Shown here one piece after another: positions 1 to 44,455 of a stretch of 44,455 bases of DNA (positions within the stretch are counted from its first letter, which is position 1; each line of letters begins with the position of its first letter). The stretch lies in the NCBI GenBank assembly GCA_017961015.1, contig JAGCYC010000001.1, positions 1-44,455 on the forward strand. The letters are read 5' to 3'. Origin of the DNA: Bacteroidales bacterium. Its GTDB lineage: Bacteria; Bacteroidota; Bacteroidia; Bacteroidales; UBA932. The notes beneath the pieces are model-generated. The model saw only the letters and a list, made by a program, of their open reading frames with translations. It did no database searches and was not told the origin of the DNA. The translations under genes and the position numbers were made by a program.

Positions 1-143
1 GATTCATAGTTCTTTTTGCCAAATGCGCGAATCGATTCCGTCTTCCCAATCTGTCTCGCGCCCTTGACGATGAGAGGTTTCCTTTCCGGATTCTGCTTCC
101 ACTGAGCCAGGAATCCGTCTATTTTTCTTTTAAGCAATTGCAT
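1..143 (-). CDS. AAA ATPase, DUF4143-type, N-terminal fragment
   Basis: This is the first 47 or so codons of a minus-strand gene that runs off the left edge. The translation begins MQLLKRKIDGFLAQWK and carries a Walker A-like motif, GARQIGKT, around residues 30-37, preceded by the hydrophobic strand PLIVK. This arrangement is typical of the AAA_14/DUF4143 family of Bacteroidetes ATPases, whose physiological role is unclear. The C-terminal DUF4143 part lies outside the window, so the family call rests on the N-terminus alone. The ATG is preceded by a -7 box and a 32-bp-periodic repeat. The DNA is AT-richer than the core genes here, which fits an accessory region. Confidence 0.75.
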   Translation of the reverse strand, partial: MQLLKRKIDGFLAQWKQNPERKPLIVKGARQIGKTESIRAFGKKNYE

Positions 144-148
144 TGTAT

Positions 149-244
149 ATCACATTTTCGATAGCAAATATAAGAATAAAATCACATTTTCGGAAATGAA
201 TATACAAAAGAAATCACATTTTTGGCAAATCGTTAAAAGAGATT
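149..244 (-). repeat. Three 32-bp direct repeats over the ATPase promoter
   Basis: The 11-12 bp core ATCACATTTTCG (the third copy reads ATCACATTTTTG) begins at 149, 181 and 213, an exact 32-bp period of about three helical turns. Copies 1 and 2 also agree at many positions outside the core. On the minus strand a -7 box TATATTTG lies at 165-172 inside copy 1, with the ATPase ATG at 143. The regular phasing over a promoter suggests an operator array; the regulator is unknown. Confidence 0.6.
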
Positions 245-285
245 ATGTCGCGGAAAAACCGTAGGTCAAACGACCTATCACTAAC

Positions 286-354
286 TTTTTGACAGATTCT
301 TTTGTTTCTGTCAAAAATTCGCTAAATTTGACAGTTGAAAGAGAAGCTGTCAAA
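286..354 (+). promoter_or_regulatory. Fic promoter with duplicated TGACAG-N12-CTGTCA operator
   Basis: Two inverted repeats of identical geometry sit here: TGACAG at 290-295 with CTGTCA at 308-313, and TGACAG at 329-334 with CTGTCA at 347-352. Each has a 12-nt spacer, and the pairs are offset by 39 bp. The first extends to an 11-bp perfect inverted repeat (286-296 and 307-317). They cover a promoter with TTTG at 301-304 and TAAATTTG at 323-330, and the last half-site ends two bases before the Fic ATG at 355. Another small palindrome, TAGGTC-AAAC-GACCTA, is at 262-277. Autorepression by the Fic protein's C-terminal helix-turn-helix is an inference. Confidence 0.65.
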
Positions 355-1464
355 ATGGAAGCATTCGACCGTAATATACCTTACAACCAGTTACCCCCTC
401 TTCCTCCAGCTACCGAGCTGTATCGCGATGAGGAAGTGCTTAAAAAGTTAATGCTTGCGAGCCGCCGTCTTGCCGAGCTGAAGGGGCTGGCATCTACGCT
501 TCCCAACCAATCCATTTTCGTGAATACGATAGCTCTGCGAGAAGCTAAGGCCAGTAGTGCTATCGAGAACATCTTCACTACTGACGATGAGCTTTATCGG
601 TCGCTGTCATATCAGGAAGATGATTATCTGGAAGGACCAGCCAAGGAGATTCTTCACTACCGGGAAGCGCTCTGGAAGGGTTTTCAGAGGATCACGGCAG
701 AAAGGACGCTGACCATCGACACGATTATCGATGTGTACCGGGAAGTCAAAAGGACTCACGACGGCATTCGCCCCTATCAGGCCGAAGTAGTAATCAAAAA
801 GAGAGGGTGGGGCTCTCTGGTTGCCGAGACCGTATACACGCCGCCCCGCGGCAAGGGCGTCGTTGAAAAGAAGATGGCAGAGCTCCTGGAGTTTCTGAAT
901 GATGATACAAAGTATCCGATAGATTCACTTCTGAAGATGGCCATGGCCCATTATCAGTTTGAGGCAATCCATCCGTTCCGGGACGGCAATGGCAGAACCG
1001 GCAGGATTCTTTGCATCTTATATCTGATTCAGAAACAGCTTCTGGACTTGCCTGTTTTATACCTTAGTGCATACATTCTTCAGAATAAGGATGACTATTA
1101 TTGGAAATTGAACGGCGTTACGGGCACTCTTCTTTGGAAATCCTGGATTCTGTACATGCTGGAAGCCGTCTCCCAAACAGTAGAATACACTACCGACAAA
1201 ATTCTTCGGATTAAGGACTTAATAGAAAAGACCCGGACGATGATGATGGAGAACAACTTACCTGTCGGTAAGATGGACCTTCCGAAACTATTTGAACAGC
1301 CTTATATCCGGCCGAGGAACTTGCTCTCAGAAAAGATAAGGAGTGTTAACACGGCCAAAAAGTACTTATCCCAGCTGGAATCTTTAGGCATGCTGACAAA
1401 AGAGAAGGTAGGAAAAGAGTATATCTGGTTTAACACTGATTTGATGACCATCCTGTCGGATTGA
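355..1464 (+). CDS. Fic family AMP-transferase-type protein with C-terminal winged helix
   Basis: Fic proteins usually transfer AMP from ATP to target hydroxyls. The catalytic loop HPFRDGNGRTGR begins at about residue 206 and matches the consensus HPFx(D/E)GNGRxxR, so the protein should be active. An inhibitory-helix motif of the S/TxxxE(G/N) type is at residues 67-72 (SSAIEN), as in Fic proteins with an N-terminal autoinhibitory helix. The last 60 or so residues look like a winged helix. The reading frame is open upstream to a TTG at 289, but the ATG at 355 (369 aa) fits the conserved N-terminus and lies downstream of a good promoter, so I chose it. A terminator follows about 80 bp after the stop. 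The target is unknown. Confidence 0.88.
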   Translation: MEAFDRNIPYNQLPPLPPATELYRDEEVLKKLMLASRRLAELKGLASTLPNQSIFVNTIALREAKASSAIENIFTTDDELYRSLSYQEDDYLEGPAKEILHYREALWKGFQRITAERTLTIDTIIDVYREVKRTHDGIRPYQAEVVIKKRGWGSLVAETVYTPPRGKGVVEKKMAELLEFLNDDTKYPIDSLLKMAMAHYQFEAIHPFRDGNGRTGRILCILYLIQKQLLDLPVLYLSAYILQNKDDYYWKLNGVTGTLLWKSWILYMLEAVSQTVEYTTDKILRIKDLIEKTRTMMMENNLPVGKMDLPKLFEQPYIRPRNLLSEKIRSVNTAKKYLSQLESLGMLTKEKVGKEYIWFNTDLMTILSD

Positions 1465-1541
1465 CTTTTGCAACCAAATGCAATGTCTTAATTGCTTATT
1501 ATGCAATTATTTGCAAGGTAGCCTGCTGTTGGAGTCACCGA

Positions 1542-1577
1542 GAAACCCCATTAGACAGCGTTCTAGTGGGGTTTCTT
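1542..1577 (+). terminator. Rho-independent terminator after Fic gene
   Basis: A stem of about 14 bp pairs GAAACCCCATTAGA (1542-1555) with TCTAGTGGGGTTTC (1562-1575), with one G-U wobble and a 6-nt loop. It is nearly symmetrical, with an A-rich 5' flank and only a short T tract, and may work in both directions. Confidence 0.6.
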
Positions 1578-1667
1578 CCATAAATTGCACAACAAATGCA
1601 CAACGGAATCAGTCAAAAAGGTCGTCCAGTGCGGAAGGATAATTAATGCCATAAAGCTATTTGATAA

Positions 1668-1865
1668 ATGCAACAACAAATCCATATAGAGACCAGTCGC
1701 CTTCGCTTCAGACCATGGGCCGATTTCTTTGTAGACAACCCTGCCTCCGGCCGCGTGATGGAGAAATGCGGTTTCCGGGATACCGGAGAGGTGAACTGGC
1801 TGAGTGAGTTGTATAGGGGCGGTGAGAGGCCGGTGAAGGTGATGAGGTTGGATTATGCATTGTGA
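1668..1865 (+). pseudogene. GNAT acetyltransferase remnant with internal deletion
   Basis: The 65-codon ORF reads like the two ends of a GNAT (RimJ/RimL-like) N-acetyltransferase joined together. Residues 1-17 resemble the usual beta-1 start (IETSRLRFRPW). From about residue 22 the sequence continues with NPASGRVMEKCGF, the acetyl-CoA-site and C-terminal signature, then a normal C-terminus. About 90-110 residues of the core are missing compared with the family's usual 160-180. The join, near 1720-1735, keeps the frame. The product cannot fold as a full GNAT domain, so I treat it as a deletion pseudogene. Confidence 0.7.
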
Positions 1866-2160
1866 TAGTTATATGAGCGAAGACATAGATACGCCGATTG
1901 GTTCAAGGAAGTGCAGTATAACGGCAAAACGCTCTCTGACGCAGAGCGTGGGAACTCGTTTCCGTTATAGACGATACTGTAGACCAAAGTTATATGCGAT
2001 ATATCTGCAGCAGAATATTTTAGCGGATAATCTCAAAATTTGTGTTCTGGCAGGGGAGCACAGATGGCGTTGCAATAATACAGAAAGAGGGGTGACCTCA
2101 TAAACTAAAGAGAATCTTTAACTATCCACCTGCCTTTTGCACTAAAAGCAGTGCACCCAC
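1866..2160. other. Gene-poor remnant region
   Basis: I see no convincing gene here. Short stretches in different frames look protein-like, for example a frame around 1880-1967 ending in GKTLSDAERGNSFPL and another stop-interrupted one around 1968-2099, as expected for decayed coding DNA. They are too short to assign. The segment joins the AT-rich accessory DNA on the left to the core region starting with trkH. Confidence 0.35.
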
Positions 2161-3609
2161 CTAATTCACAGAGGCGGAGCGGAGGAGGTACAGCACGGGG
2201 AAAATTTCCAGACGGCCTATGAGCATCTCGATCAGGCTGCTCAGCTTCAGGATATCGGGAAACGCCGCATAGTTGGACATACTTCCTACTTCGCCAAATC
2301 CCGGGCCCACGTTGCCTATGCAGGAGATAGAGGCTGTTACGCCGGTGGTGAAGTCCAGGCCGAAGGCAATGTTCAGCGCTGCGAAAACCACCACGATAAG
2401 CAGGTAGAAAATGATGTAGCCGTATGCCTCGCTAAGCTGTTCCTCGCCCTTGACCCTCCTGTCTATCCTAAGCGGAACCACAGCATTCGGGTCCACTGTC
2501 ATCCTTACCCTGCGGCTGATCCCCTTGGCCGCCAGGATGGCACGGTCCGTCTTTATGCCCCCGGAAGTAGAGCCCGAGCAGCCACAGATAAGCGAGCAGA
2601 TTATCAGCGTGGCCATACTCAGCGGCGGCCAGAGGGTAGTGTCCTGGGTGGCAAAGCCCGTCGTGGTAGAGATGGATGCGACCTGGAACGCCGCATCCCT
2701 CAATGCCGATGCAAATGAAGAATAGCCTCCGTTGAGCATGAGATCGGCCGTCACCACCAGTGTCGCAAGACCTACTGATATGAGGAATACCCGTATCACC
2801 TCCGACTTGAAAAAGGCCGATGGCCTGCCCTTGAATATGGAGAGGAATAGTATGCCGAAGTGGAGTCCGGCCGCAAGCATCGCTATGGTAAGGATGATTT
2901 CGGCCGATGGATTGGCGTAGAAGGCTATGCTGGTATTCTTGATGCAGAATCCGCAGGTGCTGCAGGCCGACATCGCATTGGTGGCCGAATCGAACCAGCC
3001 CATGCCGCTGAGCCTGAGGGAGAAGAAGGTGGCCAGGGTAAGGAAAATGTAGATGAGCATCATCCTGTTGGCAACCCGGCCGTTCCTTTCGCCCGAGAAG
3101 CGGTCCCTTGCGAGCGAGGAAATCTCGGCCCCGGACAGGGTGCTCTTGTCCTTGCCGATGGTTATCATCGAGAACAGCGTGACTATGCCGATTCCTCCCA
3201 CCCAGGCTGTGGATATGCGCCAGAACTGCAGGCCGCGGGGGAGGGCCTCTATGTCGTTCAGGATGGATGCGCCGGTGGTGGTGAAACCGGAAACGCTTTC
3301 AAACAACGCGTTGATAAAGGAGAACTCGTGCCCGTAAAAGAGGAAGGGGAGCAGGCCGAAGGCTCCGGCCAGCAGCCAGGCGCCCACGACTATGCTGTTT
3401 CCCTCCCTGAAGGACAGCCGATGTGCTCCCTTTCTCACGAAGATAAGCGGGAAAACCCCCACCGTCCCGGTAAGGAAGGCCGATAGCAGCAGCGGGGCCC
3501 GGCTTCCGTCTCCAGGCGTGAACAGGGCTATTACCCCGGACACGGTCATGAGTGCCGCTACAAGCAGCAGCGCCACGCCGGTATACCAGGTAATAATCTT
3601 CCAGTTCAT
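2161..3609 (-). CDS. trkH: TrkH/KtrB-family potassium uptake channel subunit
   Basis: This is a 482-residue polytopic membrane protein of the superfamily of K+ transporters that use a cytoplasmic TrkA/KtrA partner. Pore-loop signatures are visible, including SGFTTTGASIL near residue 108, STCGF in the middle, STTTGFATQD and later GNVGPGFG, with one selectivity-filter glycine per repeat. The SGSTSGGIKTDR motif is also typical. Length matches TrkH. No trkA gene lies beside it. It is divergent from the OxyR-like gene, with a 94-bp shared promoter region. Confidence 0.93.
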   Translation of the reverse strand: MNWKIITWYTGVALLLVAALMTVSGVIALFTPGDGSRAPLLLSAFLTGTVGVFPLIFVRKGAHRLSFREGNSIVVGAWLLAGAFGLLPFLFYGHEFSFINALFESVSGFTTTGASILNDIEALPRGLQFWRISTAWVGGIGIVTLFSMITIGKDKSTLSGAEISSLARDRFSGERNGRVANRMMLIYIFLTLATFFSLRLSGMGWFDSATNAMSACSTCGFCIKNTSIAFYANPSAEIILTIAMLAAGLHFGILFLSIFKGRPSAFFKSEVIRVFLISVGLATLVVTADLMLNGGYSSFASALRDAAFQVASISTTTGFATQDTTLWPPLSMATLIICSLICGCSGSTSGGIKTDRAILAAKGISRRVRMTVDPNAVVPLRIDRRVKGEEQLSEAYGYIIFYLLIVVVFAALNIAFGLDFTTGVTASISCIGNVGPGFGEVGSMSNYAAFPDILKLSSLIEMLIGRLEIFPVLYLLRSASVN

Positions 3610-3629
3610 CTTTTTTCCTTATGTCGGGG

Positions 3630-3661
3630 CAAAGTTATCGCGGCTTTTAGCATTTATCAAT
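3630..3661 (-). promoter_or_regulatory. trkH promoter
   Basis: On the minus strand a -7 box TAACTTTG occupies 3630-3637, with ATTG at 3658-3661 after a 20-nt spacer. The start codon is 20 nt downstream. The -35-like half overlaps an ATCAAT half-site (3656-3661) of the neighbouring LysR-type operator, so the divergent regulator could also affect trkH. Confidence 0.5.
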
Positions 3662-3672
3662 ACAAAAATTTC

Positions 3673-3696
3673 TATATTTGCATTGATATAATCAAT
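3673..3696 (+). promoter_or_regulatory. OxyR-like gene -7 box and LysR-type operator
   Basis: The -7 box TATATTTG is at 3673-3680. Next to it is a perfect palindrome, ATTGAT-ATA-ATCAAT (3682-3696), containing the LysR-type T-N11-A pattern. A matching half-site, ATCAAT, lies at 3656-3661. A site between the promoter and the ATG at 3704 is well placed for autorepression; that it binds the adjacent regulator is inference. Confidence 0.6.
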
Positions 3697-3703
3697 AGGG
3701 AAT

Positions 3704-4627
3704 ATGACGCTTCAACAATTAAGGTATGTCGTTGCTATAGACCAATATCGGCACTTTGGAAAAGCGGCCGAGGCCTGCGGCCTTACCCAGTCCACTTTAA
3801 GCCTTATGGTAAAGAAACTGGAAGAGGAACTGGATACGCCCCTGTTCGACCGTGAATCACACCCTGTATGCCCCACCGAAGTGGGCCGGCGGGTGATTGA
3901 CCAGGCAAAGGTGGTCCTGTACAATGTGGAACAGATAAGCCAGATAACGCGCTCGGAGAAGGAGAGACTTTCCGGCCCTTTGAAGCTTGCCCTCATTTCC
4001 ACGGTGGCGCCGGTCCTTATCCCAGGCCTTTTCAAATACATCGGCAGGGAGTATCCTTCCATAGGCCTTCAGACAGAAGAAATGCTCACCGAGACCATTC
4101 TGGACAGGCTTCGCAAGGCCGAGGTGGACATGGGAATAGTTGCGGTGCCAATCCGTGAGCCCGGCTTCCTTGAAATACCCCTGTATCACGAATCATTCCT
4201 GGCCTACGTTTCGCCGGACAATCCCGCCTATGCCAAGGAGAGCATTACATCCACTTCCCTGCTGGGGCAAAGTGTCTGGATTATCAGGGGAGGCCTGCGC
4301 CAGCTGGATCCCTCCGACCTGAATGAAGGCCGATTCACCTACGACCATTTTTTCGAGGGCGGAAGGGTAGGCACCCTTATCCAGGTGGTAAGCGACAACG
4401 GTGGCATTACCATTATCCCGGAAACCCATTCCAAACTGATACTGCACAGCCAGCAGGATTGCCTCCGTACCATCACCGACCCAGTCCCCAGCAGGACGGT
4501 ATCGCTGATAATCCGCAGCGATTATATCCACGAGGCCAAGATCAACGCCGTCGCGGCGGCGGTCAGGAGCATAATCCCCGGAGCGCTTCTGGAGAGTGCG
4601 CTCAAGCGCGGGCGAATCAGGCTTTAG
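3704..4627 (+). CDS. OxyR-like LysR-family transcriptional regulator
   Basis: This 307-residue LysR-type regulator has an N-terminal winged helix-turn-helix (residues 1-60, with AAEACGLTQSTLSLMVKKLE as helix-turn-helix) and a substrate-binding domain from about residue 90. Its whole length resembles the OxyR group, including the EGGRVGTLIQVV segment. OxyR senses peroxide through two cysteines in a GHC...C segment. Here the matching stretch, SVWIIRGGLRQLDPSD, has none, and the only cysteines are near residues 25, 56 and 255. It is therefore OxyR-like in sequence but probably not a classical thiol switch. Its upstream palindrome suggests autoregulation. Confidence 0.85.
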   Translation: MTLQQLRYVVAIDQYRHFGKAAEACGLTQSTLSLMVKKLEEELDTPLFDRESHPVCPTEVGRRVIDQAKVVLYNVEQISQITRSEKERLSGPLKLALISTVAPVLIPGLFKYIGREYPSIGLQTEEMLTETILDRLRKAEVDMGIVAVPIREPGFLEIPLYHESFLAYVSPDNPAYAKESITSTSLLGQSVWIIRGGLRQLDPSDLNEGRFTYDHFFEGGRVGTLIQVVSDNGGITIIPETHSKLILHSQQDCLRTITDPVPSRTVSLIIRSDYIHEAKINAVAAAVRSIIPGALLESALKRGRIRL

Positions 4628-4709
4628 TGCTTTATGTCCGTGTTTATCCTAACAGAATGAGCTATCGGCCTAAAATAATCCGGGGCTTATCCCGAACTTT
4701 GCAAAGTAT

Positions 4710-5036
4710 ATGAATTTCAGTGGTATTCTAATAGGAGCTACGGTATTTCTCAGCATCGGCATCTGCCACCCTGCGGTAATCTGGATGGAATACCGTTGGG
4801 GGAGGGGCTGCTGGTGGGTCTGGCTGCTTGCCGGACTGCTGTTCTGCGGCCTGTCACTTCTTGTACAAAACGACATAGCCTCCATTATCATCGGCGGTTT
4901 TGCCTTCTGCTGCCTCTGGGGCATACACGAGATGTTCCTGCAGGAGAAAAGGGTCCTGCGCGGCTGGTTCCCCGAGAATCCCAAGCGGCACGCCTACTAC
5001 GAGCGCCGCCGCCGGGAACTGCAGGGTAAACTATAG
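4710..5036 (+). CDS. DUF4491 family membrane protein
   Basis: A 108-residue protein with about three hydrophobic segments (residues 1-20, 28-50 and 53-68) and the conserved C-terminal pattern CLWGIHEMF...E...RGWFPENPKR seen in DUF4491. The family has no established function and is common in Bacteroidetes and Firmicutes. It ends 17 bp from the convergent LRR gene, with no obvious terminator between them. Confidence 0.85.
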   Translation: MNFSGILIGATVFLSIGICHPAVIWMEYRWGRGCWWVWLLAGLLFCGLSLLVQNDIASIIIGGFAFCCLWGIHEMFLQEKRVLRGWFPENPKRHAYYERRRRELQGKL

Positions 5037-5053
5037 AACTCTGTCGGGGAAGT

Positions 5054-8000
5054 TTACGGTATCGCAGTTATGTAGTCGGCCCAGGTGCTCCAGTTGGCCG
5101 CGGCCTTGTAGGCTTCTACGGAGCCTGCCGGGACGTATATCGTAGGGACGAACTTGCCCGGATCGTTGGTGATTCTCATTGCCGACGGAGGATTGGCGGC
5201 GCGGACCGTGATCGAGATCGTGGTACAGCCGTTGAAAACGTCGGAGCCAATGGTCGTAACATTGCTGCCTATATCGACCGACGCCAGGGCCGGGCAGGCG
5301 CAGAATACATAGCCGGCAAGGGTAACTGCCCCGGATAGATCGGCGCTTGCAAGCGAAGTGCAGCCGCGGAAGCACTGATACGGGAAATCAGTCCAGTTGG
5401 AAAGATTAGCCGAAGTGAGTGCGGTGGCGTCCAGGAAGATATCGTTCCCGATCGTGAGTCCGCTGCGGTTGATTCCGGTGGGAAGGCTGGTAAGCCTGGA
5501 CTTGTAGAAACACCTTGTGCCAAAGCTGCTTACGTTGGAAACATCTATCCTGCTGCCGTCGGTAAGGGAGGCGCAGCCGCTGAAAGCATAATCGCCAAGA
5601 GCAGTGATGCCGGAGCCGAGATTCACTTCTTCCAGTGAACTCCATCCCACGCAGAAGCCCTTGGGAACACTTGTCCAGGTATCCGGGAAAGTGACGGAAG
5701 CAATAGGGCAGCCCGCAAAGGCGGAGGTGGCGTTATCTGTAGTATAGATGGATGCGTCGCGGTCCCAGCCAAGAGGGAGGGAAGTGAAGCCGCAGTTCTG
5801 GAAAGCATTGACTTCAATCCTTGTTACATTGGAGGGGATATCGGCCGTCGTAAGGGACGAGCAGCCGTAGAACACGTTGGATCTTATTGTGGTAAAGCTG
5901 GCGGAGGTGGGGAAAACCACGGTTGCGAGCGACTTACAATCCCTGAAAGCATTTTGCTCAAGCGTCGTAAGCGAGGAGGGGAGAGTTGCGCTTGTGATTC
6001 CGGCCTGTTCGAAAGCGTAGCCGGCGATATTCGTTACCGTCGAGGGGAAGGAAACGGCCGACAGGGAAGAACAGTTATAGAAAGCGTATTGGCCGATAGC
6101 GATAAGTCCCTCGTTCAGGGTGATGCTCGAGAGTTTGGTACATTTGTAAAACGCCCTTGAACTGATTTCTGTAATTCCGGAGCCAAGTACGACGCTTTCC
6201 AGGCCCGACCATTCCTCGCAGAACTTGGCGGGAACGGAGGTCATAGTATCCGGGAATGTGAGCGTGGTAACCGGACAGCCCTTGAACACATATTCGCCGT
6301 AGGTGATGCCGGCCCTGCCCCATCCTGCCGGAAGCGTGGTGAAGCCGCAGTTCAGGAAGGCATATTGATTGATGGCCGTAACATTGGAAGGAATACTTGC
6401 ACTGGTAAGATTCGTGCAGCTGTTAAAGCAATACTGGGGAATGGTTGTAAAGCCGGAGTTTGTGGGGAAGGTGACAGTTTCAAGCGAAGTGCAGCTTTCA
6501 AACGCCCTTTGTCCCATAGAAGTAAGGCCTTCCGGCAATACTATGGATGAAAGCAGCTTACAACTGGCAAATGCAGAATCTCCTATTGAAGATACAGTAG
6601 AAGGCAGGTCTATCTCCTGAAGCTTCGCGCAGGCGGAAAACGCACTTGCCCCTAATGAAGTGACATCGGCATTGAATGTTACGGACTCAAGCTTGGCGCA
6701 GGCGCTGAACATCCCGTCAGGTATGGCGATATCGTCGTTGAAGGTAACTGAAGTGAGCGAGCTGCTGGATTCGAAAAGCCAGCCTCCCATCGATGCTGGG
6801 GTATGCTCGAAGACAACTTCAGTCCCTTTGAAATTCTTGAAGGCCTTTGGCCCCAGATAGTCCAGTCCTTCCCAGATGGTAAGTGTCCCGGTGATATTGA
6901 TGCCCATCAGAGCTTCTTCGCCTATGGAAGTGATATGGGACATATCCTCTGGTACGAATTTGCTGCAGTTTACGAAGGCCTGCTTGCCGAGAACGGTCAG
7001 CGAACGGGGAAAATTGACTGACTCCAGGTTGCCGCATTCCCCGAAGCCGCGCTCTCCTATGCTGGTGACGGTATTGGGGATGGTGGCGGTCTTCAAATTA
7101 CTTCCCCTGAAGGCGTAGTAGCCGATTGTGGTAACCGGTCCGGAGAAGGTGATGACGCCCGTCCTGGTCTCTGAATCATAGTCGTGGCTTACCACCGTGA
7201 GACCGTCGCCGAAGACGGAAGCATCGGCCCCGCCCTCATATTTATTGAGCTTGCTTGTGTTGGAAGTGGTATAGGTGATCTTTGCCGATTCGTCGCGGAA
7301 GCTAGGGTTGGAAAGCTCGATGGGACTTACCATACTGCGTTCCACTTCTATCGGATTCTTGCTCTTCAGGCTGCATATAGTGCCGTCGGAAGCCTCGATA
7401 AGTATCTGCAGTTTACCGTAGGTGGCCGCGGGAACGGTAATGAAGAAGAGTGTGAAGGTCTCCGTATTCAGCGCGACGGGAGTCTCGCAGATAAGGGATG
7501 TTCCGTTTGCACCGGACGCCAGGACAGCAGCGTTCCCAGAGACGCTGAAGCGCCCGCTCATTGGCTTGGGGGTTTCGCCCTTATCGGCAAGTGTGATGGA
7601 GCTCACGCTCTTGCTGCCCTTGAGTTTTATAAGGATTACTCCGCAGAGATTCTTGAAAGGAAGGCTGGGCTCGTCGGATTCGGCATACATAGGGAAGGCG
7701 CCTATTCCAGCTGCCACGTAAGGCTGCTCGGCGGGAAGATTGAAGTTGCCGTAGCGGTCGCGCAGCGAAGAGGGGTAGATGGCCTTGTATTTGGGACCGG
7801 AACTCGCCGGAGTAGGTGATACACCGGTAAACTGTCCCTTTGATTGCCCGGGGCCATAGCCGTCAGGCTGATCGCTTGTGGCAAGTTCGAGCTCCCTGCC
7901 GTTCACGTTAATCTTGTCGCCGGCTTTCCAAAGCACGGAATAAGTGCCGTCACCGTTCGAGGAAAGCTCAGTCCTTGTCACAGGACCTTCTGTTCCGGCT

Positions 8001-8146
8001 CTGAAAACAGCCTGTATATCCGCTGGAACGGTGGTCTCGATGCCGCTCGCGGGACTCTCCGGCTTTTGGATGTCAGACTCCTTCTGACACGACAAAAACG
8101 CTGTAGCAGCCATTATGACTGCAATAATCGGGGAAAATCTGGACAT
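5054..8146 (-). CDS. BspA-like leucine-rich repeat surface lipoprotein
   Basis: About 1030 residues. The N-terminus has a type II signal peptide ending in ATAFLSC, so the protein should be lipidated. Residues of about 30-290 look like a fimbrillin/Mfa-type beta domain, as in many Bacteroidales adhesins. From about residue 320 to near the end there are many LRR_5 (BspA/TpLRR) repeats with the rhythm I..AF..C..L..V.FP, and the C-terminus is the common IYVPAGSVEAYK...W closing motif. A block of about 115 residues is duplicated within the LRR array. I start at the second ATG (8146) because a strong AGGAGG precedes it; an ATG at 8164 overlaps the upstream small ORF's stop. Likely a surface adhesin. 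Confidence 0.9.
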   Translation of the reverse strand: MSRFSPIIAVIMAATAFLSCQKESDIQKPESPASGIETTVPADIQAVFRAGTEGPVTRTELSSNGDGTYSVLWKAGDKINVNGRELELATSDQPDGYGPGQSKGQFTGVSPTPASSGPKYKAIYPSSLRDRYGNFNLPAEQPYVAAGIGAFPMYAESDEPSLPFKNLCGVILIKLKGSKSVSSITLADKGETPKPMSGRFSVSGNAAVLASGANGTSLICETPVALNTETFTLFFITVPAATYGKLQILIEASDGTICSLKSKNPIEVERSMVSPIELSNPSFRDESAKITYTTSNTSKLNKYEGGADASVFGDGLTVVSHDYDSETRTGVITFSGPVTTIGYYAFRGSNLKTATIPNTVTSIGERGFGECGNLESVNFPRSLTVLGKQAFVNCSKFVPEDMSHITSIGEEALMGINITGTLTIWEGLDYLGPKAFKNFKGTEVVFEHTPASMGGWLFESSSSLTSVTFNDDIAIPDGMFSACAKLESVTFNADVTSLGASAFSACAKLQEIDLPSTVSSIGDSAFASCKLLSSIVLPEGLTSMGQRAFESCTSLETVTFPTNSGFTTIPQYCFNSCTNLTSASIPSNVTAINQYAFLNCGFTTLPAGWGRAGITYGEYVFKGCPVTTLTFPDTMTSVPAKFCEEWSGLESVVLGSGITEISSRAFYKCTKLSSITLNEGLIAIGQYAFYNCSSLSAVSFPSTVTNIAGYAFEQAGITSATLPSSLTTLEQNAFRDCKSLATVVFPTSASFTTIRSNVFYGCSSLTTADIPSNVTRIEVNAFQNCGFTSLPLGWDRDASIYTTDNATSAFAGCPIASVTFPDTWTSVPKGFCVGWSSLEEVNLGSGITALGDYAFSGCASLTDGSRIDVSNVSSFGTRCFYKSRLTSLPTGINRSGLTIGNDIFLDATALTSANLSNWTDFPYQCFRGCTSLASADLSGAVTLAGYVFCACPALASVDIGSNVTTIGSDVFNGCTTISITVRAANPPSAMRITNDPGKFVPTIYVPAGSVEAYKAAANWSTWADYITAIP

Positions 8147-8160
8147 AGCGCGACCTCCTC

Positions 8161-8298
8161 TCATTCAAAATCGTTGTCGTTAAGAGGGGGATTGGTGCCG
8201 ACGCCTTCGTTACCGTCGCCGCTGAGACAAAGGGGGCCGGAATGAACCGTGAAAACAATCACGGCCGGGCTTTCATAGGATAATCTGAGCTGTTCCAT
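8161..8298 (-). CDS. Small 45-residue ORF upstream of the LRR lipoprotein
   Basis: The ORF encodes a 45-residue peptide beginning MEQLRLSYESPAVIVFTV, with a Gly/Asn/Asp-rich second half ending NPPLNDNDFE. Short ORFs of this style (a hydrophobic beta-like stretch, then a Ser/Gly/Asn-rich tail) often precede surface-lipoprotein genes in Bacteroidales. Its stop overlaps an in-frame ATG of the LRR gene by ATGA, implying translational coupling. A good promoter lies 38 bp upstream. Function is unknown. It has no signal peptide, and could be a leader or regulatory peptide. Confidence 0.6.
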   Translation of the reverse strand: MEQLRLSYESPAVIVFTVHSGPLCLSGDGNEGVGTNPPLNDNDFE

Positions 8299-8335
8299 AT
8301 GCGCCTGTTTTGGGATTGAATACTAAGCATATATG

Positions 8336-8366
8336 CAAAGTTATTCATTATTATCCAAAAAACAAA
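8336..8366 (-). promoter_or_regulatory. Promoter of small ORF and LRR gene
   Basis: On the minus strand TTTG (8363-8366), a 19-nt spacer and TAACTTTG (8336-8343) match the Bacteroidetes vegetative promoter well. It lies 37 bp before the small ORF's ATG. Confidence 0.7.
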
Positions 8367-8397
8367 CGCCGGATATGGATTAGGACGGTCTACTTCC

Positions 8398-8973
8398 TTA
8401 CTTGAAACTCTCGCCGAGGACTATGCGGCGGAGGTTGCAGCCGGCGTAGTTGCCCAGGACGATGACGGGGTAGTACCAGAGGACGTCCCAGCTGCAGGCT
8501 TTGGCAGCCACAAGGTAAACGACGTCGGCGATGCTGTGGTAGAAGCCGCAGAGGATGAACAGGGGCACGCCGAAAAGGACGGGCAGCACGTTCTTGCTGC
8601 TGCGGTACAGCCACACGGCCAGGTCGATGATAAGGCCGCAGCCAACGGCCCTCAGGAAACTGCGCCAGGGACCCTGGGCCAGCCTTCCGGCCACTACGGT
8701 CTGGGCGCGCTGCACGGGCTCACCACCTATAGACAGCACCAGCAGGCCAAGGAGCACGCAGCCAATCACGTTGAACAGCCATATCATTGCCAGCGAGCCG
8801 GTTTCCCTTAGGGGCATAACCCCCGCACGTCCGGTGTAGAGGGGAGTGCCGGAGAGCACTACTCCGATGAGACCGAATGCGAAGATAATGGCGCCCGGAA
8901 TGCCTCCGAGAGCCAGGAAACCATAGGCGCCCAGGCCTATCAGGATACCTGCGAGTAAGGACTGTCTGTTCAT
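8398..8973 (-). CDS. Formate/nitrite transporter (FNT) family channel, short form
   Basis: A 191-residue membrane protein with about six hydrophobic segments. FNT proteins form pentameric channels for formate, nitrite or hydrosulfide. The key region CGFYHSIAD near residue 140 carries the central pore histidine in the usual GxxHSxAN/D context, and a later GNYAGCNL resembles the conserved GN...GG segment. It is shorter than FocA (about 280), with compact loops. Its ATG overlaps the upstream isomerase-like gene's stop (8970-8973), so it is the last gene of that operon. The substrate cannot be told. Confidence 0.8.
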   Translation of the reverse strand: MNRQSLLAGILIGLGAYGFLALGGIPGAIIFAFGLIGVVLSGTPLYTGRAGVMPLRETGSLAMIWLFNVIGCVLLGLLVLSIGGEPVQRAQTVVAGRLAQGPWRSFLRAVGCGLIIDLAVWLYRSSKNVLPVLFGVPLFILCGFYHSIADVVYLVAAKACSWDVLWYYPVIVLGNYAGCNLRRIVLGESFK

Positions 8974-10178
8974 ATTATGCTTGTAAGGAATTCTTCCAGG
9001 AGGGCTTTATGCGCTCCCGGGATAACTATGTGATGATTGCCCACCGGATCGGTGAGGAAGTACCTGGCCTGTTCAGGCTTAAGTCTTACCAGGATCTGGG
9101 TGCGGCAGAGATTGTCTTCGTACTGGTTGCGGACAAGTTCCCCTTCGGCTACGAAATACCGGCCCAGGTCTCCTGAAACTTTGAATATGGTTACCGGACC
9201 TTCCGGGAACTCCCCGTGTATGCCCACGCCTATGCCCGATTCGAAGTGGGTGTCGTAGCAGATGCTGGTAGGGATGTTCATGGGGATGGTGCAGTGGGCC
9301 AGGAGCACTTCGCCGCTTTCCGTGTCTATCCTTGAGGGATTTGCCTGGAAGCCGGTGCAGCCGGTAAGCTCTTTGGCGAGCATCATACTCAGAAGTGCAG
9401 GGACGTCGCCTTCGCAGGAGGACGGTATGCCCTGGGCATTAAGCCTGGACAGGGCGAGGCAGCCGGTATTGCCTACCGAGGTGAGAAGGTCGAAGCACCT
9501 GAGTGTGAGGGCGCTCAGCCTGTATTCGTCCTTGATTGCCTCCAGGGCTTTGTATATGCGTTCCGCGCCGGGGAAGGAGGCGCTGATATCCGTTTTCATC
9601 GGCAGACCATCTGGAACCGGACCCTCCGGAAGGGCCTCGATCTTTTCCTGAAGTTTGCCGATAGGTACCTCCACCAGCGTGGCTCCGAGCTTTTCCTTTA
9701 TGGCATCGGCATCGGGAAGGCTGGCGATGAGCCAGTCGGAGGGTTTCCCCACCAGGCCGATACGCCCGCCCTTCAGGGCCTCCCGCGCAAGGGCCACCTT
9801 TGCGAGCCTGTCAATCCTGCAGCGCAGCTGCTCCGGCTTTCCGTGGAGGATTTCACCGGGGATGCCCTGCTGCCGGAGGTAGCTCAGAATCTCGATTGAA
9901 GCTGCCAGGGAATTGCTTTTTCCGGAGGTGAGGAGGTACAGTTTCCCCGTTCCGGCGGCAAGAATCCCGGGAAGGAGCTGGCGGAAGATGCCCTCGGCCC
10001 CGCCGGTGCGTATGTAGATAAGGCTCAGGGGATGGCTGCCGAAGCTGTCGAAACCGGCTCCGGGAAAGTCGAAGCCGCCTTCCGGGAATATGCTGGAAAG
10101 GAAAGCGTCAGACAGTCCGGCGACTGCCTTTTCGTCGTGCAGTCCGGAGGTGATGGTGTAAATGGCAAGAGGATTCAT
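8970..10178 (-). CDS. L-fucose/L-arabinose isomerase-like protein
   Basis: A 402-residue protein that resembles the fucose/arabinose isomerase fold group: a Rossmann-like N-terminal half, then a C-terminal half with candidate metal ligands in SCEGD, LAHCTIP and the closing DPVGNHHIVIPG. Real L-fucose isomerases are about 590 residues, so this is a short divergent relative. It could be a sugar isomerase or a homologue with another role. It starts 3 bp after the Na/Pi-cotransporter stop and overlaps the FNT gene by 4 bp. No fucose or arabinose catabolism genes are nearby, so the substrate is open. Confidence 0.65.
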   Translation of the reverse strand: MNPLAIYTITSGLHDEKAVAGLSDAFLSSIFPEGGFDFPGAGFDSFGSHPLSLIYIRTGGAEGIFRQLLPGILAAGTGKLYLLTSGKSNSLAASIEILSYLRQQGIPGEILHGKPEQLRCRIDRLAKVALAREALKGGRIGLVGKPSDWLIASLPDADAIKEKLGATLVEVPIGKLQEKIEALPEGPVPDGLPMKTDISASFPGAERIYKALEAIKDEYRLSALTLRCFDLLTSVGNTGCLALSRLNAQGIPSSCEGDVPALLSMMLAKELTGCTGFQANPSRIDTESGEVLLAHCTIPMNIPTSICYDTHFESGIGVGIHGEFPEGPVTIFKVSGDLGRYFVAEGELVRNQYEDNLCRTQILVRLKPEQARYFLTDPVGNHHIVIPGAHKALLEEFLTSII

Positions 10179-10181
10179 ATC

Positions 10182-12131
10182 CTATTCAAAGTAGTAGCCG
10201 TAGCCGGCCTTGGTGCGGATATGGTCGGCGCGGGGACCAAGCTTGGAACGGATGTGGCGTATGCTCACGTCCACGGTCCTTTCACTTGCGGCAGAGTCCT
10301 TGGGCCATACCAGCTCCAGGAGTTCCTCGGACGAGAAAATGCGTCCCGGGTTGGACGAGAGCAGGCTCAGGAGTTCGAATTCATTCTTTTCCAGGTCCAG
10401 GGGCTGGCCGTCCAGGCTGGCGCGCTTGGCGACGGTATCTATCTGCAGGGCGCTGCTTTCGGGGACATTGTCGCGCTTACCCATCTTGGCCTCGACTACG
10501 TTGATAATATAGTCTCCGAGTTTCTCGCACTCGCGGATGAAGTCGTAGAAGGTAGTGCCCACGGAGTAGCTGTATACACCTTCGTCCACATATTCGGTGT
10601 TGCGGTTGCGGAGGTCGTTGCGCAGGCTGTCTATCCTGTGCTCCAGTTCCACGGAGATATCCGGATCTCCTTCGCCGCGGAGGATTTCTTTCATCTGGTC
10701 AAAGGCTTTGTTCACCAGTTCGAACATTTCCGATATGCCGGCTTCCTGCTCGCCGTTGAACACGGCCTTCTGGCTTATCTTGCGCTCCATTATGCGGGAG
10801 AGGTTGTACAGGCTGTCGCCGATACTCTCCAGTTCGCTCACCTCACGCAGCAGCCCACGCACCTTGCGTTTGGTATCGTCGCTCAGGTGGGCGTTGCCCA
10901 ACTGTGCCAGGTAGGCTCCGATCTCGCTTTCCAGACGGTCGCTCATCTCTTCCATCTCCTTTACGCGGGCGGCCTTCTTGGCAAAGGCTTCGGCCTCTGT
11001 GGTGGCGTAGAGATCCTGGACATCGGCAAGCATCTGATGCATACGATCGGCGAAGAGCTCGGTCTCCTTCTGGGCCTGCAGGACCGCGATTTCAGGGGTC
11101 TTCATTATACCGCTCTGGATGTACATAAGCTTGAAGCCTTCGTCGCTGGGTTTCTGAGGTATGAGCTTGCTCACCAGTTTTTCAATCTGGGGAATGAACC
11201 AGATGAGGACCATCGTATTGGTCACGTTGAACATAGTGTGGAAGGTGGCCAGCACGAAGGACAGGCGTCCGGGAGTTTCGGCAGCGGCCTGGGGATCCAC
11301 TCCGGCGAGGCGGCAGGCGGCGTTCACGAAGGGATAGAAGATGCACAGCACCCACAGTACGCCGAACAGGTTGAACACCAGGTGCGCCAGTGCGGCCCTC
11401 CTTGCCTGGGTATTGGCCGACAGCGCCGCGATATTGGCGGTGACGGTGGTGCCGATATTTTCACCCATCACCAGCGCGATGCCCTGATAGATGGTGAGGA
11501 CTCCGCTGGTGCACAGCACCATCGTTATGGCCATAAGGGCGGCCGATGACTGGGCTATGCTGGTGAGCAGTCCGCCGATCAGGATGAACAGCAGGATGGT
11601 AAGGTAGCTGCCCGAGTCGAAGCCGGCGAAGAAGTTAACCACGCCCTCGTTGTGGGCCAGGTCCATTTCGCGGCCAGTGGCATTCAGGGTGCCCAGGGCG
11701 AAGAACATAAAGGCCAGACCGAAGAGGAAATCACCTACATAACGGCGCTTGTTGGACTGGATGAGCACGACGGCAACCAGGAACACCGGCCACACCAGGG
11801 TGGTGATGTTGAAGGAGAAGCCCGCCGACATAATCCAGGCCGACAGCGTAGTGCCGATATTGGCGCCCATGATCACCGAGATGGCCTGCGCGAGCGAGAG
11901 CAGCGCGGCGTTCACGAACGATACCGTCATCACCGTAGTAGCGGCCGACGACTGTACGGCGACGCATACGAGCATACCGGTAAGGACACCTGTGAAACGA
12001 TTGGTAGTCATTGCCCCCAGGATATGACGCAGGCCGGGACCGGCAATCTTCTGGAGGGCTTCGCTCATCACCTTCATACCGTACATCAGTAGGGCGATGC
12101 AGCCGAGTAGTTTAAATAGGGTTAATATCAT
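10182..12131 (-). CDS. Na/Pi cotransporter-PhoU protein fused to a C-terminal winged helix
   Basis: A 649-residue protein. Residues 1 to about 310 form a Na+/Pi cotransporter (NptA/PF02690-type) membrane domain with two inverted repeats, including QSSAATTVMTVSF and QSSAALMAITMV, and GANIGTT / GENIGTT motifs. Residues of about 345-545 are helical and PhoU-like. Residues of about 561-649 are a full OmpR/PhoB-type DNA-binding domain: NEFELLSLLSSNPGRIFS, then EELLELVW, the recognition-helix segment ERTVDVSIRHIRSKLG, and the wing RTKAGYGYYFE. The reading frame is continuous through the joins. NptA-PhoU proteins normally end after PhoU. All regulatory domains would be cytoplasmic, suggesting a membrane-anchored, phosphate-responsive transcription factor. 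First gene of an operon; the promoter lies 4 nt from its ATG. Confidence 0.9.
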   Translation of the reverse strand: MILTLFKLLGCIALLMYGMKVMSEALQKIAGPGLRHILGAMTTNRFTGVLTGMLVCVAVQSSAATTVMTVSFVNAALLSLAQAISVIMGANIGTTLSAWIMSAGFSFNITTLVWPVFLVAVVLIQSNKRRYVGDFLFGLAFMFFALGTLNATGREMDLAHNEGVVNFFAGFDSGSYLTILLFILIGGLLTSIAQSSAALMAITMVLCTSGVLTIYQGIALVMGENIGTTVTANIAALSANTQARRAALAHLVFNLFGVLWVLCIFYPFVNAACRLAGVDPQAAAETPGRLSFVLATFHTMFNVTNTMVLIWFIPQIEKLVSKLIPQKPSDEGFKLMYIQSGIMKTPEIAVLQAQKETELFADRMHQMLADVQDLYATTEAEAFAKKAARVKEMEEMSDRLESEIGAYLAQLGNAHLSDDTKRKVRGLLREVSELESIGDSLYNLSRIMERKISQKAVFNGEQEAGISEMFELVNKAFDQMKEILRGEGDPDISVELEHRIDSLRNDLRNRNTEYVDEGVYSYSVGTTFYDFIRECEKLGDYIINVVEAKMGKRDNVPESSALQIDTVAKRASLDGQPLDLEKNEFELLSLLSSNPGRIFSSEELLELVWPKDSAASERTVDVSIRHIRSKLGPRADHIRTKAGYGYYFE

Positions 12132-12135
12132 ATCG

Positions 12136-12167
12136 CAAAGATAAGATTTTGTCGGCCATCCTGCAAT
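12136..12167 (-). promoter_or_regulatory. Promoter of the Na/Pi-PhoU-winged helix operon
   Basis: Minus strand: ATTG (12164-12167), a 20-nt spacer, TATCTTTG (12136-12143), then only CGAT before the ATG at 12131. With a Bacteroidetes start site 3-5 nt past the box, the mRNA would be leaderless or nearly so. Confidence 0.65.
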
Positions 12168-12194
12168 AGCCTGTTCCCAAGTTTTTGGAAAAAA

Positions 12195-13451
12195 CTAGCG
12201 GACTGTGGGCAGGTCGGACCAGAGTGTGGTATAGTGGGGCGACTGATGGTCGCGGGACATAAAGATTTCGCCGCTGCCCTGTATGCCCAGTCTTACGGTG
12301 CCGGGGCCGAAACTGGCGTTGAGCGTATCCATGGCGGCATTGAGGCGGGCGTTCCTGGCCGCGGCCTGCGAATCGGCAAAAAGGTTGCCTACGTGGTCCC
12401 TGGCGGGTTCCAGGCGGGAAATCACCACGCCGGCCTTCTTGTAGCCGAAGCCGGGGCGCCAGAGCTCGCGGCAGGCCTGAACGGCCGCTGCTATAATGGC
12501 CCGCTGGTCGTCGGTGCCGTCGGGGAAGGTGACCATCTGGCTGCCGTAAGTCTGGGGTGCGGCGTCCTTGAAGCGGTTGGTAAAGGCAAATACCATAAGC
12601 TCCAGGCAGAGGGAATTCTGGGCACGGAGCTTTCCGGCTGCGGAAGAGGCAAAGTTGGCTACCTGGGTGCAAAGCTGTGAAACGTCGCTCACATCGTGGG
12701 CGAAACTCCTTGACACGCATATGCTCTGCTTGTCTTCCAGCTGGTCCTCGAATTCTATGCAGGGGATGCCGCGGAGCTCCTGCCAGGTCCGGAAACCAGG
12801 AAGGGCGAAGAGCCGGCGAACGGCGTTCTCGTGAAGCCTTGTGAAGTCCCAGGCGCTGCGGACTCCCATATCGGCCAGCTTAGGTATGGAGCGGCGGCCG
12901 ATGCCCCAGACATCCTCGACGGGAAAGTTCCGGAGCACCTTTTCAATATCGGCCGGCTTGTGCATATAGCAGCCGCCCTTCAGCTTGGGGTACTTCTTGC
13001 ACAGCTTTGAGGCTATCTTGGCAAGGGTTTTGGTGGGGGCGACGCCTACCGAGACTGGAATGGAAGTATACTTCCAGCATCGGGCCGACAGCTCCTTCGC
13101 GAAACGGTCGAAATCCCAGTCCAGCCCTCTCAGGTCCAGGAAAGCCTCGTCTATGGAATAGACTTCGACCGAAGGCACGGCCTCGCGCAGGACTGTCTGG
13201 ACGCGGCGCGACATATCGCCGTAAAGCGCAAAATTGGAAGAGAATACAGCCACGCCGTTGCGCTCCACTATGTCACGGATCTTGAACAGGGGATCGCCCA
13301 TTTTGATGCCCAGGGCCTTGGCCTCATTGCTCCTGGCCACTGCACAGCCGTCGTTGTTGGACAGCACTATCACAGGCTTTCCGTTCAGGTCAGGACGGAA
13401 AACCCTTTCGCAGGAAGCGAAAAAATTGTTGCAGTCGGCGAGGGCGAACAT
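12195..13451 (-). CDS. umuC: Y-family DNA polymerase V subunit UmuC
   Basis: A 418-residue error-prone DNA polymerase, almost the length of E. coli UmuC (422). The catalytic carboxylates are in the N-terminal ALADCNNFFASCE and in EVYSIDEAFLDL, with YGDMSRRV between. A helix-hairpin-helix-like segment (VEDVWGIGRRSIPKLADMG) and the C-terminal UmuC/little-finger region follow. It acts in translesion synthesis with UmuD', whose gene lies 6 bp upstream. Confidence 0.95.
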   Translation of the reverse strand: MFALADCNNFFASCERVFRPDLNGKPVIVLSNNDGCAVARSNEAKALGIKMGDPLFKIRDIVERNGVAVFSSNFALYGDMSRRVQTVLREAVPSVEVYSIDEAFLDLRGLDWDFDRFAKELSARCWKYTSIPVSVGVAPTKTLAKIASKLCKKYPKLKGGCYMHKPADIEKVLRNFPVEDVWGIGRRSIPKLADMGVRSAWDFTRLHENAVRRLFALPGFRTWQELRGIPCIEFEDQLEDKQSICVSRSFAHDVSDVSQLCTQVANFASSAAGKLRAQNSLCLELMVFAFTNRFKDAAPQTYGSQMVTFPDGTDDQRAIIAAAVQACRELWRPGFGYKKAGVVISRLEPARDHVGNLFADSQAAARNARLNAAMDTLNASFGPGTVRLGIQGSGEIFMSRDHQSPHYTTLWSDLPTVR

Positions 13452-13457
13452 GCCGTC

Positions 13458-13880
13458 TCAGGCTTTCTTGATTATGTAAGTGACCACTCCCCAGATGAGG
13501 AACTGGTTCTCGGGATGTACTTCTATGGGCCGATACTGGGGATGATCCTGGCTTGCAGGCAGAAGACGGACAACTCCGTCGCCTATCTCCACTATCTTGA
13601 CGGTGTATTCCCCGTCTATGTAGCATACGGCTTTGCAGTGGTTGTAAGGGTCCAGGGCGCGGTCTACGATGAGTATGTCGCCCTCGTCCATATCGGCATC
13701 GACCATCGAGATGCCGTCCACGCGGAAGAAGAAGGTGGATGCCTGATGCCTCACCAGGAGTTTCACCAGGTCCAGTTTTTCCCTTACGCCCTCGGCGGGG
13801 GAGGGAAAACCGGCCTTCACTTCGCCCAGAAGCAGGGATTCAAAGCTGCTGTCCTGAATGGGAAACGGCTCCATCGGCAA
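13458..13880 (-). CDS. umuD: UmuD-type S24 self-cleaving protein
   Basis: A 140-residue S24 peptidase-family protein. The self-cleavage site is the Ala-Gly of VKAGFPSPAEG (about residues 21-31). The catalytic serine is in VDGISMVDADM and the catalytic lysine in EYTVKIVEIG, as in UmuD/LexA. Cleavage yields UmuD', the partner of UmuC. It lies directly upstream of umuC and only 6 bp after a DUF486 gene. I see no clear SOS operator in front of it, so it may be read from further upstream. Confidence 0.93.
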   Translation of the reverse strand: MPMEPFPIQDSSFESLLLGEVKAGFPSPAEGVREKLDLVKLLVRHQASTFFFRVDGISMVDADMDEGDILIVDRALDPYNHCKAVCYIDGEYTVKIVEIGDGVVRLLPASQDHPQYRPIEVHPENQFLIWGVVTYIIKKA

Positions 13881-13886
13881 GACCTC

Positions 13887-14255
13887 CTACTTAAGGAAAA
13901 CGAAAAATACGGCCAGCACCAGGCAGGCGAAAGCCACCAGATGGTTCCACTGGATGGGCTGTCCCTTGAATACGAATATCACTATCACCGAGAAAACGGT
14001 AAGCGAGATGACCTCCTGTATAACTTTGAGCTGCAGAAGGTTGAAGGGGCCGCCGTTGCCGGAAAAGCCTATCCGGTTGGCCGGAACAGTAAGGCAGTAT
14101 TCGAAGAACGCAATGCCCCAGGAGAAGAGAATCACCAGGATGAGCGGCCATCCGTCGGAGATTTTCATCTCGCTCAGTTTCAGGTGGCCGTACCAGGCAA
14201 AAGTCATAAAGACGTTGGACAGCACCAACATCAATATGGTCCAGATTCCGTTCAT
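13887..14255 (-). CDS. DMT superfamily protein, DUF486
   Basis: A 122-residue protein with four hydrophobic helices and the conserved DUF486 features FAWYGHLKL near residue 20, WGIAFFEY and CLTVPANRIG in the centre and LLQLKVIQEVISL afterwards. DUF486 proteins are small multidrug-resistance-like members of the DMT superfamily with no known substrate. It lies between a small ORF and umuD on one strand with short gaps. Confidence 0.85.
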   Translation of the reverse strand: MNGIWTILMLVLSNVFMTFAWYGHLKLSEMKISDGWPLILVILFSWGIAFFEYCLTVPANRIGFSGNGGPFNLLQLKVIQEVISLTVFSVIVIFVFKGQPIQWNHLVAFACLVLAVFFVFLK

Positions 14256-14270
14256 CTTGAAGGCCGATGC

Positions 14271-14522
14271 CTAGTCGCCGTAGGGGTTAGCCTCGTTCCA
14301 TTCGGTCTGCAGATAACCGTGACGGTCTACGCAGTGGTCGTGTATGGTCTGTTTGCGCACGACATCCAGCGAGTTCCACCATACGGTGCAGGCGGGATAC
14401 TGGTACTGGGCCTCAGTTGCGGTGCCGTCGGCCGATGCTTTGCTGATGCCCTTGCGGGCGATTCTTTCTTTGTGGGCCACAGAGAGGGAAGCCCACCAGC
14501 TTTCGAGTTCTTGAAGTTGCAT
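14271..14522 (-). CDS. Small hypothetical protein, 83 residues
   Basis: The frame stays open far upstream through the yccF and tRNA region, but the sensible start is the ATG at 14522, 5 bp after yccF's stop. The 83-residue product is soluble, rich in Trp and His, with two similar WW-containing segments (ELESWWASLSVAHKERIARKG and TVWWNSLDVVRKQTIHDHC), which looks like an internal duplication. I do not recognise a domain. Its position in a run of short-gap genes supports it being real. Confidence 0.65.
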   Translation of the reverse strand: MQLQELESWWASLSVAHKERIARKGISKASADGTATEAQYQYPACTVWWNSLDVVRKQTIHDHCVDRHGYLQTEWNEANPYGD

Positions 14523-14527
14523 ATCTT

Positions 14528-14896
14528 TTATCGTATTTCTTTGCCGAAGGGGAAGATGGATCCTATGGCCATCTTGAAGTGCTGCAGGCCGAAGGGGATG
14601 CCCACGATGGTGATGCAGAAGATAAGGCCGAAGAAAAGATGCAGGGCTGCTATCTCCCACCAGCCGGCCAGGATCCATATCAGGTTCATAACCGTAGAAA
14701 GGCAGCCGGGCTGGTTGGGGCCGTCCACCAGCTCGTGGCCGAAGGGCCACAGGGCGTAGGTGCCTATCTTGAACAGCTGTACGCCGAAGGGTATGCCGAC
14801 TATGGTGATACACATCAGAATGCCCACCAGATAGTACACAAGGGCGATCAGTATGCCGCCCAGCACCAGCCAGAGTATGTTGCCTATTCCGTTCAT
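14528..14896 (-). CDS. yccF: YccF domain-containing inner membrane protein
   Basis: A 122-residue protein with two copies of the YccF (DUF307) repeat, each containing CITIVGIPFG(V/L)Q followed by FK and a PFG motif, at about residues 29-53 and 93-117. E. coli YccF is a four-helix membrane protein of unknown function. A likely promoter is at 14922-14953, back-to-back with the tRNA promoter. Confidence 0.9.
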   Translation of the reverse strand: MNGIGNILWLVLGGILIALVYYLVGILMCITIVGIPFGVQLFKIGTYALWPFGHELVDGPNQPGCLSTVMNLIWILAGWWEIAALHLFFGLIFCITIVGIPFGLQHFKMAIGSIFPFGKEIR

Positions 14897-14921
14897 ATTT
14901 GGTCGTTTTATCAGTAGTCTG

Positions 14922-14976
14922 CAAATTTACAATTTTTTCCCTGCACTTGCAATCTCGGAAAAAATGTTTACCTTTG
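14922..14976. promoter_or_regulatory. Divergent promoters of yccF and tRNA-Ser
   Basis: On the minus strand TAAATTTG (14922-14929) with ATTG (14950-14953) points at yccF. On the plus strand CTTG (14946-14949), a 19-nt spacer and TACCTTTG (14969-14976) point at the tRNA, whose 5' end is 11 nt further on. The two upstream elements touch, so the promoters should exclude each other. Confidence 0.65.
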
Positions 14977-14987
14977 CAGTCCCATAC

Positions 14988-15074
14988 GGTGGGGTGTCCG
15001 AGTGGTTGAAGGAGCCTGCCTCGAAAACAGGTGTACGGGTGACCGTATCGGGGGTTCGAATCCCTTCCCCACCG
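14988..15074 (+). tRNA. tRNA-Ser(CGA)
   Basis: The 87-nt sequence folds as a class II tRNA. The acceptor stem pairs GGTGGGG (14988-14994) with CCCCACC (15067-15073), and the discriminator is G. The anticodon loop CTCGAAA gives anticodon CGA, the long variable arm is TACGG-GTGA-CCGTA, and the T loop is TTCGAAT. The anticodon stem has a C-A mismatch next to the loop. The 3' CCA is not encoded. Confidence 0.92.
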
Positions 15075-15081
15075 CAAAAAG

Positions 15082-15270
15082 GAATGCAGCTGGTCGCAGA
15101 GCGACCGGCTGTTTTTGTCTTTCGGCGGCAGCCAAGCTTGCTTGGATGACGTCGGAAGACAGAAACAGCCGGTGGGCCCGTAGGGCCTACAGCTGCATTC
15201 TATGCTTTGCAAGCCCCCCCCCAGGGATGCCGCGACCCCCGGGCGCGGAATCCCGTAGGTGAGGCTCACC
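15082..15270. other. Highly structured intergenic segment with nested hairpins and a C9 run
   Basis: Right after the tRNA, GAATGCAGCTG (15082-15092) pairs perfectly with CAGCTGCATTC (15190-15200). Inside it, ACCGGCTGTTT (15104-15114) pairs with AAACAGCCGGT (15163-15173) and pairing continues for about 10 more bases, capped by CCAAG-CTTG-CTTGG (15132-15145). A C9 homopolymer follows (15214-15222), then GGGATGCCGCG/CGCGGAATCCC (15224-15254) and the palindrome GGTGAGGCTCACC (15258-15270). It could be a palindromic element, a small RNA or a tRNA-processing/termination structure. No gene is visible. Confidence 0.6.
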
Positions 15271-15273
15271 CGT

Positions 15274-15381
15274 GGTGGCACATAACTATCTGAGTATATG
15301 ACGCTTATGCAATCATCTTATGCACTTAAGAACATAAGGAGATTATGTAAGTTCCTTTATATTAACGAGTTATCTGCCACC
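15274..15381. repeat. Left 108-bp palindromic RAYT end
   Basis: Its ends pair as GGTGGCACATAAC (15274-15286) with GTTATCTGCCACC (15369-15381), one mismatch. The interior contains imperfect pairing centred on CTTATG...CATAAG around 15340. It ends 15 bp from the transposase stop codon. Confidence 0.75.
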
Positions 15382-15396
15382 GCAAAAAGGCGGTTT

Positions 15397-16320
15397 TCAA
15401 ACGTTAGACATATTCATATGCAAATATTTGCAAATCTGTGCAGCCATAGCGTATGTCTCTCTTCTAAGAATACGGAAAAGCTCCATTTTCCCCTCGGTAT
15501 CCATACAGAGGAACTCGTGAATATCATTGAATCCGCATTGTTTCATCAGGACTGATGTCATTTGTGCGTAGTGTTTGTCGTCCCTGCCCACGAATACCTC
15601 GTTTAGGTCATATTCGTTTCCCGTATTGTAATGCATGCTAGCAATCATTTCATCGGCAGAATTGAAGAACTTTGCGGCAAGGTCGTAATCAATCACATTA
15701 TAGCATGTTATTATTCTGTCTATCAGTTGCTGTTTTTGAACTAGTGACAGTTTTGAGGATATGTTCCTAAGCATCTGGTAATTAAGAGGCCGCCCGGCAG
15801 AATGTTGAGATTCTACCAGTTTCATAACCCGCCGCATTTCCCTGGAAGAGAGTTTAGTTACGTATTTTTCTGAGAATGGATGAGAACTGTTTGAATAAGC
15901 CAGATAGTTCCACCTATACTCTTCGGCTCTTGTTACTAGTTGCCGTTCTACGGGATTGTTGCCGATATATATTATGTTATTGCGTGCTGCCTTTGGACCC
16001 TTTTTAGGAACACTGTTGAAAGTCGCCTCAAAGACCTTGCCTTTCAGCTTAAAAGCAGAATTGTATTCCTTGGCAAATCGGGAATTCAATTCCTGAAAAA
16101 AGCTTGTAAGATCTTTTGCCGATCTTGCAGTCAGTGCAGCGTGGATGTGGTCTGGCATTTGACACAGGCTTATTGCCTTGATATTGTATTTCCTGGCGCA
16201 GGTGCAGAACAGTGTGAAATAAACAAGGTAGTCGGAATAGGAGTAGAACAACAATCCACCATCGGCACTCCGTTGGTAACAATGGTTTATTATGTCCTTG
16301 ATTACAAGTCTGTGTTTCAT
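15397..16320 (-). CDS. REP-associated tyrosine transposase (RAYT, IS200/Y1 HUH family)
   Basis: A 307-residue protein starting at the ATG at 16320; the frame extends 7 codons upstream only to a TTG. The first 160 residues are the Y1 transposase domain. The metal-binding HUH motif is in CQMPDHIHAAL, and the probable nucleophilic tyrosine lies in the conserved helix IIYIGNNPVERQLV. The remaining 140 residues are a helical extension with a possible C-terminal helix-turn-helix (YAMAAQICKYLHM). Such enzymes cut and join single-stranded palindromic DNA. The two flanking 108-bp palindromes are the obvious candidate substrates. The catalytic residues look intact. Confidence 0.87.
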   Translation of the reverse strand: MKHRLVIKDIINHCYQRSADGGLLFYSYSDYLVYFTLFCTCARKYNIKAISLCQMPDHIHAALTARSAKDLTSFFQELNSRFAKEYNSAFKLKGKVFEATFNSVPKKGPKAARNNIIYIGNNPVERQLVTRAEEYRWNYLAYSNSSHPFSEKYVTKLSSREMRRVMKLVESQHSAGRPLNYQMLRNISSKLSLVQKQQLIDRIITCYNVIDYDLAAKFFNSADEMIASMHYNTGNEYDLNEVFVGRDDKHYAQMTSVLMKQCGFNDIHEFLCMDTEGKMELFRILRRETYAMAAQICKYLHMNMSNV

Positions 16321-16442
16321 ATGGTAGCAGTTCAAGGCCAATGGGAGAATCCATTGAATGAAATATAAAGCGAATATGGTGAGCTTTTTTCAGACTTGCA
16401 ATAGGAATCGGCAATATCTTTTCACACGTAGTCAAAATAAGT

Positions 16443-16550
16443 GGTGGCACGTAACATCCTTGTAATGAGCGATTTAAGCACTTGTCTTATGTCGATTGAG
16501 GCATAAGATGAGTGCTTAAACAATTGGCACACAGTTAATTATCTGCCACC
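16443..16550. repeat. Right 108-bp palindromic RAYT end
   Basis: It begins GGTGGCACGTAAC (16443-16455) and ends AATTATCTGCCACC (to 16550), the same length and orientation as the left copy. Its interior is a strong hairpin pairing TTTAAGCACTTGTCTTATG with CATAAGATGAGTGCTTAAA. Only the ends are conserved between copies; the middles differ but each is self-complementary. Confidence 0.75.
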
Positions 16551-16551
16551 A

Positions 16552-16582
16552 TCAAAAAAGCCATCCCCGAAAAGGGACGGCT
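16552..16582 (-). terminator. Terminator of the small PLDc_N-like gene
   Basis: On the minus strand AGCCGTCCC pairs with GGGATGGCT (16559-16567 with 16574-16582, one G-U), followed by a run of six T. It directly abuts the right end of the RAYT element. Confidence 0.75.
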
Positions 16583-16604
16583 CTTTTGCAAGGTTCCTAT
16601 CGGC

Positions 16605-16793
16605 CTATTTGAACCACTTGGTGATGCGGTCCTTGGCGAAGAGGAAGTAAACTGCCACGCCGACCCAGCTGGTAGCGAGCACCAGGACGGAGCAGATAAT
16701 CTTGCCAACCAGGGTGATGGGCTTTTTGATAATGTCCAGAACAGCGACAACTGCCAGAACGATGCCGACGATGTAAAGAATTGTTGTAAGCAT
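16605..16793 (-). CDS. Small membrane protein, PLDc_N-like
   Basis: A 62-residue protein with two transmembrane helices (about 4-22 and 30-52) and a C-terminal SWVGVAVYFLFAKDR. It resembles the phospholipase D N-terminal (PF13396) small membrane family, in which an aromatic-rich second helix ends near Y(L/F)L. Such stand-alone proteins have no known function. It has a clear terminator and is 22 bp downstream of the epimerase gene's stop. Confidence 0.65.
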   Translation of the reverse strand: MLTTILYIVGIVLAVVAVLDIIKKPITLVGKIICSVLVLATSWVGVAVYFLFAKDRITKWFK

Positions 16794-16815
16794 AATATTA
16801 AGATTTAAAAAAGGT

Positions 16816-17955
16816 TTACAAAGGAATTATGCCGATTCCGGGCTCCGACGGAAGCTTCAGCCGGCCATCGGCCACCTGCACCCCGCGGAAACGGTCGTTG
16901 GAGATGAGAAGATTGCCGTCCAGGTCAGCGAAATCTACCAGGGGCGACAGCTGGGCGGCGGCGCTCACGGCGCAGGAAGTCTCGGTCATACAGCCGATCA
17001 TCACCTTCATATCCAGGGCGCGGGCGAGGGTAATCATCTTATAGGCCTCCCTCATTCCGGTGCACTTCATCAGCTTGATGTTTATGCCGTTGAACACGCC
17101 TTTGAGCGCGGGGACGTCACGGAGCCGCTGGACGCTTTCATCGGCAAAGATGGGGAGGGGACTGCGTTCGGTGAGCCAGGCGGTGTCGTCGATGGCGCCC
17201 ACGGGGAGGGGCTGCTCCACCATCAACACGCCCTGCTCCTTGAGCCAGGAAATCTCGTCCAGGGCCTTGGAACGGTCTTTCCATCCCTGATTGGCATCTA
17301 CTACAAGGGGTACGGAAGTCACGCTCCGTATAGTGCGTATCATCTCGTAGTCGCTGTCCAGGCCCACTTTCACCTTGAGCACATTGAAGCGCCCGGCAGC
17401 CTCAAGGGTTTTCTCGCGCACCACCTCGGGAGTGTCTATCCCTATGGTGTAGCTCGTGGACGGCGCCTTGGCCGGGTCAAGCCCCCAGATGCGGTACCAG
17501 GGGACTCCCAGGATCTTGCCCACAAGGTCGTGCAGGGCAATGTCTATGGCCGCCTTCGCAGCGCTGTCGCCTTCCGAAAGGGAATCCACATAGGAAAGGA
17601 TGTCCTCCATCCGGAAAGGGTCGTTGAACTGCTCCAGCTTCACCTTTTCCAGAAAGGCCGATACGGAAGCCACGCTCTGTCCCAGGTAGGGCGGCATTGA
17701 AGCCTCGCCATAGCCGCTCAGGCCTTCCCACCGGATTTCCACCTGCACGTCGGGAGTCACGGTACGGCTGTAGGAAGCCACCGTGAAACTGTGCCTGAGC
17801 TGCAGTTCGTAGGGGAAGAAGCGCAGATGGAGCGGCCCTCCGGAAAAGCCTCCGGACAGGGCCGATAAAGCCGGACCCCCGCTGCAGCCCGCGAGCGCCA
17901 TTCCCGCGGCCGCCAGGGCCGATGTCTTCAGAAAATCCCTCCTTGAAGTGCTCAT
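16816..17955 (-). CDS. Tat-exported dipeptide epimerase (L-Ala-D/L-Glu epimerase type)
   Basis: 379 residues, enolase superfamily, muconate-lactonizing subgroup. The N-terminus STSRRDFLKTSAL is a twin-arginine signal and LAGC (residues 21-24) a lipobox, so the enzyme should be a folded, exported lipoprotein. Catalytic and metal-binding positions are all present: K194/K196 (KVKVG), D220 (VDANQ), E247 (EQP), D272 (ADES) and K294 (NIKLMK). Dipeptide epimerases convert L-Ala-D-Glu from murein to L-Ala-L-Glu. The two genes upstream encode a CotH kinase and an NlpC/P60 endopeptidase, supporting a role in murein-peptide recycling. I chose the start at 17955, which overlaps the CotH stop by ATGA. Confidence 0.88.
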   Translation of the reverse strand: MSTSRRDFLKTSALAAAGMALAGCSGGPALSALSGGFSGGPLHLRFFPYELQLRHSFTVASYSRTVTPDVQVEIRWEGLSGYGEASMPPYLGQSVASVSAFLEKVKLEQFNDPFRMEDILSYVDSLSEGDSAAKAAIDIALHDLVGKILGVPWYRIWGLDPAKAPSTSYTIGIDTPEVVREKTLEAAGRFNVLKVKVGLDSDYEMIRTIRSVTSVPLVVDANQGWKDRSKALDEISWLKEQGVLMVEQPLPVGAIDDTAWLTERSPLPIFADESVQRLRDVPALKGVFNGINIKLMKCTGMREAYKMITLARALDMKVMIGCMTETSCAVSAAAQLSPLVDFADLDGNLLISNDRFRGVQVADGRLKLPSEPGIGIIPL

Positions 17956-19301
17956 AGTGCGTTTATGTTTTCGTCCAGCCACGCAATGCGGCGGGTGTAG
18001 AAATCCTTCAGGTAGGCCACCTCTTCGGCATAGGTGGAGGGGTACACCAGGTTGGGCCACACATAGGTGCCCAGTATGCGCCAGGTCTGGAAATTGTGCG
18101 TGTAAGAGGCCTGGTTAAGCTCTACCAGGCGGTCTATCATATCCGGAACGGTATCCAGTTCAGGCTTAACTTCGTTCCACTTTTTCTTCAAGGCTTCCAC
18201 GAAGGGCGGGTCCAGGAAAAGGCGGGGATACCAGCCATCGGCCTTTTTCTTCCGTCCTACGACTTTGATGAGCCAGCCCTCGGGGCCGTTGGTTACGCCG
18301 TTTTCGTGCTGTGTATCAATGTAATTGCAGTTCCCCAGGGAAATGTCGAAGTCCCATACGTGATAGACCTGCAGAGGGCCTCCGACCGTCTTTGTGAGGA
18401 AATTGCTCTTGCGGAAGTTGCCGTCCACATTCTTGCATATTTCCTGCACTATATAATTGCCGATGAACGAATCCACGTCTATGAGCGAGGCGTATTTGCC
18501 GCCCGGATTCACGTATAGCTGGTCCTCTATCTGCTGGACATAGGCTTTGAAGGCATTCAGGACCGCGTTGTCCGGCACCTCGGGATCCTTGAACATAAAG
18601 GGGATGAGCCAGCGCTCCGATTCGAAGCAGACCTTCTCGTCCTGGGTGGTGTCCACTTCCAGGTACAGGTCTCCGGCGGCGACGTCTATGTCCACCTTCT
18701 CCTTGGCCACTTCCTTGTGCTGGCAAAGGACATAGCTGCCCTGGTACGAGCCGTTCAGGTATAGCTCCACCGTGCGCATATGCGGAGTCCAGGGAAGGTC
18801 ACAGATACGGGAGATTTCCATAGCTACGATATTCCGCAGCAGGGATTTGTCGCAGTAGTTGGCCAGCAGCACCCAGTCTTTGTTGCCCTTCATTCCCAGC
18901 AGTTTGGTATGCTGATGCAGTTTGAGCCGATAAGGCTTCTTGGGCATAGTCCAGGTGGTGTTCCCGCGCCCGCGGATGGCCATCCGTCCCTCGTAGAGCA
19001 CGCTGTCGGAGTACATCTTTTCCGGATCTTCCACACGTATTGTGGCCTGGACCGTGTCCTTTTTCTCCGTGGAGGTGATGCGCTTGCCGCCGTCGGTGGT
19101 GATATAGATGGTAGGGAAGGAGCTCACCTTGTGCCAGCTTAAGTCGTCGCGCTCCTTTTTATGGGGCTCTTCAGGCTCCTCCGGGTCAGTGTTCTCAACC
19201 TCTCCGCCGGTGCTCTCGCCTTCGGAAGGCAGGAGTTCCTTGTGGGAACACCCGGCCGTAAAAGCGAGCAGGAGGGCGAGCAGCAGGAATTTCTTATTCA
19301 C
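17952..19301 (-). CDS. CotH-family kinase lipoprotein (copy 1)
   Basis: A 449-residue protein with a lipoprotein signal ending TAGC, a short Glu/Pro-rich linker and a CotH domain from about residue 55. CotH proteins are atypical kinases; Bacillus CotH phosphorylates spore-coat proteins. Visible hallmarks are IRGRGNTTW with KKPYRLKL, GNKDWVLLANYCDKSLLRN, and the metal-binding VWDFDISLGN. No Big_2 domain is present. The stop overlaps the epimerase ATG, and the start overlaps the NlpC/P60 gene by 8 bp, so it is an integral operon member. The substrate is unknown; a cell-envelope protein is likely from location. Confidence 0.88.
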   Translation of the reverse strand: MNKKFLLLALLLAFTAGCSHKELLPSEGESTGGEVENTDPEEPEEPHKKERDDLSWHKVSSFPTIYITTDGGKRITSTEKKDTVQATIRVEDPEKMYSDSVLYEGRMAIRGRGNTTWTMPKKPYRLKLHQHTKLLGMKGNKDWVLLANYCDKSLLRNIVAMEISRICDLPWTPHMRTVELYLNGSYQGSYVLCQHKEVAKEKVDIDVAAGDLYLEVDTTQDEKVCFESERWLIPFMFKDPEVPDNAVLNAFKAYVQQIEDQLYVNPGGKYASLIDVDSFIGNYIVQEICKNVDGNFRKSNFLTKTVGGPLQVYHVWDFDISLGNCNYIDTQHENGVTNGPEGWLIKVVGRKKKADGWYPRLFLDPPFVEALKKKWNEVKPELDTVPDMIDRLVELNQASYTHNFQTWRILGTYVWPNLVYPSTYAEEVAYLKDFYTRRIAWLDENINAL

Positions 19302-20247
19302 TGTAGTAGGGATTGGTCCCGGTGGTGGTGTAGCCTTCGGCCTTGTCTATGAGCTGCAGGAAGCGGCCCCCGAAGAGGTAGCGTCCGGCATTATAGGCGT
19401 CGTATTCCGGGCTGGAAGGGTCCAGGGAGCCGATTTTCACCAGGCCGAGGCAGTGTATGAACCGCCCTTCTCCCAGGTAGAAACCTACGTGGGAGACCTT
19501 GGGAACACCCGCCGAGGCCCAGCGTCCGAAAAAGACCAGGTCACCGGGGTTAAGTTCGTCAATGGAATTGATCCTCTCCGAAGTTGCCGCCATGGGGCCG
19601 GCGTCGCGGGGGATAATGATGTCGTGCATGAAAAGGACCGAGCGTACGAAACCGCTGCAGTCCATGCCCTTGGGGGACATCCCCGCCCAGATGTAGGGGC
19701 GGCCCAGGAAACTGAGCGCCGTGGAGATGATGGCCCCGGCCGAATTGTCCAGGCCCGAGCGCCAGCGTTCGAGGGGGCAGGCGTCGCGGCGGGAAACCCA
19801 GCCGATGCGTCCGTCAGGGAAGCGGACCTTGTAAAAAGCGCCGCGCCGGCCTTCCAGGACAAGGCGGTCGCCGGCCACGGCGTCGCTCAGGGCCTCTCCC
19901 TTTCGGGAAGGCTCCTGCCGGACCGTGGTTTCGAAAGCCGTTATGACCAGCTTGGGGGCGGCGTTCCAGGCACTGTAATCATCGGCCGACAGGCGGGTGA
20001 TGGCGTCGCGGTGCACCCAGCCAGTATATCCGTCGGGGGTCTGCACCAGGGGCCAGGAATTGTCCGGATCGCTTTCCAGAATATGAACGGGAGTGCCCAG
20101 AAGGGCCTGGGACACCATTTCGGCGGTGAACTGGGCCCGGTCGCGAAGATTGCACACAGATATGTCCACCACACCCCGGTTCTGGGCAAAGCCCCAAGGC
20201 CCGGTGAGCAGCAGCGCTGCCAGAATTATCCCGTTCAGCTTATTCAT
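19294..20247 (-). CDS. NlpC/P60 endopeptidase with two SH3-like domains
   Basis: 317 residues. A signal peptide (MNKLNGIILAALLLTG...AQ) is followed by two bacterial SH3 domains, about 25-85 and 90-150. The NlpC/P60 domain has the catalytic Cys in GMDCSGFV, His in KVSHVGFYLG and a third polar residue in FIHCLG. Like YkfC-type gamma-D-glutamyl-L-diamino acid endopeptidases, it should cut between D-Glu and the diamino acid, releasing L-Ala-D-Glu, the substrate of the epimerase two genes on. The frame is open upstream, but the true start is the ATG at 20247, which overlaps the gltX stop by ATGA. Confidence 0.9.
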   Translation of the reverse strand: MNKLNGIILAALLLTGPWGFAQNRGVVDISVCNLRDRAQFTAEMVSQALLGTPVHILESDPDNSWPLVQTPDGYTGWVHRDAITRLSADDYSAWNAAPKLVITAFETTVRQEPSRKGEALSDAVAGDRLVLEGRRGAFYKVRFPDGRIGWVSRRDACPLERWRSGLDNSAGAIISTALSFLGRPYIWAGMSPKGMDCSGFVRSVLFMHDIIIPRDAGPMAATSERINSIDELNPGDLVFFGRWASAGVPKVSHVGFYLGEGRFIHCLGLVKIGSLDPSSPEYDAYNAGRYLFGGRFLQLIDKAEGYTTTGTNPYYSE

Positions 20248-22019
20248 ATACGGCCAAGCTTTTCGGCGGCGTAACCCATACGGCGGGCGAATTCCCTCCT
20301 GCCGATGAAAGACAGGATGGCGGCTATGCCAAGCCCGCTTGCGGCGCCCGTGAGGGCCAGGCGGAGGCTGTTCATCACCTTGCCCATAGGATACTCCCGC
20401 ATCTTTATGTAGTCTTCCAGAACCTTTTCCAGCGAGGCGGCATCCATCGGCCCGTAATAGGGATCCAGGTCGTCGAAGCCGAAGTTGGCTCCGCTCACGT
20501 ACTGGCACAGTTCGAAGCAGTTCTCGTAGTGGTCTTCCTTCCAGAACTTGTCCACGTCCTTTGCCAGGAAGGGGGCGGTGAGGCTGTCGTCGTACACTTT
20601 GGCGCGGGGGTCGGCGGGGCGGGAGGGATCGGCCGGCTTTACGGGGCCTCCGGCCTTGATTCCGTAGGCCTCGAAATCCTTCGGAGCTACGAAGAGGCAG
20701 GCGGCAATGTCCCAGAAATCGGCCACGAAACTGGCCCTTTCCTGAATGAGTCCCACCACGGTTTCTACGTATTCGCGGGTGAAGATGTGGTTGGCCCAGT
20801 CGGCGCCGAGACCTTCGAAGGAGGCGCCGGCGGTAAGGGCGTTGCAGGGGCAGTCAACCACCTTGATGCCGTGGCTTTCCAGTACGGGTATGAACAGGTC
20901 GGTGAGCTCGCCGACGCTCTTTTTGCGCAGGTATTCCTTATTGAACCAGCGGGCTTTTTCGGCATTGAAGCGGGCTCCGGAGCGGATTACCCTTTCCAGT
21001 GAGAAGGACTGGATGAGCTCTTCCATCGTGAACAGTTCCTGGTCGTTTCCGGGATTCCAGCCAAGCAGGGCAAGAAGGTTCACGAAAGCCTCGGGGAAAT
21101 AGCCGTCTTCGCGGTAGCCGCGGGAGACTTCGCCCTCGGCATTGACCCAGCGCAGCGGGAATACGGGGAAGCCCAGGCGGTCGCCGTCCCTCTTGGAGAG
21201 CTTGCCTTTGCCGTCGGGCTTGAGCAGCAGCGACAGGTGTGCGAAGCGGGGCATACTGTCGGTCCAGCCGAAGGCCTCGTACAGCAGGTAGTGGAGCGGC
21301 AGCGAAGGCAGCCACTCCTCCCCGCGGATAACCTCCGTGATTTCCATCAGGTGGTCGTCCACTATGTTGGCAAGGTGGTAGGTGGGCAGTTCATCGGCCC
21401 GTTTCCAGAGGACTTTGTCGTCCAGGGTGTCGGTATTCACTTCCACGTGACCGCGGATAAGGTCGTCCATTTTCACCACGCGGTGGGCGGGCATCTTGAA
21501 GCGGATGGTCCAGTCGTCGGTTTCCCTGAGGCGGCGCTCAACCTCTTCGGGCGCCAGGGTGAGGGAGTTGCACAGGCTTTCGCGGCTTTCGGCATTGTAC
21601 ATAAAAACGCCTCCCGAGGCTTCTGCGGCGGCCCTTCTCGAGGCCAGGTCCTCTGCGCTGTCGAAGGCGTAATAGGCCCAGCCCGAAGCTACCAGCTGCT
21701 CCGCGTACTTCCTGTAGATGGGGCGCCGCTGGCTCTGGCGGTAGGGAGCGTGGGGATGACGGGCCGATGCCGTTTCCACGACGTGGCCCTGGGCATCCAC
21801 TCCTTCGTCGGGGATAATCCCGCACCAGTTGAGGGCTTCGATGATATACTGTTCGGCTCCCGGCACAAAGCGGTTGGAGTCGGTATCTTCTATGCGGATA
21901 ATGAAATCGCCACCTTTCTGCTTGGCATACAGATAGTTATAAAGGGCGGTGCGGACTCCTCCCATATGCAGGGGTCCGGTAGGTGACGGCGCAAAGCGCA
22001 CTCTTGTTCTTCTTTCCAT
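20244..22019 (-). CDS. gltX: Glutamyl-tRNA synthetase
   Basis: 591 residues, about 90 longer than typical bacterial GluRS. The class I signatures are present: the HIGH-type PLHMGG in RFAPSPTGPLHMGG at the start and the KMSKS-type KLSKRDG near residue 260. The protein charges tRNA-Glu. I start at MERRTRVRF (22019), because the upstream in-frame region overlaps a promoter. TATCTTTG at 22024-22031 ends 4 nt before the ATG, implying a leaderless transcript from within the end of truB. The gene overlaps the NlpC/P60 gene by 4 bp. Confidence 0.95.
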   Translation of the reverse strand: MERRTRVRFAPSPTGPLHMGGVRTALYNYLYAKQKGGDFIIRIEDTDSNRFVPGAEQYIIEALNWCGIIPDEGVDAQGHVVETASARHPHAPYRQSQRRPIYRKYAEQLVASGWAYYAFDSAEDLASRRAAAEASGGVFMYNAESRESLCNSLTLAPEEVERRLRETDDWTIRFKMPAHRVVKMDDLIRGHVEVNTDTLDDKVLWKRADELPTYHLANIVDDHLMEITEVIRGEEWLPSLPLHYLLYEAFGWTDSMPRFAHLSLLLKPDGKGKLSKRDGDRLGFPVFPLRWVNAEGEVSRGYREDGYFPEAFVNLLALLGWNPGNDQELFTMEELIQSFSLERVIRSGARFNAEKARWFNKEYLRKKSVGELTDLFIPVLESHGIKVVDCPCNALTAGASFEGLGADWANHIFTREYVETVVGLIQERASFVADFWDIAACLFVAPKDFEAYGIKAGGPVKPADPSRPADPRAKVYDDSLTAPFLAKDVDKFWKEDHYENCFELCQYVSGANFGFDDLDPYYGPMDAASLEKVLEDYIKMREYPMGKVMNSLRLALTGAASGLGIAAILSFIGRREFARRMGYAAEKLGRI

Positions 22020-22023
22020 ATTG

Positions 22024-22031
22024 CAAAGATA
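22024..22031 (-). promoter_or_regulatory. Likely gltX -7 box
   Basis: TATCTTTG on the minus strand lies in the 13-bp gap between truB and gltX, 4 nt before the gltX ATG. A CTTG is 21 nt upstream. It would permit gltX and the downstream murein genes to be transcribed without truB. Confidence 0.45.
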
Positions 22032-22032
22032 G

Positions 22033-22866
22033 TCAAATTCGCTCAAACATTTCAAGCGCCTGCTCCAGCGAAACGGCGTTTTCCAGGGTGTAGTCTCCGC
22101 TGCGGGTACGGACCAGGGCGCTAAGGTGGGCGCCGCCGCCCAGTGCTTCGCCTATGTCACGGGCAAGGGCGCGGATGTAGGTGCCCTTGGAGCAGTCTAT
22201 GTCAATCACGGCTTCAGGCAGCCCCAGGGCCGATGTATCGGCCACGTGGATGCGTCCCGAGGCTCCGGTCCCTTCGGCCGGCCTGTCCTCTGCGGCCCCG
22301 GCCTTCCCCGGCCGCCATTCCACCAGCTCCAGGCGGGAAATCACTATCCTGGAGCGCTGGAGGCTCTCCAGGGCGGCCGAGTCTATGGCGGCACCTCCGG
22401 CCTGGCTGCGGTAGAGTTTCCGGGCCATCTCGTAGGCTCTCACTCCGTCAACGGATTTTGCGCTGAATAGCGGAGCTATCTGCTCCTGTTCGCCTACGAA
22501 GGAGGGGAGGACGGCCCTGAGCGAGGCTTCATCGGCCTGCATTTCCGGGAAAAGGCGGTCCGGCTCCTTCTCGAGGTCGTAGGACGGGGTGGTGGCTCCC
22601 AGGCGGAGCGTTGCCCTGTAGCTTTTGTCGTGGTCCTGAAGCTCCTGGGCCCTCTTGCAGGCATTGCCGATGCAAACCAGCAGTACGCCGGTGGCCAGGG
22701 GATCCAGCGTACCTGCGTGTCCCACCTTCAGGTTTTTCTTCCCGAAGTGCCTTATGGCGGCATATTTTATTTTCCGGATTACATCGGCCGATGTCCAGCG
22801 CCAGGGCTTGTCCACCGCCAGCACCAGACCGTCGGGATAATCGGCTATGTCGCGCGAAAGGAGCAT
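22033..22866 (-). CDS. truB: tRNA pseudouridine(55) synthase
   Basis: 277 residues. The catalytic aspartate is in the signature [15 protein letters not shown], with KxxR...GTLRLG-like segments next. TruB forms pseudouridine 55 in the T loop of tRNAs. A Gly/Ala-rich insertion lies around residues 180-205. The frame extends upstream, but the ATG at 22866 shares a base with the rpiB stop (TGATG), a common coupled start. It is followed after 13 bp by gltX. Confidence 0.94.
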
Positions 22867-23294
22867 CAGAGGGGAATCTTGTCTATGCGGCACTGGTGAC
22901 GGCCACCCTCGAAAGGGGTGTCCAGCCAGGCGTTTACGATGGCGGCTGCCGTTTCGAAGCTGATGAAACGGGCGGGGAGCACCAGCACGTTGGCATTGTT
23001 GTGGCGTGACACGAGTTCCCCGATTTCGGGCGCCCAGGCCAGTCCGGCACGTATTCCCTGATGCTTGTTAAGGGTGATGGCCATACCGTTCCCGGTGCCG
23101 CAGAGGGCTATCCCGCGGTCCACGGAACCGTCTTCCACGGCCTTGGCCAGTCTGTGAGCATAGTCTGGATAATCCACGCTGTCGGAAGTGTCGGTCCCGA
23201 AGTTCTGAACTTCAATGCCCCTGTCCCGGAGCAGCTGCACGAGGCGGTTTTTGTAATCCACCCCGGCGTGATCGTTACAAATACCAAGTTTCAT
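22866..23294 (-). CDS. rpiB: Ribose-5-phosphate isomerase B
   Basis: 142 residues, a normal length for the RpiB/LacA/LacB family. Visible motifs are CNDHAGVDYK at the N-terminus and the active-site loop LCGTGNGMAITLNK. It interconverts ribose-5-phosphate and ribulose-5-phosphate. The ATG at 23294 was chosen because the family begins MKLGICNDHAG; a promoter ends 5 nt upstream. Its stop overlaps the truB start. Confidence 0.93.
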   Translation of the reverse strand: MKLGICNDHAGVDYKNRLVQLLRDRGIEVQNFGTDTSDSVDYPDYAHRLAKAVEDGSVDRGIALCGTGNGMAITLNKHQGIRAGLAWAPEIGELVSRHNNANVLVLPARFISFETAAAIVNAWLDTPFEGGRHQCRIDKIPL

Positions 23295-23299
23295 AGATG

Positions 23300-23331
23300 C
23301 AAATATAAGTTTTTCCACGCTCAAGAGCAAA
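23300..23331 (-). promoter_or_regulatory. rpiB promoter overlapping the pnp terminator
   Basis: TTTG (23328-23331), a 20-nt spacer and TATATTTG (23300-23307) lie just before rpiB on the minus strand. The upstream half falls in the T tract of the pnp terminator. The ATG is only 5 nt from the box. Confidence 0.6.
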
Positions 23332-23365
23332 AAAAAGCACGGCCTGCACCGGGCAGACCGCGCTT
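23329..23365 (-). terminator. pnp terminator
   Basis: On the minus strand the stem AAGCGCGGTCTGC pairs with GCAGGCCGTGCTT around a CCGGT loop (13 positions, two wobble or mismatch), followed by eight T. Confidence 0.85.
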
Positions 23366-23383
23366 ATCGGAGTTTAGTTGTGT

Positions 23384-25705
23384 TTAGAACACGTCGGGTT
23401 CACTCTTGGGAGTGTTGTCCTCCTGGAAACGGGGCTTGCGGGGGCCGTCGCGGCGAGGGCCTCTGTCTCCGCCTTCACGACGGGGACCGCGGTCCTTGCG
23501 ATCACCCTCGCGGCGGGGTCCGCGATCACCCCTGGGGGCGCGCTTGGGCTCCACATAGCCTTCGGGCTTTTCAGTGAGGGCACGCATCGAAAGACGCATC
23601 TTGCCGGTCTTGGCGTCAATTTCGAGGAGCTTTACATCCACCTCGTCGCCAACTTTGAGCACATCTTCCACCTTGTCGGTCTTGGTCCAGGCAATCTCGC
23701 TCACGTGAAGCAGGCCTTCCTTACCGGGCAGGATTTCGATGAAAGCACCGAATTCGAGGATGCTCACCACCTTGCCGTGGTACACCTGACCGGCCTCGGG
23801 CACGGCGCAGATGTCCTTGATGCGCTGCAGTGCGGTATCCATACTCTGCTTGTCGGTACCGAAGATGTCAACGACACCCTTGGTGGTTCCGTCGCCCAGT
23901 CCGGCGTCCACTTCTTCGATGGTGATTGTGGTGCCGGTTTCCTTCTGCAGGCCCTGGATGGTTTCTCCACCCTTGCCGATGATGGCGCCGATGAACTCGG
24001 AAGCCACCTCGATCTGGACCATACGGGGAACGAAGGGTTTGTAGTCCTCGCGGGGCTCGGCGATGGTCTTGAGCATTTCGCCCATAATGTGGAGGCGTCC
24101 CTGACGGGCCTGCTCCAGGGCTTTCTCGAGCACTTCGTAGCTCAGGCCGTCCACCTTGATGTCCATCTGGGTGGCGGTGATGCCGTCCTTGGTGCCGGTT
24201 ACCTTGAAGTCCATATCTCCGAGGTGGTCTTCGTCACCCAGGATATCGGTGAGGATGGCATAACGGTCGTTGGGACGCTCGGCATCGGTGATAAGGCCCA
24301 TAGCCACACCGGCCACCGGCTTGCTTATCTTGACGCCTGCATCCATCAGGGCCAGGCAGCCGCCGCAGACCGAAGCCATAGACGAAGAGCCGTTGGACTC
24401 GAGGATATCGGAAACTACGCGCACTGCGTAGGGGAATTCGGGAGCCGTGGGGATCACGGGCTTGAGGGCGCGCATCGCAAGGTTGCCGTGGCCGATTTCG
24501 CGGCGTCCGGTGCTCCTCTGGGGCTTTGCCTCGCCGGTGGCGAAAGGAGGGAAGTTGTAGTGCAGTACGAACTGCTGGTCTTCCTGGATAAGGACTTCGT
24601 CCATCTCCTTCATATCCAGCTTGGTACCGAGGGTTACGGTAGCCAGGGACTGGGTTTCACCGCGGGTGAAGATGGCGCTGCCGTGGGCGCAGGGCAGGTA
24701 GTCTACCTCGCACCAGATGGGGCGCACCTCGTTGGTGGCGCGGCCGTCCAGGCGCTTGCCTTCGTCAAGGATAAGGTTGCGCATAGCTTCCTTCTCCACG
24801 GCGTGGTAGTAACGGTCTACCATAGCGGCCTTGGCCTCCTGGTCCTCTTCGGACAGGGTGGCAAGGAATTCGGCCTTGATGGCCTCGAAACCGTCTTCCC
24901 TCTCGTGCTTGGGACGGGCGCTGCCTGCGAGGGCGTAGCACTTGTCATAGCAGAAAGCGTGGACGGCGGCCTTCAGGGCTTCGTCTTCCTCGTCGTGAGG
25001 GTAGTCCCTCTTGTTGACGTCGGTGCCAAGATCGTGCATCAGTTCCTTCTGCACGCGGCAGTGCTTCTTTATCTCTTCGTGGGCGAACTTGATGGCTTCC
25101 AGCATATCGTGCTCGGAAACTTCCTTCATTTCGCCTTCAACCATCATAATGTTCTCCTCGGTGGCGGCGACCATCAGGTCAAGGTCGGCCCTGGCACCGT
25201 CGGCAAAACCGGGGTTGATTACGAACTGGCCGTCGATACGGGCAACCCTGACCTCGGAAACGGGGCCTCCGAAGGGAAGGTCGGAGCTTGCAAGGGCGGC
25301 CGATGCGGCGAGGCCTGCGAGGGCGTCCGGCTGGATGTCCTTTTCGGCCGATATAAGATTGATGTTAACGAAAACTTCCAGGTGGAAATCGTCCGGCCAC
25401 AGGGGACGGATGGGACGGTCTACCAGGCGGGCGATGAGAACCTCATAGTCCGAGGGACGGCTCTCCCTCTTGAGGAATCCGCCGGGGAAACGTCCTGCGG
25501 CATAATACTTCTCGCGATAGTCTACGGTGAGGGGCATAAAGTCGGTACCCTCTTTCACTTCCTTGGCGCAGGTGACAGTGGCAAGGAGCATAGTCCCGCC
25601 CATCTTCACCACCGCCGAGCCGGCGGCCTGCTTGGCCAGTTTGCCGGTCTCGATCTCGATTACCCGTCCGTCGGGCAGCTCGATGGTCTTTTTGATGATG
25701 TTCAT
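23384..25705 (-). CDS. pnp: Polyribonucleotide nucleotidyltransferase
   Basis: 773 residues. PNPase is a trimeric phosphorolytic 3'-5' exoribonuclease. Two RNase PH domains span about 1-230 and 310-555. They are followed by a KH domain ([16 protein letters not shown]), an S1 domain ([18 protein letters not shown]) and an Arg/Gly/Asp-rich tail of about 60 residues with RGPRREG repeats. The tail is common in Bacteroidetes PNPases and probably binds RNA. rpsO lies upstream with a terminator between, a common pnp-rpsO pairing. Confidence 0.96.
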
Positions 25706-25767
25706 TACTTCTTTATTACGTCTTTATCTTCAACGATTCCCGGCCAATCCGGAAATCTCATTTTTCG

Positions 25768-25806
25768 AAAAAAGGGGGAGGAATCTCTCAATCGATCCCT
25801 GCCCCC
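25768..25806 (-). terminator. rpsO terminator
   Basis: On the minus strand GGGGGCAGGGATC pairs imperfectly with GATTCCTCCCCC, followed by a run of six T. It separates rpsO from pnp. Confidence 0.75.
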
Positions 25807-25823
25807 GTGTTTTTTCCTTGAAC

Positions 25824-26099
25824 CTATCGGCGGAGACCCAGCTCCTTGACGATAGCCCTGTATCTCTCGATGTCAACGCTCTGAAGGTAATTCAGCAGTT
25901 GACGGCGCTTGCTGACCAGGCGAAGAAGACTGCGGCGCGTTGCGACGTCCTTCTTGTTCTTCTTCACGTGCTCCGTAAGGTGAGCGATACGGTAGGAAAA
26001 TAAAGCAACCTGACTCTCAGGAGAGCCGGTGTCCTTATTGGACTTCCCGTACTTCGCGAAAATCTCTTGCTTTTTCTCAGGCTGTAAATATTCTGCCAT
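25824..26099 (-). CDS. rpsO: 30S ribosomal protein S15
   Basis: 91 residues, normal for S15 (89). Signature segments are [22 protein letters not shown] and [19 protein letters not shown]15 binds 16S rRNA and in several bacteria represses its own translation; I see no clear regulatory fold in the leader of about 30 nt. It has its own promoter. Confidence 0.97.
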
Positions 26100-26131
26100 G
26101 ATGCAATGAGTTTAAAAATTAATTTAGCCCG

Positions 26132-26162
26132 CAAATTTACGGCTTTTTTCCGGATTTGCAAA
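26132..26162 (-). promoter_or_regulatory. rpsO promoter
   Basis: TTTG (26159-26162), an exact 19-nt spacer and TAAATTTG (26132-26139) on the minus strand. Confidence 0.75.
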
Positions 26163-26209
26163 ACAATTTTCAATGTTGAAAACTATTATAGAAAAAGTGT
26201 CGGAGGTGG

Positions 26210-26240
26210 TTGCCAAGTGCCAAAAAGATTTGTATATTTG
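26210..26240 (+). promoter_or_regulatory. Promoter of the fimbria-like operon
   Basis: TTG (26210-26212), a 20-nt spacer and TATATTTG (26233-26240), 22 nt before the ATG at 26263. Confidence 0.65.
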
Positions 26241-26262
26241 TAGACCAATTACAGGTTGGAAT

Positions 26263-27564
26263 ATGAGATTAAAAGCACAGATACACGCCTTGGCCGCTTC
26301 CCTGCTGGTTTTGCTGGTATCGGCCCCGGCAGGGCTTAACGCCCAGTCTGCACCCGAACCCGTGTCCGTGTACTTCCGGCAGGGCGAATCCACATTCGAC
26401 CCTTCCTACCACGACAACGGGAAACGGCTGGACTCCCTGCTCCTGAGTCTTCCTCCTCAGGACGATCTAATGCAGGTGATTCTGGCCGGTTCTTCTTCTC
26501 CGGAAGGCTCGCGTGCGGGCAATGTCCGCCTGTCGGACAAACGTAATGCATCCCTTGCCAAGTATCTTCAGGATATCGGCCTCGGAGAGATTCCTACCGA
26601 ATCCCGCTTCGTGGACTCCGACTGGGGTATTCCGCTTCAGCTGGCGCAGCAGGACCAGGACCTTCCTTCCCGCGACTGGGCCCTGGAGGTTATCGAAGCC
26701 CAGAACCTGACCCGCCTTCGCTCCAACAAGACGGTATACAACTACGTGTACGAGCACTATTTCCCCGAAATGAGGATGACCCGTGTCTCGTTCGTGGTTG
26801 CAGAACCGGACCCCGAAGAGGAGCAGGTGGAAATTGCTATGGACCTTCCCATAGAGGTGGAGGAAATCGAGGTCCAGAAGGTGGAAACTCCCGCCGAACC
26901 CGAGCCCGAACCCGAACCGGAACCGCAACCCGAGCCGGAACCGGAACCCGTGGCAGAGCCTGAACCGGAACCGGAACCCGAGCCTGTCAAAGAGCCCGAG
27001 CCCGCTCCCGCCTGGATCCCCACGGTTGAACCCGCCCCAGCAGTACGCGAGGCCGATTCCCACTGGTATCTCAAGACCAATCTCGCCACTTATTTCGTAA
27101 CCCTCACTCCAAACCTGGGAGTGGAGTTCGAGTTCGGCGACCATATCTCCCTTTCGCTTCCTTTCTATTATTCCGCGCTTGACTGGTTCGTTTCCACCAT
27201 CAAGTTCAGGGTGATGGCCACCCAGCCGGAAGCCCGCTGGTGGTTCCGCGACGGAAGCTTCCTGGGTCCCTTCGTGGGCCTTCACGGCACCCTGGCCTGG
27301 TACAACATAGCCCTGGGAGGGGATTACCGCTATCAGGACCACGGCAGCAACACGCCTTCACTGGGCGGCGGCCTCACTTTCGGCTGGAAGTTCCGCGTCA
27401 CCCGTCGCCTGGGTCTGGAACTTTCTGTTGGCGGAGGCCTCCTGCCTCTCAACTACGACAAGTTCTACAATGTGGAAAACGGCCGCTTCATCGAAAACGG
27501 AAGTTACAACTGGATCGGCCCGGACCACGTGGGAGTAAGCTTAACCTATCAGTTTGACCTGTAG
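26263..27564 (+). CDS. DUF3575 outer-membrane protein with OmpA-like N-terminus
   Basis: 433 residues. A signal peptide ends near LNAQ. Residues of about 30-180 resemble the DUF3868/OmpA-like periplasmic module (VYFRQGESTFD..., then an ...SSPEG..N..LS..R..SLAKYL segment). Residues of about 205-260 are a Pro-Glu repeat linker. The last 165 residues are a DUF3575 beta-barrel-type domain (WYLKTNLA...LTPNLGVEFEFG, ending VSLTYQF). Proteins of this kind head many Bacteroidales fimbrial operons. I take the start at 26263, where the signal peptide begins. Confidence 0.82.
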   Translation: MRLKAQIHALAASLLVLLVSAPAGLNAQSAPEPVSVYFRQGESTFDPSYHDNGKRLDSLLLSLPPQDDLMQVILAGSSSPEGSRAGNVRLSDKRNASLAKYLQDIGLGEIPTESRFVDSDWGIPLQLAQQDQDLPSRDWALEVIEAQNLTRLRSNKTVYNYVYEHYFPEMRMTRVSFVVAEPDPEEEQVEIAMDLPIEVEEIEVQKVETPAEPEPEPEPEPQPEPEPEPVAEPEPEPEPEPVKEPEPAPAWIPTVEPAPAVREADSHWYLKTNLATYFVTLTPNLGVEFEFGDHISLSLPFYYSALDWFVSTIKFRVMATQPEARWWFRDGSFLGPFVGLHGTLAWYNIALGGDYRYQDHGSNTPSLGGGLTFGWKFRVTRRLGLELSVGGGLLPLNYDKFYNVENGRFIENGSYNWIGPDHVGVSLTYQFDL

Positions 27565-27567
27565 AAA

Positions 27568-28524
27568 ATGAAAAGATTCCTCATACTTACAGGCATTGTC
27601 CTTGCCCTAGCCTCCTGCAACATCCACGAGTGGCCGGAGGGCGAGAGGCTCAACCCCTACATACAGGTAGATCTCAACCTGAAGTTCCAGGAAGATATAC
27701 CTATATATAAAGATGTAGCGGCCGAGGATGTCAGGGCCAATGCCGATGTCCGCCGTCGCGTGACCATCAACGTCTACAAGCTCCTGCCGGACGGCAGCAT
27801 CCCCGAGGATGCCACCCCTCAGCACAGTTACGAGTTCTACGGAGACCGTACCACCTTCAGTTTCAGGGTTCCTTCGGCCTCGTACCGCATTATGGCCTGG
27901 GCCGATTACTCCGCCGGTATGGCCGGATGGTGGGACGCCTCCAAGTTCCAGGGCATCAAGCTCAAGTACAGGACCCACGAGGGCAACAACGAGGGCCTGA
28001 GGGCTTTCAGAGGCATTGTGGACGCCAACCTGGAAGGCCTGAAGAACGGCAACGACCGTGTGACCCTGGATATGGATATGATAATGCCGATGGCCAAGTT
28101 CCGCATCATTTCCACCGACAAGGCCGAACTCAAGGCCCGTATGGAAACCGACAACCTGGACTTCTCGCAGTTCGTCGTCAAGCTCCGCTACGCCCAGTTT
28201 ATGCCCAACAGCTTCGGTATGTTCCACGACAAACCCGTGGACTCCGAGGCCGGTGTCAGCTTCGTCACCAAGGTAATTGAATCGGCCGACGGAAACGTGG
28301 ACCTGGGCTTCGACTATGTGCTCATCAACGGTAAGGAAACCGCGGTTCCCGTAGCAGTAGAACTCTACAACAAGGCCGGGAAACTGCTCAATACCACGAC
28401 GGTGAACATCCCTCTTCTGCGCTCCCACCTCACCATAGTGCGCGGAGCCTTCTTTACCACCCAGTCGGCCTCCGGAATCACCATCAATCCGGGCTTCGAC
28501 GGTTCATTCACAGTAGAAATCTAA
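27568..28524 (+). CDS. FimB/Mfa2-like or DUF6562 fimbrial lipoprotein
   Basis: 318 residues, with a lipoprotein signal ending LASC. The rest is all-beta and resembles the anchor/assembly proteins of Bacteroidales fimbriae (DUF6562 or FimB/Mfa2-like). The FRVPSASYRIMAWADY segment is characteristic. It begins 3 bp after the DUF3575 gene and precedes two similar genes, so it may anchor or terminate a surface fibre. Confidence 0.7.
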   Translation: MKRFLILTGIVLALASCNIHEWPEGERLNPYIQVDLNLKFQEDIPIYKDVAAEDVRANADVRRRVTINVYKLLPDGSIPEDATPQHSYEFYGDRTTFSFRVPSASYRIMAWADYSAGMAGWWDASKFQGIKLKYRTHEGNNEGLRAFRGIVDANLEGLKNGNDRVTLDMDMIMPMAKFRIISTDKAELKARMETDNLDFSQFVVKLRYAQFMPNSFGMFHDKPVDSEAGVSFVTKVIESADGNVDLGFDYVLINGKETAVPVAVELYNKAGKLLNTTTVNIPLLRSHLTIVRGAFFTTQSASGITINPGFDGSFTVEI

Positions 28525-28527
28525 GCC

Positions 28528-29424
28528 ATGAAAGTACGCAATATAATATTGGTATCCATCCTTGCTGCTTTCGCGGCGGCATCCTGCGCCAAGACCTCTC
28601 CCGAGGCCGGTCTTCCTTCCAAGGCCGCAGAAGGGGAGGGCGAAAGCGTCACCCTTACTTTCAGTACCGGAGTCCAGACCCGTTCCTCCTTTGACAACGG
28701 CAGCTCCGCTACGGTCCTGGAAGTGTTTGCCTTCAATTCCGACGGCACCTATTATCCCTTGCTCAAGCCGTCGGTGACACCCGTACGCGAAGGCAATACC
28801 TTCTCCTGCAGCCTTACAGTGGTAAAAGGCCTGTCCTACAAATTCGTCTTCGTGGCCCATTCCGGCGAGGGCGCCCTGGTCTTCCATCCGGAGGAATCGG
28901 CCCCCTATATGCAGCTGGACTACGAACACCTGAACGTGAATTCCGCCAAGGACGATGCCTTCTGGGGCAGCGCCACCTGGCAGAGCGGCAACCCCACAAC
29001 CATCAGCGTGGAGCTCAAACGGCCCTTCGCCCAGGTAAATGTCCTTTCATCGGCCGATGACCAGGCCCGCGCCCTTGCAGCCGGGCTTACCGCCGCGGAA
29101 CTCGCATCCCTGAGCACCGGTCTTACCGTAGCTAACCTCCCCGACAGGCTGAACCTCCTGGACGGCTCTGTCTCCGGGGCCTACAGCGGCACTTTCCCGC
29201 TGGCCACCCGTCCCTCGGAAACTTATCTGGACGGCTTCCAGTGGCTCTGCTCCTGCTTCGTACTGGCACCGGCCTCTCCCCAGAGCTGGCAGTTGACCTT
29301 CTGTTGCAGCACCGGCCGCGGAACCATACTGCGCAATTTGCCCGCAAGCCAGTTTGCGGCTAACCATAACACCGATTTCAAGGGCTATATCCTTTCGCCC
29401 GACGGAACCATTACCTTGCTATAA
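28528..29424 (+). CDS. Fimbrillin-like (DUF6562-type) lipoprotein
   Basis: 298 residues with the lipobox AASC. Its plan (TLTFSTGVQTRSSF..., then LEVFAFNSDGTYYPLL, then an ELKRPFAQVNVL strand) matches the N-terminal part of the next gene's product closely in order, so both probably derive from one ancestral fimbrillin-like domain. It begins 3 bp after the preceding gene. Confidence 0.7.
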   Translation: MKVRNIILVSILAAFAAASCAKTSPEAGLPSKAAEGEGESVTLTFSTGVQTRSSFDNGSSATVLEVFAFNSDGTYYPLLKPSVTPVREGNTFSCSLTVVKGLSYKFVFVAHSGEGALVFHPEESAPYMQLDYEHLNVNSAKDDAFWGSATWQSGNPTTISVELKRPFAQVNVLSSADDQARALAAGLTAAELASLSTGLTVANLPDRLNLLDGSVSGAYSGTFPLATRPSETYLDGFQWLCSCFVLAPASPQSWQLTFCCSTGRGTILRNLPASQFAANHNTDFKGYILSPDGTITLL

Positions 29425-29446
29425 ACTAATTCAATCTCATATATTT

Positions 29447-32400
29447 ATGAAAAAAATCTTTCTTGCTTTAATCGCTGCTGCGGCTGTGTTCGCAGTCGGC
29501 TGCTCCAAGGAGACAGACGTGCGCAAGGCAGAGCTCAAGGGCCCTTCCGCCACAGTTTCCTTCGATCTTAACTTCTCGGGCATCGCCACACGTGCCTTTG
29601 CCGATGGCCAGTCCGTGAACCAGCTGTACGTCGGCGTGTACAACGAAGACGGTACCTATTATCCTACGGTTTCCGCCGCCACCACTCCCATCGCAGTGAG
29701 CGCCGGTACCGCAACGTTCCAGGCCAACCTCGTAAAGGGTATCAGCTACAAGATTGTATTCTGGGCCCAGAAGGGTGGAAACGGTGTCTATGCCATCGAC
29801 TTCCCCGGAAAGAAAGTGAGCGCCAACTACGCCTCCGTCGTTGCCAACAACGAGGCTCTGGACGCTTTCTACGCAGTCGTCTCCATCGACAACCTGCAGG
29901 AAGCCCTCACCAAGACCGTGGAGCTCAAGCGCCCCCTGGCTCAGATCAATGTCCTGGCTAAGGACAGCGACGTTGCCGATGCCGCCAAACTCAACGGTAT
30001 GCACTGCACCGCCAGCTCCTTCGTCGTGGACGGTGTGAAGCCCGAGCTCAACCTCATCACCGGCGCCCTCCAGGGCACCGAGGCTGCCGTGACCTTCTCT
30101 GCAGCCGCCTGCAACGAGGCCACCATCCTTGACGGCTACAGCTATGTGGGTATGACCTACATCCTTGCCGCCGCCGACAACGAGCCCAACAAGAAAGTCA
30201 CCATCGGAGTAAATCTTGCCGATAACGCCCAGCAGACCTACAGCAATAGCTTCGACGTGGAGAACGTTCCCGTACGCAGGAACTTCCGCACCAACATCGT
30301 CGGTAACGTGTTCACCGCCGGCACCATCTTCAACGTAGAGGTGAAGCCCGGCTTCGACGGCACCAACACCTCCGAACTGGGCGGCGACACCATCCAGGGC
30401 GGTGTGACCGCAGTAGACACCGGCGCACTTGATCCCACAGCCAATCCCGACTTCTTCGACGGCTCCGGCAACTTCACCACCGACATTACCGTAAACGAAG
30501 GCGAGACCCTGGACTTCTCCGTGCTGGTTTCCACCGCCGGCGAGGCTCCTTCCTCCTATGCCTCCGACAATGAGGGTGTTGCCACCATCACCGCCGCCGG
30601 CCTGCTCACTGCAGTTGCTCCCGGTACTGCCAACATCACTGTCCACTACGATGCAGCTGTGGTTACCCGCGCCACCGTGCAGTATCCTGCCGCCGACGTG
30701 GTGTTCACCGTTACCGTTCCCGACGGCAGCGTAACTCCTCCGGATCCCAGCTACGAATTCACCACCATCGCCGGCCTCCTTGCCCTTGCAGAAGGCGAGC
30801 ACTCCGGAAAACTGGAGAATGTGGTAGTAACCTTCCGTCCCGAGGGTGACGACAGGTACGTCTTCATCAAGGATGCCAGCGCTTCCACCGTACTGTACCA
30901 GACCGGCAAGACTCCTGCGATCGGCCAGACCTTCTCCGGTGAAGTTACCGTAACTCTCGGCTCCTTCCACCAGGCCAAGCAGCTTACCTCCTTCAGCGGT
31001 GTCTTCGGCGGCGACGGCGCTGCAGTCGAGCCCGAGATCGTAACCCTTGCCGCAGTCGCAGCCGACTACGCCAAGTACGAGAATGCCTTCGTGAAGGTTG
31101 TGGATGCCCAGGTGGTCTCCAAGGAAAGCAAGAATATCAACGTTACCCAGGACGGCACCGCCTACATCCTCTTCGACAACAAGAACGGTATCACCGTCAA
31201 CGCCGGACAGCTCATCACCGCCATCGGTACTGTCACCAGGTACGACGCCACCGAGGAAATCAAGGTCTGGGTTGCTGCCGATGCCACCGTCCGCGATGCC
31301 GGCGGCAAGGCCACTGCCACCATCACCGCTTCCGACGTGAGCGTGGAAGTGGGCCAGACCAAGGCTATCGGCGCCACCACCAACTCCAGCGCCACCCTTT
31401 CCTATATCTCCGGCAATGAAGCCATCGCCACCGTATCGGCCGAGGGCATCGTCCAGGGTATAGCCGAAGGCTCCACCACCGTCACCATCACCGTTCCCGA
31501 GAACGATGACTTCACCGAGGCCGAGAAGGTGATCAACGTGACCGTGACCGCCGCCGGTTCAACTCCCAACTACGACTTCACGAGCATCGCCGAACTCACC
31601 GCCCTCGCTACTGGACAGAGTTATTCCGGCAAACTTGAAAACGTCGTGGTCGCCTTCGTTCCCGAAGGGGATACCAGGGACTACTTCATCAAGGATGCAA
31701 GCGGATCCACCCTTATCTATATCGATGGTTTCGGTGCAAAGGTGGGTCAGACCTTCTCCGGTGAGGTTACCGTAACTCTGGGTGTTTACCAGAATGTCCC
31801 TCAGATTACTGCTTTCGGCGGCACTTTCACCGGCGCCGAAGCTGAAGTAGAGCCTGAGATTGTCACCCTGTCCCAGCTGGTGGGCAACTTCAATAAATAC
31901 CAGAACGCCTTTGTGAAGGTGGTCGATGCCGATGTGGTTTCCAAGTCCAGCAAGAACATCAATGTGACTCAGGGTACTGCCAGCTATATCATTTTCGACA
32001 ACAAGAACGGCATTACCGTCGAAGCAGGAAACAAGATTACTGCGAAGGGTACCATTACCAAGTACAACAGCACTGAGGAACTCAAGGTTTGGGTAGCAAC
32101 TGACGCCACTGTCACTGCAGAAGGCCCTGCCACCCAGCATCTCAGCTTCAGCCCGACTTCCCTTGTGGCTACCCTCGGCAGCTCCTTCACCGAGCCCACC
32201 CTTTCCGGTGCAATGACCACCGTCACCTACAGCTCTTCCAACGAGGCTGTAGCTACCGTAGATCCCTCGACCGGTGCCCTTACCCTGGTAGCTGCCGGTT
32301 CCGCCACCATCACCGCTACCGCTGTAGCCACTGCCGACTATAAGGAAGGCACCGCCTCCTATGCTCTGACAGTTATGTCTGCCGGTCAGACCGTCGTATG

Positions 32401-32860
32401 GGCGAAGAAGGCTCTGTCCGAGATCAAGGACGGCGACGTAGTCGTTCTGGTTCAGGGTGATGCCTTTGCTATGTCTAATAATAATGGCACTTCCACAGCT
32501 CCCGCAGCCGTTGCAGTTGCTCCCGCCGGTGGAGTTCTCGCTTCTCCCGCTTCAACAATTCAGTGGGTTGCCGAGGTCAGCGCCGACGGCCTCATTTTCT
32601 ACTCGAGCTCAGAAAAGACTGCATGGCTGTATTGCACCAACTCTAACAATGGACTACGCGTTGGTACCAATGACAATAAGCTGTTTACCATCACTGCGGA
32701 CGGAGATGGAGCAGGCTATCTCTATAACACTGCGACAAGCAGATGGCTTGGTGTTTACAACTCTCAGGACTGGAGGTGCTATGCCTTAACCGGTCAGGGA
32801 GCTTTCCCTCAGAACATCACTGGCCAGACCTTCTCCGCTTACGTAAAGACTATCCAGTAA
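29447..32860 (+). CDS. Large multidomain surface lipoprotein with Big_2 and OB-like repeats
   Basis: 1137 residues from the ATG at 29447; the frame runs back into the previous gene but the signal MKKIFLALIAAAAVFAVGC fixes the start. Residues of about 30-300 are DUF6562/fimbrillin-like. Big_2-like Ig domains follow at about 345-430. Two homologous OB-fold-like modules start near residues 436 and 709, 273 residues apart, with an Ig-like domain between and another after. The C-terminal 130 residues contain WLYCTNSNNGLRVGTND and SRWLGVYNSQDWRCY, a module seen at the ends of Bacteroidetes secreted proteins. It could be the tip adhesin of the fibre. The operon ends here. Confidence 0.8.
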   Translation: MKKIFLALIAAAAVFAVGCSKETDVRKAELKGPSATVSFDLNFSGIATRAFADGQSVNQLYVGVYNEDGTYYPTVSAATTPIAVSAGTATFQANLVKGISYKIVFWAQKGGNGVYAIDFPGKKVSANYASVVANNEALDAFYAVVSIDNLQEALTKTVELKRPLAQINVLAKDSDVADAAKLNGMHCTASSFVVDGVKPELNLITGALQGTEAAVTFSAAACNEATILDGYSYVGMTYILAAADNEPNKKVTIGVNLADNAQQTYSNSFDVENVPVRRNFRTNIVGNVFTAGTIFNVEVKPGFDGTNTSELGGDTIQGGVTAVDTGALDPTANPDFFDGSGNFTTDITVNEGETLDFSVLVSTAGEAPSSYASDNEGVATITAAGLLTAVAPGTANITVHYDAAVVTRATVQYPAADVVFTVTVPDGSVTPPDPSYEFTTIAGLLALAEGEHSGKLENVVVTFRPEGDDRYVFIKDASASTVLYQTGKTPAIGQTFSGEVTVTLGSFHQAKQLTSFSGVFGGDGAAVEPEIVTLAAVAADYAKYENAFVKVVDAQVVSKESKNINVTQDGTAYILFDNKNGITVNAGQLITAIGTVTRYDATEEIKVWVAADATVRDAGGKATATITASDVSVEVGQTKAIGATTNSSATLSYISGNEAIATVSAEGIVQGIAEGSTTVTITVPENDDFTEAEKVINVTVTAAGSTPNYDFTSIAELTALATGQSYSGKLENVVVAFVPEGDTRDYFIKDASGSTLIYIDGFGAKVGQTFSGEVTVTLGVYQNVPQITAFGGTFTGAEAEVEPEIVTLSQLVGNFNKYQNAFVKVVDADVVSKSSKNINVTQGTASYIIFDNKNGITVEAGNKITAKGTITKYNSTEELKVWVATDATVTAEGPATQHLSFSPTSLVATLGSSFTEPTLSGAMTTVTYSSSNEAVATVDPSTGALTLVAAGSATITATAVATADYKEGTASYALTVMSAGQTVVWAKKALSEIKDGDVVVLVQGDAFAMSNNNGTSTAPAAVAVAPAGGVLASPASTIQWVAEVSADGLIFYSSSEKTAWLYCTNSNNGLRVGTNDNKLFTITADGDGAGYLYNTATSRWLGVYNSQDWRCYALTGQGAFPQNITGQTFSAYVKTIQ

Positions 32861-32880
32861 TAATCTTTCCGCATTCTTTC

Positions 32881-32911
32881 AGCACCCCGGCATCACCGGG
32901 GTGCTTTTTTT
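32881..32911 (+). terminator. Terminator of the fimbria-like operon
   Basis: AGCACCCCGG (32881-32890) pairs perfectly with CCGGGGTGCT (32896-32905), with a 5-nt loop and a run of T. Confidence 0.92.
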
Positions 32912-32952
32912 GCCTCTGCGTAGCAGGCCGGAAACTTATCGGCCCGGGAAAA

Positions 32953-32984
32953 TTTGGAATTGTTAAAAATTCTTCCTACATTTG
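32953..32984 (+). promoter_or_regulatory. nusA operon promoter
   Basis: TTTG (32953-32956), a 20-nt spacer and TACATTTG (32977-32984), about 78 bp before the nusA ATG. Confidence 0.75.
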
Positions 32985-32988
32985 CAGA

Positions 32989-33057
32989 GTGAATGAGATA
33001 GAGGACGAGGGTCCCCTATCTTTTTTGTATATCGGACAAGAAAACAAAATACAATAA
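32989..33057 (+). CDS. Possible 22-residue leader peptide before nusA
   Basis: A GTG 4 nt after the -7 box opens a 22-codon frame (VNEIEDEGPLSF...) that ends 4 bp before nusA. It runs across the hairpin at 32996-33021. The spacing repeats the apparent leaderless arrangement of other genes here, but nothing else supports translation. It may simply be leader RNA. Confidence 0.25.
   Translation: MNEIEDEGPLSFLYIGQENKIQ
32996..33026 (+). terminator. Terminator-like attenuator in the nusA leader
   Basis: AGATAGAGGAC (32996-33006) pairs with GTCCCCTATCT (33011-33021) with one A-C mismatch and a 4-nt loop, and six T follow at 33021-33026. The hairpin lies inside the leader, between promoter and nusA. 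NusA promotes hairpin-dependent termination, so feedback on its own operon is plausible; that is inference. Confidence 0.6.
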
Positions 33058-33061
33058 TAAA

Positions 33062-34330
33062 ATGGCAAAAGAAAAAGAGAAAGAGATTACCTTGATTGAT
33101 GCATTCAAGGATTTCAAGGAAGAGAAAAGCATTGAGCGTCCCGTGATGCTGGGCGTTCTTAAGGACGTGTTCCTTACCCAGCTTGCAAAGACCTACGGAA
33201 ACGCCGACAACTTCGACGTGATCATCAACGTGGACAAGGGAGACTGCGAAATCTACCAGAACTTCGAGGTTGTGGAAACCGTCGAGGATCCCGTGACCCA
33301 GATCACCGTGGAAGAAATTGCCGCCGAGACCGGCGACGACGACTACGAGATCGGTGATACCTTCACCCGTAAGCTTTCCCTGGAATCCTTCGGCCGCCGC
33401 GGCATCCTGAACATCCGTCAGAACCTGCAGGGCCGCATTATGGATATCGAAAAGGCCAATGTATACAAGAAATACTCCGAGAGGGTAGGTGAGATCTTCA
33501 CCGGCGAAGTGTACCAGACCTGGAAGAACGAGGTGCTCATCCTGGACGAGGACGGCAACGAGCTGCGTATGCCCAAGAGCGAGCAGATCCCCGGCGAGCA
33601 CTTCAAGAAGAGCGATTCCGTACGCGCCATCATCAAGAGCGTGGAGATGAAGAACAACACCACGCCTTACATCGTGCTGTCCCGTACCTCCGACGCCTTC
33701 CTTGAGAAACTCTTCGAGATGGAAGTCCCCGAAATTTACGACGGCCTCATCACCGTTAAGAAAGTGGTCCGCATCCCCGGCGAGCGCGCCAAAGTGGCCG
33801 TCGAGTCCTACGACGACCGTATCGACCCTATCGGCGCCTGCATCGGCGTAAAGGGTTCCCGCATTATGGGTATAGTCCGCGAGCTCCGCAACGAGAACAT
33901 CGACGTAATCGCCTGGACCGCCAATCCTCAGCTTATGATCACCCGTGCCCTGAATCCCGCCCGTATCTCCCGCATCGACCTGGGCGAAGGCCCCGATGAC
34001 AAGATCAAGGTCTATATGGCCGCCGACGAGGTGAACAAGGGTATCGGCAAAGGCGGCGTGAACATCAAGCTGGCAGGTATGCTGGTGGGCCGCGAGATCG
34101 AAGCCTGGAGAGAGATGCCTCAGAACGAGGAAGAGGAAGACGACGTGCTGCTGAGCGAGTTCACCGACGTCATCGATCCTTGGGTGATCGAGCGCCTGCA
34201 GGCCGCCGGCTGGGATACCGCCCGCAGCGTCCTTGCAAAGAGCCCGGCCGATATCGCCTCCATCGCAGACCTGGAAGACGAAACCGTGGCCGAGGTAGTG
34301 CGCATCCTCAGGGAAGAATTCGAAGACTGA
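33062..34330 (+). CDS. nusA: Transcription termination/antitermination factor NusA
   Basis: 422 residues. The N-terminal RNA-polymerase-binding domain (about 1-130) is followed by S1 (ERVGEIFTGEVYQTWKNEVLI) and two KH domains with DPIGACIGVKGSRIMGIVREL and NKGIGKGGVNIKLA. The last 60 residues contain a helix-hairpin-helix-like segment (LQAAGWDTARSVLAKS). The ATG at 33062 follows an A-rich leader. Unusually for this operon, no rimP lies upstream. It is followed after 28 bp by infB. Confidence 0.96.
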   Translation: MAKEKEKEITLIDAFKDFKEEKSIERPVMLGVLKDVFLTQLAKTYGNADNFDVIINVDKGDCEIYQNFEVVETVEDPVTQITVEEIAAETGDDDYEIGDTFTRKLSLESFGRRGILNIRQNLQGRIMDIEKANVYKKYSERVGEIFTGEVYQTWKNEVLILDEDGNELRMPKSEQIPGEHFKKSDSVRAIIKSVEMKNNTTPYIVLSRTSDAFLEKLFEMEVPEIYDGLITVKKVVRIPGERAKVAVESYDDRIDPIGACIGVKGSRIMGIVRELRNENIDVIAWTANPQLMITRALNPARISRIDLGEGPDDKIKVYMAADEVNKGIGKGGVNIKLAGMLVGREIEAWREMPQNEEEEDDVLLSEFTDVIDPWVIERLQAAGWDTARSVLAKSPADIASIADLEDETVAEVVRILREEFED

Positions 34331-34358
34331 ACTTTAAAATTTGCATAGGGGTTAATAT

Positions 34359-37169
34359 ATGGCAGATATAAGACTATCAAAACTTATCAAACAATTTAAC
34401 ATCGGGCTTGACACCCTGGTGGATTTCCTTAATTCCAAAGGCGCCGGCATAGAGGATGCGAATCCGAATATGAAGGTGTCCGACGAGTTTATGCCCGAAC
34501 TGCACAAGAAGTTCGGCAAGGACCTGGAACTCAAGGAAGCTGCCGAGAAGGTGGACGTCAAGCTCACCGAAATCCTGGACAAGGCCTCCAAGCGCCAGGA
34601 CGACGACGAATGGGAACCTGAGCGCGTAACGGTTATCAAGAGCAACAACCTTTCCCGTGGCGCCGAGGCTGCAAAGCCCGCAGAACAGGCCGAAGCCCCC
34701 GCAGAGGAGCCTGCCGCTCCCAAGGCCGAGGCCGCTGAGCCCAAGGCCGAAGCCGAACCCGCCGCTCCCAAGGCCGCTCCCAAGAAGGCTCCCGCAAAGC
34801 CCAAGGCCGAGCCGAAGCCCAAGCCCAAAGCGGAGGTCCCCGAAGAAAAGGCCGAAGTTCCCGCAGCCGAGCCTGCTGAACCCAAGCCCGAAGTCCAGGT
34901 CGAAGAACCCGTAGAAGCAAAGGCCGAAGAAGCCCCTGCAGCAGCCCCCGAGGCCCCTGCAGCCGAAGCCGTCGAAGACCAGCCTGAAGCTCCCGCCCCG
35001 ACCCCTGCGGGAGAAAACGGCGATTCCCAGCTCCGTGTGCTCGGAAAGATAGACCTTTCCCAGTTCGACCCCAAGAAGTCCAAGAAACGCGAGCGCATCA
35101 AGTCCGGCGGTTCCCAGAAAGTGGACGTGAGCAAGGTCCAGGCCGACAAGGGCGGCGCCAAGAAGAACGACGCCCGCAAGAAGGCCGATGCCGCCGCTTC
35201 CGGAAAGGCCCGCAAGAAGGGCGAGCGCTTCAAGCCCGCAATGACCGAAGCCGAGCAGGAAGACCTCCAGAAGGAGATCCAGAAGCAGGTGAAGGAAACC
35301 TACGCCCGTATGAACGAGAACAAGAACAATTTCGGCGCGAAGCACCGCAAGGAGAAGCGCGAAATTGCCGCCATCCGTTCGCAGGAAGAGATGGAAGCCG
35401 CCGCTGCCGAGAACAAGATCCTGAAAGTGACCGAGTTCGTGACAGTGAACGACCTCGCAACCCTTATGAACAATACTCCCGTGGTGAAGGTTATCGGCGC
35501 CTGTATGTCCCTGGGTATGATGGTGTCCATCAACCAGAGGCTGGATGCCGAAACCCTGGTCCTGGTGGCCGAGGAATTCGGCTATAAGGTGGAATTCGTA
35601 ACCGCCGAGCTCACCGAAGAAGTAGAGCAGCAGGAACCCGACCGCGAGGAAGACCTCGTGGAACGTCCTCCGGTAATTACCGTGATGGGACACGTGGACC
35701 ACGGTAAGACCTCCCTGCTGGACAATATCCGCAATTCCAATGTGATCGCCGGTGAAGCCGGTGGCATTACCCAGCACATCGGCGCATACAATGTGACTCT
35801 GCCCAGCGGCCGTCACATCACCTTCCTGGATACTCCTGGCCACGAAGCCTTTACCGCTATGCGTGCCCGCGGTGCCCAGATGACAGACCTTGCCATTATC
35901 ATAGTGGCTGCCGATGACGCCGTGATGCCCCAGACAAAGGAAGCTATTTCCCACGCCCAGGCGGCAGGCGTTCCTATGGTATTCGCAATCAACAAGATAG
36001 ATAAACCCGGCGCAAATCCCGATACCATCCGCCGTCAGCTCTCCGAGATGAATATCCTCGTGGAGGACTGGGGCGGCAAGTACCAGTGCCAGGAAATATC
36101 GGCCAAGAAGGGCATCAACGTGGACAAGCTCCTGGAGAAAGTGCTCTTCGAGACCGACCTCCTCGAACTCAAGGCCAATCCCAAGAAACTGGGAAGCGGA
36201 GCCGTCATCGAGAGCTCCCTGGACAAGGGCCGCGGCTATCTGGCCACAGTCCTGGTTCAGGACGGCACGATGAGGGTGGGCGACGTGATCATCTCCGGAG
36301 CCTACTACGGCCGCGTAAAGGCTATGTTCAACGAACGTGGCCAGAAGGTGGAATCGGCAGGCCCTTCCACTCCTGTGAGCATCCTTGGCCTGAACGGAGC
36401 CCCCGCCGCCGGTGAGAAGTTCAACGTGATGGCCGACGAGAAGGAAGCCAAGTCAATTGCCCAGAAGCGCGAGCAGCTCATCCGCATCCAGGGCATCAAG
36501 ACGCAGAAGCACCTTACCCTCGAGGAAATCGGCCGCCGCATAGCCATCGGCAACTTCAAGGAACTCAACGTTATCGTGAAAGGTGACGTGGACGGTTCCG
36601 TGGAGGCCCTTTCCGATTCCCTCATCAAGCTCTCCACCGAGGAGGTGAGGGTGAATGTGATCCACAAGGCCGTGGGTGCCATCAGCGAATCCGATGTCCT
36701 GCTTGCCGAGGCCTCCGACGCCGTTATCATCGGCTTCCAGGTGCGTCCTTCGGCCGAAGCCCGTCGCAGCGCCGAGAAGGAAGGTATCGAAATCCGTCTG
36801 TACTCGGTTATCTACGACTGCATCAACGAGGTCAAGGAAGGTATCGAAGGTATGCTGGAGCCCGAGAAGAAGGAGGAAGTCACCGCAACCGCCGAGGTCA
36901 AGCAGACCTTCAAGATCTCCAAGGTGGGAACTATCGCCGGCTGCCAGGTGAAGGAAGGAAAACTCACCGCCAAGGCCAGCGTCCGCCTTATCCGCGACGG
37001 TATCGTGGTCTACACCGGCGAACTGTCCTCCCTGCAGAGGGGCAAGGACAACGCCAAGGAAGTGCCTGCCGGAATGGAGTGCGGCTGCGGTCTGGACCGT
37101 TATAACGACATCCACCCCGGAGACATTATAGAAGCCTTCCAGATCGTAGAAATCAAGCGAAGCCTGTAA
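34359..37169 (+). CDS. infB: Translation initiation factor IF-2
   Basis: 936 residues. IF-2 is the GTPase that places initiator tRNA on the ribosome. The N-terminal IF2_N ([21 protein letters not shown]) is followed by a Pro/Ala/Glu/Lys-rich linker (about 105-225) and a Lys-rich region. The G domain has [20 protein letters not shown] and NKIDKPG. IF-2 domains II to IV follow to the end. It is followed after only 4 bp by the first of three CotH-like genes. Confidence 0.97.
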
Positions 37170-37173
37170 ACGG

Positions 37174-38889
37174 ATGAAACTATTACTGAGAATATTTGCC
37201 GCCACGGCCCTGCTGTGCCTCTTTTCCTGTCGTCAGGAGAAGATAGTGGAGAATGTGATCCTGGTGAGTTCGCTCTCTCTGGATCCTTCATCGGCCTCTA
37301 TGACCGTGGGAGACGAGATTTGGCTGGATGTAAACTATGCCCCGGCCGATGCCACCGAAACCGACTTTGTCTGGACTTCCACCGACGAGGCAGTTGCTAC
37401 CGTGGACAGCGAAGGAATGGTGACTGCGGTAGGGAAGGGCAATGCCCGCATCAGGGTTTCCACCCACGACGGCCGCGTAGGCGCTTCCTGCTATCTGGTG
37501 GTGGTGGAAGAGGGAGAGACTCCTCCCGATCCGCCGGAGAATCCAGACACCCCCGACAATCCCGATAATCCCGACACTCCCGGAACCCGTGTCCGCTGGG
37601 CCGATACCGGAGCCGATGTTCCGGCCTACCCTTCGTACACCGCCGTGAGCAGCTATCAGGACTTCCCCAGGGTGGACATTTCCGTTTCCGGAAGCATAAA
37701 GAAGGACGTCTATATTGACGGTACAGTGCGCTTCACCGATCCCAAGTCTATGTACAAGGATGCAGGTGATACGGATTACGTAACCGACAGCGGCGCCCTG
37801 CCTATGCAGATACGCGGCCGCGGCAATTCCACCTGGGATTATGCCGAGGGCGGCAAGAAGCCTTACCGCATCAAGCTGAACACCGCCACCAAGGTCTTCG
37901 GCATGGGAAATGACAAGGACTGGGTCCTCCTGGCCGATTCGATGGATCCTTCCCAGATGCGTAATATCCTGGCTCAGAGGATCGCCAAGGTGATTTCGAT
38001 GGATTTCGCTCCCCGTTTCCGTACCGTGGAGCTCTATCTGAACAATTCCTATGCGGGCACCTATACCCTCATAGAGCAGAAGGAAACCGGTCTTGGCCAC
38101 AAGGTGTTCGTTACTCCCGTAGATCCCGCCTCTTCCGAAACCGACGGCGGTTACTTCGTTGAGCTTGACGAAAAGGGAGACGACCCTGTGTCCTTCACAA
38201 GCAGCACCTTCAGGCGCAAGTTCAACTTCAAGGAGCCCGAGAACCCCAACAGCGCCCAGCAGGCCTTCTTCCAGCAGCTGGTAAACGATACTGAGACTGC
38301 AATGAAGTCTAAGAACTGGACCAGGGTTCACGAGCTCATCGAGATGGATACCTGGATACAGAACTACATAATCCAGGAAATAGCGATGAACGTGGACGGC
38401 AATATGAGGCTTTCCACCTACTTCGCCAAGGACAAGGATACCAAGCTGTATATGCCTATGGTATGGGACTTCGACCTGGCGTTCAACAATGCCTCCTACC
38501 TGGTGAACTTCATCAGCGGCAGCAGCAGGGACAACCTCTATTCAAAGTGGTTCATCAAGACCTGCGGCGGCGGTCAGAACAACCCCACCGAGCAGACCTA
38601 CTACCAGTACCTGTTCCAGGATCCCGCTTTCGTAAGCAGGCTCAAGGAACTCTGGAACCTGTATTATCCCAGGCTCCAGGTTATCGACAATGTCTATATA
38701 GACAAGATGAAGGAGTTCAACGCTCCTGCATTCAAGCACGCCACCGACCAGGGCAAGAATCCCCGCGTCAGGTCTTACAGTGTGGACAACAAGGATTTCT
38801 TCCGCACTTACGAAGATGCCATCAGTTATATGCACACCTTCTACACCCAGCGCCTGAGCTGGCTTAACACTAACATTAATAATCTTTAG
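37174..38889 (+). CDS. CotH-family kinase lipoprotein with one Big_2 domain (copy 2)
   Basis: 571 residues, with a lipobox CLFSC. A Big_2 Ig-like domain spans about 30-112 (WTSTDEAVATVDSEGMVTAVG), then a Pro/Asp/Asn-rich linker and a WADTGADV motif, then the CotH kinase domain: IRGRGNSTW, KKPYRIKL, NDKDWVLLADSMDPSQMRN and the metal-site MVWDFDLAFNN. It lies 4 bp after infB and belongs to the same run of genes. The substrate is unknown. The Ig-like stalk should hold the kinase away from the membrane. Confidence 0.9.
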   Translation: MKLLLRIFAATALLCLFSCRQEKIVENVILVSSLSLDPSSASMTVGDEIWLDVNYAPADATETDFVWTSTDEAVATVDSEGMVTAVGKGNARIRVSTHDGRVGASCYLVVVEEGETPPDPPENPDTPDNPDNPDTPGTRVRWADTGADVPAYPSYTAVSSYQDFPRVDISVSGSIKKDVYIDGTVRFTDPKSMYKDAGDTDYVTDSGALPMQIRGRGNSTWDYAEGGKKPYRIKLNTATKVFGMGNDKDWVLLADSMDPSQMRNILAQRIAKVISMDFAPRFRTVELYLNNSYAGTYTLIEQKETGLGHKVFVTPVDPASSETDGGYFVELDEKGDDPVSFTSSTFRRKFNFKEPENPNSAQQAFFQQLVNDTETAMKSKNWTRVHELIEMDTWIQNYIIQEIAMNVDGNMRLSTYFAKDKDTKLYMPMVWDFDLAFNNASYLVNFISGSSRDNLYSKWFIKTCGGGQNNPTEQTYYQYLFQDPAFVSRLKELWNLYYPRLQVIDNVYIDKMKEFNAPAFKHATDQGKNPRVRSYSVDNKDFFRTYEDAISYMHTFYTQRLSWLNTNINNL

Positions 38890-38893
38890 ATAT

Positions 38894-40435
38894 ATGAAAG
38901 CGAACATTAAGTTTTTGGTCCTGCTTGCAGCGGCATTCCTGTTTGCTGCCTGCGGCCAGAAGGAGCTCATCCCCGGAGACAACAATAACGGGACAGAGCA
39001 GGGCGGCGGTGATAACGGCGGAGAAGATCCCGGCAATGAACCCGGCGGCGAGGATCCCGAACCTCCGGCAGGTCCTCCCGAGCGCTGGCAGGATACCGGC
39101 GCGGATGTTCCCGTTTATCCCACTTACAATCCCGTCAGCAGCCTGGAAGATTTCCCCAGGGTGGATGTCACCAATGCGAAAAAGACTCAGAGGCTGGCCG
39201 AGGGAGAGTTTACCTGGGTAACGGGTACAGCCCGTTTCAGGGATCCCAAGGGAATGTACAAGGGTGAGAATGACACCGACTACATCTACGACAGCGGTGT
39301 CCTCAACTGCCAGGTACGCGGCCGCGGAAACACTTCCTGGGGTGCCGAGGGCGGCGTCAAGAACTCCTACAAGATTAAACTTGACGAGCACACCAAGATC
39401 TTCGGTATGAAGGGCGACAAGGACTGGATCCTTCTTGCCGATGTTCAGGATGCCGCCTTTATGCGCTCGGCCATCGGCCTGCGTCTTGGACGTCTCGTCT
39501 CTATGGAATGGCAGCCCAAATACCGTTTCGTGGAGGTATATTTCGACGGCAGCTACGGTGGTTGCTACCTGCTTGTAGAGGCAAAGGAAGTGGACCGCGA
39601 CAATAAGATTCCCATCACTGTGGTTGAGCCCGGTCAGACCGACGGCGGCTACTATCTGGAGCTTGACAACAAGGGCGACTACGACCGCTACTTCACGTCT
39701 ACCAGCTTCAAACGCAAGGTTAAATTCAAGGACCCCGACTTCGGTGACAGGAACAACCCCGACAATTCGGCCGATGCCCAGGCCCAGATGAACTTCATCC
39801 AGAACTATTGGAACGAGATGGAGAGTCTCCTCAAGAACAAGAGGTTCGATCCCGAGACAGGTTACCGTTCCAGGCTGGAGGTGGGAAGTTTCATCGACAA
39901 TTTCATCGTCCAGGAGCTTACTATGAACAAGGACGGCAATATGCGTCTTTCCACCCCTCTGGCAAAGGATGCCGATACCAAGATCTTCATTCCTTTCGTA
40001 TGGGACTTCGACCTTACGCTGGGTAATTATACAGACCTTGGCTCGGGCGCTAATATTACATCCTATGGTACACAGAACGGCCCTACAGGCTGGTATATTA
40101 AGCTTGTCGGCGGCGACTGGATAGGCACCCAGCCTACTGACAAGACCTACTATCAGTATCTCTTCGACGATCCTCTCTTCGTAGCCGATCTCAAGGCCCG
40201 CTGGGCCGTGGTGAAGCCCCGCCTGGACAATATCCCCGCCTTCATTGACAAGATGGTGGAATATAACACCCTGGCCTTTGATCACAATTGGAGCAGCGGC
40301 AAGAATCCCCGCGCCAAGAAGAGCAGGGAATCCCGCCCCACCCAGTTCACGTCCTGGAGCAACGCCGTGGCCTTCGTGAAGGACTTCTATGTCCAGCGCC
40401 TTGCCTGGTTGGATACTCAGATTAAAGCTTTATAA
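38894..40435 (+). CDS. CotH-family kinase lipoprotein without Big_2 domain (copy 3)
   Basis: 513 residues, with a lipobox FAAC, then a Gly/Asn/Asp/Pro-rich linker and WQDTGADV. Kinase hallmarks are VRGRGNTSW, KNSYKIKL, KGDKDWILLADVQDAAFMRS and FVWDFDLTLGN. It lacks the Ig-like domains of its neighbours. Start and stop are within 4 bp and 0 bp of the flanking CotH genes, so the three are translated in succession. Confidence 0.9.
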   Translation: MKANIKFLVLLAAAFLFAACGQKELIPGDNNNGTEQGGGDNGGEDPGNEPGGEDPEPPAGPPERWQDTGADVPVYPTYNPVSSLEDFPRVDVTNAKKTQRLAEGEFTWVTGTARFRDPKGMYKGENDTDYIYDSGVLNCQVRGRGNTSWGAEGGVKNSYKIKLDEHTKIFGMKGDKDWILLADVQDAAFMRSAIGLRLGRLVSMEWQPKYRFVEVYFDGSYGGCYLLVEAKEVDRDNKIPITVVEPGQTDGGYYLELDNKGDYDRYFTSTSFKRKVKFKDPDFGDRNNPDNSADAQAQMNFIQNYWNEMESLLKNKRFDPETGYRSRLEVGSFIDNFIVQELTMNKDGNMRLSTPLAKDADTKIFIPFVWDFDLTLGNYTDLGSGANITSYGTQNGPTGWYIKLVGGDWIGTQPTDKTYYQYLFDDPLFVADLKARWAVVKPRLDNIPAFIDKMVEYNTLAFDHNWSSGKNPRAKKSRESRPTQFTSWSNAVAFVKDFYVQRLAWLDTQIKAL

Positions 40436-42388
40436 ATGAAACACAGGAACTTAACCAATTGGCTTGTCCTTTTGGGCCTTGGCCTTTCCCTGCTCGCCTG
40501 CGGTCGTAACGAGATCATAGGCGGTGGCGAAGGCGAGGAGGACAAGCCCGGCACCGAGCCCGTCACCGGCGTGCTCATAAGTCCCACCAAGCTCACCATA
40601 GACGTGGGTGCCACCGTGCAGCTTGTGGCCAGTGTCACTCCCTCCGACGCCCGCGACAAGAAGGTGAGCTGGGAAGCAAAGAACCCCGAGATTGCCAGCG
40701 TCTCCCAGGACGGTAAGGTCAAGGGCATAAAGGCCGGAAAGGCAACTGTTACCGTACACACCAACGAGGGCGACTTTTATGCCTCCTGCATAGTTACGGT
40801 AAAGGATCCCGACCCGCCGGCAGTCCGTGTTACAGGCCTCATCCTGGACAAGACCTCCCTGGTGATGGAAGTGGGCGACGAGGAAACCATACAGGCTGTG
40901 GTGATCCCCACCGACGCCACCAATAAGGAGATTAACTGGGTGAGCAGCAAGCCGGAGATTGCCTCCGTTCTGGACGGCAGGATAACCGGTGAGGCCGTAG
41001 GTACCGCCGTAATCACGGCAACCACCGTAGACGGCGGCAAATCGCAGACCTGCTCCGTGGTGGTGAACGAAAAGACCATCCCTCCCCGCTGGGAAGACAC
41101 CGGCGCCGACGTGGTAAAGAACGACTACCCTTACAAGGTATATAACATCCCTACCACCAAGGCCGATTTCCCCATTGTCGAGATCACTACCGACAGCGGC
41201 AAGCCGCCGGCATCCAAGGATTATTACGAAGGGGGTACGGTCCGTTTCCGCGATCCCGTCCAGATGTATTCCACGGTTACCGACATCCCTGCGATGTCAA
41301 TGCAGATACGCGGCCGCGGCAATACCACCTGGGAGGGACAGTACGGCAGCAAGAACCCTTACCGCATCAAGCTTTCCGAACACACCAAGATCTTCGGAAT
41401 GAAGGGCGACAAGGACTGGATCCTGCTCTCGGACCGTCTGGACAACACTATGATGCGTACGGCCGTCGCAATGCGTATCTCCCGTCTGGTGTCAATGCCC
41501 TGGACTCCCAAGTTCCGTATGGTGCGTATGACTATGAACGGCGAGGATAAGGGTCTGTACTATCTCATTGAGCAGAAGGAAGTTGACCGCGCCAACAAGG
41601 TGCCGGTAGAAGTGGTTTACGGCAATGTGGACAGCGGTTACCTGCTTGAACTGGACAATAAGAGTGACTCCGACGCCAAGTTCACCAGCTCCACTTTCCG
41701 CAAGGTGGTCAAGTACAAGGATCCCGATCCGAACGATGACGACGCAGCCAAGAAGATGACATCGGCCCAGAAGACCTATATCACCAATTACTTCAACAGC
41801 GTGGAATCGGCGATGCAGTCAAAGAACTGGGATCAGGTGCACAATCTCATCGAGATGGACACCTGGATACAGAACTACTTCGTACACGAGGTCTCTATGA
41901 ACAAGGACGGCAATATGCGTCTTTCCACCTACTTCGCGAAGGATGTGGATACCAAGCTGTTTATGCCTTTCGTCTGGGACTTCGACCGTGCTTTCGGCCA
42001 GGATTCGGGGCAGGTGAGTGAGTTCAACCTTCCGGAGTGGTATCCCAATGGCTGGTTTGTCCGTATCCGCGGCGGTTATCCCGGCGGTGAAAGCGGCGAA
42101 ACCCTGCGCTATGGCTACCGTGCCACTTACTATCAGTACCTCTTCGAGGATCCCACTTTCGTGGCCCGGGTAAAGGAACTGTGGACGCTGTACAAGCCCC
42201 GTCTGGATACCGTTCCTACTTACATCGATCTGCTTAGCCAGTATGGAGCAGTAGTGTACAGCAGCTCCAACAAGACCAATATAGCCACGCTGAGGTCAAA
42301 GTACATCGAGCGTATAGCCTGGCTGGACACCAATATCAAAGCCCTCCAGCCCCAGACTTACAATCAGAACACCGGAAAGTTCCAGTAG
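40436..42388 (+). CDS. CotH-family kinase lipoprotein with two Big_2 domains (copy 4)
   Basis: 650 residues, with a lipobox LLAC and a Gly/Glu-rich linker. Two Big_2 domains follow (about 42-120 and 126-205), then WEDTGADV and a CotH domain with IRGRGNTTW, KNPYRIKL, KGDKDWILLSDRLDNTMMRT and FVWDFDRAFGQ. In the last motif Gln-Asp-Ser replaces the usual Gly-Asn. The ATG directly follows the previous stop. A hairpin follows the gene. Confidence 0.9.
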   Translation: MKHRNLTNWLVLLGLGLSLLACGRNEIIGGGEGEEDKPGTEPVTGVLISPTKLTIDVGATVQLVASVTPSDARDKKVSWEAKNPEIASVSQDGKVKGIKAGKATVTVHTNEGDFYASCIVTVKDPDPPAVRVTGLILDKTSLVMEVGDEETIQAVVIPTDATNKEINWVSSKPEIASVLDGRITGEAVGTAVITATTVDGGKSQTCSVVVNEKTIPPRWEDTGADVVKNDYPYKVYNIPTTKADFPIVEITTDSGKPPASKDYYEGGTVRFRDPVQMYSTVTDIPAMSMQIRGRGNTTWEGQYGSKNPYRIKLSEHTKIFGMKGDKDWILLSDRLDNTMMRTAVAMRISRLVSMPWTPKFRMVRMTMNGEDKGLYYLIEQKEVDRANKVPVEVVYGNVDSGYLLELDNKSDSDAKFTSSTFRKVVKYKDPDPNDDDAAKKMTSAQKTYITNYFNSVESAMQSKNWDQVHNLIEMDTWIQNYFVHEVSMNKDGNMRLSTYFAKDVDTKLFMPFVWDFDRAFGQDSGQVSEFNLPEWYPNGWFVRIRGGYPGGESGETLRYGYRATYYQYLFEDPTFVARVKELWTLYKPRLDTVPTYIDLLSQYGAVVYSSSNKTNIATLRSKYIERIAWLDTNIKALQPQTYNQNTGKFQ

Positions 42389-42404
42389 TGCCGATATTGC
42401 GTAA

Positions 42405-42450
42405 AAGAATCGCCGGTCCCCGATCTTGTCGAAGGGCCGGCGATATTCTT
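42405..42450. terminator. Bidirectional terminator-like hairpin between CotH and MauE/DoxX genes
   Basis: AAGAATCGCCGG (42405-42416) pairs with CCGGCG and ATTCTT (42437-42450), with a 20-nt loop that can pair further. It lies at the convergence of the CotH gene and the minus-strand gene and overlaps the latter's stop codon. Only short T runs follow. Confidence 0.55.
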
Positions 42451-43639
42451 ATATCAGCAGCAGGATAGCAAGGAGGTAGAGCACGAAACCCTGGGCTTTA
42501 ATGCGGGATGTGCTGCTCAGGTGGTTGGAAAGGTCCACAGGATTGGCGGCAAGCTGTCCGGCTATGTCTTTGGGGAAATCCCTGGCCGCCCATTTGCCTA
42601 TCAGTTCGCCATCGGCAAAATAGGAGGCGCCGCCGTTGGAGCGGTTGAGCGTAATGAGGGTCTTATAGTCGGAATAGAAGGCCTCGAGTTCGATGGGAAC
42701 ATTGACGGCATCCAGCGATTCCGGGGTCCCGCTTACCAGAAGAAGGGGCCTTCCTCCGGCCTTGGCTGCAGCATTATAATGGCGCTGGAGACGTCCCCAG
42801 TGCACTTTTTCGGGCCGATATACGGAGAATACCACACGTTTTCCCAGGACGGCTTCCTCGTCCTTATAGTTTCCTTCGGCATCGCTGAAGGAGAGGATGG
42901 GCTTCTGCTCGGAACGGCCTATCGGGAGGCGGTACAGGCTGTCGGCACGGACGAAGGTCCAGCTGCTGTCGGGCAGGTGGTCCAGGGTGAAAGTACCCTG
43001 CTGTCCGTCCTTCTCATACACGAAAGCCGGGGTATAGCCGTCGCTTTCCTGGTAGTCGTTGTCCAGCGAGGCGAAGAGCTCGGCCCCCGGGGCAAAGGCA
43101 GTGAAATCCACCAAAGGCAGATGACGGTTCGAATATATGCAGCCAATAAGTACGCCGGCTGTGGCAAGACCTGCTGCGATCCACTTGCGGGCCTTAGGCT
43201 TGCCTATGCTGTCAAGTGGCAGGAAGGCTGCAAGCGAGAGGCCAAGGAGCACGATATTCTTCCAGAAGCTCTGTGCGTGGCTAAGGTGGATGGCCTCGCC
43301 GAAGCAGCCGCAGTCCATCTCCGGATTAACTATCCAGAGAGCCAGGGTAAGGACGCTGAACAGCCCCAGAACCACCAGGGTGGCCCAGGCGGCAATCTTG
43401 CGGAGCACTCCGCTCACGAGGGCTATTCCGAGGAGGCTTTCTCCCAGCGACAGCACTATGCCAAGTCCTTTTGCAAGGCCGGCGCTGAAGCCCAGATGCA
43501 GGAATTTTCCATATTCGGCCACAATGAGGCCTGTGCCGGTGGGATCGGCCAGCTTAAGGAGTCCGGAAGCCAGGAATACCAGGCCTACGAGGGCGGCTAT
43601 GAAGCGGCGCAGGCCGCAGGGAAGGTTTTTTCTTGTCAT
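42449..43639 (-). CDS. MauE/DoxX-type membrane protein (BT_3928-like)
   Basis: 396 residues. The N-terminal 150 residues have four transmembrane helices of the MauE/DoxX type, with a redox-like CGCFGE motif after the fourth and a start resembling ALVGLVFLASGLLKLADP. A periplasmic or cytoplasmic domain of about 220 residues follows and contains no motif I know; a hydrophobic C-terminal helix ends the protein. Proteins of this layout (BT_3928-like) are common in Bacteroidetes but uncharacterised. The ATG overlaps the tmk stop by 4 bp. Confidence 0.8.
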   Translation of the reverse strand: MTRKNLPCGLRRFIAALVGLVFLASGLLKLADPTGTGLIVAEYGKFLHLGFSAGLAKGLGIVLSLGESLLGIALVSGVLRKIAAWATLVVLGLFSVLTLALWIVNPEMDCGCFGEAIHLSHAQSFWKNIVLLGLSLAAFLPLDSIGKPKARKWIAAGLATAGVLIGCIYSNRHLPLVDFTAFAPGAELFASLDNDYQESDGYTPAFVYEKDGQQGTFTLDHLPDSSWTFVRADSLYRLPIGRSEQKPILSFSDAEGNYKDEEAVLGKRVVFSVYRPEKVHWGRLQRHYNAAAKAGGRPLLLVSGTPESLDAVNVPIELEAFYSDYKTLITLNRSNGGASYFADGELIGKWAARDFPKDIAGQLAANPVDLSNHLSSTSRIKAQGFVLYLLAILLLI

Positions 43640-44316
43640 AGCAGAAAAGTATCTACGGCCTGACGGACCTTTTCGAAGATGGAGTCGGGGTCAAGCATTT
43701 TGCCATCGGCCCCGGAGCAGTCTATGCGCAGGAAGTCGTTGTCCCTTTCGCATTCCCTCAGGTACAGCTCCCTCACTTTCTCCTGAAAGCCGATATTGGC
43801 TTCGTGGATGTCGGAGGCACCTTCCAGGTAGGAACGGTCGTCGCCCTGCCTCTGCCCCTGGAGATTCTCCTTCACAAAGCCGATGGGAACGTCAAGGAAG
43901 AGGTTCAGATCTGGGCGGGGGAGGCAGAAGTCACCGTATTCGGTCCTGAAAATCCAGTCACGCAGCTGCTCCTGTTCCTCTTTGGATGAGAGCTTTGCGC
44001 ACTGGTAGGCTATATTGGAATAGACGTAGCGGTCCAGAAGGACAGTCTTGCCTTCATCGAGCGCTTGGCGTATGGACGGGCCTGCTCCGTGTCTGTCTTC
44101 GGCAAAAAGAAGGGCTACCAGCTGGGGATGGACGCTCTCGATGGCGCCGAAAGCTCCCTGCAGGAAGCGGCTTATGAGTGAACCGTAGACGGGAGCGTCG
44201 TAGCGCGGGAAATGTATATATTCCAGCGCTCCCGTTCGTGCCGCAAGGTATTTTTGCAGTCTTTTTACCTGCGTGGATTTTCCGGCCCCGTCAAGACCTT
44301 CCAAAACAACCAGCAT
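43636..44316 (-). CDS. tmk: Thymidylate kinase
   Basis: 226 residues, a normal size. P-loop EGLDGAGKST is at residues 6-15. DRYVYSNIAYQ carries the family's DR(Y/F) motif, and a lid-like segment LQGQRQGDDRSYLEG follows. The enzyme makes dTDP from dTMP. A likely -7 box (TACATTTG) is at 44337-44344. Confidence 0.95.
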   Translation of the reverse strand: MLVVLEGLDGAGKSTQVKRLQKYLAARTGALEYIHFPRYDAPVYGSLISRFLQGAFGAIESVHPQLVALLFAEDRHGAGPSIRQALDEGKTVLLDRYVYSNIAYQCAKLSSKEEQEQLRDWIFRTEYGDFCLPRPDLNLFLDVPIGFVKENLQGQRQGDDRSYLEGASDIHEANIGFQEKVRELYLRECERDNDFLRIDCSGADGKMLDPDSIFEKVRQAVDTFLL

Positions 44317-44336
44317 ACGTAATGCAATTTATATTA

Positions 44337-44344
44337 CAAATGTA
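44337..44344 (-). promoter_or_regulatory. tmk -7 box
   Basis: TACATTTG on the minus strand, 20 nt before the tmk ATG. No convincing upstream TTTG is at the expected spacing, so this is tentative. Confidence 0.4.
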
Positions 44345-44370
44345 CATAAAATCTTTCGATTTTAGGCCAG

Positions 44371-44403
44371 TTGCATAAAAATCAAGACCCCATACTATCT
44401 TTG
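44371..44403 (+). promoter_or_regulatory. Forward promoter at the right edge
   Basis: TTG (44371-44373), about 22 nt and TATCTTTG (44396-44403) point toward a gene beyond the window. The remaining 50 bases hold no start codon I can assign. Confidence 0.4.
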
Positions 44404-44455
44404 TGGCAAAGCGGACATGGCATCACTGCCTGCCGCACGATACTTTAAGTTTAAC

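Follow-up and report, generated by a model that had tools for sequence, protein, structure and literature searches.

How PhoU and a phosphate transporter relay phosphate status to the PhoR-PhoB two-component system is an old question that has yet to be settled. YjbB of Escherichia coli is an NptA-type symporter with a PhoU domain, similar to NptA of Staphylococcus aureus. Regulators of the ToxR/CadC type have an N-terminal winged helix, a single membrane helix, and a periplasmic sensor, and CbrA-type proteins are histidine kinases linked to a transporter-like part. PhoB acts mostly as an activator, and the period of the Pho box is 11 bp. PhoB domains are described as binding direct repeats as a head-to-tail pair (PMC3348028 and PMC3973317), and the PhoU domain of S. 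aureus NptA as repressing PhoR in alkaline medium (PMC13170248).

Here, we describe a family of genes of some gut bacteria in which an Na/Pi cotransporter, PhoU, and a PhoB-type DNA-binding domain form a single polypeptide. The parts are known (NptA with PhoU, the PhoB winged helix, and ToxR/CadC-type membrane regulators), but neither their combination nor an earlier report of the fusion was found in a search of open-access literature, which misses most subscription journals. The example from which the analysis starts lies in the window, by which we mean the whole stretch of 44,455 nucleotides analyzed (Bacteroidales bacterium, assembly GCA_017961015.1, contig JAGCYC010000001.1, positions 1 to 44,455).

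Architecture of the fused transporter

On the reverse strand of the window, a single open frame of 649 codons runs from ATG to stop. It had initially been annotated as encoding, in one frame, an Na/Pi cotransporter domain, a PhoU domain, and a complete PhoB-type winged helix at approximately residues 561-649, and this reading is borne out by Pfam, the limits of the winged helix included. The features of the gene, its promoter, and the two genes behind it are listed here.

10182..12131, reverse strand: fused gene, Na/Pi cotransporter, PhoU, and PhoB-type winged helix, 649 residues, stop codon included (one frame; Pfam)
11682..12092, reverse strand: Na_Pi_cotrans domain, first repeat, residues 14-150 (Pfam; QSS motifs)
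11367..11585, reverse strand: Na_Pi_cotrans, second repeat (43 bits, above cut-off)
10791..11048, reverse strand: PhoU domain, first repeat, residues 362-447 (E 1.2e-9, whole protein)
10491..10736, reverse strand: PhoU domain, second repeat (21.5 bits; below cut-off alone)
10188..10409, reverse strand: Trans_reg_C winged helix, residues 575-648 (Pfam)
10239..10283, reverse strand: recognition helix, residues 617-631, ERTVDVSIRHIRSKL (placed by aligning 67 fused domains with 14 from response regulators)
12136..12166, reverse strand: putative Bacteroidetes-type promoter of the fused gene, TTG-N20-TATCTTTG (pattern match)
8970..10178, reverse strand: second gene of the likely operon, 402 residues, weakly sugar-isomerase-like (49 bits to sulfoquinovose isomerase, cut-off 700)
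8398..8973, reverse strand: third gene, formate/nitrite-type (FNT) channel, 191 residues (Pfam Form_Nir_trans, E 2e-19)

All three Pfam domains score over their cut-offs: Na_Pi_cotrans at residues 14-150 (E 5.8e-52), PhoU at residues 362-447 (E 1.2e-9), and Trans_reg_C at residues 575-648 (E 8.4e-22), the last a full-length match that covers 77/77 profile positions. The best NCBIfam match of the C terminus is the DNA-binding half of Bacteroidetes PhoB (NF053854), with residues 553-649 aligned to positions 129-225 of 225; its 91.6 bits lie under the whole-protein cut-off of 270, as half a protein would be expected to. The junction therefore corresponds to the linker between the receiver and the DNA-binding domain of PhoB. 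Sequence comparison also matches the C terminus to 1gxp, a solved structure of the E. coli PhoB DNA-binding domain (E 8e-13), and the Pfam, NCBIfam, and 1gxp matches together rule out a chance resemblance to a winged helix. A search of the fused protein for Response_reg, the receiver that holds the phospho-acceptor, gave no Pfam match at E 0.1.

Hydrophobic segments above threshold are spread over residues 1-279, with none in residues 331-649. PhoU and the winged helix are joined in one chain, the linker between them being approximately 10 residues long in the aligned fused proteins, and PhoU would be the sensor of the protein. The QSS motifs at residues 60-62 and 194-196 are invariant in 48 fused proteins, as are E433, E435, and D439 together with E536, G539, and D540, which we take to represent the E..E..GD motif of PhoU. 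The genome to which the window belongs is a 1.70-Mb metagenome-assembled genome, 77% complete, in which the fused gene is the only Na/Pi cotransporter gene found and its winged helix the only Trans_reg_C domain found.

Distribution of the fusion

The fusion is a conserved architecture and not an artefact. Within the genus, it is found in 11 of 61 genomes (that of the window and 60 others), in one of which, G051, it is cut by the contig end; G025, the pieces of which sit in separate frames, was left out of this count. At the level of the family, at least 49 matches span the junction between PhoU and the winged helix, in at least 45 of 398 genomes (25 genera), and the fused genomes among the matches listed fall into genera g1 (27, that of the window included), g15 (10), g16 (7), and g4 (1). 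An order-wide sample of 393 genomes, 387 of them from 119 other families, yielded at least one more fusion, in G815. From the loci collected, 72 distinct fused frames were extracted, 67 of which exceed 640 residues, the window protein included, and the same three Pfam domains are present in all 48 of the fused proteins scanned (that of the window and 47 others). The initial annotation had envisaged that a frameshift might separate the C terminus in other assemblies; with 67 distinct full-length frames from many assemblies, an assembly or frameshift artefact is ruled out. Two fused transporters per genome are seen in G003, G057, G316, G319, and G357.

Absence of PhoB and PhoR from most fused genomes

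In 40 of 53 fused genomes, no Trans_reg_C domain was found beyond the fused one or ones, and 23 of those 40 are at least 90% complete. At E 1e-25, PhoR-like kinases in frames of PhoR size are lacking from all 40; the matches near 1e-26 in four of them belong to frames of 920-1340 residues and were taken for hybrid kinases. In PhoB-bearing controls, the same PhoR query finds a kinase in 16 of 16, at E below 1e-50. Within the fused set, kinases reach this level only in G038, G299, G389, G422, G273, and G301, and weaker PhoR-like kinases in PhoR-sized frames occur in G057 and G319. All eight genomes belong to the 13 of 53 that keep another Trans_reg_C domain, and the remaining 45 of the 53 have no PhoR-sized PhoR-like kinase at E 1e-25. 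Other histidine kinases are present in most of the fused genomes tested, that of the window having four HisKA frames. There is no Trans_reg_C domain whatever in 26 of the 61 genomes of the genus, and loss of PhoB is therefore not peculiar to fused genomes. The earlier proposal that the fused protein needs no PhoR or PhoB agrees with the failure to find either in 40 of 53 fused genomes, and with the Pho-box-like repeat that lies upstream of part of the fused genes.

Evolutionary origin

The likely raw material of the fusion can be seen in the neighborhoods of stand-alone regulators. Among 55 PhoB-like loci, a set that was chosen in part because of nptA and in which L182 and L183 repeat L070 and L065, nptA adjoins on the same strand in 13 and divergently in 15, and a PhoR-like kinase lies behind in 54. 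Among 39 PhoB loci chosen by their winged helix alone (L184-L223 minus L219), 14 adjoin nptA (2 tandem and 12 divergent). Since nptA is a frequent neighbor of phoB in unfused relatives, the fusion probably replaced the receiver and the kinase. In several tandem nptA-phoB-phoR operons (L114:6753-7676, L099:8356-9276, L101, and L107), the kinase, judged by eye, is only approximately 300 residues long and has two membrane helices but hardly any periplasmic portion. Such short kinases suggest that the PhoU domain of the transporter may act as the sensor.

Three groups of fused proteins are seen in a tree built from the transporter part (106 rows, thinned from 141; quick method; winged helix excluded). 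Clade A, which holds the window, consists of 16 fused and 4 unfused rows of 20; clade B of 23 fused and 16 unfused rows of 39; and clade C of two rows within Prevotellaceae nptA-phoB operons (98-100% SH-aLRT). G057, with its two fused transporters, has one copy that is clade A-like and another that is clade B-like, and the fused gene of G815, from another family, is clade C-like by eye. The unfused rows nested in both A and B imply that the winged helix has been lost again several times and, therefore, that it is dispensable.

Tested against the tandem-operon rows, a single origin of all fused rows is rejected (dlnL 188.6, p 4e-106, in a quick tree of 88 rows with distant ones dropped), but a single origin of A and B is not (p 0.26). 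The winged-helix tree (93 rows, 100 columns) separates A (100/99), C (100/99), and B (65/80); in this tree, one clade is weakly rejected for A, B, and C together (p 0.046) but not for A and B (p 0.40). With one origin rejected for all fused rows but not for A and B, the fusion appears to have arisen at least twice, perhaps three times. Three separate fusions, as a firm claim, were dropped, as one origin of A and B is rejected in neither tree. A single fusion followed by regain of the receiver is a less likely alternative.

A putative Pho-box-like operator upstream of part of the fused genes

The upstream regions of fused genes contain direct repeats with an 11-bp period. A first count in non-redundant upstream regions (8-mers with at least 7/8 identity at period 11) found them in 7/22 regions of clade A, 5/17 of clade B, and 2/2 of clade C (14/41 for the fused genes in total), in 3/8 tandem and 6/12 divergent PhoB operons, and in 1/56 genes without a winged helix. 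Other periods between 7 and 16 gave 0-2 such repeats in the fused groups and up to 6/52 in the largest control group. Some of the period-11 matches are not box-like on reading (L034, which is GC-rich; L041, a T run; and L177), and a stricter count was therefore made, in which the half-site GTTACAAT had to reach at least 12/16 matches at period 11. This half-site was taken from five PhoB loci (L018, L020, L099, L188, and L198), which makes the resulting counts for PhoB loci, 5/8 tandem and 10/12 divergent, partly circular, a reservation that does not extend to fused genes or to genes without a winged helix. Boxes were counted in 3/22 regions of clade A, 8/17 of clade B, and 2/2 of clade C, i.e. 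in 13/41 fused regions versus 2/56 without a winged helix (p 3e-4, for thinned sequences that are not independent). The 3/22 of clade A barely exceed the 4.5% found in shuffles, because the boxes of this clade differ (GTTAAA, not GTTACA), and period 10 reaches the same threshold in 4/17 clade B regions. A clear box is absent from 28/41 non-redundant fused upstream regions. An operator-like repeat is thus present in part of the family and nearly absent where the winged helix is missing.

The box can be written as GTTAMAAT-N3-GTTAMAAT (box sequence GTTAAAATTCTGTTACAAT), and the promoter pattern behind it is TTG-N-TAnnTTTG. The box ends 11-13 bp upstream of the promoter TTG (12 bp in ten cases) in 13 of the 14 fused genes in which it is strong. 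It does not cover the promoter and occupies an activator-like place. A search of 18 whole genomes with the strict box pattern (1 mismatch) gave 17 matches, as against 4 with a reversed control, and 6 genomes have no match to the pattern. By comparison with the gene coordinates, 11 of the 17 are situated directly upstream of nptA; in G074, G093, G182, G220, G301, and G316, the sole genomic match (1 mismatch at most) is that upstream of the fused gene. With a looser pattern for clade A (2 mismatches, 6 genomes), 3 matches were obtained, two of them upstream of fused genes, versus 8 with its reversed control, and this pattern therefore has no power. The fused gene of G815 is preceded by the repeat TGTAACCGAAT/TGTAGCCG. 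In G028, a permease-like gene is followed by a second perfect box (L121:3620-3638), which precedes the fused-gene box by 2.8 kb and has no clear promoter after it.

Selection and the recognition helix

Median dN/dS values were taken over pairs with dS of 0.05-1.2. For the membrane part, PhoU, and the winged helix, respectively, they are 0.07, 0.17, and 0.30 in clade A (62 pairs, 26 sequences) and 0.07, 0.16, and 0.28 in clade B (171 pairs, 39 sequences), where individual pairs reach 0.98 in the winged helix. Those of stand-alone regulators (48 pairs, 52 sequences) are 0.24 for the receiver and 0.18 for the winged helix. The fused winged helix is under purifying selection, yet it is drifting, and faster than the transporter or PhoU parts.

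Several positions are conserved across the 67 fused domains, including W609 (99%), R628 (97%), K630 (96%), D621 (91%), and G645 and Y646 (99%) and, in the wing, K or R at 641 (88%). Residue 626, which we take to be aligned with Arg201 of E. coli PhoB, is arginine in 64%, histidine in 18%, and aspartate in 12%. The equivalent arginine of PhoB is described as touching a guanine (PMC3973317). The residues of helix and wing that would contact DNA are canonical in part of the fused family; the window copy has H626 and S623. Its recognition helix, ERTVDVSIRHIRSKL, departs at 623 and falls in the non-canonical class. Genes with a canonical helix (V622, N623, R/H626, and R628, a class defined after inspection of the data) have a box in 11/14 cases, and the others in 6/27 (p 8e-4, the classes being post hoc). 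The upstream word GTTGATAA occurs in 6/9 non-redundant genes with D/E626 and in 0/32 others, so that regulator and site apparently co-evolve. The loci at which D/E626 accompanies this altered word are L007, L008, L046, L047, and L049-L052.

Promoter and neighborhood of the window copy

The promoter of the window copy was identified by what we take to be the Bacteroidetes promoter consensus, a pattern that is present in 25/50 fused upstream regions versus 0.8% of letter shuffles. The initial annotation had named a promoter at 12136-12167 on which the winged helix could be tested; the pattern does exist, at 12136-12166, but it has no box, and a search of the 77%-complete genome with 1 or 2 mismatches allowed brought up none in other places either. 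A match with 3 mismatches (12110-12126) falls within the opening codons of the gene and is put down to chance, 34 of 100 shuffles having at least one. With a promoter that has no box and a recognition helix that has drifted, the case is stronger for the relatives than for the window copy, and the latter may have another target or a DNA-binding role that is fading.

The isomerase-like and FNT genes had been proposed as possible targets within the operon. The 402-residue isomerase-like protein has no Pfam match, and no relatives of either gene were found among the neighbors of the other fused loci examined. They are therefore unlikely to be selected targets, and we reject the idea that the operon represents a conserved set of them. 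Directly upstream of the fused gene lies a umuC-like polymerase gene (12195-13880; Pfam IMS and DUF4113), itself preceded by a frame that is UmuD-like by eye. An inverted repeat, AGTTTTT-TCC-AAAAACT, spans the stop codon of the umuC-like gene at 12180-12196, where the relatives have their box, and is perhaps a terminator. Also in the window, and likewise recognized by eye, are a 1036-residue protein with many BspA-type leucine-rich repeats (5054-8164) and a REP-type (Y1) transposase-like frame (15397-16341).

A probable self-regulating transporter and its alternatives

We consider it probable (approximately 0.65) that the fused protein acts as a self-regulating, one-component phosphate homeostat. 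Ancestrally, nptA-phoU would have stood beside phoB and phoR, and the transporter-borne PhoU would have signaled phosphate status to the PhoR-PhoB relay. The transporter gene would then have become joined to the DNA-binding half of a phoB gene, most simply the neighboring one, here and at least once elsewhere, with receiver and kinase lost afterwards from most fused genomes. In the resulting protein, the membrane part would transport phosphate and PhoU would sense it; phosphate status would alter PhoU and so free or align the winged helices of a transporter dimer. These cytoplasmic winged helices would bind, as a pair, the 11-bp-spaced direct repeat upstream of the promoter of their own gene, and box binding would step up transcription of the transporter gene under phosphate shortage, activation being the most likely outcome. 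The architecture, its conservation, the apparent lack of a second PhoB-type domain or a PhoR-like kinase in most fused genomes, and the pattern of operator-like repeats are established at the level of sequence; DNA binding, the sign of regulation, control by PhoU, and the pairing of winged helices through dimerization are what we infer. The one-component phosphate-flux regulator of the initial annotation thus survives as a real, conserved fusion in genomes that mostly have no PhoR or PhoB, but without its operon targets, and the case for the window copy itself is weak. A fuller proposition would be that the transporter is its own transcription factor, uniting transport, flux sensing, and DNA binding in one membrane protein, with its own promoter as the main or only operator, and that this arrangement arose more than once by capture of a neighboring phoB, replaced PhoR-PhoB, and has a helix and operator that drift together. 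To this, taken as a whole, we would give even odds.

The nesting of unfused rows inside fused clades, a winged helix that evolves faster than the remaining protein, and the drifted recognition helix and missing box of the window copy and several relatives would all suit a relic. A deletion in an nptA-phoB operon would have made the fusion, DNA binding would be fading, the winged helix would now be a stabilizing or dimerizing tail, and the boxes would be remnants of PhoB control. We think this unlikely, given that boxes persist in genomes with no other PhoB-type domain (e.g. G074, which is 100% complete) and genes without a winged helix are mostly boxless, that the spacing of box and promoter is a constant 12 bp or thereabouts, that dN/dS is far below 1 in most pairs, and that GTTGATAA accompanies D/E626.

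Alternatively, the winged helix might act through a partner, in mixed dimers with a remaining PhoB or by tethering Pho promoters to the membrane, with phosphate sensed by another regulator. The 13 of 53 fused genomes that retain another Trans_reg_C domain, 8 of them with a PhoR-sized PhoR-like kinase, and the presence of other histidine kinases, such as the four HisKA frames in the genome of the window, leave a slim chance of this, set against the 40 of 53 in which neither a PhoB-type domain nor a PhoR-like kinase was found. It is also conceivable that the transporter shuts its own promoter by binding the box, as the sign of regulation is unreadable from sequence. A repressor seems very improbable, since the box stops 11-13 bp before the TTG element, in an activator-like place, and PhoB itself is established as mostly an activator. 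What speaks for it is a putative Na-dependent phosphate transporter of Bacteroides fragilis that is listed in Table 2 of PMC3547664 as dependent on PhoB and lower by 101-fold in low phosphate, which counts against the activator reading. The self-regulating homeostat, acting as an activator, is the interpretation that we prefer.

Comparison with known systems

The direct welding of PhoU to the DNA-binding side of PhoB, with kinase and receiver mostly dropped, suggests that PhoU can drive a DNA-binding domain without phosphorylation, and it offers a two-part system, consisting of one protein and one box, in which PhoU-driven DNA binding is testable. It also illustrates a natural route from two-component to one-component regulation, along which unfused neighbors, fused forms, and secondary losses coexist in related genomes.

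With S. aureus NptA, the fused protein shares the transporter and PhoU domains in identical order, but it adds a DNA-binding domain behind PhoU, and in most fused genomes no PhoR-like kinase was found. Like PhoB, including the Bacteroidetes form NF053854, it has a C-terminal winged helix and, in part of the family, an 11-bp direct repeat upstream of the promoter, and the PhoB genes of its relatives often adjoin nptA. Unlike PhoB, it has no receiver or phospho-acceptor and is tethered to the membrane by a transporter; with the receiver absent, it would not qualify as a PhoB. With ToxR and CadC, the likeness lies in an OmpR-type winged helix within a membrane protein and the lack of a phosphorelay. 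The fused winged helix is, however, C-terminal, behind PhoU, and apparently descended from PhoB, and the protein is a polytopic transporter rather than one membrane helix with a periplasmic sensor, so that domain order and topology would place it outside this group also. CbrA-type histidine kinases likewise combine a transporter-like part and a signaling output in one polypeptide, but their output is a kinase, whereas that of the fused protein would be a DNA-binding domain. Its most fitting label is that of an NptA-PhoU transporter that has captured the effector domain of a PhoB.
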